Below are positions 1 through 43,407 of a stretch of DNA of 43,407 nucleotides, in pieces. The stretch is from an uncultured Spartobacteria bacterium. Lineage in GTDB: Bacteria; Verrucomicrobiota; Verrucomicrobiia; Chthoniobacterales; Terrimicrobiaceae. A program made the position numbers and the translations under genes. The stretch spans positions 1 to 43,407 of the forward strand of contig CALFPA010000030.1 of NCBI GenBank assembly GCA_937919825.1, given 5' to 3'. Positions within the stretch are counted from its first letter, which is position 1. Each line of letters opens with the position of its first letter. The notes below the pieces were generated by a model. That model made no database searches. It was not told the DNA's origin and saw nothing but the letters and a program-made list of their open reading frames with translations.

Positions 1-2
1 CA

Positions 3-497
3 CTCACCCTCCGACCAGCCACTGTTTGCGGATGGTCACCGCGCCTGCGCCTCGATCTGTCCGTCAACATCCTGACCAATCACGCCGTCAACAAAAACAA
101 GATCACCGTTTTCGGTGGTGCCCAGCTCCGCCCGAATTTCCATGTGCGCGATTGCGCCGAGCTTTATGTGAAATGCCTCGCCCTGCCTGCCGAGCAAATC
201 GACGGCAAGGTTTTCAATGCCGGCTACCAAAACCTCTCCCTCGATGCCATCGCTGACAAAGTCCGCGACATCGTCGGCTCGCATGTCGAAATCGCCCACA
301 CGCCCACGGACGACAATCGCTCCTACCACATCTCTTCGGAAAAAATCCTCCGCGAGCTCGTCTACTCTCCGCGCTTCACCATCGAAGATGCCATCCGCGA
401 ACTCGTCGAAGCCTTCCGCGCCGGAAAAATCCCCGATTCCTTCACGAATCCGCTCTATTTTAACATCAAGCGAATGCAGAAGATCAACCTGCGCTAA
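3..497 (+). CDS. NAD-dependent nucleotide-sugar epimerase/dehydratase, C-terminal part (partial)
   Basis: The reading frame is open from the left edge of the window, so the N-terminal Rossmann fold with the NAD-binding glycines and the YxxxK active site lies outside. What remains is about 164 residues of the substrate-binding half of an extended SDR. It contains the stretch LRPATVCGWSPRLRLD, typical of the nucleotide-sugar contact region, and then FGGAQLRPNFHVRDCAELY, which matches the conserved 'RP..HV.D.A' segment of sugar epimerases. The family uses NAD to epimerise or dehydrate UDP-, GDP- or dTDP-sugars in the cytoplasm. The stop is followed within 10 bases by the next gene, so the two may be cotranscribed. 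The exact substrate cannot be told from this fragment. I am confident of the superfamily only. Confidence 0.85.
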   Translation, partial: LTLRPATVCGWSPRLRLDLSVNILTNHAVNKNKITVFGGAQLRPNFHVRDCAELYVKCLALPAEQIDGKVFNAGYQNLSLDAIADKVRDIVGSHVEIAHTPTDDNRSYHISSEKILRELVYSPRFTIEDAIRELVEAFRAGKIPDSFTNPLYFNIKRMQKINLR

Positions 498-506
498 TTG
501 CGCGCC

Positions 507-1544
507 ATGACCTCCAGCCTGAATTCGGTTTCCTCGCCCTCGTTCAAGGCTGTGGATTGGGATGGCTCGAGCCTCATTCTTCTTGATCAAACCCTGCTTC
601 CCGGTGAGGAAAAATACAATGCCTACTCGGATGCGGCTTCGATTGTGGATGCCATCCAGCGCCTTGTGGTTCGAGGGGCTCCGGCCATCGGTGTGGCGGG
701 GGCTTTTGGGGTGGTCATTGCCATGGATGAGGCCGAACGTTTGGCTTTGCCGGCAAGTCAGTGGGACCGCTTGATTGATTCCATCCGCGATGCTCGGCCG
801 ACGGCTGTGAACCTCGCTTGGGCAGTCGAACGGGTCAGAAAATTTGTGCCTCAAGGCCGGGAGGCGGTGCTCGGGGAGGCTTTGAAATTAGCCGAGGAGG
901 AGCGGCTTTCCGCAAGCAGAATGTCGGCGATTGGCGCTGATTGGATTTATAGTCGGCTTGGAAAAAAACCGCTGAACCTCCTTACGCACTGCAACACGGG
1001 TTCGCTCGCTACCACAGGGAGCGGCACGGCGCTCGGGGTGGTGAAGGAACTCCACGCGCGCGGATTCGTAAGAGAGGTTTTTGCGGATGAAACCCGACCA
1101 CTTTTGCAGGGAAGTCGTTTAACGGCCTGGGAACTCGCCAAATCGGGAATCCCCTATCGAATTCTCGCCGACGGCGCAGCGGCCATGGCGATCCTTGGAG
1201 GGAAAATTGATGCGGCTTTGATCGGGGCGGACCGCATTGCTCGGAATGGCGACACGGCGAATAAAATCGGATCGCTGGGCGTGGCTCTGGCCTGTCGCGA
1301 AGCGGGTATTCCTTTCCTCGTGGTCGCTCCGGAATCAACGGTTGACCGAGGCATCCCCGATGGCGGGGAGATCCATATCGAAATGCGCGCTGACGAGGAA
1401 TTGGCATTTTTCCGAGGCATTCCTGTCGCGCCGCCGGGTGCCCGAGCCTACAACCCCGCTTTTGATGTCACGCCGGCGCGCTTCATCAGCGCGGTCATTA
1501 CCGACATCAAGGCCTACGAGGTATCGAAAGGGGAGAAATTGTGA
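507..1544 (+). CDS. mtnA: Methylthioribose-1-phosphate isomerase (MtnA family)
   Basis: MtnA isomerises 5-methylthioribose-1-phosphate to methylthioribulose-1-phosphate in the methionine salvage pathway; relatives in the eIF2B/MtnA fold act on other sugar 1-phosphates. The 345-residue protein has the family length and motifs: VVRGAPAIGVAGAFG (about 54-68), THCNTGSLATTGSGTALG with the catalytic Cys162, ADETRPLLQGSRLTAWE, and IGADRIARNGDTANKIG with the catalytic Asp242. I chose the ATG at 507; a TTG at 498 would add only three residues. It starts 9 bases after the epimerase stop and ends 10 bases before the convergent E1 beta gene. No other salvage gene (mtnB, mtnC, mtnD, mtnK or a nucleosidase) is in the window, so its place beside sugar and E1 genes leaves the true substrate open. 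Confidence 0.93.
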   Translation: MTSSLNSVSSPSFKAVDWDGSSLILLDQTLLPGEEKYNAYSDAASIVDAIQRLVVRGAPAIGVAGAFGVVIAMDEAERLALPASQWDRLIDSIRDARPTAVNLAWAVERVRKFVPQGREAVLGEALKLAEEERLSASRMSAIGADWIYSRLGKKPLNLLTHCNTGSLATTGSGTALGVVKELHARGFVREVFADETRPLLQGSRLTAWELAKSGIPYRILADGAAAMAILGGKIDAALIGADRIARNGDTANKIGSLGVALACREAGIPFLVVAPESTVDRGIPDGGEIHIEMRADEELAFFRGIPVAPPGARAYNPAFDVTPARFISAVITDIKAYEVSKGEKL

Positions 1545-1554
1545 AATCTCGCCG

Positions 1555-2538
1555 TCAGGATTTCTTCAAAGTTCCTCGGACCGCCTCGGCGATTTCCTGC
1601 TCGCCGGGGTAATACAGTTTTTCCAAAGCCATGCTCATGGGAGTATGGCTGTCGGGGAAGTTGACGCGAACCGGGGGTGACTTCAGTCCAGACGCCGGAT
1701 TTTCCGCCACGGCGGCAATGATCTCTGCGGCGGCTCCAAAGGACTGCCAACCGGGTTCCGCGACGACCAGATGCCCGGTTTTTGAAACCGATTCCAAAAT
1801 TGCCGGCCGATCCAGTGGCGAAATCGTGCGGGGATCGATGACTTCAACGGAAATTCCCTCTTGGGCGAGAATCTCGGCGGCGCGCATGGCTGGCGGCACC
1901 ATGGAACCCAACGCCACCAGCGTGGCATCCCGGCCCACACGTCGGATCAGAGCTTTGCCGAATCTCACCCGGTAGGGTTTTTCAGGCACTTCCTCTTTCA
2001 TCGAAAACAAGCCCCGGCCCTCGATGATAATCGTCGGGTCCTCGCCGAAGATGCTTTCGAGTAACAGACCCTTCGCATCGAAGGCCGTGGCGGGCATGGC
2101 CACGCGCAAACCGGGAAGATGAGCGAACCATGCGTGCAGACTTTTCGAATGTTGAGGGCCTTGTCCCCAGCCTTTGCCCACGATGGCGCGGATGGTCACG
2201 GGAACACCGGATTTTCCGTTGGATTTAAATCTCCAGAGCGCGAGCCAGTTCGTGATCGCATCCATGGAGTAGATCATAAAGTCCAACCGCTGGTGGCAAA
2301 CCACCGGACGCAAACCTGTCAATGCAGCCCCCAGCGCGGCGGCGGTCATCAAATTCTCGGAAACGGGATAATCCTGCACCCGGTCGGCTCCGTGCTTTTC
2401 TGCAAGGCCTGTGGTGGTTCCAAAAATACCGGAGGGCGTGTCCACCAATTGGCCGAGCACAATCACTTGGTCGGAGAGCCCCAAGGCTTGATCCGTGGCC
2501 TCGCGAATGGCCTCAGCGTAGGAGATCGATCGATTCAT
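1555..2538 (-). CDS. 2-oxoacid dehydrogenase E1 beta subunit (transketolase-like pyrimidine-binding and C-terminal domains)
   Basis: This 327-residue protein is the beta half of an alpha2beta2 thiamine-diphosphate E1 enzyme (pyruvate, branched-chain or acetoin type). The start MNRSISYAEAIREATDQAL is the usual opening of these subunits; the frame is open further upstream but that part overlaps the alpha gene and is not conserved. The pyrimidine-binding domain comes first, with a SENLMTAAALGAALTGLRPV segment corresponding to the usual 'E..i.g.a.G.A..G.rPv'. The C-terminal transketolase domain includes EVIDPRTISPLD. It begins 8 bases after the alpha gene on the same strand. No lipoyl E2 or E3 gene lies nearby, so the pair may act without the usual complex or share one encoded elsewhere. 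Substrate unknown. Confidence 0.9.
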   Translation of the reverse strand: MNRSISYAEAIREATDQALGLSDQVIVLGQLVDTPSGIFGTTTGLAEKHGADRVQDYPVSENLMTAAALGAALTGLRPVVCHQRLDFMIYSMDAITNWLALWRFKSNGKSGVPVTIRAIVGKGWGQGPQHSKSLHAWFAHLPGLRVAMPATAFDAKGLLLESIFGEDPTIIIEGRGLFSMKEEVPEKPYRVRFGKALIRRVGRDATLVALGSMVPPAMRAAEILAQEGISVEVIDPRTISPLDRPAILESVSKTGHLVVAEPGWQSFGAAAEIIAAVAENPASGLKSPPVRVNFPDSHTPMSMALEKLYYPGEQEIAEAVRGTLKKS

Positions 2539-2546
2539 TCGTGGGA

Positions 2547-3668
2547 TCAGTAGGGAGCCAGCTTGGCTTCGCCTTGGGACGGGTTGAAGTCGGTGGATTC
2601 CTCCTCGGCCAGCAAGGCGTCGGCGACCGGCGTGGCATTTGAAAAATTTCTGGAGTGCCAATTCGCCTCGGAGGGAAACGGGCTGGCCTTGGCGAAAGCA
2701 AAGCATTCGGCAATCTCGCCGGCGATTTCGGATTCCATTTGGGAAACCTCGCCGTTATCGATCCAGTCAAGCTTCTCGAGCTTTTGGCGAAGAAGACTGA
2801 TGGGGCAGTTTCTTTTCCAAAAATCGATTTCACGCTGCGGTCTGTATTTGTTGAACCCGTCGTCCTCCGGACCGACATGGCTGTTCCAGCGATAGGTGTA
2901 GGCCTCGACCAGCATCGGGCCGGAGCCATTCCGCACAGAGTTCACAGCCTGGCTCAAAGTTTTCCAGACGAGCGGTGCATCGTTGCCAAAGAGACTTTGC
3001 GATTTGACTCCGAAAGGAGCAACGCGTTCGGCGATGTTGTCGGTTTGTTGGCGTTTCAGTTGATCGGAAAATGTCGCGTAGCGGTTGTTTTCAACAACAA
3101 AAAGGATGGGCAGGCTTTTGGCTCCCGCGTGGTTTACCGCTTCCCAAAAGGCTCCCTCATCCGTGGCCCCCTCTCCGAATCCCGCCACGCTGATGCCTTT
3201 GGCTTTCTGATGTTGCAGCCCGAAGGCCGCGCCTGCGGCGATGCAAACGGCACCCGCTAAAATCGCCCCGCCAAAAAATCGACTCTCCGTGTGCGAGATG
3301 TCTTGCGAACCGGCCAAGCCGCCATTGGCTCCGGTGGCACGGCCGTAGATTTCCGCAAAAAGCTCCCGCAGCGGAGCCCCCTTGGCGAAGTAGTAGCCAT
3401 GCGTTCGGTGGTGACTGAAGAGGTAATCCTCGGGTTTCAGTAAAAGTGACAATGCCGCAGGCACAGCTTCCTGGCCGATGCAGAAATGGATCGGGCATCG
3501 CATCTCGTCGGCAGGATGGTATTGCGCGATCAGTGCTTCTTCCATCCGGCGCAGACGAAGCATTTGGCGTAAAAGGTCGAGTGAGATTTCCCGACCAGCC
3601 AGCGAAGGATCGACTAAATCATAGTCGCCATTTTCAATAATCGCTCCGTGTGACAGCCGAATTTTCAA
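2547..3668 (-). CDS. 2-oxoacid dehydrogenase E1 alpha subunit (thiamine diphosphate binding)
   Basis: The 373-residue protein binds the pyrophosphate side of ThDP and pairs with the beta subunit just downstream. Visible landmarks are IGQEAVPAAL (about 65-74), SHHRTHGYYFAKG (85-97, the usual 'YR.HG..la.G'), and the ThDP motif region GFGEGATDEGAFWEAVNHA (163-181) ending with VVENNRYATFS (191-201). The classical GDG motif reads GEG, so the magnesium-binding Asp is Glu166. The N terminus carries about 30 residues before the family core. The start at 3668 is TTG; no better start precedes the conserved core. It is divergent from the unknown gene at 3769 across about 100 bases. With no E2 or E3 present, a non-classical reaction (for example acyl transfer or decarboxylation in sugar or acetoin chemistry) is possible but unproven. 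Confidence 0.9.
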   Translation of the reverse strand: MKIRLSHGAIIENGDYDLVDPSLAGREISLDLLRQMLRLRRMEEALIAQYHPADEMRCPIHFCIGQEAVPAALSLLLKPEDYLFSHHRTHGYYFAKGAPLRELFAEIYGRATGANGGLAGSQDISHTESRFFGGAILAGAVCIAAGAAFGLQHQKAKGISVAGFGEGATDEGAFWEAVNHAGAKSLPILFVVENNRYATFSDQLKRQQTDNIAERVAPFGVKSQSLFGNDAPLVWKTLSQAVNSVRNGSGPMLVEAYTYRWNSHVGPEDDGFNKYRPQREIDFWKRNCPISLLRQKLEKLDWIDNGEVSQMESEIAGEIAECFAFAKASPFPSEANWHSRNFSNATPVADALLAEEESTDFNPSQGEAKLAPY

Positions 3669-3738
3669 GTGGGTTGAAACTGACGGCCAAATGCGTTGAT
3701 TTCAAGCCGACCGCGAAAAAATTTGCCATCGCGGCGAT

Positions 3739-3757
3739 GGTGATGGATAGGATCACC
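3739..3757. promoter_or_regulatory. Dyad symmetry in the divergent intergenic region (possible operator or hairpin)
   Basis: GGTGAT and ATCACC form a 6-base inverted repeat with a 7-base spacer, ending 11 bases before the ATG at 3769. It lies in the roughly 100-base gap between the divergent E1 alpha gene and the unknown gene. It could be a regulator site or an mRNA hairpin near the start. A 6-base dyad can arise by chance. Confidence 0.2.
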
Positions 3758-3768
3758 GACTTTTACCA

Positions 3769-4824
3769 ATGGAAAATACCTCGCCCACGATTTGCTACGA
3801 GGATCTCGTCTCCGCCTACTCGAACAACTTGGAGGTCCAAACTCGGGGATTCAGCGCAGGGCTTTCCTGGCTGGAGAGCTGGGTGCCCGACGACGATTTG
3901 CTTTCGAGCCTGGCCAATCTGGTGGAGGCCGCTCAGATCGGCGGGATGGATGCGATTGGCGTTGAATTTGATCCTCAAACCCTTGGGAGCGAATCTCCTG
4001 AAAGCATCGCCCAAAAACTCTCCCACCTCTCTAGCATCACTTTTAGCAACGGCGGAGGCAAAGTGAGTTTGCACTTCGGCAAACTTAACGAGTCTTCGAA
4101 GTTTTCCGATGTTCGGGATTACTACAAATCGGCCCTCCGCGACCGAGGCGCCCATCTGGGCTATTTAAAAGCGCCGCCATCGGGCGCTGTTTCTTTTGAA
4201 AATGCGGATGGAGTTCTTTGGCTCACCCAACCGGAAGGCAAGGGCGGTGTCGAGGCGGCGGGTTACCTGCCTGCCTCTGAAGCGCCCCCCTCGCTCATTT
4301 CTGCGGTGGATTGCCTTTGCGAAATTCTTATTGGCCTGCCTCTTCTCGAAATTCGCGAACACGCTCTTGTCAGGCTGGAGCATGGCTTGCGCGACCCCGC
4401 CAAAACTCCTCCTGTGCAAGGCATCGTCCTTCCGCAAAACGCGGATCCGATTTTTGCCCGAGTCAAAAAACTTCTGTCGGGTTTGCTCGCAAAAACGGGA
4501 ATTTCAGCAGTCAAGGAAACCAATTTTTTCGACAGCGGCACATCCGCTCATTGGAAGTCCCTGCCTGCCGAGGCGCGTGAATCCGCCTGCCAGAAAGCCG
4601 TGGATGCCGCCTCTCTTTCACTGCTCGGTTACGAGCACGGCATCCGGGTCATCGATGCCCGCAAATCCTACGCAGTCACCATCAAGTTCGAAGGGGACGC
4701 CCCCGTGGCCGCCAAGCGCCGTGCAGCCTTGGAAATCGAGAAAATTCTCCGAAAAAATTTCGACCCGCGCATCGAGGTTTTCAGCCTCGAAATGAAAGAT
4801 GCAAGTCAGCTCCGGAGATTGTAA
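3769..4824 (+). CDS. Uncharacterised 351-residue protein paired with a radical SAM enzyme
   Basis: I do not recognise this protein. It has no signal peptide or clear membrane helix, so it is probably cytosolic. The N-terminal part (1-150) is mixed and polar. The middle (about 175-240) has a conserved look, with a double-cysteine segment VDCLCEILIGLP followed by RLEHGLRDP and QGIVLPQNADPIFARVKKLL. The C-terminal 60 residues are charged and include DARKSYAVTIKFEGDAP. It begins at an ATG about 100 bases from the divergent E1 alpha gene and ends 33 bases before the radical SAM gene on the same strand, which suggests an operon. It could be a substrate-handling or partner protein for that enzyme, but this is inference from position alone. 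Confidence 0.75.
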   Translation: MENTSPTICYEDLVSAYSNNLEVQTRGFSAGLSWLESWVPDDDLLSSLANLVEAAQIGGMDAIGVEFDPQTLGSESPESIAQKLSHLSSITFSNGGGKVSLHFGKLNESSKFSDVRDYYKSALRDRGAHLGYLKAPPSGAVSFENADGVLWLTQPEGKGGVEAAGYLPASEAPPSLISAVDCLCEILIGLPLLEIREHALVRLEHGLRDPAKTPPVQGIVLPQNADPIFARVKKLLSGLLAKTGISAVKETNFFDSGTSAHWKSLPAEARESACQKAVDAASLSLLGYEHGIRVIDARKSYAVTIKFEGDAPVAAKRRAALEIEKILRKNFDPRIEVFSLEMKDASQLRRL

Positions 4825-4857
4825 GTTCTCTCCAAACCCTAGCCCCATCATAAAATC

Positions 4858-5982
4858 ATGAGCGCCCTTCTTGAAGACCATGTTGACCGTTTGATCCTCG
4901 ATGGAACCAAAATCGGATGGCACACCGAGCGTGTCCGCGACTGGATGGATGGCAAGCGCGTTGCACCAGTCACGATCGACATGGCGCTCACGCGCAGTTG
5001 CAATTACGGCTGCCACTACTGCTACGCCATGCTCCAGGAAAACGACCGGAGTTCTATCAACAAGGAAGTCATCACGGCCTTCCTTGATGATTGCGCGGAG
5101 ATCGGAGTGAAGGGCATCAGCCTGGTTTCCGATGGCGAAAGCACCATCTCGCCCGTTTTCATGCACACTTGCAAATATGGGCATGAAAAGGGGCTCTCGA
5201 TGGCCTGCGGCACAAACGGCTTCGTGCTCACAAAAAGCAAATCCGAGCAACTCCTCCCACATCTCACCTACCTCCGGATCAACATCTCCGCCGGCGAGAA
5301 AAAACGCTACGCCGAGATCATGGGCGTGAAAGAGGAATGGTTCGACCGCATCGTTCAAAACATCACCGACATGGTCGCTGTGAAGCGCCGCGATAAGCTC
5401 ACTTGCACCATCGGTCTTCAAATGGTGCTCATGCCGGAGTATGCCGACCAGATTCTCCCTCTCGCCCGTCTCGGAAAGGAACTTGGCGTCGATTATCTCG
5501 TCATCAAGCACTGCAGCGACAACGAAGACGGGGACTTGGGCGTCAACTACAGCGGCTACTCCAGCCTGTATGGACTTCTTCGCGAGGCCGAGGCCCTCTC
5601 CACGGAAACCTATCAGTGCACCGTGAAGTGGAGCAAAATCGAAGCCTCTGGCACTCGCAGCTACCAACGGTGCTATGGCGCGCCTTTCCTCCTCCAAATT
5701 TCCGGCTCCGGACTCGTGGCCCCCTGCGGAATGCTTTTCAACGAGAAATACAAGAAGTTCCATATCGGCAACATTTGCGAGGAGCGGTTTAAGGACATTT
5801 GGGCCAGCGACCGCTATTGGGAGGTCATGAACTACCTCGCCAGCCCCGAGTTCAATGCCCAAAAAATGTGCGGCAGCCTCTGCCTTCAGCACAAAGTCAA
5901 CGAAGCCTTGGACAAACTCGTGAAAGGCGAGGGGGCACTCGCTCCAGCCACTGGTTCAGTCCAGCATGTGAACTTTATTTGA
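4858..5982 (+). CDS. Radical SAM/SPASM-type iron-sulfur enzyme
   Basis: The 374-residue protein has the radical SAM cluster motif SCNYGCHYCYA, with Cys48, Cys52 and Cys55 (CX3CX2C) that would bind a [4Fe-4S] cluster and SAM. Beta-strand landmarks follow: KGISLVSDGESTISP (the 'GGE' region, here DGE) and ACGTNGFVL. The C-terminal third has a cysteine-rich SPASM-like domain, with CYGAPFLLQISGSG, VAPCGMLFN, HIGNICEERFKDIWAS and MCGSLCLQH, probably holding auxiliary cluster ligands. Such enzymes modify peptides, sugars or cofactors by radical chemistry. The start is ATG, 33 bases after the unknown 351-residue gene. No short precursor peptide gene was found beside it, so a sugar or small-molecule substrate in a polysaccharide-like setting is as likely as a RiPP. 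Confidence 0.9.
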   Translation: MSALLEDHVDRLILDGTKIGWHTERVRDWMDGKRVAPVTIDMALTRSCNYGCHYCYAMLQENDRSSINKEVITAFLDDCAEIGVKGISLVSDGESTISPVFMHTCKYGHEKGLSMACGTNGFVLTKSKSEQLLPHLTYLRINISAGEKKRYAEIMGVKEEWFDRIVQNITDMVAVKRRDKLTCTIGLQMVLMPEYADQILPLARLGKELGVDYLVIKHCSDNEDGDLGVNYSGYSSLYGLLREAEALSTETYQCTVKWSKIEASGTRSYQRCYGAPFLLQISGSGLVAPCGMLFNEKYKKFHIGNICEERFKDIWASDRYWEVMNYLASPEFNAQKMCGSLCLQHKVNEALDKLVKGEGALAPATGSVQHVNFI

Positions 5983-6013
5983 GTTGGTCTTTATTGACTT
6001 TCTGAATTTTAAT

Positions 6014-6029
6014 ATACATCATAATGTAT
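6014..6029. promoter_or_regulatory. Palindrome over the start of vapB: candidate antitoxin operator
   Basis: ATACAT and ATGTAT form a perfect 6-base inverted repeat with the spacer CATA; the right arm overlaps the first two bases of the antitoxin ATG at 6028. A -35-like TTGACT lies at 5995-6000 and AT-rich -10-like sequences lie between 6013 and 6025. Ribbon-helix-helix antitoxins usually repress their own operon at such palindromes. No Shine-Dalgarno sequence is visible, so the message may be almost leaderless. Confidence 0.45.
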
Positions 6030-6261
6030 GATTAGAACTCAAATTTACCTTACCGACGAGGAAAGTGCCTCGATTGTTCGAATTAGTAAAAGTTTAGGAC
6101 ACGGAAAAAGTCAGATTATTCGTCAGGCGATTGATGAGTTTATCCAGCGCCGTGATTCCAACAAGCGACTAAAAGCGCTACAGGCCGCCCGAGGAATGTG
6201 GGCCGACCATCAAAGCCTTCCTGATACAAGAGCCATGAGGGCTTCTTTTGACCGATTCTAA
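6028..6261 (+). CDS. vapB: VapB-type ribbon-helix-helix antitoxin
   Basis: The 77-residue protein starts with the strand IRTQIYLTDEESASIV and then a helix-turn-helix-like segment SLGHGKSQIIRQAIDEFIQRR (about 20-40), the pattern of a dimeric ribbon-helix-helix DNA-binding domain. The C-terminal tail (about 45-77), with WADHQSLPDTRAMRASFDRF, is the usual toxin-wrapping part. It is followed by the PIN toxin with a one-base TAATG overlap, so translation is coupled. The base composition here is more AT-rich than the genes on either side. The family neutralises the toxin and represses the operon together with it. Confidence 0.85.
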   Translation: MIRTQIYLTDEESASIVRISKSLGHGKSQIIRQAIDEFIQRRDSNKRLKALQAARGMWADHQSLPDTRAMRASFDRF

Positions 6262-6650
6262 TGGCTAAGTTGCTTGATACCGATATTTTAATAGACTACC
6301 TCCGGGGGCATCCAGAAGCTGTAGTCTATGTTGAAGCGAATATCTCGGAATCATTCGTTTCAGCCATAAATATCGCGGAACTTTATCAAGGAGTTCGCAA
6401 CGGGGATGAACAAACCAGATTGGGGAAAATGATTTCGGCACTCACATCACTTCCTCTCACATCTGGCATTGCAGAGCGTGGGGGTCTCTATTCCCGAGAC
6501 TATCGCCCATCTCATGGCTGTGGACTTGCGGATTGTCTGATCGCAGCGACTGCGGATCTCCATGGGCTCAGCTTGGTAACATTGAATGCCAAGCATTTTC
6601 CGATGCTGGAAGATGTTGAAGCTCCATACCGAAAGCTGCCCCGTGAATGA
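6261..6650 (+). CDS. vapC: VapC-type PIN-domain toxin (ribonuclease)
   Basis: The 129-residue protein has the PIN fold acidic residues: Asp6/Asp8 in LLDTDILIDYL, Glu40 in SAINIAELYQGV, and Asp91 in GLADCLIAATADLHG, followed by the typical LVTLNAKHF strand. VapC toxins are magnesium-dependent RNases that cut tRNA or rRNA when freed from VapB. All catalytic residues seem present, so the toxin is probably active. It sits in the AT-rich stretch between the radical SAM gene and the glycosyltransferase, consistent with transfer. Confidence 0.9.
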   Translation: MAKLLDTDILIDYLRGHPEAVVYVEANISESFVSAINIAELYQGVRNGDEQTRLGKMISALTSLPLTSGIAERGGLYSRDYRPSHGCGLADCLIAATADLHGLSLVTLNAKHFPMLEDVEAPYRKLPRE

Positions 6651-6668
6651 AGGCAGAGGACTCATCGG

Positions 6669-7391
6669 TTGCGATTTTTAAAGAATAATAGCTACCAACG
6701 AATTGTGAAAGACGGCCTCTCCATAATCATTCCTGCTTACAACGAGGAAAAAACCTTGGCCGCCTCTGTTGAAGCCGCCTGCGCTGCGGCAACCGCAGTC
6801 GGTTCTGATTTCGAAATTCTGATTGTTAACGACTGCAGCACCGACCAAACAGCCTTGGTCGCGGCGGAAGTAGAGTCGACAAACGGCCGAGTCCGTGCCC
6901 TTTCAAATCCAACCAATCTTGGAATGGGTGGTGCTTTCAAGACCGGATTACAGGAAGCCAACTTCTCCCATGCCATGGTTTTCCCAGCCGACAACGAACA
7001 TCCCGTTGACGGCGTTCTTCCGATCCTCCAAGCTCGAGGCAAGGCAGATATCATTATTCCTTATGTCACCAACCCAGAAATCCGGGCCCGACACCGCCGG
7101 GTGATTTCTTGGTGTTATGTATTATTGGTAAACTTCCTCTTCGGACAGAAAATTCCCTACTACAACGGACTGGTCCTCCAGCGAACTGACCTCCTCCGCT
7201 CCATCAGCATCGAAACCAACAGCTTCTCATTTCAAACGGAAGCGATCCTCAAACTTCTTAAGAAAAAAACGACCTGGATGGCCGTAGGTGTCCCGCTTCA
7301 CCAACCGAGCCATTCGAAAACAAAGGCGTTTCGGGTTAAGAATATTTTTGGAGTCATTGCGACTATAATAAGACTTCGCGCAAGCATCTAA
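6669..7391 (+). CDS. Family 2 glycosyltransferase
   Basis: The protein has the GT-A fold opening LSIIIPAYNEEKTLAASVEA, the strand EILIVNDCSTDQTA, and NLGMGGAFKTGLQEA, all typical of GT2 enzymes of the dolichol-phosphate-mannose/undecaprenyl-phosphate sugar type. The expected DxD metal motif appears as PADNEH (about 106-111). A hydrophobic stretch near 145-157 (WCYVLLVNFLFG) may be a membrane association. The given start is TTG at 6669; a GTG at 6705 gives VKDGLSIIIPAYNEE, a more usual start for the family, and neither has a good ribosome site. It starts about 20 bases after vapC and converges on the decayed membrane-protein gene, whose stop it overlaps. Sugar donor unknown. Confidence 0.85.
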   Translation: MRFLKNNSYQRIVKDGLSIIIPAYNEEKTLAASVEAACAAATAVGSDFEILIVNDCSTDQTALVAAEVESTNGRVRALSNPTNLGMGGAFKTGLQEANFSHAMVFPADNEHPVDGVLPILQARGKADIIIPYVTNPEIRARHRRVISWCYVLLVNFLFGQKIPYYNGLVLQRTDLLRSISIETNSFSFQTEAILKLLKKKTTWMAVGVPLHQPSHSKTKAFRVKNIFGVIATIIRLRASI

Positions 7392-8158
7392 CCACTAATT
7401 TTTATAAGTCTGGTATTTCCAGAAATTGCAACTAGCCGACCACTTGCAATTTCGTCAATTTTTTTCATGAGATCAAGGCCATATTTGTGCCCATGCATTG
7501 TATACCATTCACCCTTTGGATTATTTTCCATCAACTTGCGTGTGTATTGTAAAACGGCATTGTCAAAATCTACGGCAAGTATGTAATTATAGCCATTATT
7601 TACTAAATATTCTAATAGAGCTCCACTTCCTTGCCCAAAAGGCATTCCTGGAGAAATTGATGCACCGCCAAGAATGTCTGAATTGCTAACTTTATTTCTA
7701 TTAAAATCAACTAAATACGGAGCATCAATTATAGCAAATATTTTTCTATTCTTGGAAGTCAAAGACTGAAGGTCTTTATAAAATCTGCTAAACTGCCTTG
7801 CTTCAATTTTTTTATTTTCTTCTTTGTAAAGAAGGAATTGTTTGATTTCAGCTTGCTTTTCATAAGACGCAGTTTGGAGATGTCCCGATAATACAATCGC
7901 AACGCAAAGACCAAAGATGAATTTTGAGTAATTTTTATCAGACTGTGAATGATTAGATAGACCGACGGATAAAATCCAATAAAGCGGGGTTGCAAGCATA
8001 GGGTATGAATACCTGTAAATATCATAAAATCAGCATTTTAACCCCCATTTAATTTCTTTAAATGACTCTCGAAGATAAAAATGATGTATTAGTGAGCCAT
8101 ATCCCAGCCAGGAAAAAAAACACACCAAACTCCAAACAAGCGCGCTATCGGGAAACAT
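7388..8158 (-). pseudogene. Decayed membrane protein (probable C-terminal remnant of a GT-C/polysaccharide protein) with in-frame TGA
   Basis: One reading frame runs on the minus strand from about 8158 down to the stop at 7388, interrupted only by TGA at 8030-8032. Before the TGA it reads like a membrane helix (ALVWSLVCFFSWLGYGS), then charged residues. After it comes FYDIYRYSYPMLATPLYWIL, a tail often seen in GT39-type or O-antigen membrane proteins, a hydrophobic helix (FIFGLCVAIVLSG), and about 150 soluble residues. A 203-residue ORF starting at ATG 7999 is the part left after the TGA. Upstream the frame closes with another stop just before 8158, so the N-terminal membrane domain is missing. 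The stretch is clearly AT-rich, unlike its neighbours, suggesting transfer and decay. The family assignment is weak; the in-frame continuity is a direct observation. Confidence 0.6.
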
Positions 8159-8249
8159 ATTTCATTCAAATGCTATACCTTATTGACTTTAGAAAGTTTG
8201 GAGTTTTCTCAAGTGGAGAGTCGTCCAAAAATAATCTGCGGTTAATTCT

Positions 8250-10634
8250 CTATTCGGCTACTTGCAAAATTGCATCCGCTTGGGTATTGGCTCCGAGTTG
8301 GCGGAGGATTTGGGCGAAGTTTTGGCAGTTTTGCTTTCGAATCTCGGGAGGAGCGTCCTTTGTAGCGGCGATCACTTGGTCCTTGGCGTCATCGAAGCGT
8401 TTTTGATCCAAATACAACTGAGCCAGTTCAAAGCGGACGGGGGCAGCGCTTGGGGATCGCTCTAGGATGCCCTTGAGCATGATTTCCGCTGCGATCGGAT
8501 TTCCTTCCTGGATTCGGGTGAAGCGTGCCAAGTGGAATTCTGCTTCGTCTTTGGTTTGGTTGGGAGCGATTTCCAAAATAAGAATGTCTTGATTCAAGGC
8601 ATTTGTAAGAAAATTTTTCGGGTAGGGAATAGGTCGGGCCCACTGGGGGATTGTCTTTTTGAACAGGGCTTTCTGCCCGAAGGAGTTTTCTAACGACAGG
8701 CCTGGAACGGGATCGGGGTGGATGATTCGGAAATACGGTCCGATGAAGTTCTCCCAAGTCATGAAATAAACATGGGTGATGCCATGTTTTTGAAGCATGG
8801 CCAGTGCCTCCTCATCGGATTGGGCGTTGAGCATTTCGGCGGCAGTTTTAAGGCCCTCCACATTTTCCCAATACAGGGTTCCTACTGTTTTAAATCCGCC
8901 CAAAGTCGCTAGGAGGCAGGAGCTATTGGGGCTGCTGAGAACGGTAACAGGTTTTCCGTTGGCATTTTGCAAAATAGCTTTAGCGGCATCGCGGTGGAGA
9001 AGTGCGAGGATTTGGCCGACACCGACTTCGATGTTGTTCTTGCTGGCGAATTGTTTCCAAAAGGGCAAAACCATCCCGCGAATCGTGCCCGCCGAGAAAA
9101 AATATGCGGCACATACAAGGGCTAATGCCGCAATAGCGCGAGGGATTGTTTTTCTAGGAATAATATGCCAAAGGGTCGTGATAACCATTGCTGCCAATGA
9201 GATATACATTGGGCCATTGAGCATTCCCCAGCGAACCTGGCGGAATTGCAGGGCCGTGATGAGCAGAATTGGGCAAATCAAAAGTAATAAAACCGCCTTG
9301 CTGCCGACATCCAATTTTTTGACTGCCAACAAGCCGATGGCGAGGAGGATAAAAACGGGAAAAAGCCCGAAGGCGACTTGCCAAGTGATGGCGCCCATTT
9401 GAATGCGCGTGAGCAGAGGTAGAACCTCTGCGGTATTGTTCATAATACCGAACATGAACGGCTGAAGCAGGATGTAGAAACGGGATCCGCCAATCAGAAT
9501 GATTGCTGGTAGAGTCAAGCACACCGCTGCGCAACCAGCGACCTGAACCCAAGGAAATTCTCTCCAGTGGCGCTCAGTTTGCGAAAGCCAATTGGTGATG
9601 TAGTAAATGGCATAACCGCCGGCAAACCACGCCAAGCCATACATTGGGTGATTGACCTCCAATCGCATATCCAAATGGTTTGGAAAATATTCCGCCAAAT
9701 AAAAGAAAAGACTGCCGGCGGCCGTCACTTTGGCCCAGAGTTTCCAAAGCTCGGGATGGTAGGAGCAGTTTGGATCGTGGGATTTTTTGGCAAAAACCGC
9801 GACGCTGGCAAGCGCGCCGATCCCGATCCCAATGGCTACAATTCCTGCAGAAAATCCACTAATCCACAATCCTGCTGCTCCGCAGATACCCGAGAAAATC
9901 ATGCCGTGGCGGGCTTGACGGAGAGCGCGCGGGGGGAGGAAGGCGGTGCCGTCGGGCTTTTGAATCCAGCCCGATCCGGCCCAGGCAATGCCGAAGATCA
10001 GGCCCATCAATGCAAAGGCCGTGATTCCATGGTGGTCGGGGTATCCCGGCAGGAAGCCTTCGTAGAACGAGGCCGTCGTGATCATTCCAATCGCAAGAAC
10101 CGAACCGCAAAGCGGCCCGAACCGCCGCGCGGAGAGCGTGGCGAAGAGGGCCAGTGCGAGGACGAGCAGGATCGGGTTCGCCCAAATGGACATCCGGTAG
10201 ATGCTGTTGCGCAGGGTGTCGCCGGTGTAGTGGCGATAAATTTCCCCAAGACCTCTCAGATACCACGCGAAGCCGGAACTCCAATGAACCTCGCGGCCGT
10301 AGGGGGCGTTGTCCATGTCGGTAAAGCGAACGCGCCACTCGCCGTTTTCGCCGAGTTTTTCCGCATGGTGGTTCCAGACATAGCCGTCAAAGGCAATTTC
10401 GAGAAGAGGGACAGGGAGGACTTCGGTGGGCTTGGCGTTTGGGCCATCGAGTTCGCGACAGAGTCGCACCGTGACTTGATCAATCAGGAAGGCATGGAAG
10501 AGCACATAGGCCATGCACGCGATGAGGATCGTCGTGAAGCCGCACCAGGAGAGGATTTCGCCAGCGGAGGCGCCGTGGGGAATTGGCGCCGGTGTCGATG
10601 CGGGTGGGGAGGATTTGGATTTCTTTGATGCCAC
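8250..10634 (-). CDS. STT3-like GT-C membrane glycosyltransferase with C-terminal TPR-like tail
   Basis: The 794-residue protein begins with a short polar leader and a first helix (about 31-50). A large outside loop follows with RFTDMDNAPYGREVHWSS (103-120), where D106/D108 and the G-R-x-x-x-W pattern recall the first acidic motif of STT3/AglB oligosaccharyltransferases. Many transmembrane helices follow, with PGYPDHHGITAFA (197-209) matching the second 'DHH' motif. The last third is soluble, with a segment ending MLQKHGITHVYFMTWENF; the canonical WWDYG motif is not visible. Residues about 700-794 look like TPR helices. The start is GTG. STT3 family members transfer lipid-linked glycans to protein asparagines on the outer face of the membrane. 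A PMT-like GT-C enzyme is the alternative. Confidence 0.6.
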   Translation of the reverse strand: MASKKSKSSPPASTPAPIPHGASAGEILSWCGFTTILIACMAYVLFHAFLIDQVTVRLCRELDGPNAKPTEVLPVPLLEIAFDGYVWNHHAEKLGENGEWRVRFTDMDNAPYGREVHWSSGFAWYLRGLGEIYRHYTGDTLRNSIYRMSIWANPILLVLALALFATLSARRFGPLCGSVLAIGMITTASFYEGFLPGYPDHHGITAFALMGLIFGIAWAGSGWIQKPDGTAFLPPRALRQARHGMIFSGICGAAGLWISGFSAGIVAIGIGIGALASVAVFAKKSHDPNCSYHPELWKLWAKVTAAGSLFFYLAEYFPNHLDMRLEVNHPMYGLAWFAGGYAIYYITNWLSQTERHWREFPWVQVAGCAAVCLTLPAIILIGGSRFYILLQPFMFGIMNNTAEVLPLLTRIQMGAITWQVAFGLFPVFILLAIGLLAVKKLDVGSKAVLLLLICPILLITALQFRQVRWGMLNGPMYISLAAMVITTLWHIIPRKTIPRAIAALALVCAAYFFSAGTIRGMVLPFWKQFASKNNIEVGVGQILALLHRDAAKAILQNANGKPVTVLSSPNSSCLLATLGGFKTVGTLYWENVEGLKTAAEMLNAQSDEEALAMLQKHGITHVYFMTWENFIGPYFRIIHPDPVPGLSLENSFGQKALFKKTIPQWARPIPYPKNFLTNALNQDILILEIAPNQTKDEAEFHLARFTRIQEGNPIAAEIMLKGILERSPSAAPVRFELAQLYLDQKRFDDAKDQVIAATKDAPPEIRKQNCQNFAQILRQLGANTQADAILQVAE

Positions 10635-10748
10635 GGAATAAGAAGCGCTTGTTTAGTTTTCTCCTAGGGAAAACAAAAGGCAAAAGACACTCAATTCCTC
10701 TGAAGACTGGTGCTTGCAGGCTCCTGCACTGATTGAGGAGAGCGTTTT

Positions 10749-11258
10749 TTAGCTTCCAGTGCCGATGTAGCGGGCGTGGTAGCCGGCGAAGTCGCCCATC
10801 TCGCCGACGGGCGGCACGGAGTGCATGTCGTAGACGGCATTGCCGACGATCATGCCGGAGTGGATGTCGTAGATCATCACTTGCGCTTTGCCCTGAGCGC
10901 GGCCGCCGTCCTCGGTGCGAACGGCGATGTAGCGGGTCGAGCGTTTGGAAAATTCGCCGGTGCGGGATGCGTAATTTCTGGCTCGGTCCTCGGCGACTTG
11001 CTTCTGGCGGGCGGAGGCTTGGTTTTTTGAAATCAAATAAGAGCCGCCACCCGCGAGCAGAGCGGCTCCGGCGGTGACGGGGATGGTGACGGCGGGGTTG
11101 ACCCCAGTGAGCGCGAGCGGCAGGCCGACGGCCAGGCCTGTGGCGCCAGCGGCGAGGGCGGCATTTTCACCGGGGGTGAGGTTTGAGCATCCAGCCATGG
11201 CCACGCAGGCGGCGAGAGGAAGAGCCGTGGAACGAATCAGGATCGATGGGTTTTTCAT
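10749..11258 (-). CDS. Glycine-rich lipoprotein, function unknown
   Basis: The 169-residue protein starts MKNPSILIRS, with a lipoprotein signal ending in VAMAGCSN, so Cys would be lipidated. Residues about 30-75 are Ala/Gly-rich (ENAALAAGATGLAVGLPLAL, then TAGAALLAGGGSYL), a glycine-zipper-like hydrophobic patch of the kind seen in small outer-membrane lipoproteins. The C-terminal half is soluble, with YIAVRTEDGGRAQGKAQVMIYD and DIHSGMIVGNAVYDM. I chose the ATG at 11258 over a start three codons upstream because it gives a tidy signal peptide. About 115 bases separate it from the STT3-like gene. No specific function can be given. Confidence 0.8.
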   Translation of the reverse strand: MKNPSILIRSTALPLAACVAMAGCSNLTPGENAALAAGATGLAVGLPLALTGVNPAVTIPVTAGAALLAGGGSYLISKNQASARQKQVAEDRARNYASRTGEFSKRSTRYIAVRTEDGGRAQGKAQVMIYDIHSGMIVGNAVYDMHSVPPVGEMGDFAGYHARYIGTGS

Positions 11259-11303
11259 GCGGGTCAAAATGAACTATGGGGCCAAAAAAAACAAGATGGG
11301 GTG

Positions 11304-12611
11304 TTACTCCAAGGCCGGAGAACAGGGAGCGAGGATGGCGTCGCGCATGCCGTGGAGGAGTTTTTTGTCGTCCGGGCAAATTGTGGCGAGTGCGCCGCCG
11401 AGGGTGGTTGATTTTTCGCCGACGAAAAAATACGGGCAGAGGCGCACGCGGCCGCGCATCGGTTGCAGGTGGTCCGTGCCGGGGAGCCAATACTCGGTGT
11501 CGAAGAGCCTTCCGTGGTGGAAGACTTGGAGGATGTGGGGCTGGGAGGGGAACTCGGCGAGGGCTTGTTCGAGGGCGGCCTTCCATTCGCCCTGCGGCAT
11601 GTCAGAGCCGATCTTGACGCCGCGCGAGCCCCAGGCGCGCTCGGAGAAGCCGCTGATTTTTAGGACAAAGTCCCGGCGCTTTTGGCTGAACCCCGCGACC
11701 TCGCTCCACGAATGCGCCTCGAGTTTCGGCAGCACCGCGTGGCGGGGCAGGGGAGTCGGATCGACGAGCCAGGTGTAGGGAATCGATTTTTGCAGGGCCA
11801 AAAAGGCGCGCTCGCCCATTTCCCGGCGCCAGAAATCCTCGAGCGGCTTGAGCCAGAAGAGCGCGAACCAGAACTTTTCCTCCAAGGCTGGTTTGAAGGG
11901 CGGCGTGACTTGGAGTGATTTTGAGCGAAGCCGCTCCATCAAGCCCGGCGCGGCGGGGACATTGGCCAGATCGAAGAGTTCAAAAAACCGGTAGACCCTC
12001 GGAGGCCACTCCGAGCGGGCCTCGGCGTCGGTGGCGCGCCAGGTTCCCTTTTCTGGGAAAGCCGCATTCAGCCTGCGGACGAGCCAATCCATTTCGGGGC
12101 GGTAAGTCTCGGCTTCCTCGGAAACCAGGATGTCTCCGCCGGGGAAAATCTCGGCGAATTCGCGGAGCATCCCGTCCGCGCCACCTAAAACCTCGGCGCC
12201 TAGGTCCGCATAGGTTTTGTTGAGCCAATCGGTGAGGCCAATGCCGCCGGGCACGCTGTCGATTTCGGCGATGGTGAATCCGTCCTCGGTCAGCACGAGG
12301 TCAGGGCGGATCACCTTCGGGATGTCTCCGGCGAGGCCGTGCTCTCGCTGGAAAGCGACTAGCTCGGCGGGCTTGCCGGAGTCCAACAGATCGGCCACCC
12401 AAGCGGGTTGGCGGCCTTTCACGCTCTGGCGATAAAGTTGGTCGCAGGCGCGGAGGAAGAGGGTGAGACGGTAACCGAGTTTCCCGAGTTCGTCAGTCAA
12501 TCCGGCTGGTAGACGAAACGGCGCTGGGGCGATACGCCATTCCTTTTCATGAAAAAGCCCGCCTGCTGGCATGGCGGCTTGGACGGCGCGCGCCGTTTCC
12601 AAAGGACTCAT
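11304..12611 (-). CDS. ATP-grasp-like protein, function unknown
   Basis: The 435-residue protein has no signal peptide. Features recalling pre-ATP-grasp and ATP-grasp enzymes (glutathionylspermidine-synthase-like) are RPDLVLTEDGFTIAEIDSVP (about 104-123), where an acidic metal-site-like strand is followed by GGIGLTDWL, and RDFVLKISGFSERAWGSRGV, a K-x-x-x-G nucleotide-binding-type strand. The C-terminal part has QVFHHGRLFDTEYWLP. The gene overlaps the 3' end of ruvA by four bases (ATGA), so the two are translationally coupled. The family assignment is from pattern recognition only, and the substrate is unknown. Confidence 0.55.
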   Translation of the reverse strand: MSPLETARAVQAAMPAGGLFHEKEWRIAPAPFRLPAGLTDELGKLGYRLTLFLRACDQLYRQSVKGRQPAWVADLLDSGKPAELVAFQREHGLAGDIPKVIRPDLVLTEDGFTIAEIDSVPGGIGLTDWLNKTYADLGAEVLGGADGMLREFAEIFPGGDILVSEEAETYRPEMDWLVRRLNAAFPEKGTWRATDAEARSEWPPRVYRFFELFDLANVPAAPGLMERLRSKSLQVTPPFKPALEEKFWFALFWLKPLEDFWRREMGERAFLALQKSIPYTWLVDPTPLPRHAVLPKLEAHSWSEVAGFSQKRRDFVLKISGFSERAWGSRGVKIGSDMPQGEWKAALEQALAEFPSQPHILQVFHHGRLFDTEYWLPGTDHLQPMRGRVRLCPYFFVGEKSTTLGGALATICPDDKKLLHGMRDAILAPCSPALE

Positions 12612-13213
12612 GAAAGCACCTTGAGAGCCTGGCGGATGAGTTCCTCAGAGGTAGGAGTTCCGTCGCCAGTTTTCAGCACCGCGCGGATTGCTTTATGGGC
12701 ATCGACTTGTTTGTAGCCGAGGGAGATCAAGGCCAGCACGGCGTCGTGGAGTCGAATGTCGTCCTCGCTCGGGGCATTTTTGGAGCTCGAGGCCTCCCAC
12801 TCCGCAGCCACGCCCACCTTGTCTTTCAACTCCAGCACGATTCGCTCGGCAGTTTTTTTTCCCAACCCGCTGATCTTGGAAATCGTCCCCGTGTCGCCCG
12901 CCACGACGGCGGATTTGAACATTTCCACCGACAGTCCGCTCAGCACAGCCAGTGCGATTTTCGGGCCCACGCCGGTGACATGATTTAGCAAAAGCTTAAA
13001 AAGGTCGCGCTCGCCCGCTGTGCAAAATCCGTAAAGCACATGGGCATCCTCTCGCACGGCGAGGTGGGTGAGGATTTTCACGGACGCCCCGACCTGAGGG
13101 AGGCGCTCGAAACTTGATATCGGGATGAGCACTTGATACCCGACGCCGTGAACATTCACCACAATCTGGGTCGGCAGAGACTCGGCCAGGATTCCTTCTA
13201 GAAATGCGATCAT
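12608..13213 (-). CDS. ruvA: Holliday junction branch-migration protein RuvA
   Basis: RuvA is the junction-binding subunit of the RuvABC system and forms a tetramer that guides RuvB. The 201-residue protein opens with the characteristic MIAFLEGILAES, then an N-terminal OB-fold (VVNVHGVGYQVLIP). Two helix-hairpin-helix motifs follow: HVTGVGPKIALAVLS and ISGLGKKTAERIVLELKDKV. The C-terminal RuvB-contact domain is present, after an acidic linker (SSSKNAPSEDDIR). The start is ATG at 13213; the frame is open further upstream but that part is not conserved. Its ATG shares two bases with the divergent ATG at 13212. The ATP-grasp-like gene overlaps its 3' end. Confidence 0.95.
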   Translation of the reverse strand: MIAFLEGILAESLPTQIVVNVHGVGYQVLIPISSFERLPQVGASVKILTHLAVREDAHVLYGFCTAGERDLFKLLLNHVTGVGPKIALAVLSGLSVEMFKSAVVAGDTGTISKISGLGKKTAERIVLELKDKVGVAAEWEASSSKNAPSEDDIRLHDAVLALISLGYKQVDAHKAIRAVLKTGDGTPTSEELIRQALKVLS

Positions 13214-13829
13214 GATTTTCGACATGCTTACCAGAGCTTTTGCAAAAACCCCAAGCGCGTTGTGCGTTTGGGCGGTTTTGTTTCTGGGCTTGCCTACGGC
13301 CTGGGCCGACCAATGGATTCTCGCGGTCGAGCCGTCTTTCATGGATCACAAGATGCGGCGGCCCATCGAAGGATCGCAGCGCACCACTCTCGCCATCGCC
13401 CGGGTGGTGAATGGCGAGATCGAACCGCTCACGCGCGAACAGAAAAAATCGGTTCACATGACCTTTGACCAAATCCGCGCCGAGGCTTTGAAGACGGCCT
13501 CTGCCACGCTAGCGCAGATGAAGCCGGAATTCCTCCGCGACAAAAACGGCGTGATCCGCCACGCGGCGATCGAGTCGCCCGACCCGCTCACCGCCTCGTG
13601 TGTGCTCGCGCCGGAGTTCGGCGAGAAATTCCGCGATTCGCTCGGCCCCGACCTCCTCGTGGCGATGCCGACACGCAACCAAGTCCTTGTTTTTTCCCGG
13701 CAGGACGACACGCACTTGCGTCTCGCTGAAACGATCATTGGAAATTACCTCAACTCGAACCACCCGGTCAGCCGCGAGATTTTTGCACTGGAATGCGGGC
13801 GGTTGCGTTCACTCGGCGCGCTTCAATAA
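13212..13829 (+). CDS. Secreted DUF1444/YtpQ-like protein
   Basis: The 205-residue protein has an N-terminal signal peptide, ending near GLPTAWADQW (cleavage after AWA), so it is probably periplasmic. The rest resembles DUF1444: an LAPEFGEKFRDSLGPDLLVA segment followed by AMPTRNQVLVFSR, then a helix and NHPVSREIFALECG. This layout matches the 'dl.v..P.rd.l.v' and 'pvS..lf.l' pattern of the family, whose function is not established. The first ATG at 13212 overlaps the ruvA ATG; an ATG at 13224 (MLTRAFAK) gives an equally good signal peptide and leaves 10 bases between the genes. The family call is moderate; secretion is well supported. Confidence 0.7.
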   Translation: MIFDMLTRAFAKTPSALCVWAVLFLGLPTAWADQWILAVEPSFMDHKMRRPIEGSQRTTLAIARVVNGEIEPLTREQKKSVHMTFDQIRAEALKTASATLAQMKPEFLRDKNGVIRHAAIESPDPLTASCVLAPEFGEKFRDSLGPDLLVAMPTRNQVLVFSRQDDTHLRLAETIIGNYLNSNHPVSREIFALECGRLRSLGALQ

Positions 13830-13923
13830 AGTCTATTGGTTCGCGGGCTCTCGGACTCGATTGGAGATAAATTTTTCAAATCCTAAGCTGGTCGTTTCGG
13901 CAGGTGGGTGGTAATCGGGCAAG

Positions 13924-15909
13924 ATGGCTTTTTTGATTCAGGTAAATGAGGGAGTGAAATCTGTGGTTCTGCCTTTGGGCAAGGCGGTGATTTTGATCGG
14001 TCGAGATGTGGATTCGAATCTTTATCTGGACGATTCGGGTATTTCTAAAAACCACGCCTCGATCGTGTTTTCTAATGAAGCTTACACGCTCAAGGACAAT
14101 GGTTCATCAAGCGGAAGTATCGTCAATGGAGTCCGCGTCACCGAACACAAACTCTCGCACGACGAAATCATTCAGTTCGGGCCCTACACTTTTAAGGTCG
14201 ATCTGAAAAATCCGATCCCGGTGACGACATCGACCACTGAGAACGATGTGGCGCTGCAGCGCTCCGGGCATTCCTACACGCGAAAGGTGGAACTCGAGGA
14301 AATCGCCGGGCGCGAAAGCATCGGCACGCTGCATGTGGTGATGACGGATTCTCCCAAGACTCTGCCGCTCCCATTGCCGCCGTCCGGATTTTTGACAAAC
14401 TTGAGCCTTCAGTCTAGGCAAGATCTTTCCCTCCGCGGTATCTACCGCTACGCGAGGGACGGGGAAATTTTGATCCATGAGGGGCAAAATCCCGGTCGGC
14501 TTTTTCTTTTAATCTCTGGAAAATGGGAGGCCTGCAAATTGGCAACCAAGACCGTCCTCGGCCAGATTCAGCCTGGCGAATGGGTGGGGGAGGTGAGTAT
14601 TTTCGACCCCTCAGGAGCGATGTGTTCGGTGGTTGCCGTGGAGCCCTCGGAGTATTGGGAAATTACGCGCGAAGCGTTCGAGAAATTTATCAACGAGTCT
14701 CGCTCCACCGGGAGTGCGATCCTGATCGCCCTCGCGGCAACCTTGGGCCGACGAATCCGCCAGACCAACGAGGGGCTGGAGCAGGCGATCGCAGCCCGTC
14801 CCGAGCCGCCACCAGCGCGGCGTTCGCGGTTCACGCCCGTTTTTGCCGCCATCGCCGTGGTGGCGATCCTCGCAGCGGCTGCGTTTTTCCTGATGGGGAA
14901 TGTGGATAAAAGTCGTCTGCAAGCGGAAAAACGACAACTCGTCCATGAGCGCGCCGAGACCTTGGAGGAGGCCCGCCAGCAAGTGGATGCGCTCCAAGTC
15001 ACCATGGCAAAGACCAATCAAGAGTTGGAGGAAGCCAGATCGGAAAACGAGAAATTGACCAAGCGTCTGACAGCAACGCAACAGATGCTCGATCGGCTGA
15101 ATGAGGTTAAAAGCTCGATCGCGTCGGCTGCCGCCCCGTCAGCCAAAGAGATTGCGCCATCCGCCGCCGAGACCGCGCACAACGAGATTTTGGCCAAGGC
15201 GGAGACGCTTTCTGGCTACCCCTCGAAAATCATCATCACCAAAAAAACGAATGTTTCGCTGCTCGTTGATGGTCAGGTTTCGGGCAGCGCGGTTTTGCCC
15301 GAGGGCCTCGAATTACCCGCCGTCGGAGCCGAGGACGAGTTCGTGATGGTGGAGTTTGGCAATGCCCACCAGAAGATTCCGAAAGACCACACCAATTTCG
15401 CCGAGGCGCTTGTGGCCGAGTCGGAGGCGGCTAAAAACCGGCCGGCCCTTGACCCAAGCAAGGCTCCTGTGGTCCCTAGCGAACCCAAGCCGTCGGTGGC
15501 TATGCCCAAGGTGGAGCCCTCGAAACTTCATTCCGATTTCGGAAAAAAATCGGCGGAGTTGAGCTTCGAAAAACTCACTTCCGTTCTCGATGATGTGAAG
15601 CTTTTGCCGACCCTTGAGGAATTCCGTGGCATGAAAACCGCCTCGGCTTCGGATTTTGGCCGGTTTGTGCGGACGCTCGAACCCCGTTGGGAGAGGGCCG
15701 CCAAGAAGTCTGCTTCCTTGCTTTCGCTCAGCGGAGGCCAAGAGGAATATCGCGAGATTCTCAAAAAAATCATCGAAGCCTCCGAGATTCTAGACCCAGC
15801 CCGTGGTCAAATGTTCGAAGCTAAACTCCGAGAGATCGATGCGGCTTGGCTGAAGCTGAAAACCGAGGAAAAAATTCAAAACCTCACCGAGGGGCAGTCC
15901 TCCGAATAA
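13924..15909 (+). CDS. FHA / cyclic-nucleotide-binding / transmembrane / coiled-coil signalling protein
   Basis: The 661-residue protein has an unusual layout. Residues about 24-92 form an FHA domain with IGRD (25-28), SKNHASIVF (41-49) and SSGSIVNG (62-69), the phosphothreonine-binding residues. Residues about 160-275 form a cyclic-nucleotide-binding-like domain, with GEILIHEGQNPGRLFLLISG and PGEWVGEVSIF. A single membrane helix follows at about 304-324 (TPVFAAIAVVAILAAAAFFL), preceded by ARRSRF, so the N-terminal domains should be cytosolic. Then come a heptad-rich coiled coil (about 330-395), an Ala/Pro linker, an SH3-like strand segment near KIIITKKTNVSLLVDG, and a helical C terminus. It could link phosphorylation or nucleotide signals to the periplasm. 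The partner and ligand are unknown. It stands alone between a DUF1444-like gene and ilvB. Confidence 0.88.
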   Translation: MAFLIQVNEGVKSVVLPLGKAVILIGRDVDSNLYLDDSGISKNHASIVFSNEAYTLKDNGSSSGSIVNGVRVTEHKLSHDEIIQFGPYTFKVDLKNPIPVTTSTTENDVALQRSGHSYTRKVELEEIAGRESIGTLHVVMTDSPKTLPLPLPPSGFLTNLSLQSRQDLSLRGIYRYARDGEILIHEGQNPGRLFLLISGKWEACKLATKTVLGQIQPGEWVGEVSIFDPSGAMCSVVAVEPSEYWEITREAFEKFINESRSTGSAILIALAATLGRRIRQTNEGLEQAIAARPEPPPARRSRFTPVFAAIAVVAILAAAAFFLMGNVDKSRLQAEKRQLVHERAETLEEARQQVDALQVTMAKTNQELEEARSENEKLTKRLTATQQMLDRLNEVKSSIASAAAPSAKEIAPSAAETAHNEILAKAETLSGYPSKIIITKKTNVSLLVDGQVSGSAVLPEGLELPAVGAEDEFVMVEFGNAHQKIPKDHTNFAEALVAESEAAKNRPALDPSKAPVVPSEPKPSVAMPKVEPSKLHSDFGKKSAELSFEKLTSVLDDVKLLPTLEEFRGMKTASASDFGRFVRTLEPRWERAAKKSASLLSLSGGQEEYREILKKIIEASEILDPARGQMFEAKLREIDAAWLKLKTEEKIQNLTEGQSSE

Positions 15910-15967
15910 TCTAGCCGCTGACCGAACGGAACCCGCAAAAAACACGCCTCGCCCAAGATTTCAACTC

Positions 15968-15989
15968 GCCAAGAGCCGCAAGGCTTGGC
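15968..15989 (+). promoter_or_regulatory. Hairpin with GCAA tetraloop in the ilvB leader
   Basis: GCCA-AG-AGCC pairs with GGCT-TGGC around a GCAA loop, giving an 8-base-pair stem with an AG bulge, 28 bases upstream of the ilvB ATG. No T-tract follows, so it is not a standard terminator. It lies in the 107-base gap between the FHA gene and ilvB and might be a leader structure. Evidence is limited to the pairing. Confidence 0.25.
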
Positions 15990-16016
15990 TAGCTTTCGCC
16001 CACTTTACACCGCCTT

Positions 16017-17792
16017 ATGAAGACCAAAAAATCCACATCCAAAAAATCCGACGCCTCACCCGACCGCGGGAAGGTCATGAATGGCGCGGAAATTCTCGTC
16101 GAATGCCTTGAGCGCGAGGGTGTGGATGTCGTTTTCGCCTATCCCGGTGGTTGCTCGATGCCGATCCATCAAGCGCTCACCAAAACGAAAAAAATCCGCA
16201 CGATCCTCCCTCGCCACGAGCAGGGCGGGGTTTTTGCCGCCGAAGGTTACGCCCGCGTCTCGGGAAAAGCTGGCGTGTGCATGGCCACCTCCGGTCCTGG
16301 TGCCACAAATCTCGTTACCGGCATCGCCGATGCGTTCATGGATTCCATCCCGCTCGTAGCCATCACCGGTCAGGTGCCGCAGGAAATGATCGGCCGCGGG
16401 GCTTTCCAAGAGACCGATGTGTTTGGAATGACGCTTCCGATGGTGAAGCACAGCTACCTCGTGTGGGACATCGCCGAGTTGCCGCGCATTGTGAAGGAGG
16501 CTTTCTACATCGCGCAGTCCGGTCGCCCGGGCCCGGTGCTGATTGATATTCCCAAGAATATCCAGAACCAGACGATGCAGCCGATTTTCCCAAAGACTGT
16601 CGAACTCCGTGGCTACAAGCCCGAGCGGAAGGCTGACGATGTGGCGCTGAATGAAATCATCGGCATGCTCAAGAACGCGAAGGCTCCGATGATCTATTGC
16701 GGCGGAGGCGTGATTTCCGGATCAGCCTCGAAGGAAATCCTCGAGTTCGCCGAGCGCACCCAGGTGCCTGTGGCCACCACGCTCATGGGCATCGGATGTT
16801 TCCCCGAGTCGCACCCGCTCTCGCTGAAATGGCTCGGCATGCACGGCACGGTTTACGCGAACAATGCCGTGAACGAAGCCGACCTCTTGCTCGCCATCGG
16901 AGTGCGTTTCGATGACCGCGTGACCGGCAAGGTCGAAAAATTCTGCGAGCACGGAACCATCGTTCACATCGATATCGACAATTCCGAGATCAACAAAAAC
17001 AAGGCCGTGCGCCTGCCGATCCTCAGCGATCTCAAATACGCCCTCGGCCGCCTCAACAAACTCCTGGATCAAGCCGGCCAAAAGCGCGTAGCCAAAAACT
17101 ACACGCGCTATCCGAATTGGTATGCCCAGATCGATGGCTGGAAAAAGAAACACCCGCTCAGCTTCAAGGACACCGAGGATGCCATCCAGCCACAGCATGT
17201 CATCCGACTCCTGCATGAGATGACCAAAGGCGAGGCGATCATTACCACTGGCGTGGGTCAGCATCAGATGTGGGCCGGACAGTTTTATGATTTCGACAAG
17301 CCCCGCACCTTCATCACCTCGGCCGGGTTGGGATCCATGGGATTTGGCTACCCCGCAGCGATGGGCGCGAAAGTCGCCATGCCTGACAAACAGGTGGTCG
17401 ATATCGATGGCGACGGATCGTTTTTGATGAATGTCCAAGAGCTCGCCACCGCCCACATCGAGGGCATCGCGGCGAAGGCAATCATTCTGAACAACCAGCA
17501 CCTCGGCATGGTCGTGCAGTGGGAGGACCGCTTCCACGGCGGAAATCGCGGGCACACCTTCCTCGGCGATCCGAAGAATTTGAAGCGCATCTACCCGGAC
17601 TATGTGGAGCTTTGCAAAGGCTTCGGAGTCCCCTGCGAGCGGGTCCATCACAAAAAAGACCTGCCCGCGGCGATCAAGCGCATGCTCGAATCCAAGGAAG
17701 CCTATGTGCTCGATGTCATGACTCCTTACACCGAGCATGTGTTGCCGATGATCCCATCGGGCAAAACCTACAAGGACATCATCACCGAGTAG
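16017..17792 (+). CDS. ilvB: Acetolactate synthase, large (catalytic) subunit
   Basis: The enzyme condenses two pyruvates, or pyruvate and 2-oxobutyrate, in branched-chain amino acid synthesis, using ThDP, magnesium and FAD. The 591-residue protein has the expected motifs: [32 protein letters not shown] with catalytic Glu68, and the ThDP/metal site [13 protein letters not shown] followed by [14 protein letters not shown]. The first 20 residues are a Lys/Ser-rich tail ahead of the family core. No small regulatory subunit gene (ilvN) follows; the next gene is convergent. ilvN is therefore presumably encoded elsewhere. Confidence in the family is high; a catabolic acetolactate synthase is less likely given the full FAD-type length and sequence. 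Confidence 0.95.
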
Positions 17793-17806
17793 TTCGAGGG
17801 ATTCGC

Positions 17807-17826
17807 CCCGCGTTGTTCAACGCGGG
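17807..17826. terminator. Bidirectional terminator-like hairpin between ilvB and the GT9 gene
   Basis: CCCGCGTT and AACGCGGG form a perfect 8-base stem with a GTTC loop, placed 15 bases after the ilvB stop and overlapping the last codons of the opposing GT9 gene. No long T-run follows on either strand, so its strength as a Rho-independent terminator is uncertain. Confidence 0.4.
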
Positions 17827-18860
17827 TGGATTTGACGGACAGCGTTGGCGAGGATTTCGGGGGTGGTGGATTCCCGCCACTCCCCTTTTTTCAGATGGGG
17901 AGGTGGCATGATCCAATACTGAAGGCCGTTCGGCGAGTAGGGGGCGTAGACTCCGGGGTGGTGGCCGGCCGAGGTGATGACGGCGGGCGATCCCAGCGCA
18001 CAGGCCATGTGCGCGGCGGCGGTGTCCACGGTGAGGACCAACCGCGCGGCGGCGATGGATTTTAAAAAATCGGAGAGAGGTTTTGGGGGATCGATGACGA
18101 GGTTTTGGATTCCGGCGGCGCGGAGGATTTGGGCGAAGGCGGCGAGTTGTTCCTGTTGGTTGGGGCCGGCGGCGAGTTGCAGGGGGGAGTCGCCGCGCTC
18201 GGGAGCGAGGATTTGGAGGGCGGTGGCCCATTTTTCGGCCGGGTAGTCTTTGTTCAGGCTGGAACTGAAGGGACAGAGGAGCCAGCGGTCCGAGCGGGGA
18301 ACGGGTTCCGGCAGGATCAGCGAGGGGAGGATTTCGGCTTCGGAGATTTCGCGGCCAAGGAGTTCGGAGGCCACGGAGCGGTTGGCCTCGATGTCGGTGG
18401 GGAGTTTTTCCTGAGTGGGGTAGGGGAGGAGGGTTGGTTGGAAAAAGCGGGTGACGAAATTCTCGACGGCCGGGCGACGAACGCGGGGACGGGCGAGAAG
18501 GAGGTTTTGGCAGGCGATGCGGCGTTTGGCGCGCGGGGTGTAGAACCAGATCGTGTGGAGGTAGGCGCGCATGCTTCGCAGGCAGAGCGCGGCATCGACT
18601 CGCAGGCCGAGCATCCGTAGCCAAGAGGGGAGGCTGTGGAGGATATTGACGGTGGTGACATTGAGGATGCGGCGTTTCTCGCGCAGGGTGAGGGGCAGGA
18701 CGAGTGCCTTGGGAAACTGGCTTCTGGCCAGCGGGGCGACATCCGATCGCACGGCGAGGACGAGGTTTTCCTCCCCGGACTCGCGGGCGATCAAGCGGAT
18801 GCAACCCGAGGCGAGGATGAAATCGCCGATCGCGTCGGGTTTGAGAATGAAGACGCGCAA
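17817..18860 (-). CDS. Family 9 glycosyltransferase (heptosyltransferase-like)
   Basis: The 347-residue protein opens with MRVFILKPDAIGDFILASG, the 'K...iGD.i...p' start of ADP-heptose:LPS heptosyltransferases. The C-terminal donor-binding part has DTAAAHMACALGSPAVITSA, the 'vDTa..HlA.a...p.v..fG' family signature. The middle is variable, as expected for acceptor binding. GT9 enzymes add heptose or related sugars to the LPS core in the cytoplasm. The only start near the conserved N terminus is TTG at 18860, 6 bases after the gnd stop on the same strand, suggesting cotranscription with gnd. The acceptor cannot be inferred. Confidence 0.88.
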   Translation of the reverse strand: MRVFILKPDAIGDFILASGCIRLIARESGEENLVLAVRSDVAPLARSQFPKALVLPLTLREKRRILNVTTVNILHSLPSWLRMLGLRVDAALCLRSMRAYLHTIWFYTPRAKRRIACQNLLLARPRVRRPAVENFVTRFFQPTLLPYPTQEKLPTDIEANRSVASELLGREISEAEILPSLILPEPVPRSDRWLLCPFSSSLNKDYPAEKWATALQILAPERGDSPLQLAAGPNQQEQLAAFAQILRAAGIQNLVIDPPKPLSDFLKSIAAARLVLTVDTAAAHMACALGSPAVITSAGHHPGVYAPYSPNGLQYWIMPPPHLKKGEWRESTTPEILANAVRQIHPR

Positions 18861-18866
18861 CGGCGT

Positions 18867-20345
18867 TTACACTGAGTAGGTGGTGGAGGAGGTGTTCCCG
18901 CCATGACCGGTCCAGTTCGTGTGGAAAAATTCGCCTCGGGGTTTGTCCACGCGCTCGTAGGTGTGGGCGCCGAAGAAGTCGCGCTGGGCCTGGAGGAGGT
19001 TCGCAGGCAGGACGGCGGAGCGGAAGCTGTCGAAGAAGGCGAGGGCGGTGGAAAAAGCGGGAGCCGGGATGCCGCGCTTGGCGGCGATGGCAACGATGTT
19101 GCGCCAGCCTTTTTGGGACTTTTTGATTTCGCCTTTGAAGTAGTCGTCAAAGAGGAGATTCGCGAGTTTCGGTTTTTTGTCGAAGGCCTCTTTGATTTTT
19201 CCGAGGAAGCGGGAGCGGATGATGCAACCGCCGCGCCACATGAGAGCGATGCCGCCCCAGTTGAGCTTCCAGCCGTATTCCTTGGCGGCGGCTTGCATGA
19301 GCATGTAGCCCTGCGCGTAGCTGATGATCTTCGAGGCGTAGAGCGCGTCGCGGACTTCCTGCACGAGCGCGGCGCGTTTTTTGGCGTTGCGGGCGGTGGG
19401 GATGGCGGGTTTTGGGCCTTTGAGTTTGCGGGCGGCGCGAACTCGGTCGTCCTTCATCGCCGAAACGCAGCGGGCGTAGACGGCCTCGGCCATGAGAGTC
19501 ATCGGGGTGCCAAGGTCGAGCGAGTTGATCACGGTCCACTTGCCGGTGCCTTTTTGGCCGGCGGTATCGAGGATCTTGTTCACGAGCGGGGAGCCGTCGG
19601 CGTCTTTTTTGGCAAAAATGTCGCGGGTGATCTCGATGAGGTAGCTGTCGAGTTCGCCTTTGTTCCACTCGGCGAAGGTGTCGTGGAGTTCCTGCTCGGT
19701 CATGCCGAGGCCGTTTTTGAGGATATTGTAGGCCTCGCAGATGAGCTGCATGTCACCGTATTCGATGCCGTTGTGAACCATCTTCACATAATGGCCGGCT
19801 CCCTCCTCGCCGACCCAATCGCAGCAAGGCGAGCCGTCCTCGACCTTAGCGGAGATGGATTGGAAAATTTCTTTCACATGCGGCCATGCGGCAGGTGAGC
19901 CACCGGGCATGATGCTCGGTCCGCGTCGAGCGCCTTCCTCGCCGCCGGAGACTCCGGTGCCGATGAAGAGCAGACCTTTTGCCTCCAACTCGCGCTGGCG
20001 GCGGTTGGTGTCATCGAAAAGGGAATTGCCGCCGTCGATGATGATGTCGCCGGGTTCAAGGTGCGGGGTGATTTGCGCGATGAAGTCGTCCACGGGCTTG
20101 CCGGCCTTCACGAGCATCATGATCCGGCGCGGGCGTTTGAGTTTGGCGACGAGTTCCTCGATCGAGTGCGCACCTTGGACTTTCGTTCCTTTTGCCTCAT
20201 TGGAGAGGAAGTCATCCACCTTCGAGGTGGTGCGGTTGTAGACGACGACGGTGTAGCCATGGTCGTTCATGTTGAGGACGAGGTTTTGGCCCATGACGGC
20301 CAATCCGATGAGACCGATGTCTCCTTGAGGTGTGGTGTTTTGCAT
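18867..20345 (-). CDS. gnd: 6-phosphogluconate dehydrogenase, decarboxylating
   Basis: The enzyme oxidatively decarboxylates 6-phosphogluconate to ribulose 5-phosphate with NADP+ in the pentose phosphate pathway. The 492-residue length is that of the long bacterial form. Motifs: IGLIGLAVMGQNLVLNMNDH (Rossmann GxAxxG), VVYNRTTSKVDDF, GTGVSGGEEGARRGPSIMPGG-like active-site region, and GAGHYVKMVHNGIEYGDMQL with the catalytic Lys and Asn. The C terminus has the FHTNWTGHGG tail typical of the family. I chose the ATG at 20345 (MQNTTPQGDIGLIG); upstream in-frame residues are not conserved. It is followed by the GT9 gene. Confidence 0.97.
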   Translation of the reverse strand: MQNTTPQGDIGLIGLAVMGQNLVLNMNDHGYTVVVYNRTTSKVDDFLSNEAKGTKVQGAHSIEELVAKLKRPRRIMMLVKAGKPVDDFIAQITPHLEPGDIIIDGGNSLFDDTNRRQRELEAKGLLFIGTGVSGGEEGARRGPSIMPGGSPAAWPHVKEIFQSISAKVEDGSPCCDWVGEEGAGHYVKMVHNGIEYGDMQLICEAYNILKNGLGMTEQELHDTFAEWNKGELDSYLIEITRDIFAKKDADGSPLVNKILDTAGQKGTGKWTVINSLDLGTPMTLMAEAVYARCVSAMKDDRVRAARKLKGPKPAIPTARNAKKRAALVQEVRDALYASKIISYAQGYMLMQAAAKEYGWKLNWGGIALMWRGGCIIRSRFLGKIKEAFDKKPKLANLLFDDYFKGEIKKSQKGWRNIVAIAAKRGIPAPAFSTALAFFDSFRSAVLPANLLQAQRDFFGAHTYERVDKPRGEFFHTNWTGHGGNTSSTTYSV

Positions 20346-20395
20346 GATCGAAAGGGAAGCGCTACTGGAATCCGATCGGGCTGTTAAGCCCAAAG

Positions 20396-20818
20396 TCAGA
20401 CATTTTCGGGCTGGAACGATCCGCCGTAGCCGGGGCGGTAGAGCAAGAGGCCGGCGATTTGCTCGATTTTTTCAAAGTGCGCGTCGATCGAATAAAGCCT
20501 CACGCCATCATGAATGGCGAGCGAGGCAATCAGCACATCGAGCCAAGGCACTGTGAGACCGCGATCGCGCAAATGCCACGAGAGGCTGATGGCGCGTTCC
20601 CAATCCTCCGGGCTGACGGGGCGGTAGGGGATGATCGAAAAATACGAACCGATCAACCGGCGTTCCTCTTTCCGCGAGCCGCCCATGACCTCGAGTCGAA
20701 CCGGCGCGCAGAGTTGCGCTTCGTAGGCCTCGAGGAGGGCTTCGAGGGCGACCTTCACTTCGAGCCGCCCCTGTCGCCGTAGGGCCTCGATCCAAATGGA
20801 GGAATCGATCAGAACCAT
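20396..20818 (-). CDS. vapC: VapC-type PIN-domain toxin
   Basis: This 140-residue PIN protein has Asp5 (MVLIDSSIWIEALR), Glu43 (PVRLEVMGGSRKEE), Asp94 (VPWLDVLIASLAI) and Asp112 (RLYSIDAHFEKI), the usual four-acid metal site. It is probably an RNase toxin. It follows the antitoxin with one base between stop and ATG, so they form a coupled pair. The pair sits between gnd and tmk on the same strand. Its composition is similar to the neighbours, so it is not an obvious recent arrival. Confidence 0.9.
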   Translation of the reverse strand: MVLIDSSIWIEALRRQGRLEVKVALEALLEAYEAQLCAPVRLEVMGGSRKEERRLIGSYFSIIPYRPVSPEDWERAISLSWHLRDRGLTVPWLDVLIASLAIHDGVRLYSIDAHFEKIEQIAGLLLYRPGYGGSFQPENV

Positions 20819-20819
20819 G

Positions 20820-21044
20820 CTACTCGGCAGCGAGGGGAGGGATGGGATTGGTGAGGGATTCAGAGGTCGCCTCCGTCGGATAATCGAAGGCGCCCTCCCG
20901 CATCAACCGGCCGAACTCCTTCGCCCGTTTCCGCCGGACAAATTCTGTCACGGCCTTGGAAAGGGAGGCGCTTTTGCTTTTTTCACCGGTTAACTCCATG
21001 ACCTCGCTCAAGATTTCTTCGGAAATATCTACGCTGATTCTCAT
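20820..21044 (-). CDS. vapB: VapB-type antitoxin (ribbon-helix-helix)
   Basis: The 74-residue protein begins MRISVDISEEILSEVMELTG, then KSKSASLSKAVTEFVRRKRA, a strand-helix-helix layout typical of RHH antitoxins of the VapB/type II group. The remainder (REGAFDYPTEATSESLTNP) would bind the toxin. I chose ATG 21044, because the longer frame upstream carries no RHH residues. An inverted repeat lies just upstream (21065-21080), a likely operator. A minus-strand -35-like TTGCAT lies within that repeat, with a TATTTT about 16 bases on. Confidence 0.8.
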   Translation of the reverse strand: MRISVDISEEILSEVMELTGEKSKSASLSKAVTEFVRRKRAKEFGRLMREGAFDYPTEATSESLTNPIPPLAAE

Positions 21045-21064
21045 GGAGAGAAAAATAGCGTCAG

Positions 21065-21080
21065 TTTGCATCAATGCAAA
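21065..21080. promoter_or_regulatory. Palindrome upstream of the second vapBC pair: candidate operator
   Basis: TTTGCAT and ATGCAAA form a perfect 7-base inverted repeat with a CA spacer, 21 bases upstream of the antitoxin ATG. A further copy of the half-site, TGATGCAA, lies at 21089-21096. Autorepression by VapB/VapC at such a site is typical, but this is inference. Confidence 0.4.
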
Positions 21081-21098
21081 AAAATTTCTGATGCAATT

Positions 21099-21743
21099 CT
21101 ATGAAAAGAGGGTCTTGTTACGCTGCAAAAGGCTGGATTGGATTTCGGTGGAGAGGGTTTCGACGGATCGGGAGGCGTCCAAAAGCACGACCCGCGCGGA
21201 ATTTTTTTTCGCCAGGTCGAGGTAGCCCTCGCGGACGGCGGCGAAGAATTCCTCGCTCTCGCGCTCGATGCGATCGAGTTCGCGTTTTCCGGCGTGCATG
21301 CGGGCCAGCGAGGTCTCTCGGTCGAGGTCCAGCACGAAGGTCACATCCGGCAGGCAATCGCCAACAGCGAAGGAATTGATACGCGCGGTGTCGTCGGCAG
21401 GAATGCGGCGGGCGACGCCTTGATAAACGGTGGTCGAATCGAAAAACCGGTCACTAATCACGATGCGGTCGGCCTCGAGGGCGGGGAGGATTTTTTCGCG
21501 AACGAGCTGGGCGCGGCTGGCGGCGAAGAGGAGAAGTTCGGCCTCGGGCACGAGCTTCTCGCCCTCTGGCGCGTGTTGGAGGAGGTGGCGGATCAACTCC
21601 CCGGCGGGGGTTCCGCCAGGCTCGCGGATGAGAAGCGGCTCGCGGCCGGCATGGCGGAGTTTTTCGGCGAGGAGGGAAATCTGGGTGGATTTCCCGCAGC
21701 CTTCCGAGCCTTCGAATGTGATGAAAAAACCAGGACGCGACAT
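21099..21743 (-). CDS. tmk: Thymidylate kinase
   Basis: This 214-residue kinase phosphorylates dTMP to dTDP. It has the P-loop FEGSEGCGKSTQ (9-20), the DRX-type motif LIREPGGTPAGELIR, and the lid-region SDRFFDSTTVYQGVARR, all typical of bacterial Tmk. The start MSRPGFFITFEG is unambiguous; the frame is open further upstream into the EVE gene but is unconserved there. It lies divergent from the EVE gene and upstream of the vapBC pair on the same strand. Confidence 0.96.
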   Translation of the reverse strand: MSRPGFFITFEGSEGCGKSTQISLLAEKLRHAGREPLLIREPGGTPAGELIRHLLQHAPEGEKLVPEAELLLFAASRAQLVREKILPALEADRIVISDRFFDSTTVYQGVARRIPADDTARINSFAVGDCLPDVTFVLDLDRETSLARMHAGKRELDRIERESEEFFAAVREGYLDLAKKNSARVVLLDASRSVETLSTEIQSSLLQRNKTLFS

Positions 21744-21794
21744 TTTGATCGATCGGCTTTGATATTCGGCGGGATTCGTTTTAGCAAAGCCCGA

Positions 21795-22202
21795 ATGAAC
21801 TACTGGCTCGTGAAACAGGAACCGACGACTTACCCGTGGGAGCAATTCGTGTGCGACGGCAAGACCGCTTGGACCGGGGTGCGAAATTTCCAAGCGAGGA
21901 ACCATCTGCGCGCGATGGCGCCCGGCGACCGTGTGCTCTACTACCACAGCGTCGTCGGCAAAGCGGTGGTCGGCGTGGCCGAGGTGGCGCGCTCCGCATA
22001 TCCCGATCCCACGGCGGAGGAGGGCGATTGGTCGTGTGTGGACTTGAAGCCGCTCGAGGCATTGCGTCGACCTGTGGAGCTGGAGGAAATCAAGGCCGAG
22101 CCTGCGCTGGCGGAGATCGGCCTGCTTCGCCAATCGCGCCTGAGCGTGATGCCGCTAAAAAAAGCTGAGTTCGACGCCATCTCGCGTCTTTCGAAAAAAT
22201 AA
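21795..22202 (+). CDS. EVE domain protein (PUA-like modified-base reader)
   Basis: The 135-residue protein is a single EVE domain, opening with the diagnostic MNYWLVKQEPTTYPWEQFV, followed by [16 protein letters not shown] and GDRVLYYHSVVGKAVVGVAE. EVE folds bind modified DNA or RNA bases, and standalone bacterial members are common. It begins 51 bases from the divergent tmk start. No restriction or modification gene is beside it, so a housekeeping RNA role is as likely as defence. High confidence in the fold, low in the role. Confidence 0.93.
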   Translation: MNYWLVKQEPTTYPWEQFVCDGKTAWTGVRNFQARNHLRAMAPGDRVLYYHSVVGKAVVGVAEVARSAYPDPTAEEGDWSCVDLKPLEALRRPVELEEIKAEPALAEIGLLRQSRLSVMPLKKAEFDAISRLSKK

Positions 22203-22248
22203 AGATTTCCGCTCGCTCCGCAGGCCGGATCGGTGGAGTTTCACTTCC

Positions 22249-23070
22249 ATGACATCGGAACCCAACTTCGCGGTCGCCTCGACTTTTTCGCCGCGTTTTA
22301 ACGCCGTCCTCGTGGAGGCGGACCGCGTGGCGAGGTTGTTTGGGGCCAGACTTTCCGTGCTCCACGCTGGCGAGCGTTCGGATGATAAAGTGAATTTGTT
22401 TCGCGAGTCGTTTGCGGGTCTAGGTCGGGAGGAGATTGATATTTACTGGTGCGAGGGAACTACACCCGCCGAGGCTCTCGTTGACGCGGCAGCGAGCGAG
22501 TATTTCGATTTGTTTATCGCTGGAACGATTGGGCGCCCGGAGGATTTGAGGAATTTCACCGGTGCGATTGTTCGCGAGCTTTTCACCCGCACGCCTTGCG
22601 ATTTGCTTTTGATTCCGAATCCCGAGGAGAAGCCGATCGAAAACCTCAACGCCTGTTTGCTCGTCGAGGCCTACTCGCCCCGGTGGCGCGCGGCGAAGGA
22701 TACGCTCCGTGCGCTGAAGCCTGCCAAAATATCGATCCTCGCGGCTGACAGTCCATTCGCCCAAGCCCGCCACTCAGGGAGTGGAAAGCCCGATGTCGAT
22801 GGCACGCTCGACGAGATTTGCGAAGACCTCGCTGAGATCACCGAAGAGATCGATGTGCGCCGTGTGCGATCAAATACCGGCTTCATCCTCTGCGACATCG
22901 TTCAAGAAACAGCGCCTGACTTTTTGCTGGTCGAGTCCGAGTGGAAAAACCGCCAACGCGTCATGCCCTCGCACCTCGGTTGGCTGGAACAGGTCATTCC
23001 CAGCCGCTTGTTTCTTTTCGGGAAACCCCCGCGCGGTGTCAAAGAAACGACGACGCTGATTCAGAGTTGA
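22249..23070 (+). CDS. Universal stress protein-like (two Usp-like halves)
   Basis: The 273-residue protein starts SEPNFAVASTFSPRFNAVLV and ARLFGARLSVLHAG, with a second region LNACLLVEAYSPRWRAAKDT, KPAKISILAADSP and PDFLLVESEW, a repeated alpha/beta pattern as in tandem UspA proteins. The ATP-binding glycine cluster of Usp proteins is only partly kept; the first half has AGTIGRPEDLRNFTGAIVR followed by LLLIPNP. The ATG at 22249 is taken. It ends 9 bases before a convergent small gene. The role is likely stress-related but not demonstrated. Confidence 0.7.
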   Translation: MTSEPNFAVASTFSPRFNAVLVEADRVARLFGARLSVLHAGERSDDKVNLFRESFAGLGREEIDIYWCEGTTPAEALVDAAASEYFDLFIAGTIGRPEDLRNFTGAIVRELFTRTPCDLLLIPNPEEKPIENLNACLLVEAYSPRWRAAKDTLRALKPAKISILAADSPFAQARHSGSGKPDVDGTLDEICEDLAEITEEIDVRRVRSNTGFILCDIVQETAPDFLLVESEWKNRQRVMPSHLGWLEQVIPSRLFLFGKPPRGVKETTTLIQS

Positions 23071-23079
23071 TGGCGGGGA

Positions 23080-23370
23080 TCACCACTCCACGCCCACGAC
23101 CGTGAGGCCGCTGGCTTGGTAGGGCGTGCCGCCGGAGATGTCCTTCGACACATTTTTTTCACCCGTGCCGTAGGAGGCTGGAGCCGCAGGATTCACGGCC
23201 TGCCAGGGTTTATCGGTAAAGATTTGCAGCACGATCCCATCAATCGTGGGCTTGAGCTCCGGAGCTTCCGTGGTGATTTCGCGTTGTGCCCCAACCGGAG
23301 CGAGAAATTCCTCGGCGAAGCTGGAGCTTATTGTGAGAGCCAGTGCCAGATGGAAAAAGAGTGTTTTCAT
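23080..23370 (-). CDS. Small secreted protein, unknown
   Basis: The 96-residue product has an N-terminal signal peptide, MKTLFFHLALALTISSSFAE, with cleavage after SFA. The mature part of about 77 residues is polar, with PTIDGIVLQIFTDKPWQAVN in the middle. No family is recognised. The frame is open upstream, but the ATG at 23370 gives the signal peptide. It faces the TPR gene across about 97 bases and ends near the Usp-like gene. Confidence 0.65.
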   Translation of the reverse strand: MKTLFFHLALALTISSSFAEEFLAPVGAQREITTEAPELKPTIDGIVLQIFTDKPWQAVNPAAPASYGTGEKNVSKDISGGTPYQASGLTVVGVEW

Positions 23371-23467
23371 GGTTTCAATAAACAGCCGCACCTCGTTAAT
23401 GGCAAGTCGACCTCGGGCGTCCTTCTTGACGACTCCCTGCCTACTCCCTAGTTTCCACGCCCGAATC

Positions 23468-24655
23468 ATGTCGTTGCGTTTCTTTTTCTCCTGTCTGGTT
23501 TTGGGGCTTGCTTTGACCCTGCCAGTCCATTCCCGAAACCCCGAGCCTGCCGAGGAGCAGACGCCGCGTCGTCCTCAGATGAATTTGAATGCCACGCCGC
23601 AGGAGCAGGCGGCCTTTGACGAAGCGGCGGCTTCGGATGACGGCGGATCTGTGACTCGCCCGATTTCTGCCTACCGCCGCTTCATCAAAAACAACCCCGC
23701 CTCTCCGCTCGCGGCCAAGGCGCAGTTCCGCATCGCCGAGCTTTATGAGTCCACCGGCAATGCCTCCAAGGCCTTCGATGCCTACCAGACGCTCGTCACT
23801 CAATATCCCGACACACAGGATTTCGAAAAAGCTGTGGGCCGCCAAGTGGTCATCGCCAACGAATACCTCGCCGGAAAAAAACTCACCTTTCTGTGGTTGC
23901 CCATCGTTCCCGGGACCGACCGCGCCGAGGAGATGTTCGCCTCCATCGTTAAAAATGCCCCTTTCAGCAAAAACGCCCCGATCGCTCAGTTCAATCTGGG
24001 TGTCACCTACGAGCGCCAAGGCAAATTGAAAGAGGCCTCGAGCGCCTACCAGACCGTTCTCGACCGGTATCCGAATAGCTCGATCGCCGACGATGCCCTC
24101 TACCAGATCGGCTACATTTATATGCGAGTCAGTGAGACCGGGGGTTCGCAGGATCTCTCGGCACTGGTCTCATCAAAAAACACCTTTGAGGATTTTGTCC
24201 TTCAATATCCGGGTAGCGAAAAAACTCCGCAGGCCGAGGACAACATCAAAAAAATCTCCGGCAAGGAAACCGGCGACCTTATGGACATCGCCAAATATTA
24301 CGACCGTTTCAAAAACTACCGCGCAGCCGCGATCTACTACAACGACATCATTCGGCGGGCACCGAATTCCGAGAACGCCAAACTCGCCCGCGACCGCGTG
24401 CAAGTCCTCCGGAGCGAGGTGGGAGATGATGCGCTGCGCACCGGCCCGGAGCAGTTGCAAACCGGCGAAACCGCCGCACTCCGCCGCCGCTTGCAAGCCC
24501 AGGTGGAAACCTCCGCGCTCGCTGACTTCAACGGCCCACCAACTCGCGACATCGTCCCTGACGAGTTGCCCATGGTGAGCAAGCCGCGTCTCCGCACAGA
24601 GTCGCGCGATGTCGCTCCCATGCCGTCCGTCGAACCCTCTCTTCCCGTCGAATGA
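23468..24655 (+). CDS. TPR-repeat envelope protein (BamD/YbgF-like)
   Basis: The 395-residue protein has an N-terminal signal peptide (FFFSCLVLGLALTLPVHS) and then tetratricopeptide repeats: SPLAAKAQFRIAELYESTGN, AFDAYQTLVTQYPDT, APIAQFNLGVTYERQGKL, and ADDALYQIGYIYMR. The layout of helical pairs spaced by 'YP' resembles BamD and YbgF of the cell envelope, though no lipobox is seen. A C-terminal 100-residue tail is low-complexity and polar. It overlaps LptE by ATGA, so they are coupled. It may assist outer-membrane assembly with LptE, by context only. Confidence 0.75.
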   Translation: MSLRFFFSCLVLGLALTLPVHSRNPEPAEEQTPRRPQMNLNATPQEQAAFDEAAASDDGGSVTRPISAYRRFIKNNPASPLAAKAQFRIAELYESTGNASKAFDAYQTLVTQYPDTQDFEKAVGRQVVIANEYLAGKKLTFLWLPIVPGTDRAEEMFASIVKNAPFSKNAPIAQFNLGVTYERQGKLKEASSAYQTVLDRYPNSSIADDALYQIGYIYMRVSETGGSQDLSALVSSKNTFEDFVLQYPGSEKTPQAEDNIKKISGKETGDLMDIAKYYDRFKNYRAAAIYYNDIIRRAPNSENAKLARDRVQVLRSEVGDDALRTGPEQLQTGETAALRRRLQAQVETSALADFNGPPTRDIVPDELPMVSKPRLRTESRDVAPMPSVEPSLPVE

Positions 24656-25158
24656 AAACCCATCTCGCCTTTCTCCTCGCGATCTCGATCACTCTTGCCA
24701 GCTGCGGTTACAAGCTCGGGGAAGTTCGCCCGACGCCCATGCGCTCCGTTCGCAGCCTGGCGGTGCCGAATTTCAAGAACAACACCTTCGAGTCCCGCAT
24801 TGAGGTGCTTTTTGCGGATACGCTAGTCAAAAAACTCCAACAGGACGGCACCTACCGCGTCGTCAATACGAAGCAAGCGGACGCCGTGGTGTATTGCACG
24901 ATCGAGAAAATCGAACGAGGTGCTCTTCGCTCGGTTCAGAACAATGTTCTCGCGACGAGTGAATATAGCCTGAATGTCACCGCCCGCTTCGAAGTCGTCG
25001 ATGAAGGCACGGGCCGCGTGCTCATGCAGGGTCAGGCTATCGGCCGGACTTCCTTCTTCAGCGGAAACGATCTCCAGACGCTCGAACGCCAAGGTCTCTC
25101 GAACGCCGCGATCGACCTGGCCGAAAACCTCACCACCCGCCTTTCGGAAGGCTGGTGA
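24652..25158 (+). CDS. lptE: LPS-assembly lipoprotein LptE-like
   Basis: LptE plugs and assists LptD in moving LPS to the outer leaflet. The 168-residue protein has a lipoprotein signal ending in ITLASCGYKLG, a conserved start for LptE-like lipoproteins. The mature part has RSLAVPNFKNNTFESRIE, then YRVVNTKQADAVVYCTI, and a repeat-rich strand ending in GRVLMQGQAIGRTSFFSG. A C-terminal helix (LSNAAIDLAENLTTRL) is usual. It overlaps the TPR gene and lies 16 bases before rsmI. No lptD is in the window. Confidence 0.82.
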   Translation: MKTHLAFLLAISITLASCGYKLGEVRPTPMRSVRSLAVPNFKNNTFESRIEVLFADTLVKKLQQDGTYRVVNTKQADAVVYCTIEKIERGALRSVQNNVLATSEYSLNVTARFEVVDEGTGRVLMQGQAIGRTSFFSGNDLQTLERQGLSNAAIDLAENLTTRLSEGW

Positions 25159-25174
25159 TTGCTGGCCGCTCCTT

Positions 25175-25870
25175 GTGCTGAGCGTTGTTCCAACCCCCAT
25201 CGGCAACCGGCAGGACATCACTCTCCGCGCGGTGGAGACGCTCCAATCTGCTGACCTCGTGGCTGCCGAAGATACCCGCCACAGCGGACTGCTCCTCCAG
25301 CATCTCGGCATCAAAAAGCCATTCGTCAGCCTCCACGGGCACAACGAAGCGTCGCGTTGCAGCGAACTGGCGGACCGCATGGCGAATGGCACGCATGTGG
25401 CCTTGATCACCGATGCGGGCATGCCAGGAATTTCCGACCCCGGGCACCGCCTGATCAGGACTTGCATCGAGCGCGGATTGCCCGTCTCCGTTTTACCCGG
25501 TCCCTCTGCTGTTCTCACCGCGCTCGTTGGTTCGGGATTTCCCTGCGATCGGTTTTTCTTCGGCGGATTCCTGCCCGTCAAAAGTGGTCGCCGCGCTCGC
25601 GAACTCACCGAAGCCTCGGCGCGCGATGAAACCGCCATTTTTTTTGAGTCTCCCCACAGGTTGGAAAAAACTCTCGCGGCTCTTGCTGAAATCATCCCCG
25701 ACCGCTCCGTGTGTGTGGCTCGTGAGTTGACAAAAACCTTCGAAGAATTTCGTCGCGGAACTCCGGCCGAGCTTCTCGCCCATTTTCAAAAACACCCGCC
25801 CAAGGGCGAGATCACGATTCTGATTGCTCCGGAGCCAAAGAAGCGTCGCCCCGCTGCTGAGGAGGAATGA
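25175..25870 (+). CDS. rsmI: 16S rRNA (cytidine(1402)-2'-O)-methyltransferase RsmI
   Basis: RsmI methylates the ribose of C1402 of 16S rRNA. The 231-residue protein has the tetrapyrrole-methylase fold motifs: VVPTPIGNRQDITLRAVE, AEDTRHSGLLLQHLGI, TDAGMPGISDPGHRLI and FFESPHRLEKTLAAL. It lacks the C-terminal domain of the long E. coli form, which is common. The GTG at 25175 directly precedes the conserved core; no ATG fits. It overlaps the DUF2752 gene (ATGA) and lies 16 bases after lptE, in the same run. Confidence 0.93.
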   Translation: MLSVVPTPIGNRQDITLRAVETLQSADLVAAEDTRHSGLLLQHLGIKKPFVSLHGHNEASRCSELADRMANGTHVALITDAGMPGISDPGHRLIRTCIERGLPVSVLPGPSAVLTALVGSGFPCDRFFFGGFLPVKSGRRARELTEASARDETAIFFESPHRLEKTLAALAEIIPDRSVCVARELTKTFEEFRRGTPAELLAHFQKHPPKGEITILIAPEPKKRRPAAEEE

Positions 25871-26346
25871 AAAATTTTCTTCCGCCCCTGCTCCCTCACG
25901 AGCGATGGCTGCGAGTGGGATGTGCGGCTCTGGTGGGATTGGCTTTTGTTTTTTTAGCGGTCCACTCCGCGCTTCCGGCCTTGCCGTGCGGGTTTCGCAG
26001 TCTGACCGGCTTGCCATGTGCGATGTGTGGCGGCACGCGATCAGCCTCTGCTCTCCTCTCTGGCGATTGGCGACAGGCCATTTATCTCAATGCCCTCTCA
26101 ATCCCGGTTTTGAGCGGAGCGTTGTTGGTGGGCGGAGTTGCCCTATTAGAATCCCTGAAAGGTCGCGCGCTTGCCGATTGGAATCCATGGAAACGAGGGC
26201 TGGGAAAATTTATCCCCGTGACTCTTTTGGTCCTCGTCGGCTGGTGGATTCCCCATTTGATCGTCGCTCTGAAAACTCCGAAGCACGAATTAATCGACCT
26301 CCGAAACCCCATCGCAGCGAAGGCTGCGGCTTGGTTACGCCAATAG
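25867..26346 (+). CDS. DUF2752 membrane protein
   Basis: The 159-residue protein matches DUF2752 by the motif around Cys41, Cys51 and Cys54: GFRSLTGLPCAMCGGTRSAS. Two to three hydrophobic helices are seen (about 19-35, 78-95, 116-133). The family is widespread in Gram-negative bacteria, and its role is unknown; the cysteines might coordinate metal. The start overlaps the rsmI stop, and the end overlaps the convergent methyltransferase gene by about 12 bases. Confidence 0.8.
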   Translation: MKNFLPPLLPHERWLRVGCAALVGLAFVFLAVHSALPALPCGFRSLTGLPCAMCGGTRSASALLSGDWRQAIYLNALSIPVLSGALLVGGVALLESLKGRALADWNPWKRGLGKFIPVTLLVLVGWWIPHLIVALKTPKHELIDLRNPIAAKAAAWLRQ

Positions 26347-27408
26347 AAACAACGCCGCCAACTCGATCTCGGCGGTTTGTGGAAACATGTCGATCGGTTG
26401 AACGCGGGAGAGCGTGTAACGTTCGAGAAACTTGGCGGTGTCTCGTGAGAATGTCGCGGGATCGCAGGAGACATAGACGATTCTCGCCGGGGGATTTTCC
26501 AAAATAGTCCGCGCCACATCGGGCGAGAGCCCCTCGGCAGGCGGGTCGAGGAGGAGTGTGGTTTCGGCCAGGGGGGCCTCCGAAAGGACTCCTGCCAACG
26601 AGTTTTCCACCGCGCCAGGAAGGTAGGTTTCCTTATCGGTCGCCGTTCGCCGCGCTTCGGCCACAGCGCCTAGGCTCCATTCGAGTCCGGTGATTTTTTG
26701 AAAAGGGCCAAGCAATCGTTTCGCAAAAAAACCCGAGCCGCAGTAGGCGTCGATGAGGAGTTCCCCAGTGCCGGCCATTGCGACCACGGTCTCGGCGAGG
26801 AGCGCGGCCGCCGCCGTATTGACCTGTGAGAAGCCGCGCGGGGCGTTAGGTTCGCGGAGAGTAAGGCGATTCTCGCCTCGCGGGGGATTTTTGCGGAGAT
26901 CGGCGAGTTGGGCATTCACTGCATCCGTGGCAAGCGGGCATTCGGCGACATCGACGAGTTGGTGAGATTTGCGGTGGTAAAACCCGATCCGTTGTTGATC
27001 GAGGTGGATCGAGATGCGGTTTCGGTAGGCCCACTGGCTGGGCGAGGGGAGCATGGAATCCACGGGGGCATCGGGAATTTTTGCCATGCGGCGAAGGAGA
27101 TCGCGGACTTGGGAGGTTTTGACTTCGAGCTGGAGATCGTAAGTGGCGTGCTGGAGGGCGCAGCCGCCGCACTCGCCATAAACCGGGCACTTTGGTGTCA
27201 CCCGGCGGGGCGAGGCTTCGAGAATCCGGATGACCTCGGCCTCGGCGTGGTTTTTCTTTTCCTTTGTGATCCGCGTGAGAACGCGTTCGCCGGGGAGTGT
27301 TCCATGCACAAAACAAACCCGTCCGTCGGGAAGTCGGCCCACGCCAGCACCTCCGTAGCCGAGGCTTTCGATCGTGAGTGTGGCTTCGGATGGAGTTGAT
27401 GAATTCAT
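26335..27408 (-). CDS. TrmA/RlmD-family 23S rRNA (uracil-5-)-methyltransferase
   Basis: The 357-residue protein has an N-terminal TRAM-like domain (ESLGYGGAGVGRLPDG). The iron-sulfur cysteines are Cys74, Cys80 and Cys83 (CPVYGECGGCALQHATYD) plus a later Cys157. The SAM-dependent methyltransferase part has IDAYCGSGFFAKRL, LLLDPPAEGL, and the nucleophile region YVSCDPATFSRD, with C-terminal QTAEIELAALF (family 'QT.hiE'). It would make 5-methyluridine in rRNA or tRNA; which site cannot be told. The ATG at 27408 overlaps the GT4 stop by ATGA. Confidence 0.92.
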   Translation of the reverse strand: MNSSTPSEATLTIESLGYGGAGVGRLPDGRVCFVHGTLPGERVLTRITKEKKNHAEAEVIRILEASPRRVTPKCPVYGECGGCALQHATYDLQLEVKTSQVRDLLRRMAKIPDAPVDSMLPSPSQWAYRNRISIHLDQQRIGFYHRKSHQLVDVAECPLATDAVNAQLADLRKNPPRGENRLTLREPNAPRGFSQVNTAAAALLAETVVAMAGTGELLIDAYCGSGFFAKRLLGPFQKITGLEWSLGAVAEARRTATDKETYLPGAVENSLAGVLSEAPLAETTLLLDPPAEGLSPDVARTILENPPARIVYVSCDPATFSRDTAKFLERYTLSRVQPIDMFPQTAEIELAALFLLA

Positions 27409-28601
27409 GGCGAGTAGTGGTTCACGACCTCGGTGTAGATGTTGAATAGTCGACTGAAGGCGCTCTTCCAGGAATAGCGTTCGCGGGCCTCCATGCTGGC
27501 GGCGAGGCCCGCAGCGGGGAGGTTTTGGGTGAACTTCTGCTCGATCGCTCCAGCCAAGGCGGCGGGGGAGTTTTCCGTGGCCCAATGTTTTTGGTCGGTA
27601 AAAATAATGCGGTCCATGTAGCTGCCTTTGATTCCTACAACAGGAGTTCCACTGGCCTGACTTTCGAGAGCGACAAGACCGAATGTCTCTTGCACCCCGG
27701 GATGAACGAAAAGATCGGCCGCGCGATAGAGCGAAGCGAGTTCATGGGGGTCTGGGCAAAACGAGAGCCAATGAACGGCGTGGGTTTCCTCGCGGAGGCT
27801 TTGAACCAAGGCCCGCTGGGTTCCATCACCCACGCAGAGGAGAAAATATTTCCCGGGCTCGCGGGCATGAAGCCGCGAGAACGCCTCAAAAAGAGTCCGC
27901 ACATTTTTTTCCGAGGCGAGCCGGCCGACATAAAGCAGGAGCCGCGCTTCGGGGGGGATTTCCAGTTTCGCTCGGGTGGCGGCGCGATCAGGGATGTCCG
28001 GAACGAAAACCTCGGCGTCCACCCCGAGATCGACGGTGTGGATCCGCTCAACGCCCCAACCGGACAGCAACTTCGCCAGCACCGGGCTCGGAACGAAGGT
28101 GCATTCGAAGCGGTTGTAGAGGGTGGTGACATACTTTCGGCAAATCTCGTCGGTGATCGAAACGGCGAGCGGGCCGAAATATTTGGCGATGGTGCGAAAG
28201 TAGGCTTCTGGAAAGTGGGAGTGGTAAAAGCCGACCACGGGAATATCCAAACCGCGCCCCGAGGCGATGGCTTTCCACGCGACTTGGTAGGGGTCTCCGG
28301 ACTCGATGATGTCTGGGAGTTCCTTTTCCAAAACCTCCTCGATGAGGTGGAGCTTGGTGAGGGCGCGGTAGCGGGATGTGCGTGAGAGGAGAGGGGAGGC
28401 AATCGTGTAGGTGCGAATGAGGTCGTCGCCGAAGGATTCCGTTTTTTCTCCGGGAACGATGATGATGTGTCGGCAATCGGGGCGATGCTTTCGCAGATAC
28501 GCGCCCTTTTGCTCAATGTAGCGCCGCACCCCACCGCTCACGGGGGAGTAGAACTGCGTGAGATCGCAGATCTTGAGCGGTCGCTTTTGAGGTGAAATCA
28601 C
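27405..28601 (-). CDS. Family 4 glycosyltransferase
   Basis: The 398-residue enzyme has the GT-B N-terminal Gly-rich opening TQFYSPVSGGVRRYIEQKG, and the C-terminal donor site LLYVGRLASEKNVRTLFEAF and HPGVQETFGLVALESQASGT, the EX7E-type motif. HSHFPEAYFRTIAKYFG resembles the acceptor site of alpha-mannosyl/glucosyl transferases such as those acting on diacylglycerol. The start is GTG at 28601. It lies 9 bases after trxB and overlaps the methyltransferase gene. A mannosyltransferase is plausible; the sugar is not proven. Confidence 0.9.
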   Translation of the reverse strand: MISPQKRPLKICDLTQFYSPVSGGVRRYIEQKGAYLRKHRPDCRHIIIVPGEKTESFGDDLIRTYTIASPLLSRTSRYRALTKLHLIEEVLEKELPDIIESGDPYQVAWKAIASGRGLDIPVVGFYHSHFPEAYFRTIAKYFGPLAVSITDEICRKYVTTLYNRFECTFVPSPVLAKLLSGWGVERIHTVDLGVDAEVFVPDIPDRAATRAKLEIPPEARLLLYVGRLASEKNVRTLFEAFSRLHAREPGKYFLLCVGDGTQRALVQSLREETHAVHWLSFCPDPHELASLYRAADLFVHPGVQETFGLVALESQASGTPVVGIKGSYMDRIIFTDQKHWATENSPAALAGAIEQKFTQNLPAAGLAASMEARERYSWKSAFSRLFNIYTEVVNHYSP

Positions 28602-28610
28602 TCGTTGGGT

Positions 28611-29528
28611 TTACTCCGAGTCGGCCAACCAACGCTCGGCGTCGATAGCGGCAGCGCAGCCTTGGCCGGCCGCCGTGATCGCTTGGCGATAGACATGGTC
28701 GGCAACATCGCCCGCAGCAAAGACCCCCTGAACTCCGGTCTGGGTGCCTTGTTTTTGGATGAGGTAGCCGTTTTCATCCACTGGCAGGGCGTGGCGGAAC
28801 GGAGCGGTATTTGGCTCGTGGCCGATGGCGACAAAAACGCATTTCAAGGCCAACTCGGAGACCGAGCCGTCTTGGAGATTCTTGAGCGTGACCCCGCGCA
28901 CTTCGCCGGCTTCGTCCGTGAGATAGCCTGTGACGGTGCTGTTCCAGATCGGCTTGATTTTTGGATTCGCGAGGGCTCGGTCGGCCATGATTTTCGAGGC
29001 GCGGAGCGAGTCGCGGCGGTGGATCAGATAAACCTCCGAGGCGAAGCGTGTGAGGAAGGTGGCTTCCTCGCAGGCCGAGTCGCCGCCGCCGACCACGCAG
29101 ACCGGCACATTACGGTAAAATGCCCCGTCGCATGTCGCGCAGGAGGTGAGGCCGTGGCCGATGAGGGCCTTCTCGCCCTCGATGTCGAGATATCGGGGAG
29201 AGGCGCCGCTGGCGATGATGAGGGCCTTGGTTTCGATCCATTGCCCGTCAATTTTCAAACGGTGAGGCTTGCCTGGCTGGAATTCCTCGACCACGCCGTA
29301 TTGGAAGCGGGCGCCGAATTTTTCCGCCTGCTTCTTCATTCGCATGATGAGATCGGGGCCGTCCACGCCGTCGGGGAAGCCAGGAAAATTCTCTACAGCT
29401 GTCGTCGTGGTCAACTGCCCCCCGGGGAGGCGTCCCTCAAGAACAAGAGGGGTGAGGTTTGCACGGGCGGTGTAAATGGCGGCGGTAAGTCCGGCACAGC
29501 CGGTGCCGACGATGATGACATTCTCCAT
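28611..29528 (-). CDS. trxB: Thioredoxin reductase
   Basis: TrxB uses NADPH and FAD to reduce thioredoxin. The 305-residue protein has the FAD motif VGTGCAGLTAAIYTARA (7-23), the redox pair Cys130-Ala-Thr-Cys133 in GLTSCATCDGAFY, the NADPH motif VGGGDSACEEATFL (146-159), and a C-terminal FAGDVADHVYRQAITAAGQG site for FAD. Length and motifs are those of the low-molecular-weight bacterial form. It heads the trxB-GT4-methyltransferase run. Confidence 0.97.
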   Translation of the reverse strand: MENVIIVGTGCAGLTAAIYTARANLTPLVLEGRLPGGQLTTTTAVENFPGFPDGVDGPDLIMRMKKQAEKFGARFQYGVVEEFQPGKPHRLKIDGQWIETKALIIASGASPRYLDIEGEKALIGHGLTSCATCDGAFYRNVPVCVVGGGDSACEEATFLTRFASEVYLIHRRDSLRASKIMADRALANPKIKPIWNSTVTGYLTDEAGEVRGVTLKNLQDGSVSELALKCVFVAIGHEPNTAPFRHALPVDENGYLIQKQGTQTGVQGVFAAGDVADHVYRQAITAAGQGCAAAIDAERWLADSE

Positions 29529-29576
29529 AGGGCCGCGAAGTAAACACGATCCCTGCGGCTCTGCGAAACCAATAAT

Positions 29577-30005
29577 TCAGAGTCCGAGCGAGAGACTGGC
29601 GGGGAATCCGGCGGGGAGACGGACCGGTTTGCCTGTCGACACCTGAACGAGCGCCAGAGCCTGACGGGAGGAGGCGAGAACGGCATTGTCGGAGGCGCGG
29701 AGAACCTCGAATTCCACCCAAAACCGGATCCCACTCCACTCGGTCACCCGACCCTCGACTCGAAGGATTTCGCCGAGCTTGGCGGGGCGTTTGTAATCAA
29801 TCTCGGTGCGGGTAACGACCGCATGGATGCCAGTGCGCTGGATTTCCTCAAAGTTCATGCCCATCTGGATCGCGAGCATCGTGCGGGCCGTCTCGATGAA
29901 GCGCAGGTAAACAATGTTGTGCACCACGCCGCCGGCGTCGGTGTCGAAATACATCACACGAACCTCGGTGGAGATGCGGCAGTTTTCAGGAATCGTCTGG
30001 TTCAT
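29577..30005 (-). CDS. YbgC-type acyl-CoA thioesterase (hotdog fold)
   Basis: The 142-residue protein has the hotdog-fold signature YFDTDAGGVVHNIVYLRFIE (19-38), with the catalytic Asp of the 4-hydroxybenzoyl-CoA thioesterase type, and IDYKRPAKLGEILRVEGRV. These enzymes hydrolyse short-chain acyl-CoA or acyl-ACP; YbgC is linked to the Tol-Pal cell-division system. No tol gene is adjacent. The ATG at 30005 is used; the next gene (the channel) ends 46 bases upstream on the same strand. Confidence 0.88.
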   Translation of the reverse strand: MNQTIPENCRISTEVRVMYFDTDAGGVVHNIVYLRFIETARTMLAIQMGMNFEEIQRTGIHAVVTRTEIDYKRPAKLGEILRVEGRVTEWSGIRFWVEFEVLRASDNAVLASSRQALALVQVSTGKPVRLPAGFPASLSLGL

Positions 30006-30051
30006 GGCGCGAAGGCAATCACAAGCTTCGTTCGCCCGCGACGGATTTTTG

Positions 30052-31155
30052 TCACAGGTTCAAATAGCTGGTGCCGACCCACCGAGACACGAGGGCCTCC
30101 CATTCATTTGAGGAGGTGAGATCAAGCAGGCTCTGGTTGATTTTTTCAAAGTCCGGATGATTGCTTCTCACCGGAATCGCCATGAGCGAATTACGGATGG
30201 TAATTTCAGTGATCACGAATTTCTGTGCTGGGGAGGCCTTCGCAAATTGGCGTTGAAGATACTGTAGCGAAATTTTATCCGCCACGGTGGCATCTACTTC
30301 CTTTCGCATCATAGCTTGGAGTGCTTCTTCAATAGTTTCAAAGGGAACGACATTAACCCCGAAGCGGGCAGCCAGTTTTTCCAATTCGGAGCCCTTTAAA
30401 ACCCCGCAGGTCATATTATGAAAATCCGAAAGTCTGTTGAACGAGTTGTTCAGCCGCGAGGCGGCCATGCTGGAGGCGACGGTGGCGGTGAATGCAGAAA
30501 CGAGAAGCACGCCGACAAACATCCAGCAAATGGCGATGAATCGTCCCAATAAAGTCCTCGGGGTTTTATCACCGTAGCCGACCGTGGTCATCGTAACGGC
30601 GGAAAACCACAATGCGGCACCGATGCCATGGAGGCCGCCTTGGAAATGCCCCGCATGGTGGCGCCTTTCGACAAGCCACATCAGAAGGCTCACCACCAGC
30701 ATTAATACCAAAATGCCAATGACAAATTGCCCGACAGTCCAATTCAAAAAATCATCGATCGCCTCAATCCAAAGAAACTTCCAGGGACGCTCTCGCACGG
30801 CAATGCCGACAGGTGAAATCAAGAAAGGCTGCGTAAAATCCATGACCTTCTCGTCATCGGCTGTGACACTGATCTCGCCGATGGCTGCATCAAGCGATCC
30901 GTTGGCTACGCCTTTGCGGATCATCTCAAAAGGAACCTCGACCAATTCGTATTCCAGCCCAGCTCGTGCGGCGACACTCTTCCACACTTCCACCGACAGG
31001 CCGGTCCAAGAACCGTCGGGATTTTTAAAACAGAACGGAGGTTTATCGTGGGCTCCGACTTTCAGCGGGGCGCTGTGAAGAGTTGTGGTGATGAAGAATA
31101 AAAACCACGCGAAGCGCAGGAGTGATCGTGCTTTGGAAGGGAGTGTCGAGAACAT
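30052..31155 (-). CDS. GluR0-type ligand-gated potassium channel (periplasmic binding domain plus TVGYGD pore)
   Basis: The 367-residue protein starts with a signal peptide (FAWFLFFITTTLHSAP). Then comes the first lobe of an amino-acid-binding SBP3-like domain (PLKVGAHDKPPFCFKNPDG, WTGLSVEVWKSVAARAG; 30-120). A membrane segment (141-163), a pore helix and filter TVGYGD (191-196), and a second membrane helix (203-227) follow, then the second lobe of the binding domain (DFHNMTCGVLKGSE onward). This is the lobe-pore-lobe layout of ionotropic glutamate receptors with a potassium filter, as in cyanobacterial GluR0. The segment SAFTATVASS is reminiscent of the SYTANLAAF motif. I take ATG 31155; TTG 31182 would add nine residues. 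The ligand is probably an amino acid, unproven. Confidence 0.92.
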   Translation of the reverse strand: MFSTLPSKARSLLRFAWFLFFITTTLHSAPLKVGAHDKPPFCFKNPDGSWTGLSVEVWKSVAARAGLEYELVEVPFEMIRKGVANGSLDAAIGEISVTADDEKVMDFTQPFLISPVGIAVRERPWKFLWIEAIDDFLNWTVGQFVIGILVLMLVVSLLMWLVERRHHAGHFQGGLHGIGAALWFSAVTMTTVGYGDKTPRTLLGRFIAICWMFVGVLLVSAFTATVASSMAASRLNNSFNRLSDFHNMTCGVLKGSELEKLAARFGVNVVPFETIEEALQAMMRKEVDATVADKISLQYLQRQFAKASPAQKFVITEITIRNSLMAIPVRSNHPDFEKINQSLLDLTSSNEWEALVSRWVGTSYLNL

Positions 31156-31254
31156 GGATGTCTGGGAAATTACTCTTGCCAAAATCGCTTCGCCATCCTG
31201 ATTTCGATTTCGCTTCGGATCGGGGCGCGGTCTTGCCTAGGACATCGACGCGGG

Positions 31255-31286
31255 AAGCTCGAGATGGCATGTTTCGTCTCGAGCTT
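31255..31286 (+). promoter_or_regulatory. Strong 10-base-pair inverted repeat upstream of the CYTH-Nudix gene
   Basis: AAGCTCGAGA and TCTCGAGCTT are perfect complements with a 12-base loop, ending 14 bases before the GTG start at 31301. It lies in the 145-base gap between the divergent channel and Nudix genes. It could be an operator-like palindrome or an mRNA hairpin near the ribosome site. No T-tract follows, so a terminator is less likely. Confidence 0.45.
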
Positions 31287-31300
31287 TAGCGACCTTCCAA

Positions 31301-32167
31301 GTGAAAGAATCAACGGCCATCGAACGAAAATTCATCCTGAGCGAAACGGTCCCTGTGCTTGCGAAGCCCAAGTCCAAGCCGCTTCAGATGGGGTGTCTCA
31401 GCGCGCATGGGAACCGCGAGGTTTTCGTTTGTCGGGTGGGCTCCTCGTTTTTTCTTAGGACCCGCGAGGGCCGCCAACGCTTCCGGCGCGAAGTTGATAT
31501 TCCGCTTGGGAGGTCCCATTTTGAAGCTCTCTGGAAGCAAACCGAAGGCGCTCGGCTTGCGAAAACAACACGGCAATTTCACCAAGAGGGTTTGAGTTTT
31601 ACGGTCGAGACCGTGCACGGCGGAAAGTTCACGCTGATCATGGCAGTCGTCCAGTTCCCAAAACCTCAGCTCGCGAAGTCCTTCAAGCCTCCGGTTTTTT
31701 TTGGTCAGGAGATCACGAATCTTTCCGAATACTCGGATGCCCATCTCGCGCTGCACGGAATCCCTCCGCTCCATAACGGGAAATCTCAGGCCGGCGCGTT
31801 GCCGTTTCTTTTTAAAAATGGCGTCCTGCACATCGTTCTGGTCACGAGTTCCTCGGGCACGCGCTGGATTGTTCCGAAAGGGGGATTGGAAAAACACATG
31901 ACCCGCCAAGAAGTCGCTTTGATGGAGGCGGCGGAAGAGGCCGGAGCGATCGGAATCATCGAGCCGGGATTGAAAGCTGAATGCCGGATGGCGGATGGTC
32001 GAGCCTTGCACCTTTATCCCCTCCGGGTCTCCGCCCTTCTTCCCTTCTGGCCGGAGCGTTTGGCTCGCCGGAGAGTGGTTCTACCGATTTACAGGGCCAT
32101 TCTGCGGATTCGCGATGTCGGTCTGACGCAAGCCATCCAACGAATGGCGCGTGATCTTGAGCCATAG
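31301..32167 (+). CDS. CYTH-like/Nudix hydrolase fusion
   Basis: The 288-residue protein starts with a CYTH-like segment: STAIERKFILSETVPVL (4-20), then HGNREVFVCRVGSSFFLRTR, SFTVETVHGGKFTLIMAVVQ. The ExExK signature is weak (AxExK). From about 165 a Nudix domain follows: ALPFLFKNGVLHIVLVTSSS, WIVPKGGLEKHMTRQEVALM, and EAAEEAGAIG, which keeps the metal-binding glutamates although two conserved Nudix-box positions are Met. This resembles diphosphoinositol-polyphosphate phosphohydrolases. Both domains act on polyphosphate-like or nucleotide substrates, so the fusion may be a phosphate-ester hydrolase. The start is GTG. Family confidence is good for Nudix, moderate for CYTH. Confidence 0.72.
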   Translation: MKESTAIERKFILSETVPVLAKPKSKPLQMGCLSAHGNREVFVCRVGSSFFLRTREGRQRFRREVDIPLGRSHFEALWKQTEGARLAKTTRQFHQEGLSFTVETVHGGKFTLIMAVVQFPKPQLAKSFKPPVFFGQEITNLSEYSDAHLALHGIPPLHNGKSQAGALPFLFKNGVLHIVLVTSSSGTRWIVPKGGLEKHMTRQEVALMEAAEEAGAIGIIEPGLKAECRMADGRALHLYPLRVSALLPFWPERLARRRVVLPIYRAILRIRDVGLTQAIQRMARDLEP

Positions 32168-32370
32168 AGGAAGGCCGGAGACGAGCTGTTCCTGAGCAAA
32201 ACAGGCCTCGAAAAATACGGTCCAACTGGACGGAGCCCAAGTGGGTTTGGATAAAAAACTCGATCGAGAGATGTTTCGACCGAGCCAAGTTGGAAAAGAA
32301 GGGGCGGTGTGTTGACTTGGAAACCCAAGAAATCCACAACGCCCCATCCCGTGGCGCTTGAAGCGCCAGC
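32168..32370. other. 203-base intergenic stretch without a convincing gene
   Basis: Between the Nudix gene and the ribosomal protein gene I see no ORF with coding character. Short dyads occur, such as GTCCA-AC-TGGAC near the middle of the first half and a CTCGATCGAG self-complement, plus the hairpin at 32352-32368. I see no clear tRNA arms and no T-rich terminator. Confidence 0.5.
32352..32368 (-). terminator. Hairpin downstream of the bS22-like gene
   Basis: TGGCGC and GCGCCA pair around a five-base loop, two bases beyond the stop codon of the small ribosomal gene on the minus strand. No T-tract follows, so a role as terminator is uncertain. Confidence 0.3.
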
Positions 32371-32475
32371 TTACGACTTGTAGCGCAACCGCTTTTTGTG
32401 GCGGTTTTCTTTCATACGCTTGCGGCGTTTGTGTTTCGCGATTTTTGACTTTCTCTTCTTTTTAATGGAACCCAT
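32371..32475 (-). CDS. bS22/AURKAIP1-COX24-type small ribosomal protein
   Basis: A 34-codon gene lies on the minus strand, from ATG at 32475 to TAA at 32371. The product starts MGSIKKKRKSKIAKHKRRKR and goes on MKENRHKKRLRYKS, so almost half the residues are Lys or Arg. This matches the short AURKAIP1/COX24-domain proteins of bacteria (mycobacterial bS22, which opens MGSVIKKRRKRM, and relatives of mitochondrial mS38), which bind the small ribosomal subunit. It is 32 bases downstream of hisG on the same strand, followed by a hairpin. It is short enough to be missed by gene finders. The homology is from recognisable composition and start motif. Confidence 0.85.
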   Translation of the reverse strand: MGSIKKKRKSKIAKHKRRKRMKENRHKKRLRYKS

Positions 32476-32507
32476 GGGTTTTCGGAACTGCGGTGGAAAC
32501 TAGTAAA

Positions 32508-33386
32508 CTAGTAGACAACTTTGTTGAGTGGATACTCGATGATTCCTTCTGCACCGAGAATTTTCAGGCTCGGAATCATCTCGCGGACGACTTTCTCTTC
32601 GATCACCGTTTCGATGGCGACCCATCCGGGTTGGGCCAAAGGCGAAACGGTAGGATTTCGGAGAGCGGGCAGAGCCTCAAGCAATTTTTTCAAATTTGAC
32701 TCGGGCATGTTCATTTTGAGGCCGACGAGATCGCGGGCGGCGAGGGCTCCGCGGAGGAGCAGGGAGATGCGCTCGATCTTGCCGCGCTTCCATTCATCGC
32801 CCCAAGCAGAGTGGTTCGAATAGAGCGCCGGGTAGGACTCCATGAGCGTGTCCACGATGCGGAGCTTGTTGGCGCGGAGCGAGGATCCGGTCTCGGTGAT
32901 GTCCACAATGGCATCGACGAGATCAGGGACTTTCACCTCTGTGGCGCCCCAAGAAAATTCGACCTCGGCGTTGACTCCGGCCTTTTCAAAAAATCGTTTC
33001 GTGATGCCAACCGCCTCGGTGGCGACGCGTTTGCCTTCCAGGTCGCGGGTCGATTTGATCGGGGAATTCTCCGGAACCACGAGCACCCAGCGGGTGGGAT
33101 TCGAGGTCGCTTTGCTGTAGGGGAGCTTAACGATCTCGCGGATATCGGAGGCATTTTCCTGCACCCAGTCGTAACCTGTAATGCCGCAATCGAGGTAACC
33201 ATGTTCGATGTAGCGGCTGATCTCCTGGGCGCGAAGAAGGCGAATGCGGAGCTCGGGATCGTCCACGGAGGGACGGTAGGAGCGGCTTGAACCGGAAATG
33301 GAATAGCCCGCCTTCGCGAAGAGAGCGATGGTCGGCTCCATGAGGCTTCCGGAGGGAAGGCCGATGGTGAGAAAATTCGAATCCAT
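32508..33386 (-). CDS. hisG: ATP phosphoribosyltransferase, long form
   Basis: HisG makes phosphoribosyl-ATP, the first step of histidine synthesis. The 292-residue length includes the C-terminal regulatory ACT-like domain of the long form (ends [12 protein letters not shown]). Motifs: [19 protein letters not shown] at the start, [34 protein letters not shown] and [18 protein letters not shown], the PRPP-binding region. ATG 33386 is preferred to the GTG five codons upstream. The DEAD-box helicase precedes it on the same strand. The rest of the his pathway is not here. Confidence 0.95.
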
Positions 33387-33438
33387 ATTATCAGTGGACA
33401 CTAATCAAAAGCGCGCGGGCGCCGGCATAAAAAAATTC

Positions 33439-34656
33439 TTAACGGCGTCGGGAATTTCGGCCCCCTCGGAAACTTGGGCGTCCATCCATTCTCGGCTCGG
33501 TCTTGGGCTGCTTGGGTGCCGTGACCACATCACCGTTTTTTGGGATTTGAAATCCTTCGAGTGTGAGGCGTTCGATCCGCTGGCCAATGAAGCGCTCGAT
33601 GGCGGCGAGTTTTTTCATGTCCTCGTGCGTAACGAGCGTGAAGGCATCCCCTGTCTGATTCGCGCGGCCGGTGCGGCCGATGCGGTGGACATAATCCTCG
33701 GGGTGCTGCGGAATGTCGTAGTTGATGACATGGCTGACCCCCGCGATGTCGATGCCGCGAGCGGCGATGTCGGTGGCAACCATGACCTCGTATTTGCCGG
33801 ACTTGAAGCCGTGCAATGCTTCGATGCGCTGATTTTGGGAGCGGTTCGCGTGTAGGACGGCAACGGCGTGATTATTGGCGCGGAGCTTCTTCGCGATCTT
33901 GTCCGCACCATGCTTGGTGCGGCTGAAAATAATGGCGCTTTGGAAGTCGACGCTATTGAGGAGCGCCAGGAGGAAGTCGAACTTCCGGGCGGGATCGACC
34001 GTGTAAACGGCATGCTTCACGATCGAGGCGACCGAGCGAGCAGCGCCGATTTCGATCCTCACAGGATCACGCAAAGCCCAGTTTGCCAACTCGGAGATTT
34101 CGGGCGGTAGGGTGGCGGAAAAGAAAAGGGTCTGCCGGTTTTTTGAAATCTTGGAAATGATTCGACGCATCGGCGGCAGGAAGCCGACATCGAGCATGCG
34201 GTCCACCTCATCGAGAACGAGGATTTGGATGTCATCGAGGCGGACGGTTCCCTGCTGCATGTGATCCTCCAAACGGCCTGGCGTGGCGACAAGGATGTCG
34301 ACGCCCTCTTTGAGCATCGTTCGCTGGGCTCCGTAGCCGACCCCGCCAAAGACGCAACCGACGCGGAGATTGGTAAAGCGGGCAAAGTCGCGGAAGGCCG
34401 TTTCGACTTGCATCGCGAGTTCCCGGGTTGGCTCTAGAATGAGGCAGCGGCAACGCCCGCGCGCGTCGAGCTTTTGGAGAATGGGCAGGGCAAAAGCAGC
34501 CGTCTTGCCGGTGCCGGTCTGGGCCGAGGCAATGAGGTCGCGCCCTTCGAGGGCAGGTGGAATCGAGCGGAGTTGGATCGGAGTGGGATCCGTGTAACCC
34601 ATGGCCTCAACGCCCTGCAAAAGTGGCTTGGAAATCCCAAGCTTGGAAAATGGCAT
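33439..34656 (-). CDS. DEAD-box RNA helicase (RhlE-like)
   Basis: The 405-residue protein has the nine helicase motifs: the Q region (GYTDPTPIQLRSIPPAL), AQTGTGKTAA (motif I), PTRELAMQV (Ia), TPGRLEDHM (Ib), VLDEVDRMLD (motif II, with DEVD instead of DEAD), SATLPPEISE (III), IIFSRTKHGADKIA (IV), VATDIAARGIDI (V), and HRIGRTGRA (VI). The tail after about 375 is basic and glycine/arginine-rich (FRGGRNSRRR), as in RhlE-type helicases that work on ribosome assembly or mRNA decay. The Ala-to-Val change in motif II is conservative. It starts at an ATG and is divergent from the NlpC-like gene. Confidence 0.95.
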   Translation of the reverse strand: MPFSKLGISKPLLQGVEAMGYTDPTPIQLRSIPPALEGRDLIASAQTGTGKTAAFALPILQKLDARGRCRCLILEPTRELAMQVETAFRDFARFTNLRVGCVFGGVGYGAQRTMLKEGVDILVATPGRLEDHMQQGTVRLDDIQILVLDEVDRMLDVGFLPPMRRIISKISKNRQTLFFSATLPPEISELANWALRDPVRIEIGAARSVASIVKHAVYTVDPARKFDFLLALLNSVDFQSAIIFSRTKHGADKIAKKLRANNHAVAVLHANRSQNQRIEALHGFKSGKYEVMVATDIAARGIDIAGVSHVINYDIPQHPEDYVHRIGRTGRANQTGDAFTLVTHEDMKKLAAIERFIGQRIERLTLEGFQIPKNGDVVTAPKQPKTEPRMDGRPSFRGGRNSRRR

Positions 34657-34743
34657 AGGCGCGCAAGCTGGGGCCGGGCTTGCCGGGTGTCAATGCGGCG
34701 GATTTTTTCTACAAGCTCTTGCCGGGCTTGCTAGGATTCGGGC

Positions 34744-35283
34744 GTGAAAATCCTCGGTTTTCTAGTCGTTGTTCTGGTGTTTTTTTTCCCTCTCGCTGCT
34801 CGGGGGGATTTGGAAACCCATGCCCGCTGGCTGGCTGCTCAGGGAATTGGTTATTCCCGCCCTTGGCTTCCACCTGGTGAGACAAAGCCTTGGTCGATGG
34901 ATTGCTCGAATGCGGCTCGTTGGCTCCACCGTGAGCATCGCGGCGAAATGCTGCCCCGCACGAGTTCGGATCAATATTTGCTCTTCCGCAAAAAAGGAAA
35001 ATTCCAGAAAGCGAAGCCCGATGCGAATCGGTTGATGAAAACCCTGCGTCGGGGTGATCTGCTTTTCTGGGAGCACACTTATCGTCCCGTCCGTAAGCCG
35101 CCGATCACCCATGTGATGGTCTATCTCGGCCGCGATCCGCAGGGGAGGATGTGGATGGCTGGTTCGCAGGGTTCTCGCGGAGTGGGGGTCTATGAATTTC
35201 GCCCGAAGATGAAAATGGGCAGCTACCCGTGGTTCCTTTGGTTTCGCCGAGAGGGGAAATTCGTCGGCTATGCGAGGCCTTGA
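34744..35283 (+). CDS. Secreted NlpC/P60-like cysteine hydrolase
   Basis: The 179-residue protein has a signal peptide (VVVLVFFFPLAARG) and a small hydrolase domain: Cys54 in SMDCSNAARWLH, LRRGDLLFWEHTY, and His123 in ITHVMVYLGRD. Cysteine-peptidase members of the NlpC/P60 superfamily cut peptidoglycan stem peptides or related bonds in the periplasm. The third polar residue is not clear from the sequence. The GTG start at 34744 is used. It converges on the hscB-like gene with a 16-base overlap. Confidence in the superfamily is good; the substrate is unknown. Confidence 0.75.
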   Translation: MKILGFLVVVLVFFFPLAARGDLETHARWLAAQGIGYSRPWLPPGETKPWSMDCSNAARWLHREHRGEMLPRTSSDQYLLFRKKGKFQKAKPDANRLMKTLRRGDLLFWEHTYRPVRKPPITHVMVYLGRDPQGRMWMAGSQGSRGVGVYEFRPKMKMGSYPWFLWFRREGKFVGYARP

Positions 35284-35801
35284 TCGAAGGCCAGCAAGGC
35301 TTCGCGAACGGCGGTCTGGTTTTTCTGAAGGAATGCAAATTCCTCTGCGAGTGACTGCAAATCCTCGGGGGTTTTTTTAAAGGCCCGAAGTCGTTCATCA
35401 GCGGTGGCAAGGCGCTTTTCGATTTCCTCTTTGAGGGTCAGTAAGGTGTCCCTTTGATTGAGGATTTCCTTTTGCAAGGCCGCGCGGGCGAGGGGATGCG
35501 AGAGGGAGGATTTCCTGGCGGCGAGTTCGGTGGCTTGGCGCGTGGCATCTCCGACTTGGAGAAAAAAATCCCAGTCCTGATGGGGCTGGTTGGTTGGCTG
35601 ATGATCTGGAAATTCCAGCGCGAGAAAGTGGCGGATGCGAAGTGCCGGGTTTTGCAGAATGCGGCGCGCCTCGTTCAGGACCGTGGGGGAGGAATCGGCT
35701 GAAGCTTCGGCGGCCATCAAGGCGTGGTGGCGTTGTTTTAATTCTTCGGCATCCAGCCACGGAGAGCGGGGAAGGCCGAGAACGGCGAATAGATCGGTCA
35801 C
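35268..35801 (-). CDS. HscB-like J-domain protein lacking HPD
   Basis: The 177-residue protein begins DLFAVLGLPRSPWLDAEELK, the first helix pattern of a J domain, followed by QRHHALMAAEASADSSPTVL and LNEARRILQNPALRIRHFLAL, the third and fourth helices. The second part is helical, as in the C-terminal domain of HscB, the iron-sulfur co-chaperone of HscA. The HPD motif that stimulates Hsp70 is missing. The gene overlaps iscA by ATGA, which supports an iron-sulfur role. It could be a degenerate or non-canonical co-chaperone. Confidence 0.65.
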   Translation of the reverse strand: MTDLFAVLGLPRSPWLDAEELKQRHHALMAAEASADSSPTVLNEARRILQNPALRIRHFLALEFPDHQPTNQPHQDWDFFLQVGDATRQATELAARKSSLSHPLARAALQKEILNQRDTLLTLKEEIEKRLATADERLRAFKKTPEDLQSLAEEFAFLQKNQTAVREALLAFDQGLA

Positions 35802-36157
35802 GCCGCAAAGCTCTCCCCGCAGGAGCAGTGCGCCACGGCGTTTGGATTCGTGACTTTAAAGCCCCCTTTTTGGAGGTCCTCGCTGTAGTCGAGTTCCGAG
35901 CCGCTAACAAAAAGCGCGCTCTTGGGATCGACCACCACGCGGACCTGATTGGACTCAACCATGATGTCGCGGTTGGCGGGGCCATCAACGAGATCCATTT
36001 TGTATTGGAGGCCCGAGCAGCCACCGCCGATGACGGCCACACGCAACGCGCCTTGGGGCCTTCCTTGTTTGGTCAGGAGCGAGCGGAGGCGCTGGCTGGC
36101 GCCGTCGAGAACACGAATGAGTTTTTCGTTTCCGATCCGGTATTGGACTCCATCCAT
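35798..36157 (-). CDS. iscA: A-type iron-sulfur carrier protein (IscA/ErpA-like)
   Basis: The 119-residue protein has the three cysteines of A-type carriers: one in GGGCSGLQYKMDL and two in the CSCGESF tail. The SALFVSGSELDYSEDL segment is the usual middle strand. It delivers iron-sulfur clusters to apoproteins. I chose ATG 36157, where MDGVQYRIGNEKLI begins. The preceding gene ends one base upstream, and hscB-like follows with ATGA overlap. ErpA or IscA cannot be distinguished. Confidence 0.9.
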   Translation of the reverse strand: MDGVQYRIGNEKLIRVLDGASQRLRSLLTKQGRPQGALRVAVIGGGCSGLQYKMDLVDGPANRDIMVESNQVRVVVDPKSALFVSGSELDYSEDLQKGGFKVTNPNAVAHCSCGESFAA

Positions 36158-36158
36158 G

Positions 36159-36644
36159 TCAGAACGGGCCGAACAAAAAGCTGGGGTAGCCCCACTCACC
36201 GGGGAATCCGTAGTCGAACGGCGGCGCGCCCCAAAAGAGAGGGTCGTTAAAATACGGATTGTTCTCCCACTTTGATCCGCCGAGTTGGTTGCGCTTGGTG
36301 GCTTCGTAGTAGCCGATCGACTGGCCGAGGTAGTTCACGAGGGTCGAGCCGCAGCCGGCGTCACTGAGTTGCTCGAGCTGTGCGGTGGTGAAGCGGTAGG
36401 GGGCATGGGTGCTCTTGAGGTAGGCGACCACGGCCTTGTCCGACACATTGACTTTCACCAGAGCGAGGATGTCGTCGAAATCTAGCACACGGCCGTGCTG
36501 GATGCGCTTGACCGTGGCTGAGGGCACTCCGCGCTGGAGGAGTTGGGAGAGGGCGGATGTGGGCGGGTTCGCTTGGAAAGGAGCCGTGGCGCAGGAGGAG
36601 AGGAAAAGGAGCGGGAGAATGGCGAGTGAGAGAAGTCGTTTCAT
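36159..36644 (-). CDS. Lipoprotein, function unknown
   Basis: The 161-residue protein has a lipoprotein signal ending LPLLFLSSCATAPFQANPP, with lipidated Cys after LSS. A helical region follows, with GVPSATVKRIQHGRVLDFDD and NVSDKAVVAYLKSTHAPYRF, then LSDAGCGSTLVNYLGQSIGY. The last 35 residues are Tyr/Phe/Gly/Pro-rich (NPYFNDPLFWGAPPFDYGFP). No family is recognised. I chose the ATG at 36644, which starts at MKRLLSLAIL; it lies 10 bases after trpD. It is part of the lepA-to-hscB run. Confidence 0.75.
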   Translation of the reverse strand: MKRLLSLAILPLLFLSSCATAPFQANPPTSALSQLLQRGVPSATVKRIQHGRVLDFDDILALVKVNVSDKAVVAYLKSTHAPYRFTTAQLEQLSDAGCGSTLVNYLGQSIGYYEATKRNQLGGSKWENNPYFNDPLFWGAPPFDYGFPGEWGYPSFLFGPF

Positions 36645-36654
36645 GACGGCGGGT

Positions 36655-37689
36655 TTATTGGGTGCAGGTGCGGAGTTGTTCAAGGGAATTCATGGCGCGG
36701 CCGGAGTCAATCGATTCTCCGGCGAGAGCCCAGGCTTCGGTTAACGAGGGCGCTAGGCCGGCAACGGTGAGTGCCGCGGCGGCGTTGAGCTGGACGGTCT
36801 GACGCTTTGGACCGCGATCGGTGGAGTCGAGAATCGCCAAGAGAATCCTGGCATTGGTCGTGGCATCGCCACCGAGAAGGTCGGATGCGGAGATGTTGGA
36901 TAATCCGAAATCCGCAGGATCGATCTCGAATTCCCCCATGCCGGCGGCATCCACGAAATGGACTTTGGTTTTTCCAAGAGGTGAAACCTCATCAACCCGC
37001 AGCCCCTCGGGACCTGTTCCATGAACGGCCCAAGCCCGATGGCGGCCGAGTTTTTGGAAGACTCCGGCGTAGGTCGCGAGCAAGGAGGGATCGAAGACCC
37101 CGGAAAGTTGGAACTCTGGTCGGGCGGGATTGAGAAGTGGGCCAATGATGTTGAAAACACTGGCCTGACCTTGCTGCGCGAGGAATTGGCGGACGGGCAC
37201 GACGGCCTTGAATGCGGGATGGCAGGCGGGTGCGAAAAGGAAACAGCATCCAGCTCTATCAAGCGGGATAGCGGCGCGATCGGGCGGGAGATTGATGTTC
37301 ACGCCGAGGGCTTCCAGCACATCGGCTCCGCCAGATTTGGAGGTGATGCCTCGGTTGCCGTGTTTCACGACAGAAGCCCCGGCACCTGCGGCGACAAACA
37401 TGACAGCAGTCGAGATATTGAAGAATCCGGCCCGGTCCCCGCCTGTCCCGCAGACATCGAGTCGGGCTTTTCCGGAGAAGGGAAGCTGCACGGCGTGGCC
37501 AAGCAAAACCTCAACGAATTGTGCAATCTCCGCCGGTGTTTCCCCGCGCCGGTGGAGGGCTGAAAGAAAAGCCGCGCGATCCTCAACGGGGTTGGCGGCA
37601 TCGAGCAAAAGCGCGCAGGCGAGTTCGATCTCCGGTTGGGTCAACTCCGCGCCGTCCGCTACTTTTTGAAGGAGTCCAGGGAGGTTCAT
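36655..37689 (-). CDS. trpD: Anthranilate phosphoribosyltransferase
   Basis: TrpD transfers phosphoribosyl from PRPP to anthranilate. The 344-residue length and the motifs DVCGTGGDRAGFFNISTAV (78-96), KHGNRGITSKSGGADVLEAL (109-128) and FNIIGPLLNPARP are those of the family. ATG 37689 is chosen where MNLPGLLQKVADGAELTQ begins. It lies 2 bases after lepB and 10 before the lipoprotein gene. It is separated from other trp genes, which is not unusual. Confidence 0.95.
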   Translation of the reverse strand: MNLPGLLQKVADGAELTQPEIELACALLLDAANPVEDRAAFLSALHRRGETPAEIAQFVEVLLGHAVQLPFSGKARLDVCGTGGDRAGFFNISTAVMFVAAGAGASVVKHGNRGITSKSGGADVLEALGVNINLPPDRAAIPLDRAGCCFLFAPACHPAFKAVVPVRQFLAQQGQASVFNIIGPLLNPARPEFQLSGVFDPSLLATYAGVFQKLGRHRAWAVHGTGPEGLRVDEVSPLGKTKVHFVDAAGMGEFEIDPADFGLSNISASDLLGGDATTNARILLAILDSTDRGPKRQTVQLNAAAALTVAGLAPSLTEAWALAGESIDSGRAMNSLEQLRTCTQ

Positions 37690-37691
37690 TT

Positions 37692-38813
37692 TTAACGAAT
37701 GAGTCCCCAGCGACTGCTGACAGGCCAATAAACCAAGAATCCCTTGCCGGCGACATTGCGCTCAGGAACGACGCCCCAATCGCGGCTGTCGCGGGAGTGG
37801 TAGCTATTATCGCCAAGGGCGAAGTAGCTGCGTGGCGGAAGGGTAAAGGTCGCTGTGGGCGTGCCGAGATAGCGGAAGGGTGGGCCGCTCTGGCCGCCGT
37901 TCGAGTAGCCTTGATAGCCGTCCTTCATCGACATCACGCGTTGAAGCATCGGTTGCGCCGCAGTTTTTCCATCGATGAAAAGATTTGGCGGATCGATGCG
38001 GAGCGAGTCGCCCGGCATGCCCGCGAGGCGCTTGATGTAATGCTGGGAGCCCATTTCGGGATCGAGCCCGGCCTCGATTTCCCGGATGCCCGTGGTTTTA
38101 AAAACGAACACATCGCCGAGGCTTGGCTTGATGAAATTGTAGACGACCTTATTCACGAAAATCTGGTCTCCGGTATTGATATGACCGCGAGCGATGACTT
38201 CCCCAGCGGCATATTCGCGGCCGGGCAGGATTCGGAAATATCGCATCAGCGGATCGCGGGGTGCAAAAACCGTGTAGCTGTGACGACGGCCGATGATTTT
38301 CGTGAAGGTGAAAAAATTCAGGTAGGTTTTTTCTTCCAGGTTCACGACGACATCTTCCTCTTTGGCGCGGAGGTCGAGGTGGTGACGGCCCCGGACGACC
38401 AGATCGAAGGCGCGAACGACCAAATTGGGCGACGGACTTTCCGTAGGCACACCGACAATGCCGTAAAGCGTCGGTTGCATCGAGCCGGTGGGAATGCGGA
38501 AGGGTTGGAGGAAATAGGCTTTTACGCCTGCGGCAAAAACAATCGCCACGACGAGGACTTCGATGTTTTCGCGGAGGCCGGCGTTTTTAAGGGGCGGCAC
38601 GCTTTTGCCGATCAAGTCATCGAGATGGCGCATGCTCTTCGAGACTTCCTCGCGGTCGCGGCGTCGCATGGTGGAGCGGAGTTCCTCGATGCCCTTTTCG
38701 ATCTCGGAAACGCGGGATGGCGCCAGGATATCTCGTTTGTAAGCGAGGAATTTTTTCGCTCCCTGGAGGTAGTGGTTTGCCTCTTTGAGGTAGCGCGGGG
38801 TGAAGAAAAACAT
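37692..38813 (-). CDS. lepB: Signal peptidase I with N-terminal extension and insertion
   Basis: LepB cleaves signal peptides at the membrane surface. The catalytic Ser111 is in IPTGSMQPTL and Lys261 in YIKRLAGMPGDSL; later boxes are ALGDNSYHSRDSRDWG. The membrane anchor is at about 84-100 (EVLVVAIVFAAGVKAYF). The 373-residue protein has an extra 80 residues before the anchor, with charged helix-like character, and an insertion of about 90 residues between the two catalytic residues (121-215). It follows lepA by 9 bases. Confidence 0.95.
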   Translation of the reverse strand: MFFFTPRYLKEANHYLQGAKKFLAYKRDILAPSRVSEIEKGIEELRSTMRRRDREEVSKSMRHLDDLIGKSVPPLKNAGLRENIEVLVVAIVFAAGVKAYFLQPFRIPTGSMQPTLYGIVGVPTESPSPNLVVRAFDLVVRGRHHLDLRAKEEDVVVNLEEKTYLNFFTFTKIIGRRHSYTVFAPRDPLMRYFRILPGREYAAGEVIARGHINTGDQIFVNKVVYNFIKPSLGDVFVFKTTGIREIEAGLDPEMGSQHYIKRLAGMPGDSLRIDPPNLFIDGKTAAQPMLQRVMSMKDGYQGYSNGGQSGPPFRYLGTPTATFTLPPRSYFALGDNSYHSRDSRDWGVVPERNVAGKGFLVYWPVSSRWGLIR

Positions 38814-38822
38814 GACGGGCTA

Positions 38823-40628
38823 TTAGCTGGTTCGGAGGACTTGGATGAAGGCCTCTTGGGGAATGTTCACGCTGCCCACGGCCTTCATGCGCTTTTTGCC
38901 TTCCTTCTGTTTCTCAAGGAGTTTGCGTTTGCGGCTGATGTCGCCGCCGTAGCATTTCGCGGTCACATTTTTGCGGAGGGCGCTCACGCTTTCTCGGGCG
39001 ATAATCTTGCCGCCGATGGCCGCCTGAATAGCGACTTGGTAGAGTTGTTGCGGGATGACTTCCTTGAGCTTCGAGGCGAGGGCACGGCCGCGGAATTCGG
39101 CTTTTTCGCGATGGACGATGCAGGAGAAAGCATCCACCGGCTCGTTGTTCACGAGCATCTCAAGCTTCACAAGTTTGGCGGGTTTGTAGCCGGCCTGCTC
39201 GTAGTCCATCGAGCCGTAGCCTCGGGTGATGGATTTTAATTTGTCCACAAAATCCACGAGGATTTCGTTCAGAGGAACCTCGGTCCGGAGCATGACGCGC
39301 TTGGTATCGATCGACTCTGTGTGGGAAACCTCGCCGCGTTTTTCCATGATGAGCTGCATGACCGGCGAGATGTATTCGTTCGGAATCATGACGAAGCAGC
39401 GGACCATCGGCTCGCGGATTTCCTCAATCACACTGGGGTCGGGAAGTTGGTCCGGATTGTCGATACGGAGGACTTCCCCGTTCGTGCGCTCCACCTCGTA
39501 GATGACCGAGGGGTAGGTGGCGATGATGTCCATGTCGAACTCGCGGCGAAGGCGCTCGAGGATGATCTCCATGTGGAGCAGACCGAGGAATCCACAACGG
39601 AAGCCAAAGCCAAGGGCGATGCTGGACTCGGCCATGAATTGGAACGCGGCGTCGTTGAGTTGAAGTTTGGCGATGGCGGCTTTGAGGCGTTCGAAGTCGG
39701 CGGTGTTGATCGGGTAGATGCCACTGAAGACCATGGGTTGAACGAGCTGAAAGCCGGGGAGCGGCTTTTCGGCTGGTTGGCGCGCGCTGGTGAGTGTGTC
39801 GCCGACCTTCACCTCGGCGGAGGTTTTGATGTTCGCAATGACATAACCGATGTCACCGGCGACGAGTTTTTCGCGGGCAAAAAATTTGGGCTGCTGGGGC
39901 TTGAAGACGCCGACCTCCTTGACCTCGTAGTTGGCGTTGGTGGACATGAGCTTCACGGGGTCGCCTGCTTTGATGGAACCCTCAAAGACACGAGTGTAAA
40001 TCACCACACCTCGGTAAGCATCGAAGTGCGAGTCGAAGGTGAGCGCCTGCAGGCGGTTTTCGGATTTGCCGGAAGGATGGGGGATGCGCGCAACGACGGC
40101 TTCTAGGATTTCCTCAATGCCGATGCCCGCCTTGGCGCTGGCGAGAATCGCTTCATCGGCCGGGATGGCGAGAATGTCCTCGAGTTGCTTCTTCGCCATT
40201 TCGACATCGGCGTTTGGCAGGTCGATTTTGTTGATGACCGGAATGAGTTTGAGGCCCTGCTTCTCCGCGAGATGGACATTGGCAACAGTCTGCGCTTCCA
40301 CGCCCTGAGCGGCATCGATGATCAACAGTGCCCCCTCGCAGGCAGCGAGCGAGCGGGACACCTCGTAGGAAAAGTCCACATGGCCCGGGGTGTCCGAGAG
40401 GTTGAGTTTATAGTTAGTCCCGTTTTTGGCCGTGTATTCCATCGCGATCGGGTGGGCTTTGATCGTGATGCCGCGCTCGCGCTCGAGGTCCATGGCGTCG
40501 AGGAGTTGCTCCTGAGACTCTCGTTTTTGGATAGTCCCCGTGGCCTCCAGCAAACGGTCGGAAAGGGTCGTCTTGCCGTGATCAATGTGGGCGATGATGC
40601 AGAAATTGCGCGTGTTCTCGATAGCCAT
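38823..40628 (-). CDS. lepA: Elongation factor 4 (LepA)
   Basis: LepA is a translational GTPase that acts on ribosomes. The 601-residue protein has G1 AHIDHGKTTLSDRLLE, G3 SDTPGHVDFSYEV, G4 VINKIDLPNAD and the LepA-specific C-terminal domain (DISRKRKLLEKQKEGKKRMK). It begins at ATG 40628 and starts the six-gene run toward hscB-like. The length matches the family (about 600). Confidence 0.98.
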   Translation of the reverse strand: MAIENTRNFCIIAHIDHGKTTLSDRLLEATGTIQKRESQEQLLDAMDLERERGITIKAHPIAMEYTAKNGTNYKLNLSDTPGHVDFSYEVSRSLAACEGALLIIDAAQGVEAQTVANVHLAEKQGLKLIPVINKIDLPNADVEMAKKQLEDILAIPADEAILASAKAGIGIEEILEAVVARIPHPSGKSENRLQALTFDSHFDAYRGVVIYTRVFEGSIKAGDPVKLMSTNANYEVKEVGVFKPQQPKFFAREKLVAGDIGYVIANIKTSAEVKVGDTLTSARQPAEKPLPGFQLVQPMVFSGIYPINTADFERLKAAIAKLQLNDAAFQFMAESSIALGFGFRCGFLGLLHMEIILERLRREFDMDIIATYPSVIYEVERTNGEVLRIDNPDQLPDPSVIEEIREPMVRCFVMIPNEYISPVMQLIMEKRGEVSHTESIDTKRVMLRTEVPLNEILVDFVDKLKSITRGYGSMDYEQAGYKPAKLVKLEMLVNNEPVDAFSCIVHREKAEFRGRALASKLKEVIPQQLYQVAIQAAIGGKIIARESVSALRKNVTAKCYGGDISRKRKLLEKQKEGKKRMKAVGSVNIPQEAFIQVLRTS

Positions 40629-40738
40629 GAAAAGTCGGGAAATATCCGCGAGCCGTCGAGAAGGGTCAATCTCCGCGTTCGGAGCAAGGATTTGCGCTGA
40701 CGGCGGACGGCGTGGTTTCTATGCTTTCAGCCGATCCA

Positions 40739-41248
40739 ATGAGCGAAGAACCGAATCCCGATTTCAAAGAAGCACCCCAGCCGCCTTTTCGCTGGAATGG
40801 CAAGGTGCTTCAGATGGTGAGTCTCGTGCTGGTGGCCCTAGCCTTGCCGATGACGATTGCCATTTATGGCATTCGCAACATTCGAAAAGTCTCCGAACCG
40901 ATTCCCGATGCGGTGGGGTTGCGGGCGATTTTGGAAAATGTCGTGGATGAGACATGGCAGGCTCCGGTTCTTGAAGGCGCAGCCCGGATTTCCCTGCGGG
41001 AGGTTCCGAATGGTGAGGCGTGTTTGAAGGCCGGCGAGACGATCCAAAACCTCGTGCGAAATTGTGGAGGTGTGGTCTTGACTCCCGAGAAAATCGAATC
41101 AGGCGGCACGCGGTGGTTGGTTCAAATTCCCGGAGATCGAGTGGCTGTATTTGAGACGGAGCTGACAGAGGCGGGTTTTTCCTCCCCCAAGGGTGGTCGT
41201 GGTGGCGAGTCCGTTTTTTTCTCCATTGAAATCCCAATTTCCCGCTGA
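40739..41248 (+). CDS. Single-pass membrane protein, unknown
   Basis: The 169-residue protein has one membrane helix (about 21-40, MVSLVLVALALPMTIAIYG) after a Pro-rich N terminus (PNPDFKEAPQPPFRW), then a soluble domain with GEACLKAGETIQNLVRNCGG and WLVQIPGDRVAVFETELTEAG. No family is recognised. The start may be ATG 40739 or ATG 40721. It is divergent from lepA across about 110 bases. The topology, with the soluble domain probably outside, is inference. Confidence 0.65.
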   Translation: MSEEPNPDFKEAPQPPFRWNGKVLQMVSLVLVALALPMTIAIYGIRNIRKVSEPIPDAVGLRAILENVVDETWQAPVLEGAARISLREVPNGEACLKAGETIQNLVRNCGGVVLTPEKIESGGTRWLVQIPGDRVAVFETELTEAGFSSPKGGRGGESVFFSIEIPISR

Positions 41249-41279
41249 GGATTTTTTGATAACCAAGTCACCGCTTGCA

Positions 41280-42149
41280 ATGGGGGCAAACCCGCCTTTA
41301 TTGGACACCAATATGGTAGCCAACGAGCAAGCCTTGGCAAAATTGCTGGGCGATGATGACCCGACAACCGTCCTGCTCGTCAAACAACAACTCGCCGTGA
41401 TGGCCGAGGACAATCCGGGACTCGTCGAGGATTTGGCAAACGGTGAGTGTCCTGCCACCCAGCGCCACGCCAGAGAAATTCTCCACGAACTTCAAGCCCG
41501 CGATGCCAGCGACGACTTTTTGCTTTTGTGTCATCTCGGAGGAGATCGCTTCGACATTGAAAAAGCCGCCTGGCTCCTCTCCCGCGCCCTTTTGCCGGAG
41601 GTGCCGACCGCGCCTTACGAGGAATTGGTCAACGAGTGCGGGATCGAATTTCTCTCTCGCATCCACGGAGCCGTGACGAATGAAGACCGGATCCACTTGC
41701 TCGGCGAACTCCTCTCCGGCGAACTTCATTTCGCCGGCAATGCCGACTGTTACTACTGCGAGGAAAATTCCCTCCTCCCCCGGTTGATTTCCACCCGAAG
41801 GGGAATCCCCATCAGTCTGTCGCTTCTTTACATGATGATCGGTGCGCGGGCGGGCATGAAAATCGATGGCATCAACCTCCCTGGCCACTTCATCGCGCGG
41901 CACGGAGATCTTTTTTTCGATCCCTTCCACGGCGGGCGGATTCTTCAGCGGGAGGATTTGCGCAGCATTCTCTCCCGACAGGGAATTGAGTTGAAGGACA
42001 GCCATCTGCAGCCTGCATCGCCTCGCCAATTCCTCATGCGCATCCTCGCCAATCTTCTTTATGTTTACGATCTCGACGGGGACACCGAGCGTCACGGCAT
42101 GGTGAAAAGCTGGATGGATGCCTTGGCTTGCGGGCTCGTGGTGAAATGA
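41280..42149 (+). CDS. SirB1/transglutaminase-like (Transglut_core2) protein
   Basis: The 289-residue protein has the SirB1-type core: ADCYYCEENSLLPRLISTRR, then GIPISLSLLYMMIGARAGMK and NLPGHFIARHGDLFFDPFHG, with the Cys/His/Asp pattern of a transglutaminase-like fold. The N-terminal part is helical with AREILHELQARDASDDFLL. The family role is not settled. The start could be ATG 41280 or ATG 41313 (MVANEQAL); I took the first. It overlaps cinA by ATGA. Confidence 0.8.
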   Translation: MGANPPLLDTNMVANEQALAKLLGDDDPTTVLLVKQQLAVMAEDNPGLVEDLANGECPATQRHAREILHELQARDASDDFLLLCHLGGDRFDIEKAAWLLSRALLPEVPTAPYEELVNECGIEFLSRIHGAVTNEDRIHLLGELLSGELHFAGNADCYYCEENSLLPRLISTRRGIPISLSLLYMMIGARAGMKIDGINLPGHFIARHGDLFFDPFHGGRILQREDLRSILSRQGIELKDSHLQPASPRQFLMRILANLLYVYDLDGDTERHGMVKSWMDALACGLVVK

Positions 42150-43384
42150 CCGTCGAGGTTCTGAACATCGGCACGGAGTTGCTTCTTGGTAGCGTGCAAA
42201 ACACCCACGCGGCTTGGATCGCGCGCCAAATTTTCCCACTCGGTCTTCGCTTGGCGCGCCAAACGACGGTTCCCGACGGGCCGGCCATTCGCGATGGAGT
42301 GCTGGAAGCCTGTGGCCGCGCGGAGGTGCTGTTCGTCACAGGCGGCCTGGGGCCCACGACAGATGACATCACTCGCGAAGTGATTGCGGAACTTCTCGGT
42401 AGAAAACTTCAGCCTGACCCCGCGATCCGAGCTCACATTGAGTCCCGGCTCGCCGCGCGCGGATACCAACTCGTCGAGCGCATGCTCCGCCAAACAATGG
42501 TCCCCGAGGGCGCCGAGGTTTTGCCGAACCCGAACGGCACCGCACCGGGTCTTTATATTCCCTCCGTTTCGCAACCCTCCTGGGCGACGCCGCATTTTTT
42601 CCTGATGCCCGGCCCGCCGCGCGAGTTGCAACCGATGTTTTCCGACTTCGTGCTTCCTCGATTGAGCGCACTCGCTGCCGGGATCGAGGCCAAGGAATGT
42701 CGGATTTATCGAGTGGTCGGCCTTGGCGAAAGTGCGGTCGAAAAACTCATCGGTCTCGAACTTACTGCAAATCCTGCTCTGGAGGTCGGCTACTGCGCGC
42801 GGCCGAACGAAGTCGATTTCCGCCTGATTGGCGCGAGGGAGACCCTCGATGCCGTGGAACCGCGTGTGATCGAAGTCCTCGGCGCGAATCTCGTTTCCGC
42901 GAAAGGCGAGGGGATCGAGGAATGGATCGTGTGCGAACTCAAGCGGCGCGGCCTCACGCTCACCACGGCAGAATCCTGCACCGGCGGGCTTTTGGCGGAT
43001 CGTGTGACCGATGTTTCGGGAGCGTCGGAGGTTTTCCACGAGGGATTCGTCACTTACTCGAACAAGGCCAAGAGCGAACTCCTCGGAGTCCCGGCGGAGT
43101 TGATCGAGCGTCATGGTGCCGTGAGTGCGGAAGTCGCTAGGGCCATGGCCGAAGGGGCGAAACATCGAGCTCAGGCTGATTTTGCCTTGGCGCTCACCGG
43201 CATCGCTGGCCCGGGCGGCGGAAGCGCGGAGAAACCCGTGGGGCTCGTCCACATCGCCCTAGCCCGCCCCGCCGCTGAAACGCTCCTCCTCGAACGCTGC
43301 TATCCCGCAGACCGGGCGACTTTCAAGCGACTCGCCACTCAAGCCGCCTTGGACCTCCTCCGCCACGAATTGCTCGGAGTTTGA
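42146..43384 (+). CDS. cinA: CinA family protein (MoCF-like plus nicotinamide-nucleotide amidase domains)
   Basis: The 412-residue protein has an N-terminal MoCF-like domain (TVEVLNIGTELLLGSVQNTH, VTGGLGPTTDDITREV, FFLMPGPPREL) and a C-terminal amidase domain (LTLTTAESCTGGLLADRVTD, GIAGPGGGSAEKPVGLVHIA). The usual reactions are ADP-ribose pyrophosphatase and NMN deamidase. The ATG at 42146 overlaps the SirB1-like stop. The remaining 23 bases to the window edge hold nothing recognisable. Confidence 0.95.
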   Translation: MTVEVLNIGTELLLGSVQNTHAAWIARQIFPLGLRLARQTTVPDGPAIRDGVLEACGRAEVLFVTGGLGPTTDDITREVIAELLGRKLQPDPAIRAHIESRLAARGYQLVERMLRQTMVPEGAEVLPNPNGTAPGLYIPSVSQPSWATPHFFLMPGPPRELQPMFSDFVLPRLSALAAGIEAKECRIYRVVGLGESAVEKLIGLELTANPALEVGYCARPNEVDFRLIGARETLDAVEPRVIEVLGANLVSAKGEGIEEWIVCELKRRGLTLTTAESCTGGLLADRVTDVSGASEVFHEGFVTYSNKAKSELLGVPAELIERHGAVSAEVARAMAEGAKHRAQADFALALTGIAGPGGGSAEKPVGLVHIALARPAAETLLLERCYPADRATFKRLATQAALDLLRHELLGV

Positions 43385-43407
43385 CTGAAAAGCTCACACT
43401 AAGGCGC

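Follow-up and report, generated by a model that had tools for sequence, protein, structure and literature searches.

The window (the whole stretch of DNA that was analysed, 43,407 nucleotides) encodes on its minus strand a 367-residue protein with the architecture of the glutamate-receptor channel GluR0. The open reading frame begins with an ATG at 31155, and its stop codon ends at 30052. This ATG is favoured over a TTG at 31182, since the open frame in the sister genome starts just two codons upstream. The features of the gene are as follows, with the evidence for each in brackets.

30052..31155, minus strand: whole gene, GluR0-architecture channel, 367 aa
31072..31155, minus strand: residues 1-28, basic and hydrophobic N-terminal stretch, a probable signal sequence (sequence; helix 7-24 of the predicted model)
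30793..31068, minus strand: residues 30-121, S1, the first ligand-binding lobe (Pfam, alignment, fold comparison)
31042..31044, minus strand: Lys38, immediately ahead of the PPF loop (alignment)
30853..30855, minus strand: Asp101, where GluR0 has its alpha-carboxylate arginine (alignments; orthologue against GluA2)
30667..30741, minus strand: residues 139-163, predicted first pore helix (predicted model)
30568..30585, minus strand: residues 191-196, TVGYGD K+ selectivity filter (sequence, alignment)
30445..30552, minus strand: residues 202-237, predicted second pore helix (predicted model)
30469..30498, minus strand: residues 220-229, SAFTATVASS, equivalent of the SYTANLAAF gate region (HMMER alignments)
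30073..30432, minus strand: residues 242-361, S2, the second ligand-binding lobe (Pfam, alignment, fold comparison)
30277..30279, minus strand: Asp293, retained counterpart of the amino-group-binding aspartate (alignments)

A sister copy of the channel (96% identity) lies on a Verrucomicrobia metagenome assembly contig from Lac Pavin, in a genome of the same genus as that of the window. Of the 48 differences between the two copies, 33 fall at third codon positions, and dN and dS are 0.019 and 0.136 by NG86, or 0.021 and 0.118 by YN00. The gene is under purifying selection, and a pseudogene is ruled out by the dN/dS, which is about 0.14 to 0.18 in comparison with the sister.

The neighbouring genes encode a 4HBT thioesterase, a TrxB-like reductase, a glycosyltransferase, a tRNA methyltransferase-like protein, HisG and a DEAD-box helicase. 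Gene context was considered as a clue to the ligand and rejected, since no neighbour suggests one. Among the loci compared, most of which have a flank of about 1.5 kb or less, this neighbour set recurs only in the sister genome. Two other members of the same clade have different surroundings: L005 adjoins an adenylate-kinase-like protein and a ketoacyl synthase, and L012 adjoins RuvB, and among the matches listed these neighbours are also found in their near relatives. The window has no RNA features at Rfam gathering scores. The divergently transcribed neighbour at 31301-32167 (+) has a sub-threshold NUDIX match (E 0.0085), and its N-terminus is presumably CYTH-like, as judged by eye. Elsewhere in the window, 13924-15909 (+) encodes a protein that combines an FHA domain with a cyclic-nucleotide-binding domain and, further on, a part resembling a coiled coil.

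Three Pfam domains match the channel protein far above chance. SBP_bac_3 spans residues 31-361 (E 1.2e-24), and Lig_chan (147-280, E 1.7e-17) and Ion_trans_2 (150-230, E 7.6e-16) are nested within it. The predicted model, built from 35 aligned sequences (mean pLDDT 84.7, pTM 0.65), has two pore helices between two lobes. Its order is an N-terminal helix, S1, the two pore helices with a short additional one and the TVGYGD loop between them, and S2. No M4-like third membrane helix is seen in the model beyond residue 237, where the helices have at most 13 residues. The first-pass annotation had described a GluR0-like arrangement of binding lobe, pore and second lobe at 30052-31155, and this arrangement is borne out by profiles, predicted structure and phylogeny. 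The K+ filter that it had read in TVGYGD is likewise upheld, at residues 191-196 and with the Ion_trans_2 match. Channel architecture, filter and fold are established at the level of alignment and predicted structure.

The binding domain of the model has as its top fold match the core of Nostoc GluR0 (2pyy; Z 29.2, rmsd 1.7 A, 216 residues aligned), and the Synechocystis GluR0 core, 1ii5, ranks fourth (Z 28.7). Engineered glutamine-binding proteins rank between the two (Z 29.0 and 28.9). The predicted fold of this domain therefore fits the GluR0 core but not exclusively, since the glutamine-binding proteins tie with it by the rule of the tool. For the whole chain, all 50 of the Foldseek matches listed are AMPA-receptor chains, with query-length TM-scores of about 0.5-0.63.

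The SAFTATVASS segment pairs in HMMER alignments with SSYTASLTSI of the plant receptor GLR3.4, and the SAFTATVTSS of an orthologue pairs with SSYTANLAAF of GluA2. This correspondence with the eukaryotic SYTANLAAF motif, which had been noticed in the first pass, holds as a homologous position by alignment and supports common descent. The likeness in letters is limited, with three of the nine SYTANLAAF positions identical in the window protein (T, A and A) and two conservative (F/Y and V/L). All 35 aligned relatives have the threonine of the motif, so the motif is a trait of the family and is not peculiar to this protein.

The same order of S1, helix, K+ filter loop, helix and S2 is found in GluR0 (slr1257) of Synechocystis, in Nostoc GluR0 and in the Group 1 receptors (PMC2950845). 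The window protein also shares with GluR0 a TVGYG-type filter, the binding-domain fold, the S2 aspartate and the lack of a third helix. Animal AMPA receptors, which are the best whole-chain structural matches among those listed, and plant GLR3.4 likewise have a binding domain split around the pore and a gate stretch at the SYTANLAAF position. Unlike these, the window protein has a K+ filter and has no M4, no amino-terminal domain and no ligand arginine. Family-3 solute-binding proteins (AncQR and the glutamine- and LAO-type proteins) have the binding-domain fold and sequence in common with it, but they are soluble and poreless. An ABC-transporter solute-binding protein is ruled out by the pore inserted between the lobes.

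In GluR0 an arginine of S1 grips the alpha-carboxylate of the ligand and an aspartate of S2 its amino group, and both residues have been termed totally conserved in two groups of prokaryotic receptors (Ger et al. 2010, PMC2950845). In the window protein the arginine position is occupied by Asp101, as aligned to AncQR and 2pyy, and the aspartate is retained as Asp293. An alignment artefact behind the absence of the arginine is ruled out, since the HMMER alignments to AncQR and 2pyy are ungapped at the site. The HMMER alignment to 1iit has a two-residue gap directly after it. No arginine occurs anywhere in residues 86-120. The name glutamate receptor, given in the first-pass annotation, is not supported, because the residue that would hold the alpha-carboxylate is Asp101. 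The same annotation had taken loss of key amino-acid-binding residues as evidence against its reading, and such loss is seen by half, in the arginine and not in the aspartate. Since one published defining feature, the S1 arginine, fails, the protein is not filed as a glutamate receptor; by layout, filter and predicted fold it is a relative of GluR0.

The loss extends to the whole clade of the window protein. Among 26 genomes sampled from the taxonomic family, 11, including that of the window, carry a full-length copy belonging to this clade. The arginine site is D, S or A in all 11 of these, and all 11 have the equivalent of Asp293. Two further copies, one split over contig ends (G024) and one frameshifted (G011), also lack the arginine, as read by eye in the alignment column; these fragments are absent from the tree and were placed in the clade by similarity. 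The S1 arginine is therefore absent in all 13 copies found. An arginine sits two residues downstream of the site in L012 and three residues upstream of it in the broken G011 copy. The closest copy in each of four further genomes from the family (G017, G019, G020 and G023) is a member of the sister clade and has the arginine; the other nine genomes give weaker matches or none. The G011 copy (L021/L073, G011:C2:711485-712568) is spread over two reading frames, as a result of either a broken gene or an assembly error.

Other positions around the putative pocket are fixed or nearly fixed in the clade. H36, K38, E94, C250 and D293 are each present in 11 of 11 members, R321 in 10 of 11 and E96 in 9 of 11, the window protein and its sister forming the pair with serine at 96. 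In the 29 K+-type rows that keep the arginine, H36, K38, E94 and C250 occur at about 7, 0, 17 and 0%, and seven of these rows have arginine at position 38. In a wider clade of 26 rows, position 38 is lysine or arginine in 23, compared with none of the 33 rows outside, and a basic residue 38 occurs also in rows of the wider clade that retain Arg101. Positions 94, 96 and 101 align, through the orthologue, with a proline, a threonine and an arginine of GluA2, which we take to be the residues of its glutamate site. Position 38 presumably matches a pocket-facing, ligand-stacking residue of LAO-type binding proteins; a literature search found no published account of the pocket residues of that type. 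The association between arginine loss and a basic residue 38 is not significant, the three independent pairs being too few to reach 0.05. With these positions fixed and the gene under purifying selection, the lobe-1 pocket of the clade seems, from the alignment, to have been rebuilt rather than to have decayed.

GluR0 itself has its soluble lobes outside the cell and a pore that is inverted relative to KcsA; it supports K+ uptake in E. coli, in an assay with strain LB2003 at 30 mM KCl, for which its soluble domains are required, and it is involved in cell volume during KCl shock (PMC13099474). By analogy with GluR0, from which orientation, tetramer and gating are inferred, the window protein would form a homotetrameric K+-selective channel in the inner membrane. 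Its S1-S2 clamshell would close in the periplasm on a small ligand and open the gate at SAFTATVASS by pulling on the second pore helix, and K+ would flow through TVGYGD. The likely role would be to link a chemical signal from outside the cell with K+ flux and with membrane potential or turgor. The reading we favour, with reasonable though incomplete confidence, is that of a probably ligand-gated K+ channel that has the GluR0 architecture and a rebuilt pocket. Because the arginine is gone clade-wide, K38 and E94 are fixed and Asp293 is kept, an ordinary alpha-amino acid bound in the canonical manner is unlikely to be its ligand. Our guess would be a small solute, either amine-bearing or charged in some other way.

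If Lys38 has replaced the lost arginine, a carboxylate ligand, even an amino acid, could still be accommodated. The protein would then still be an amino-acid receptor, with the carboxylate gripped by Lys38 (or Arg321) and the amino group by Asp293. The constancy of K38, R321 and D293 in the clade is in keeping with this, as is the basic residue 38 of the wider clade, found in some rows together with Arg101. However, Glu94 and, in most members, Glu96 would be expected to repel acids from the old carboxylate site, as would Asp101 in the window protein, and we regard a retained amino-acid receptor as unlikely, if the most serious competitor. A second alternative is that the binding domain is an orphan that serves in dimerisation or assembly, and that the channel opens without a specific ligand. 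The rescue of K+ uptake in E. coli by GluR0 needs the soluble domains and the dimer contacts (PMC13099474), which fits such a role. An orphaned domain would nevertheless be expected to drift; the pocket positions are strongly conserved in the clade and the gene is under purifying selection, so that we consider this improbable. An ordinary glutamate-gated K+ channel of the GluR0 type has the same layout, filter and fold and the same aspartate, but the absence of the conserved S1 arginine from the window protein and from every clade copy found makes it very hard to sustain.

The favoured reading, a channel with a rebuilt pocket, can be set beside its relatives in the class. In a class-wide sample of 384 genomes, 75 contain relatives at E<=1e-20, copies that lack a K+ filter being counted. 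In a sample of 194 genomes from the phylum the Lig_chan profile matches 18, and it matches none of 14 control genomes. The first-pass remark that such receptors are found in few bacteria thus needs qualifying. A published census gave 23 prokaryotic iGluRs among 971 genomes (PMC2924276), a figure only roughly comparable with the 75 of 384 because the criteria differ.

The alignment drew on every place listed in the class search but two, G248:C105 (internal stop) and G420:C570 (partial). It also took in further relatives (some weaker hits were omitted), the Lig_chan profile hits and four plasmid genes. Removal of eleven duplicate loci and nine short pieces of ORFs left 114 rows. Eight of these were then excluded from the tree (four without a pore, three partial and one whose filter is unclear), which left 106. 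A GYG or GFG filter is present in 62 rows, of which 32 lack the S1 arginine; the other 44 have other filters, and eight of them lack it. Most searches began from the arginine-less window protein, so arginine-less relatives may be over-represented. The Lig_chan profile, which is independent of that protein, found 18 loci, four of them short pieces that were set aside; 13 of the remaining 14 are K+-type, and six of the 13 lack the arginine, two being the window protein and its sister.

A more careful tree was built from 59 K+-type rows, with three long-branch rows omitted and positions 38, 94-96, 100-102 and 293 excluded; it lacks full-length GluR0. On this tree the arginine site needs four changes, three of them forced by the branches that are starred, and the absence of the arginine among the 62 K+-type relatives, as judged from the aligned sequences, arose over at least three to four changes. 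The tree cannot separate gain from loss, and the changes are read as losses on the ground that the arginine is present in GluR0 and in the amino-acid-binding proteins. With the trait columns excluded, the 11-member clade of the window protein has support of 100/98, as does the enclosing clade of 26 rows. In the latter the deepest row, L020, sits on a long branch and its placement is uncertain. The Arg-Asp pair is intact in two of the 26 rows of the wider clade, compared with 19 of the 33 outside. In a TIGYGD lineage of 12 rows from two genera of one family (L049, L050, L052, L053, L106, L098-L100 and L102-L105), both the S1 arginine and the S2 aspartate are gone, the place of the aspartate being taken by Glu or Arg.

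The closest precedent for such a change is provided by the chemosensory ionotropic receptors (IRs) of insects, whose binding domains lack residues that contact glutamate (Croset et al. 2010, PMC2924276). They too have an iGluR architecture in which contacts to glutamate were lost. The window protein differs from them in being bacterial, in its K+ filter and in lacking M4, and the likeness is in the type of change, not in descent. From GluR0 it differs by Asp101 in place of the S1 arginine and by the clade-specific K38, E94 and C250. The accessible parts of the main texts of PMC2950845, PMC13099474, PMC6385376 and PMC2924276 do not describe an arginine-less variant of the GluR0 type, and a literature search largely confined to open-access papers found none that links Verrucomicrobiota with GluR0.

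The 2010 description has the Arg-Asp pair kept without exception in its receptors (PMC2950845), and about half of the K+-type relatives sampled here lack the arginine. If these relatives are ligand-gated, bacteria would have diversified GluR0-type channels into sensors for other chemicals. The small two-helix proteins could then be used to study the clamshell gating of a K+ pore and shifts in ligand specificity. More speculatively, Verrucomicrobiota may hold a large unstudied set of GluR0-architecture chemosensory channels in which amino-acid sensing was repeatedly abandoned, a bacterial counterpart to the insect IRs. On this tentative proposal the positive charge in the clade of the window protein would have moved from position 101 to position 38, and another class of molecule would now be sensed.

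Homologues of the same layout but without a K+ filter are common (with, for example, GGADNKG, GGCENK or GKSxYKG in its place), and several occur in the same genomes. They include L025-L042 and others, such as those at L025:847-1917 (-) and L034:803-1864 (+), and they may matter for the origin of the eukaryotic filters. A GluR0-like gene on plasmid pRt932 of Rhizobium tumorigenes (L075) has the unusual filter QASTGHRG and keeps both the S1 arginine and the S2 aspartate.
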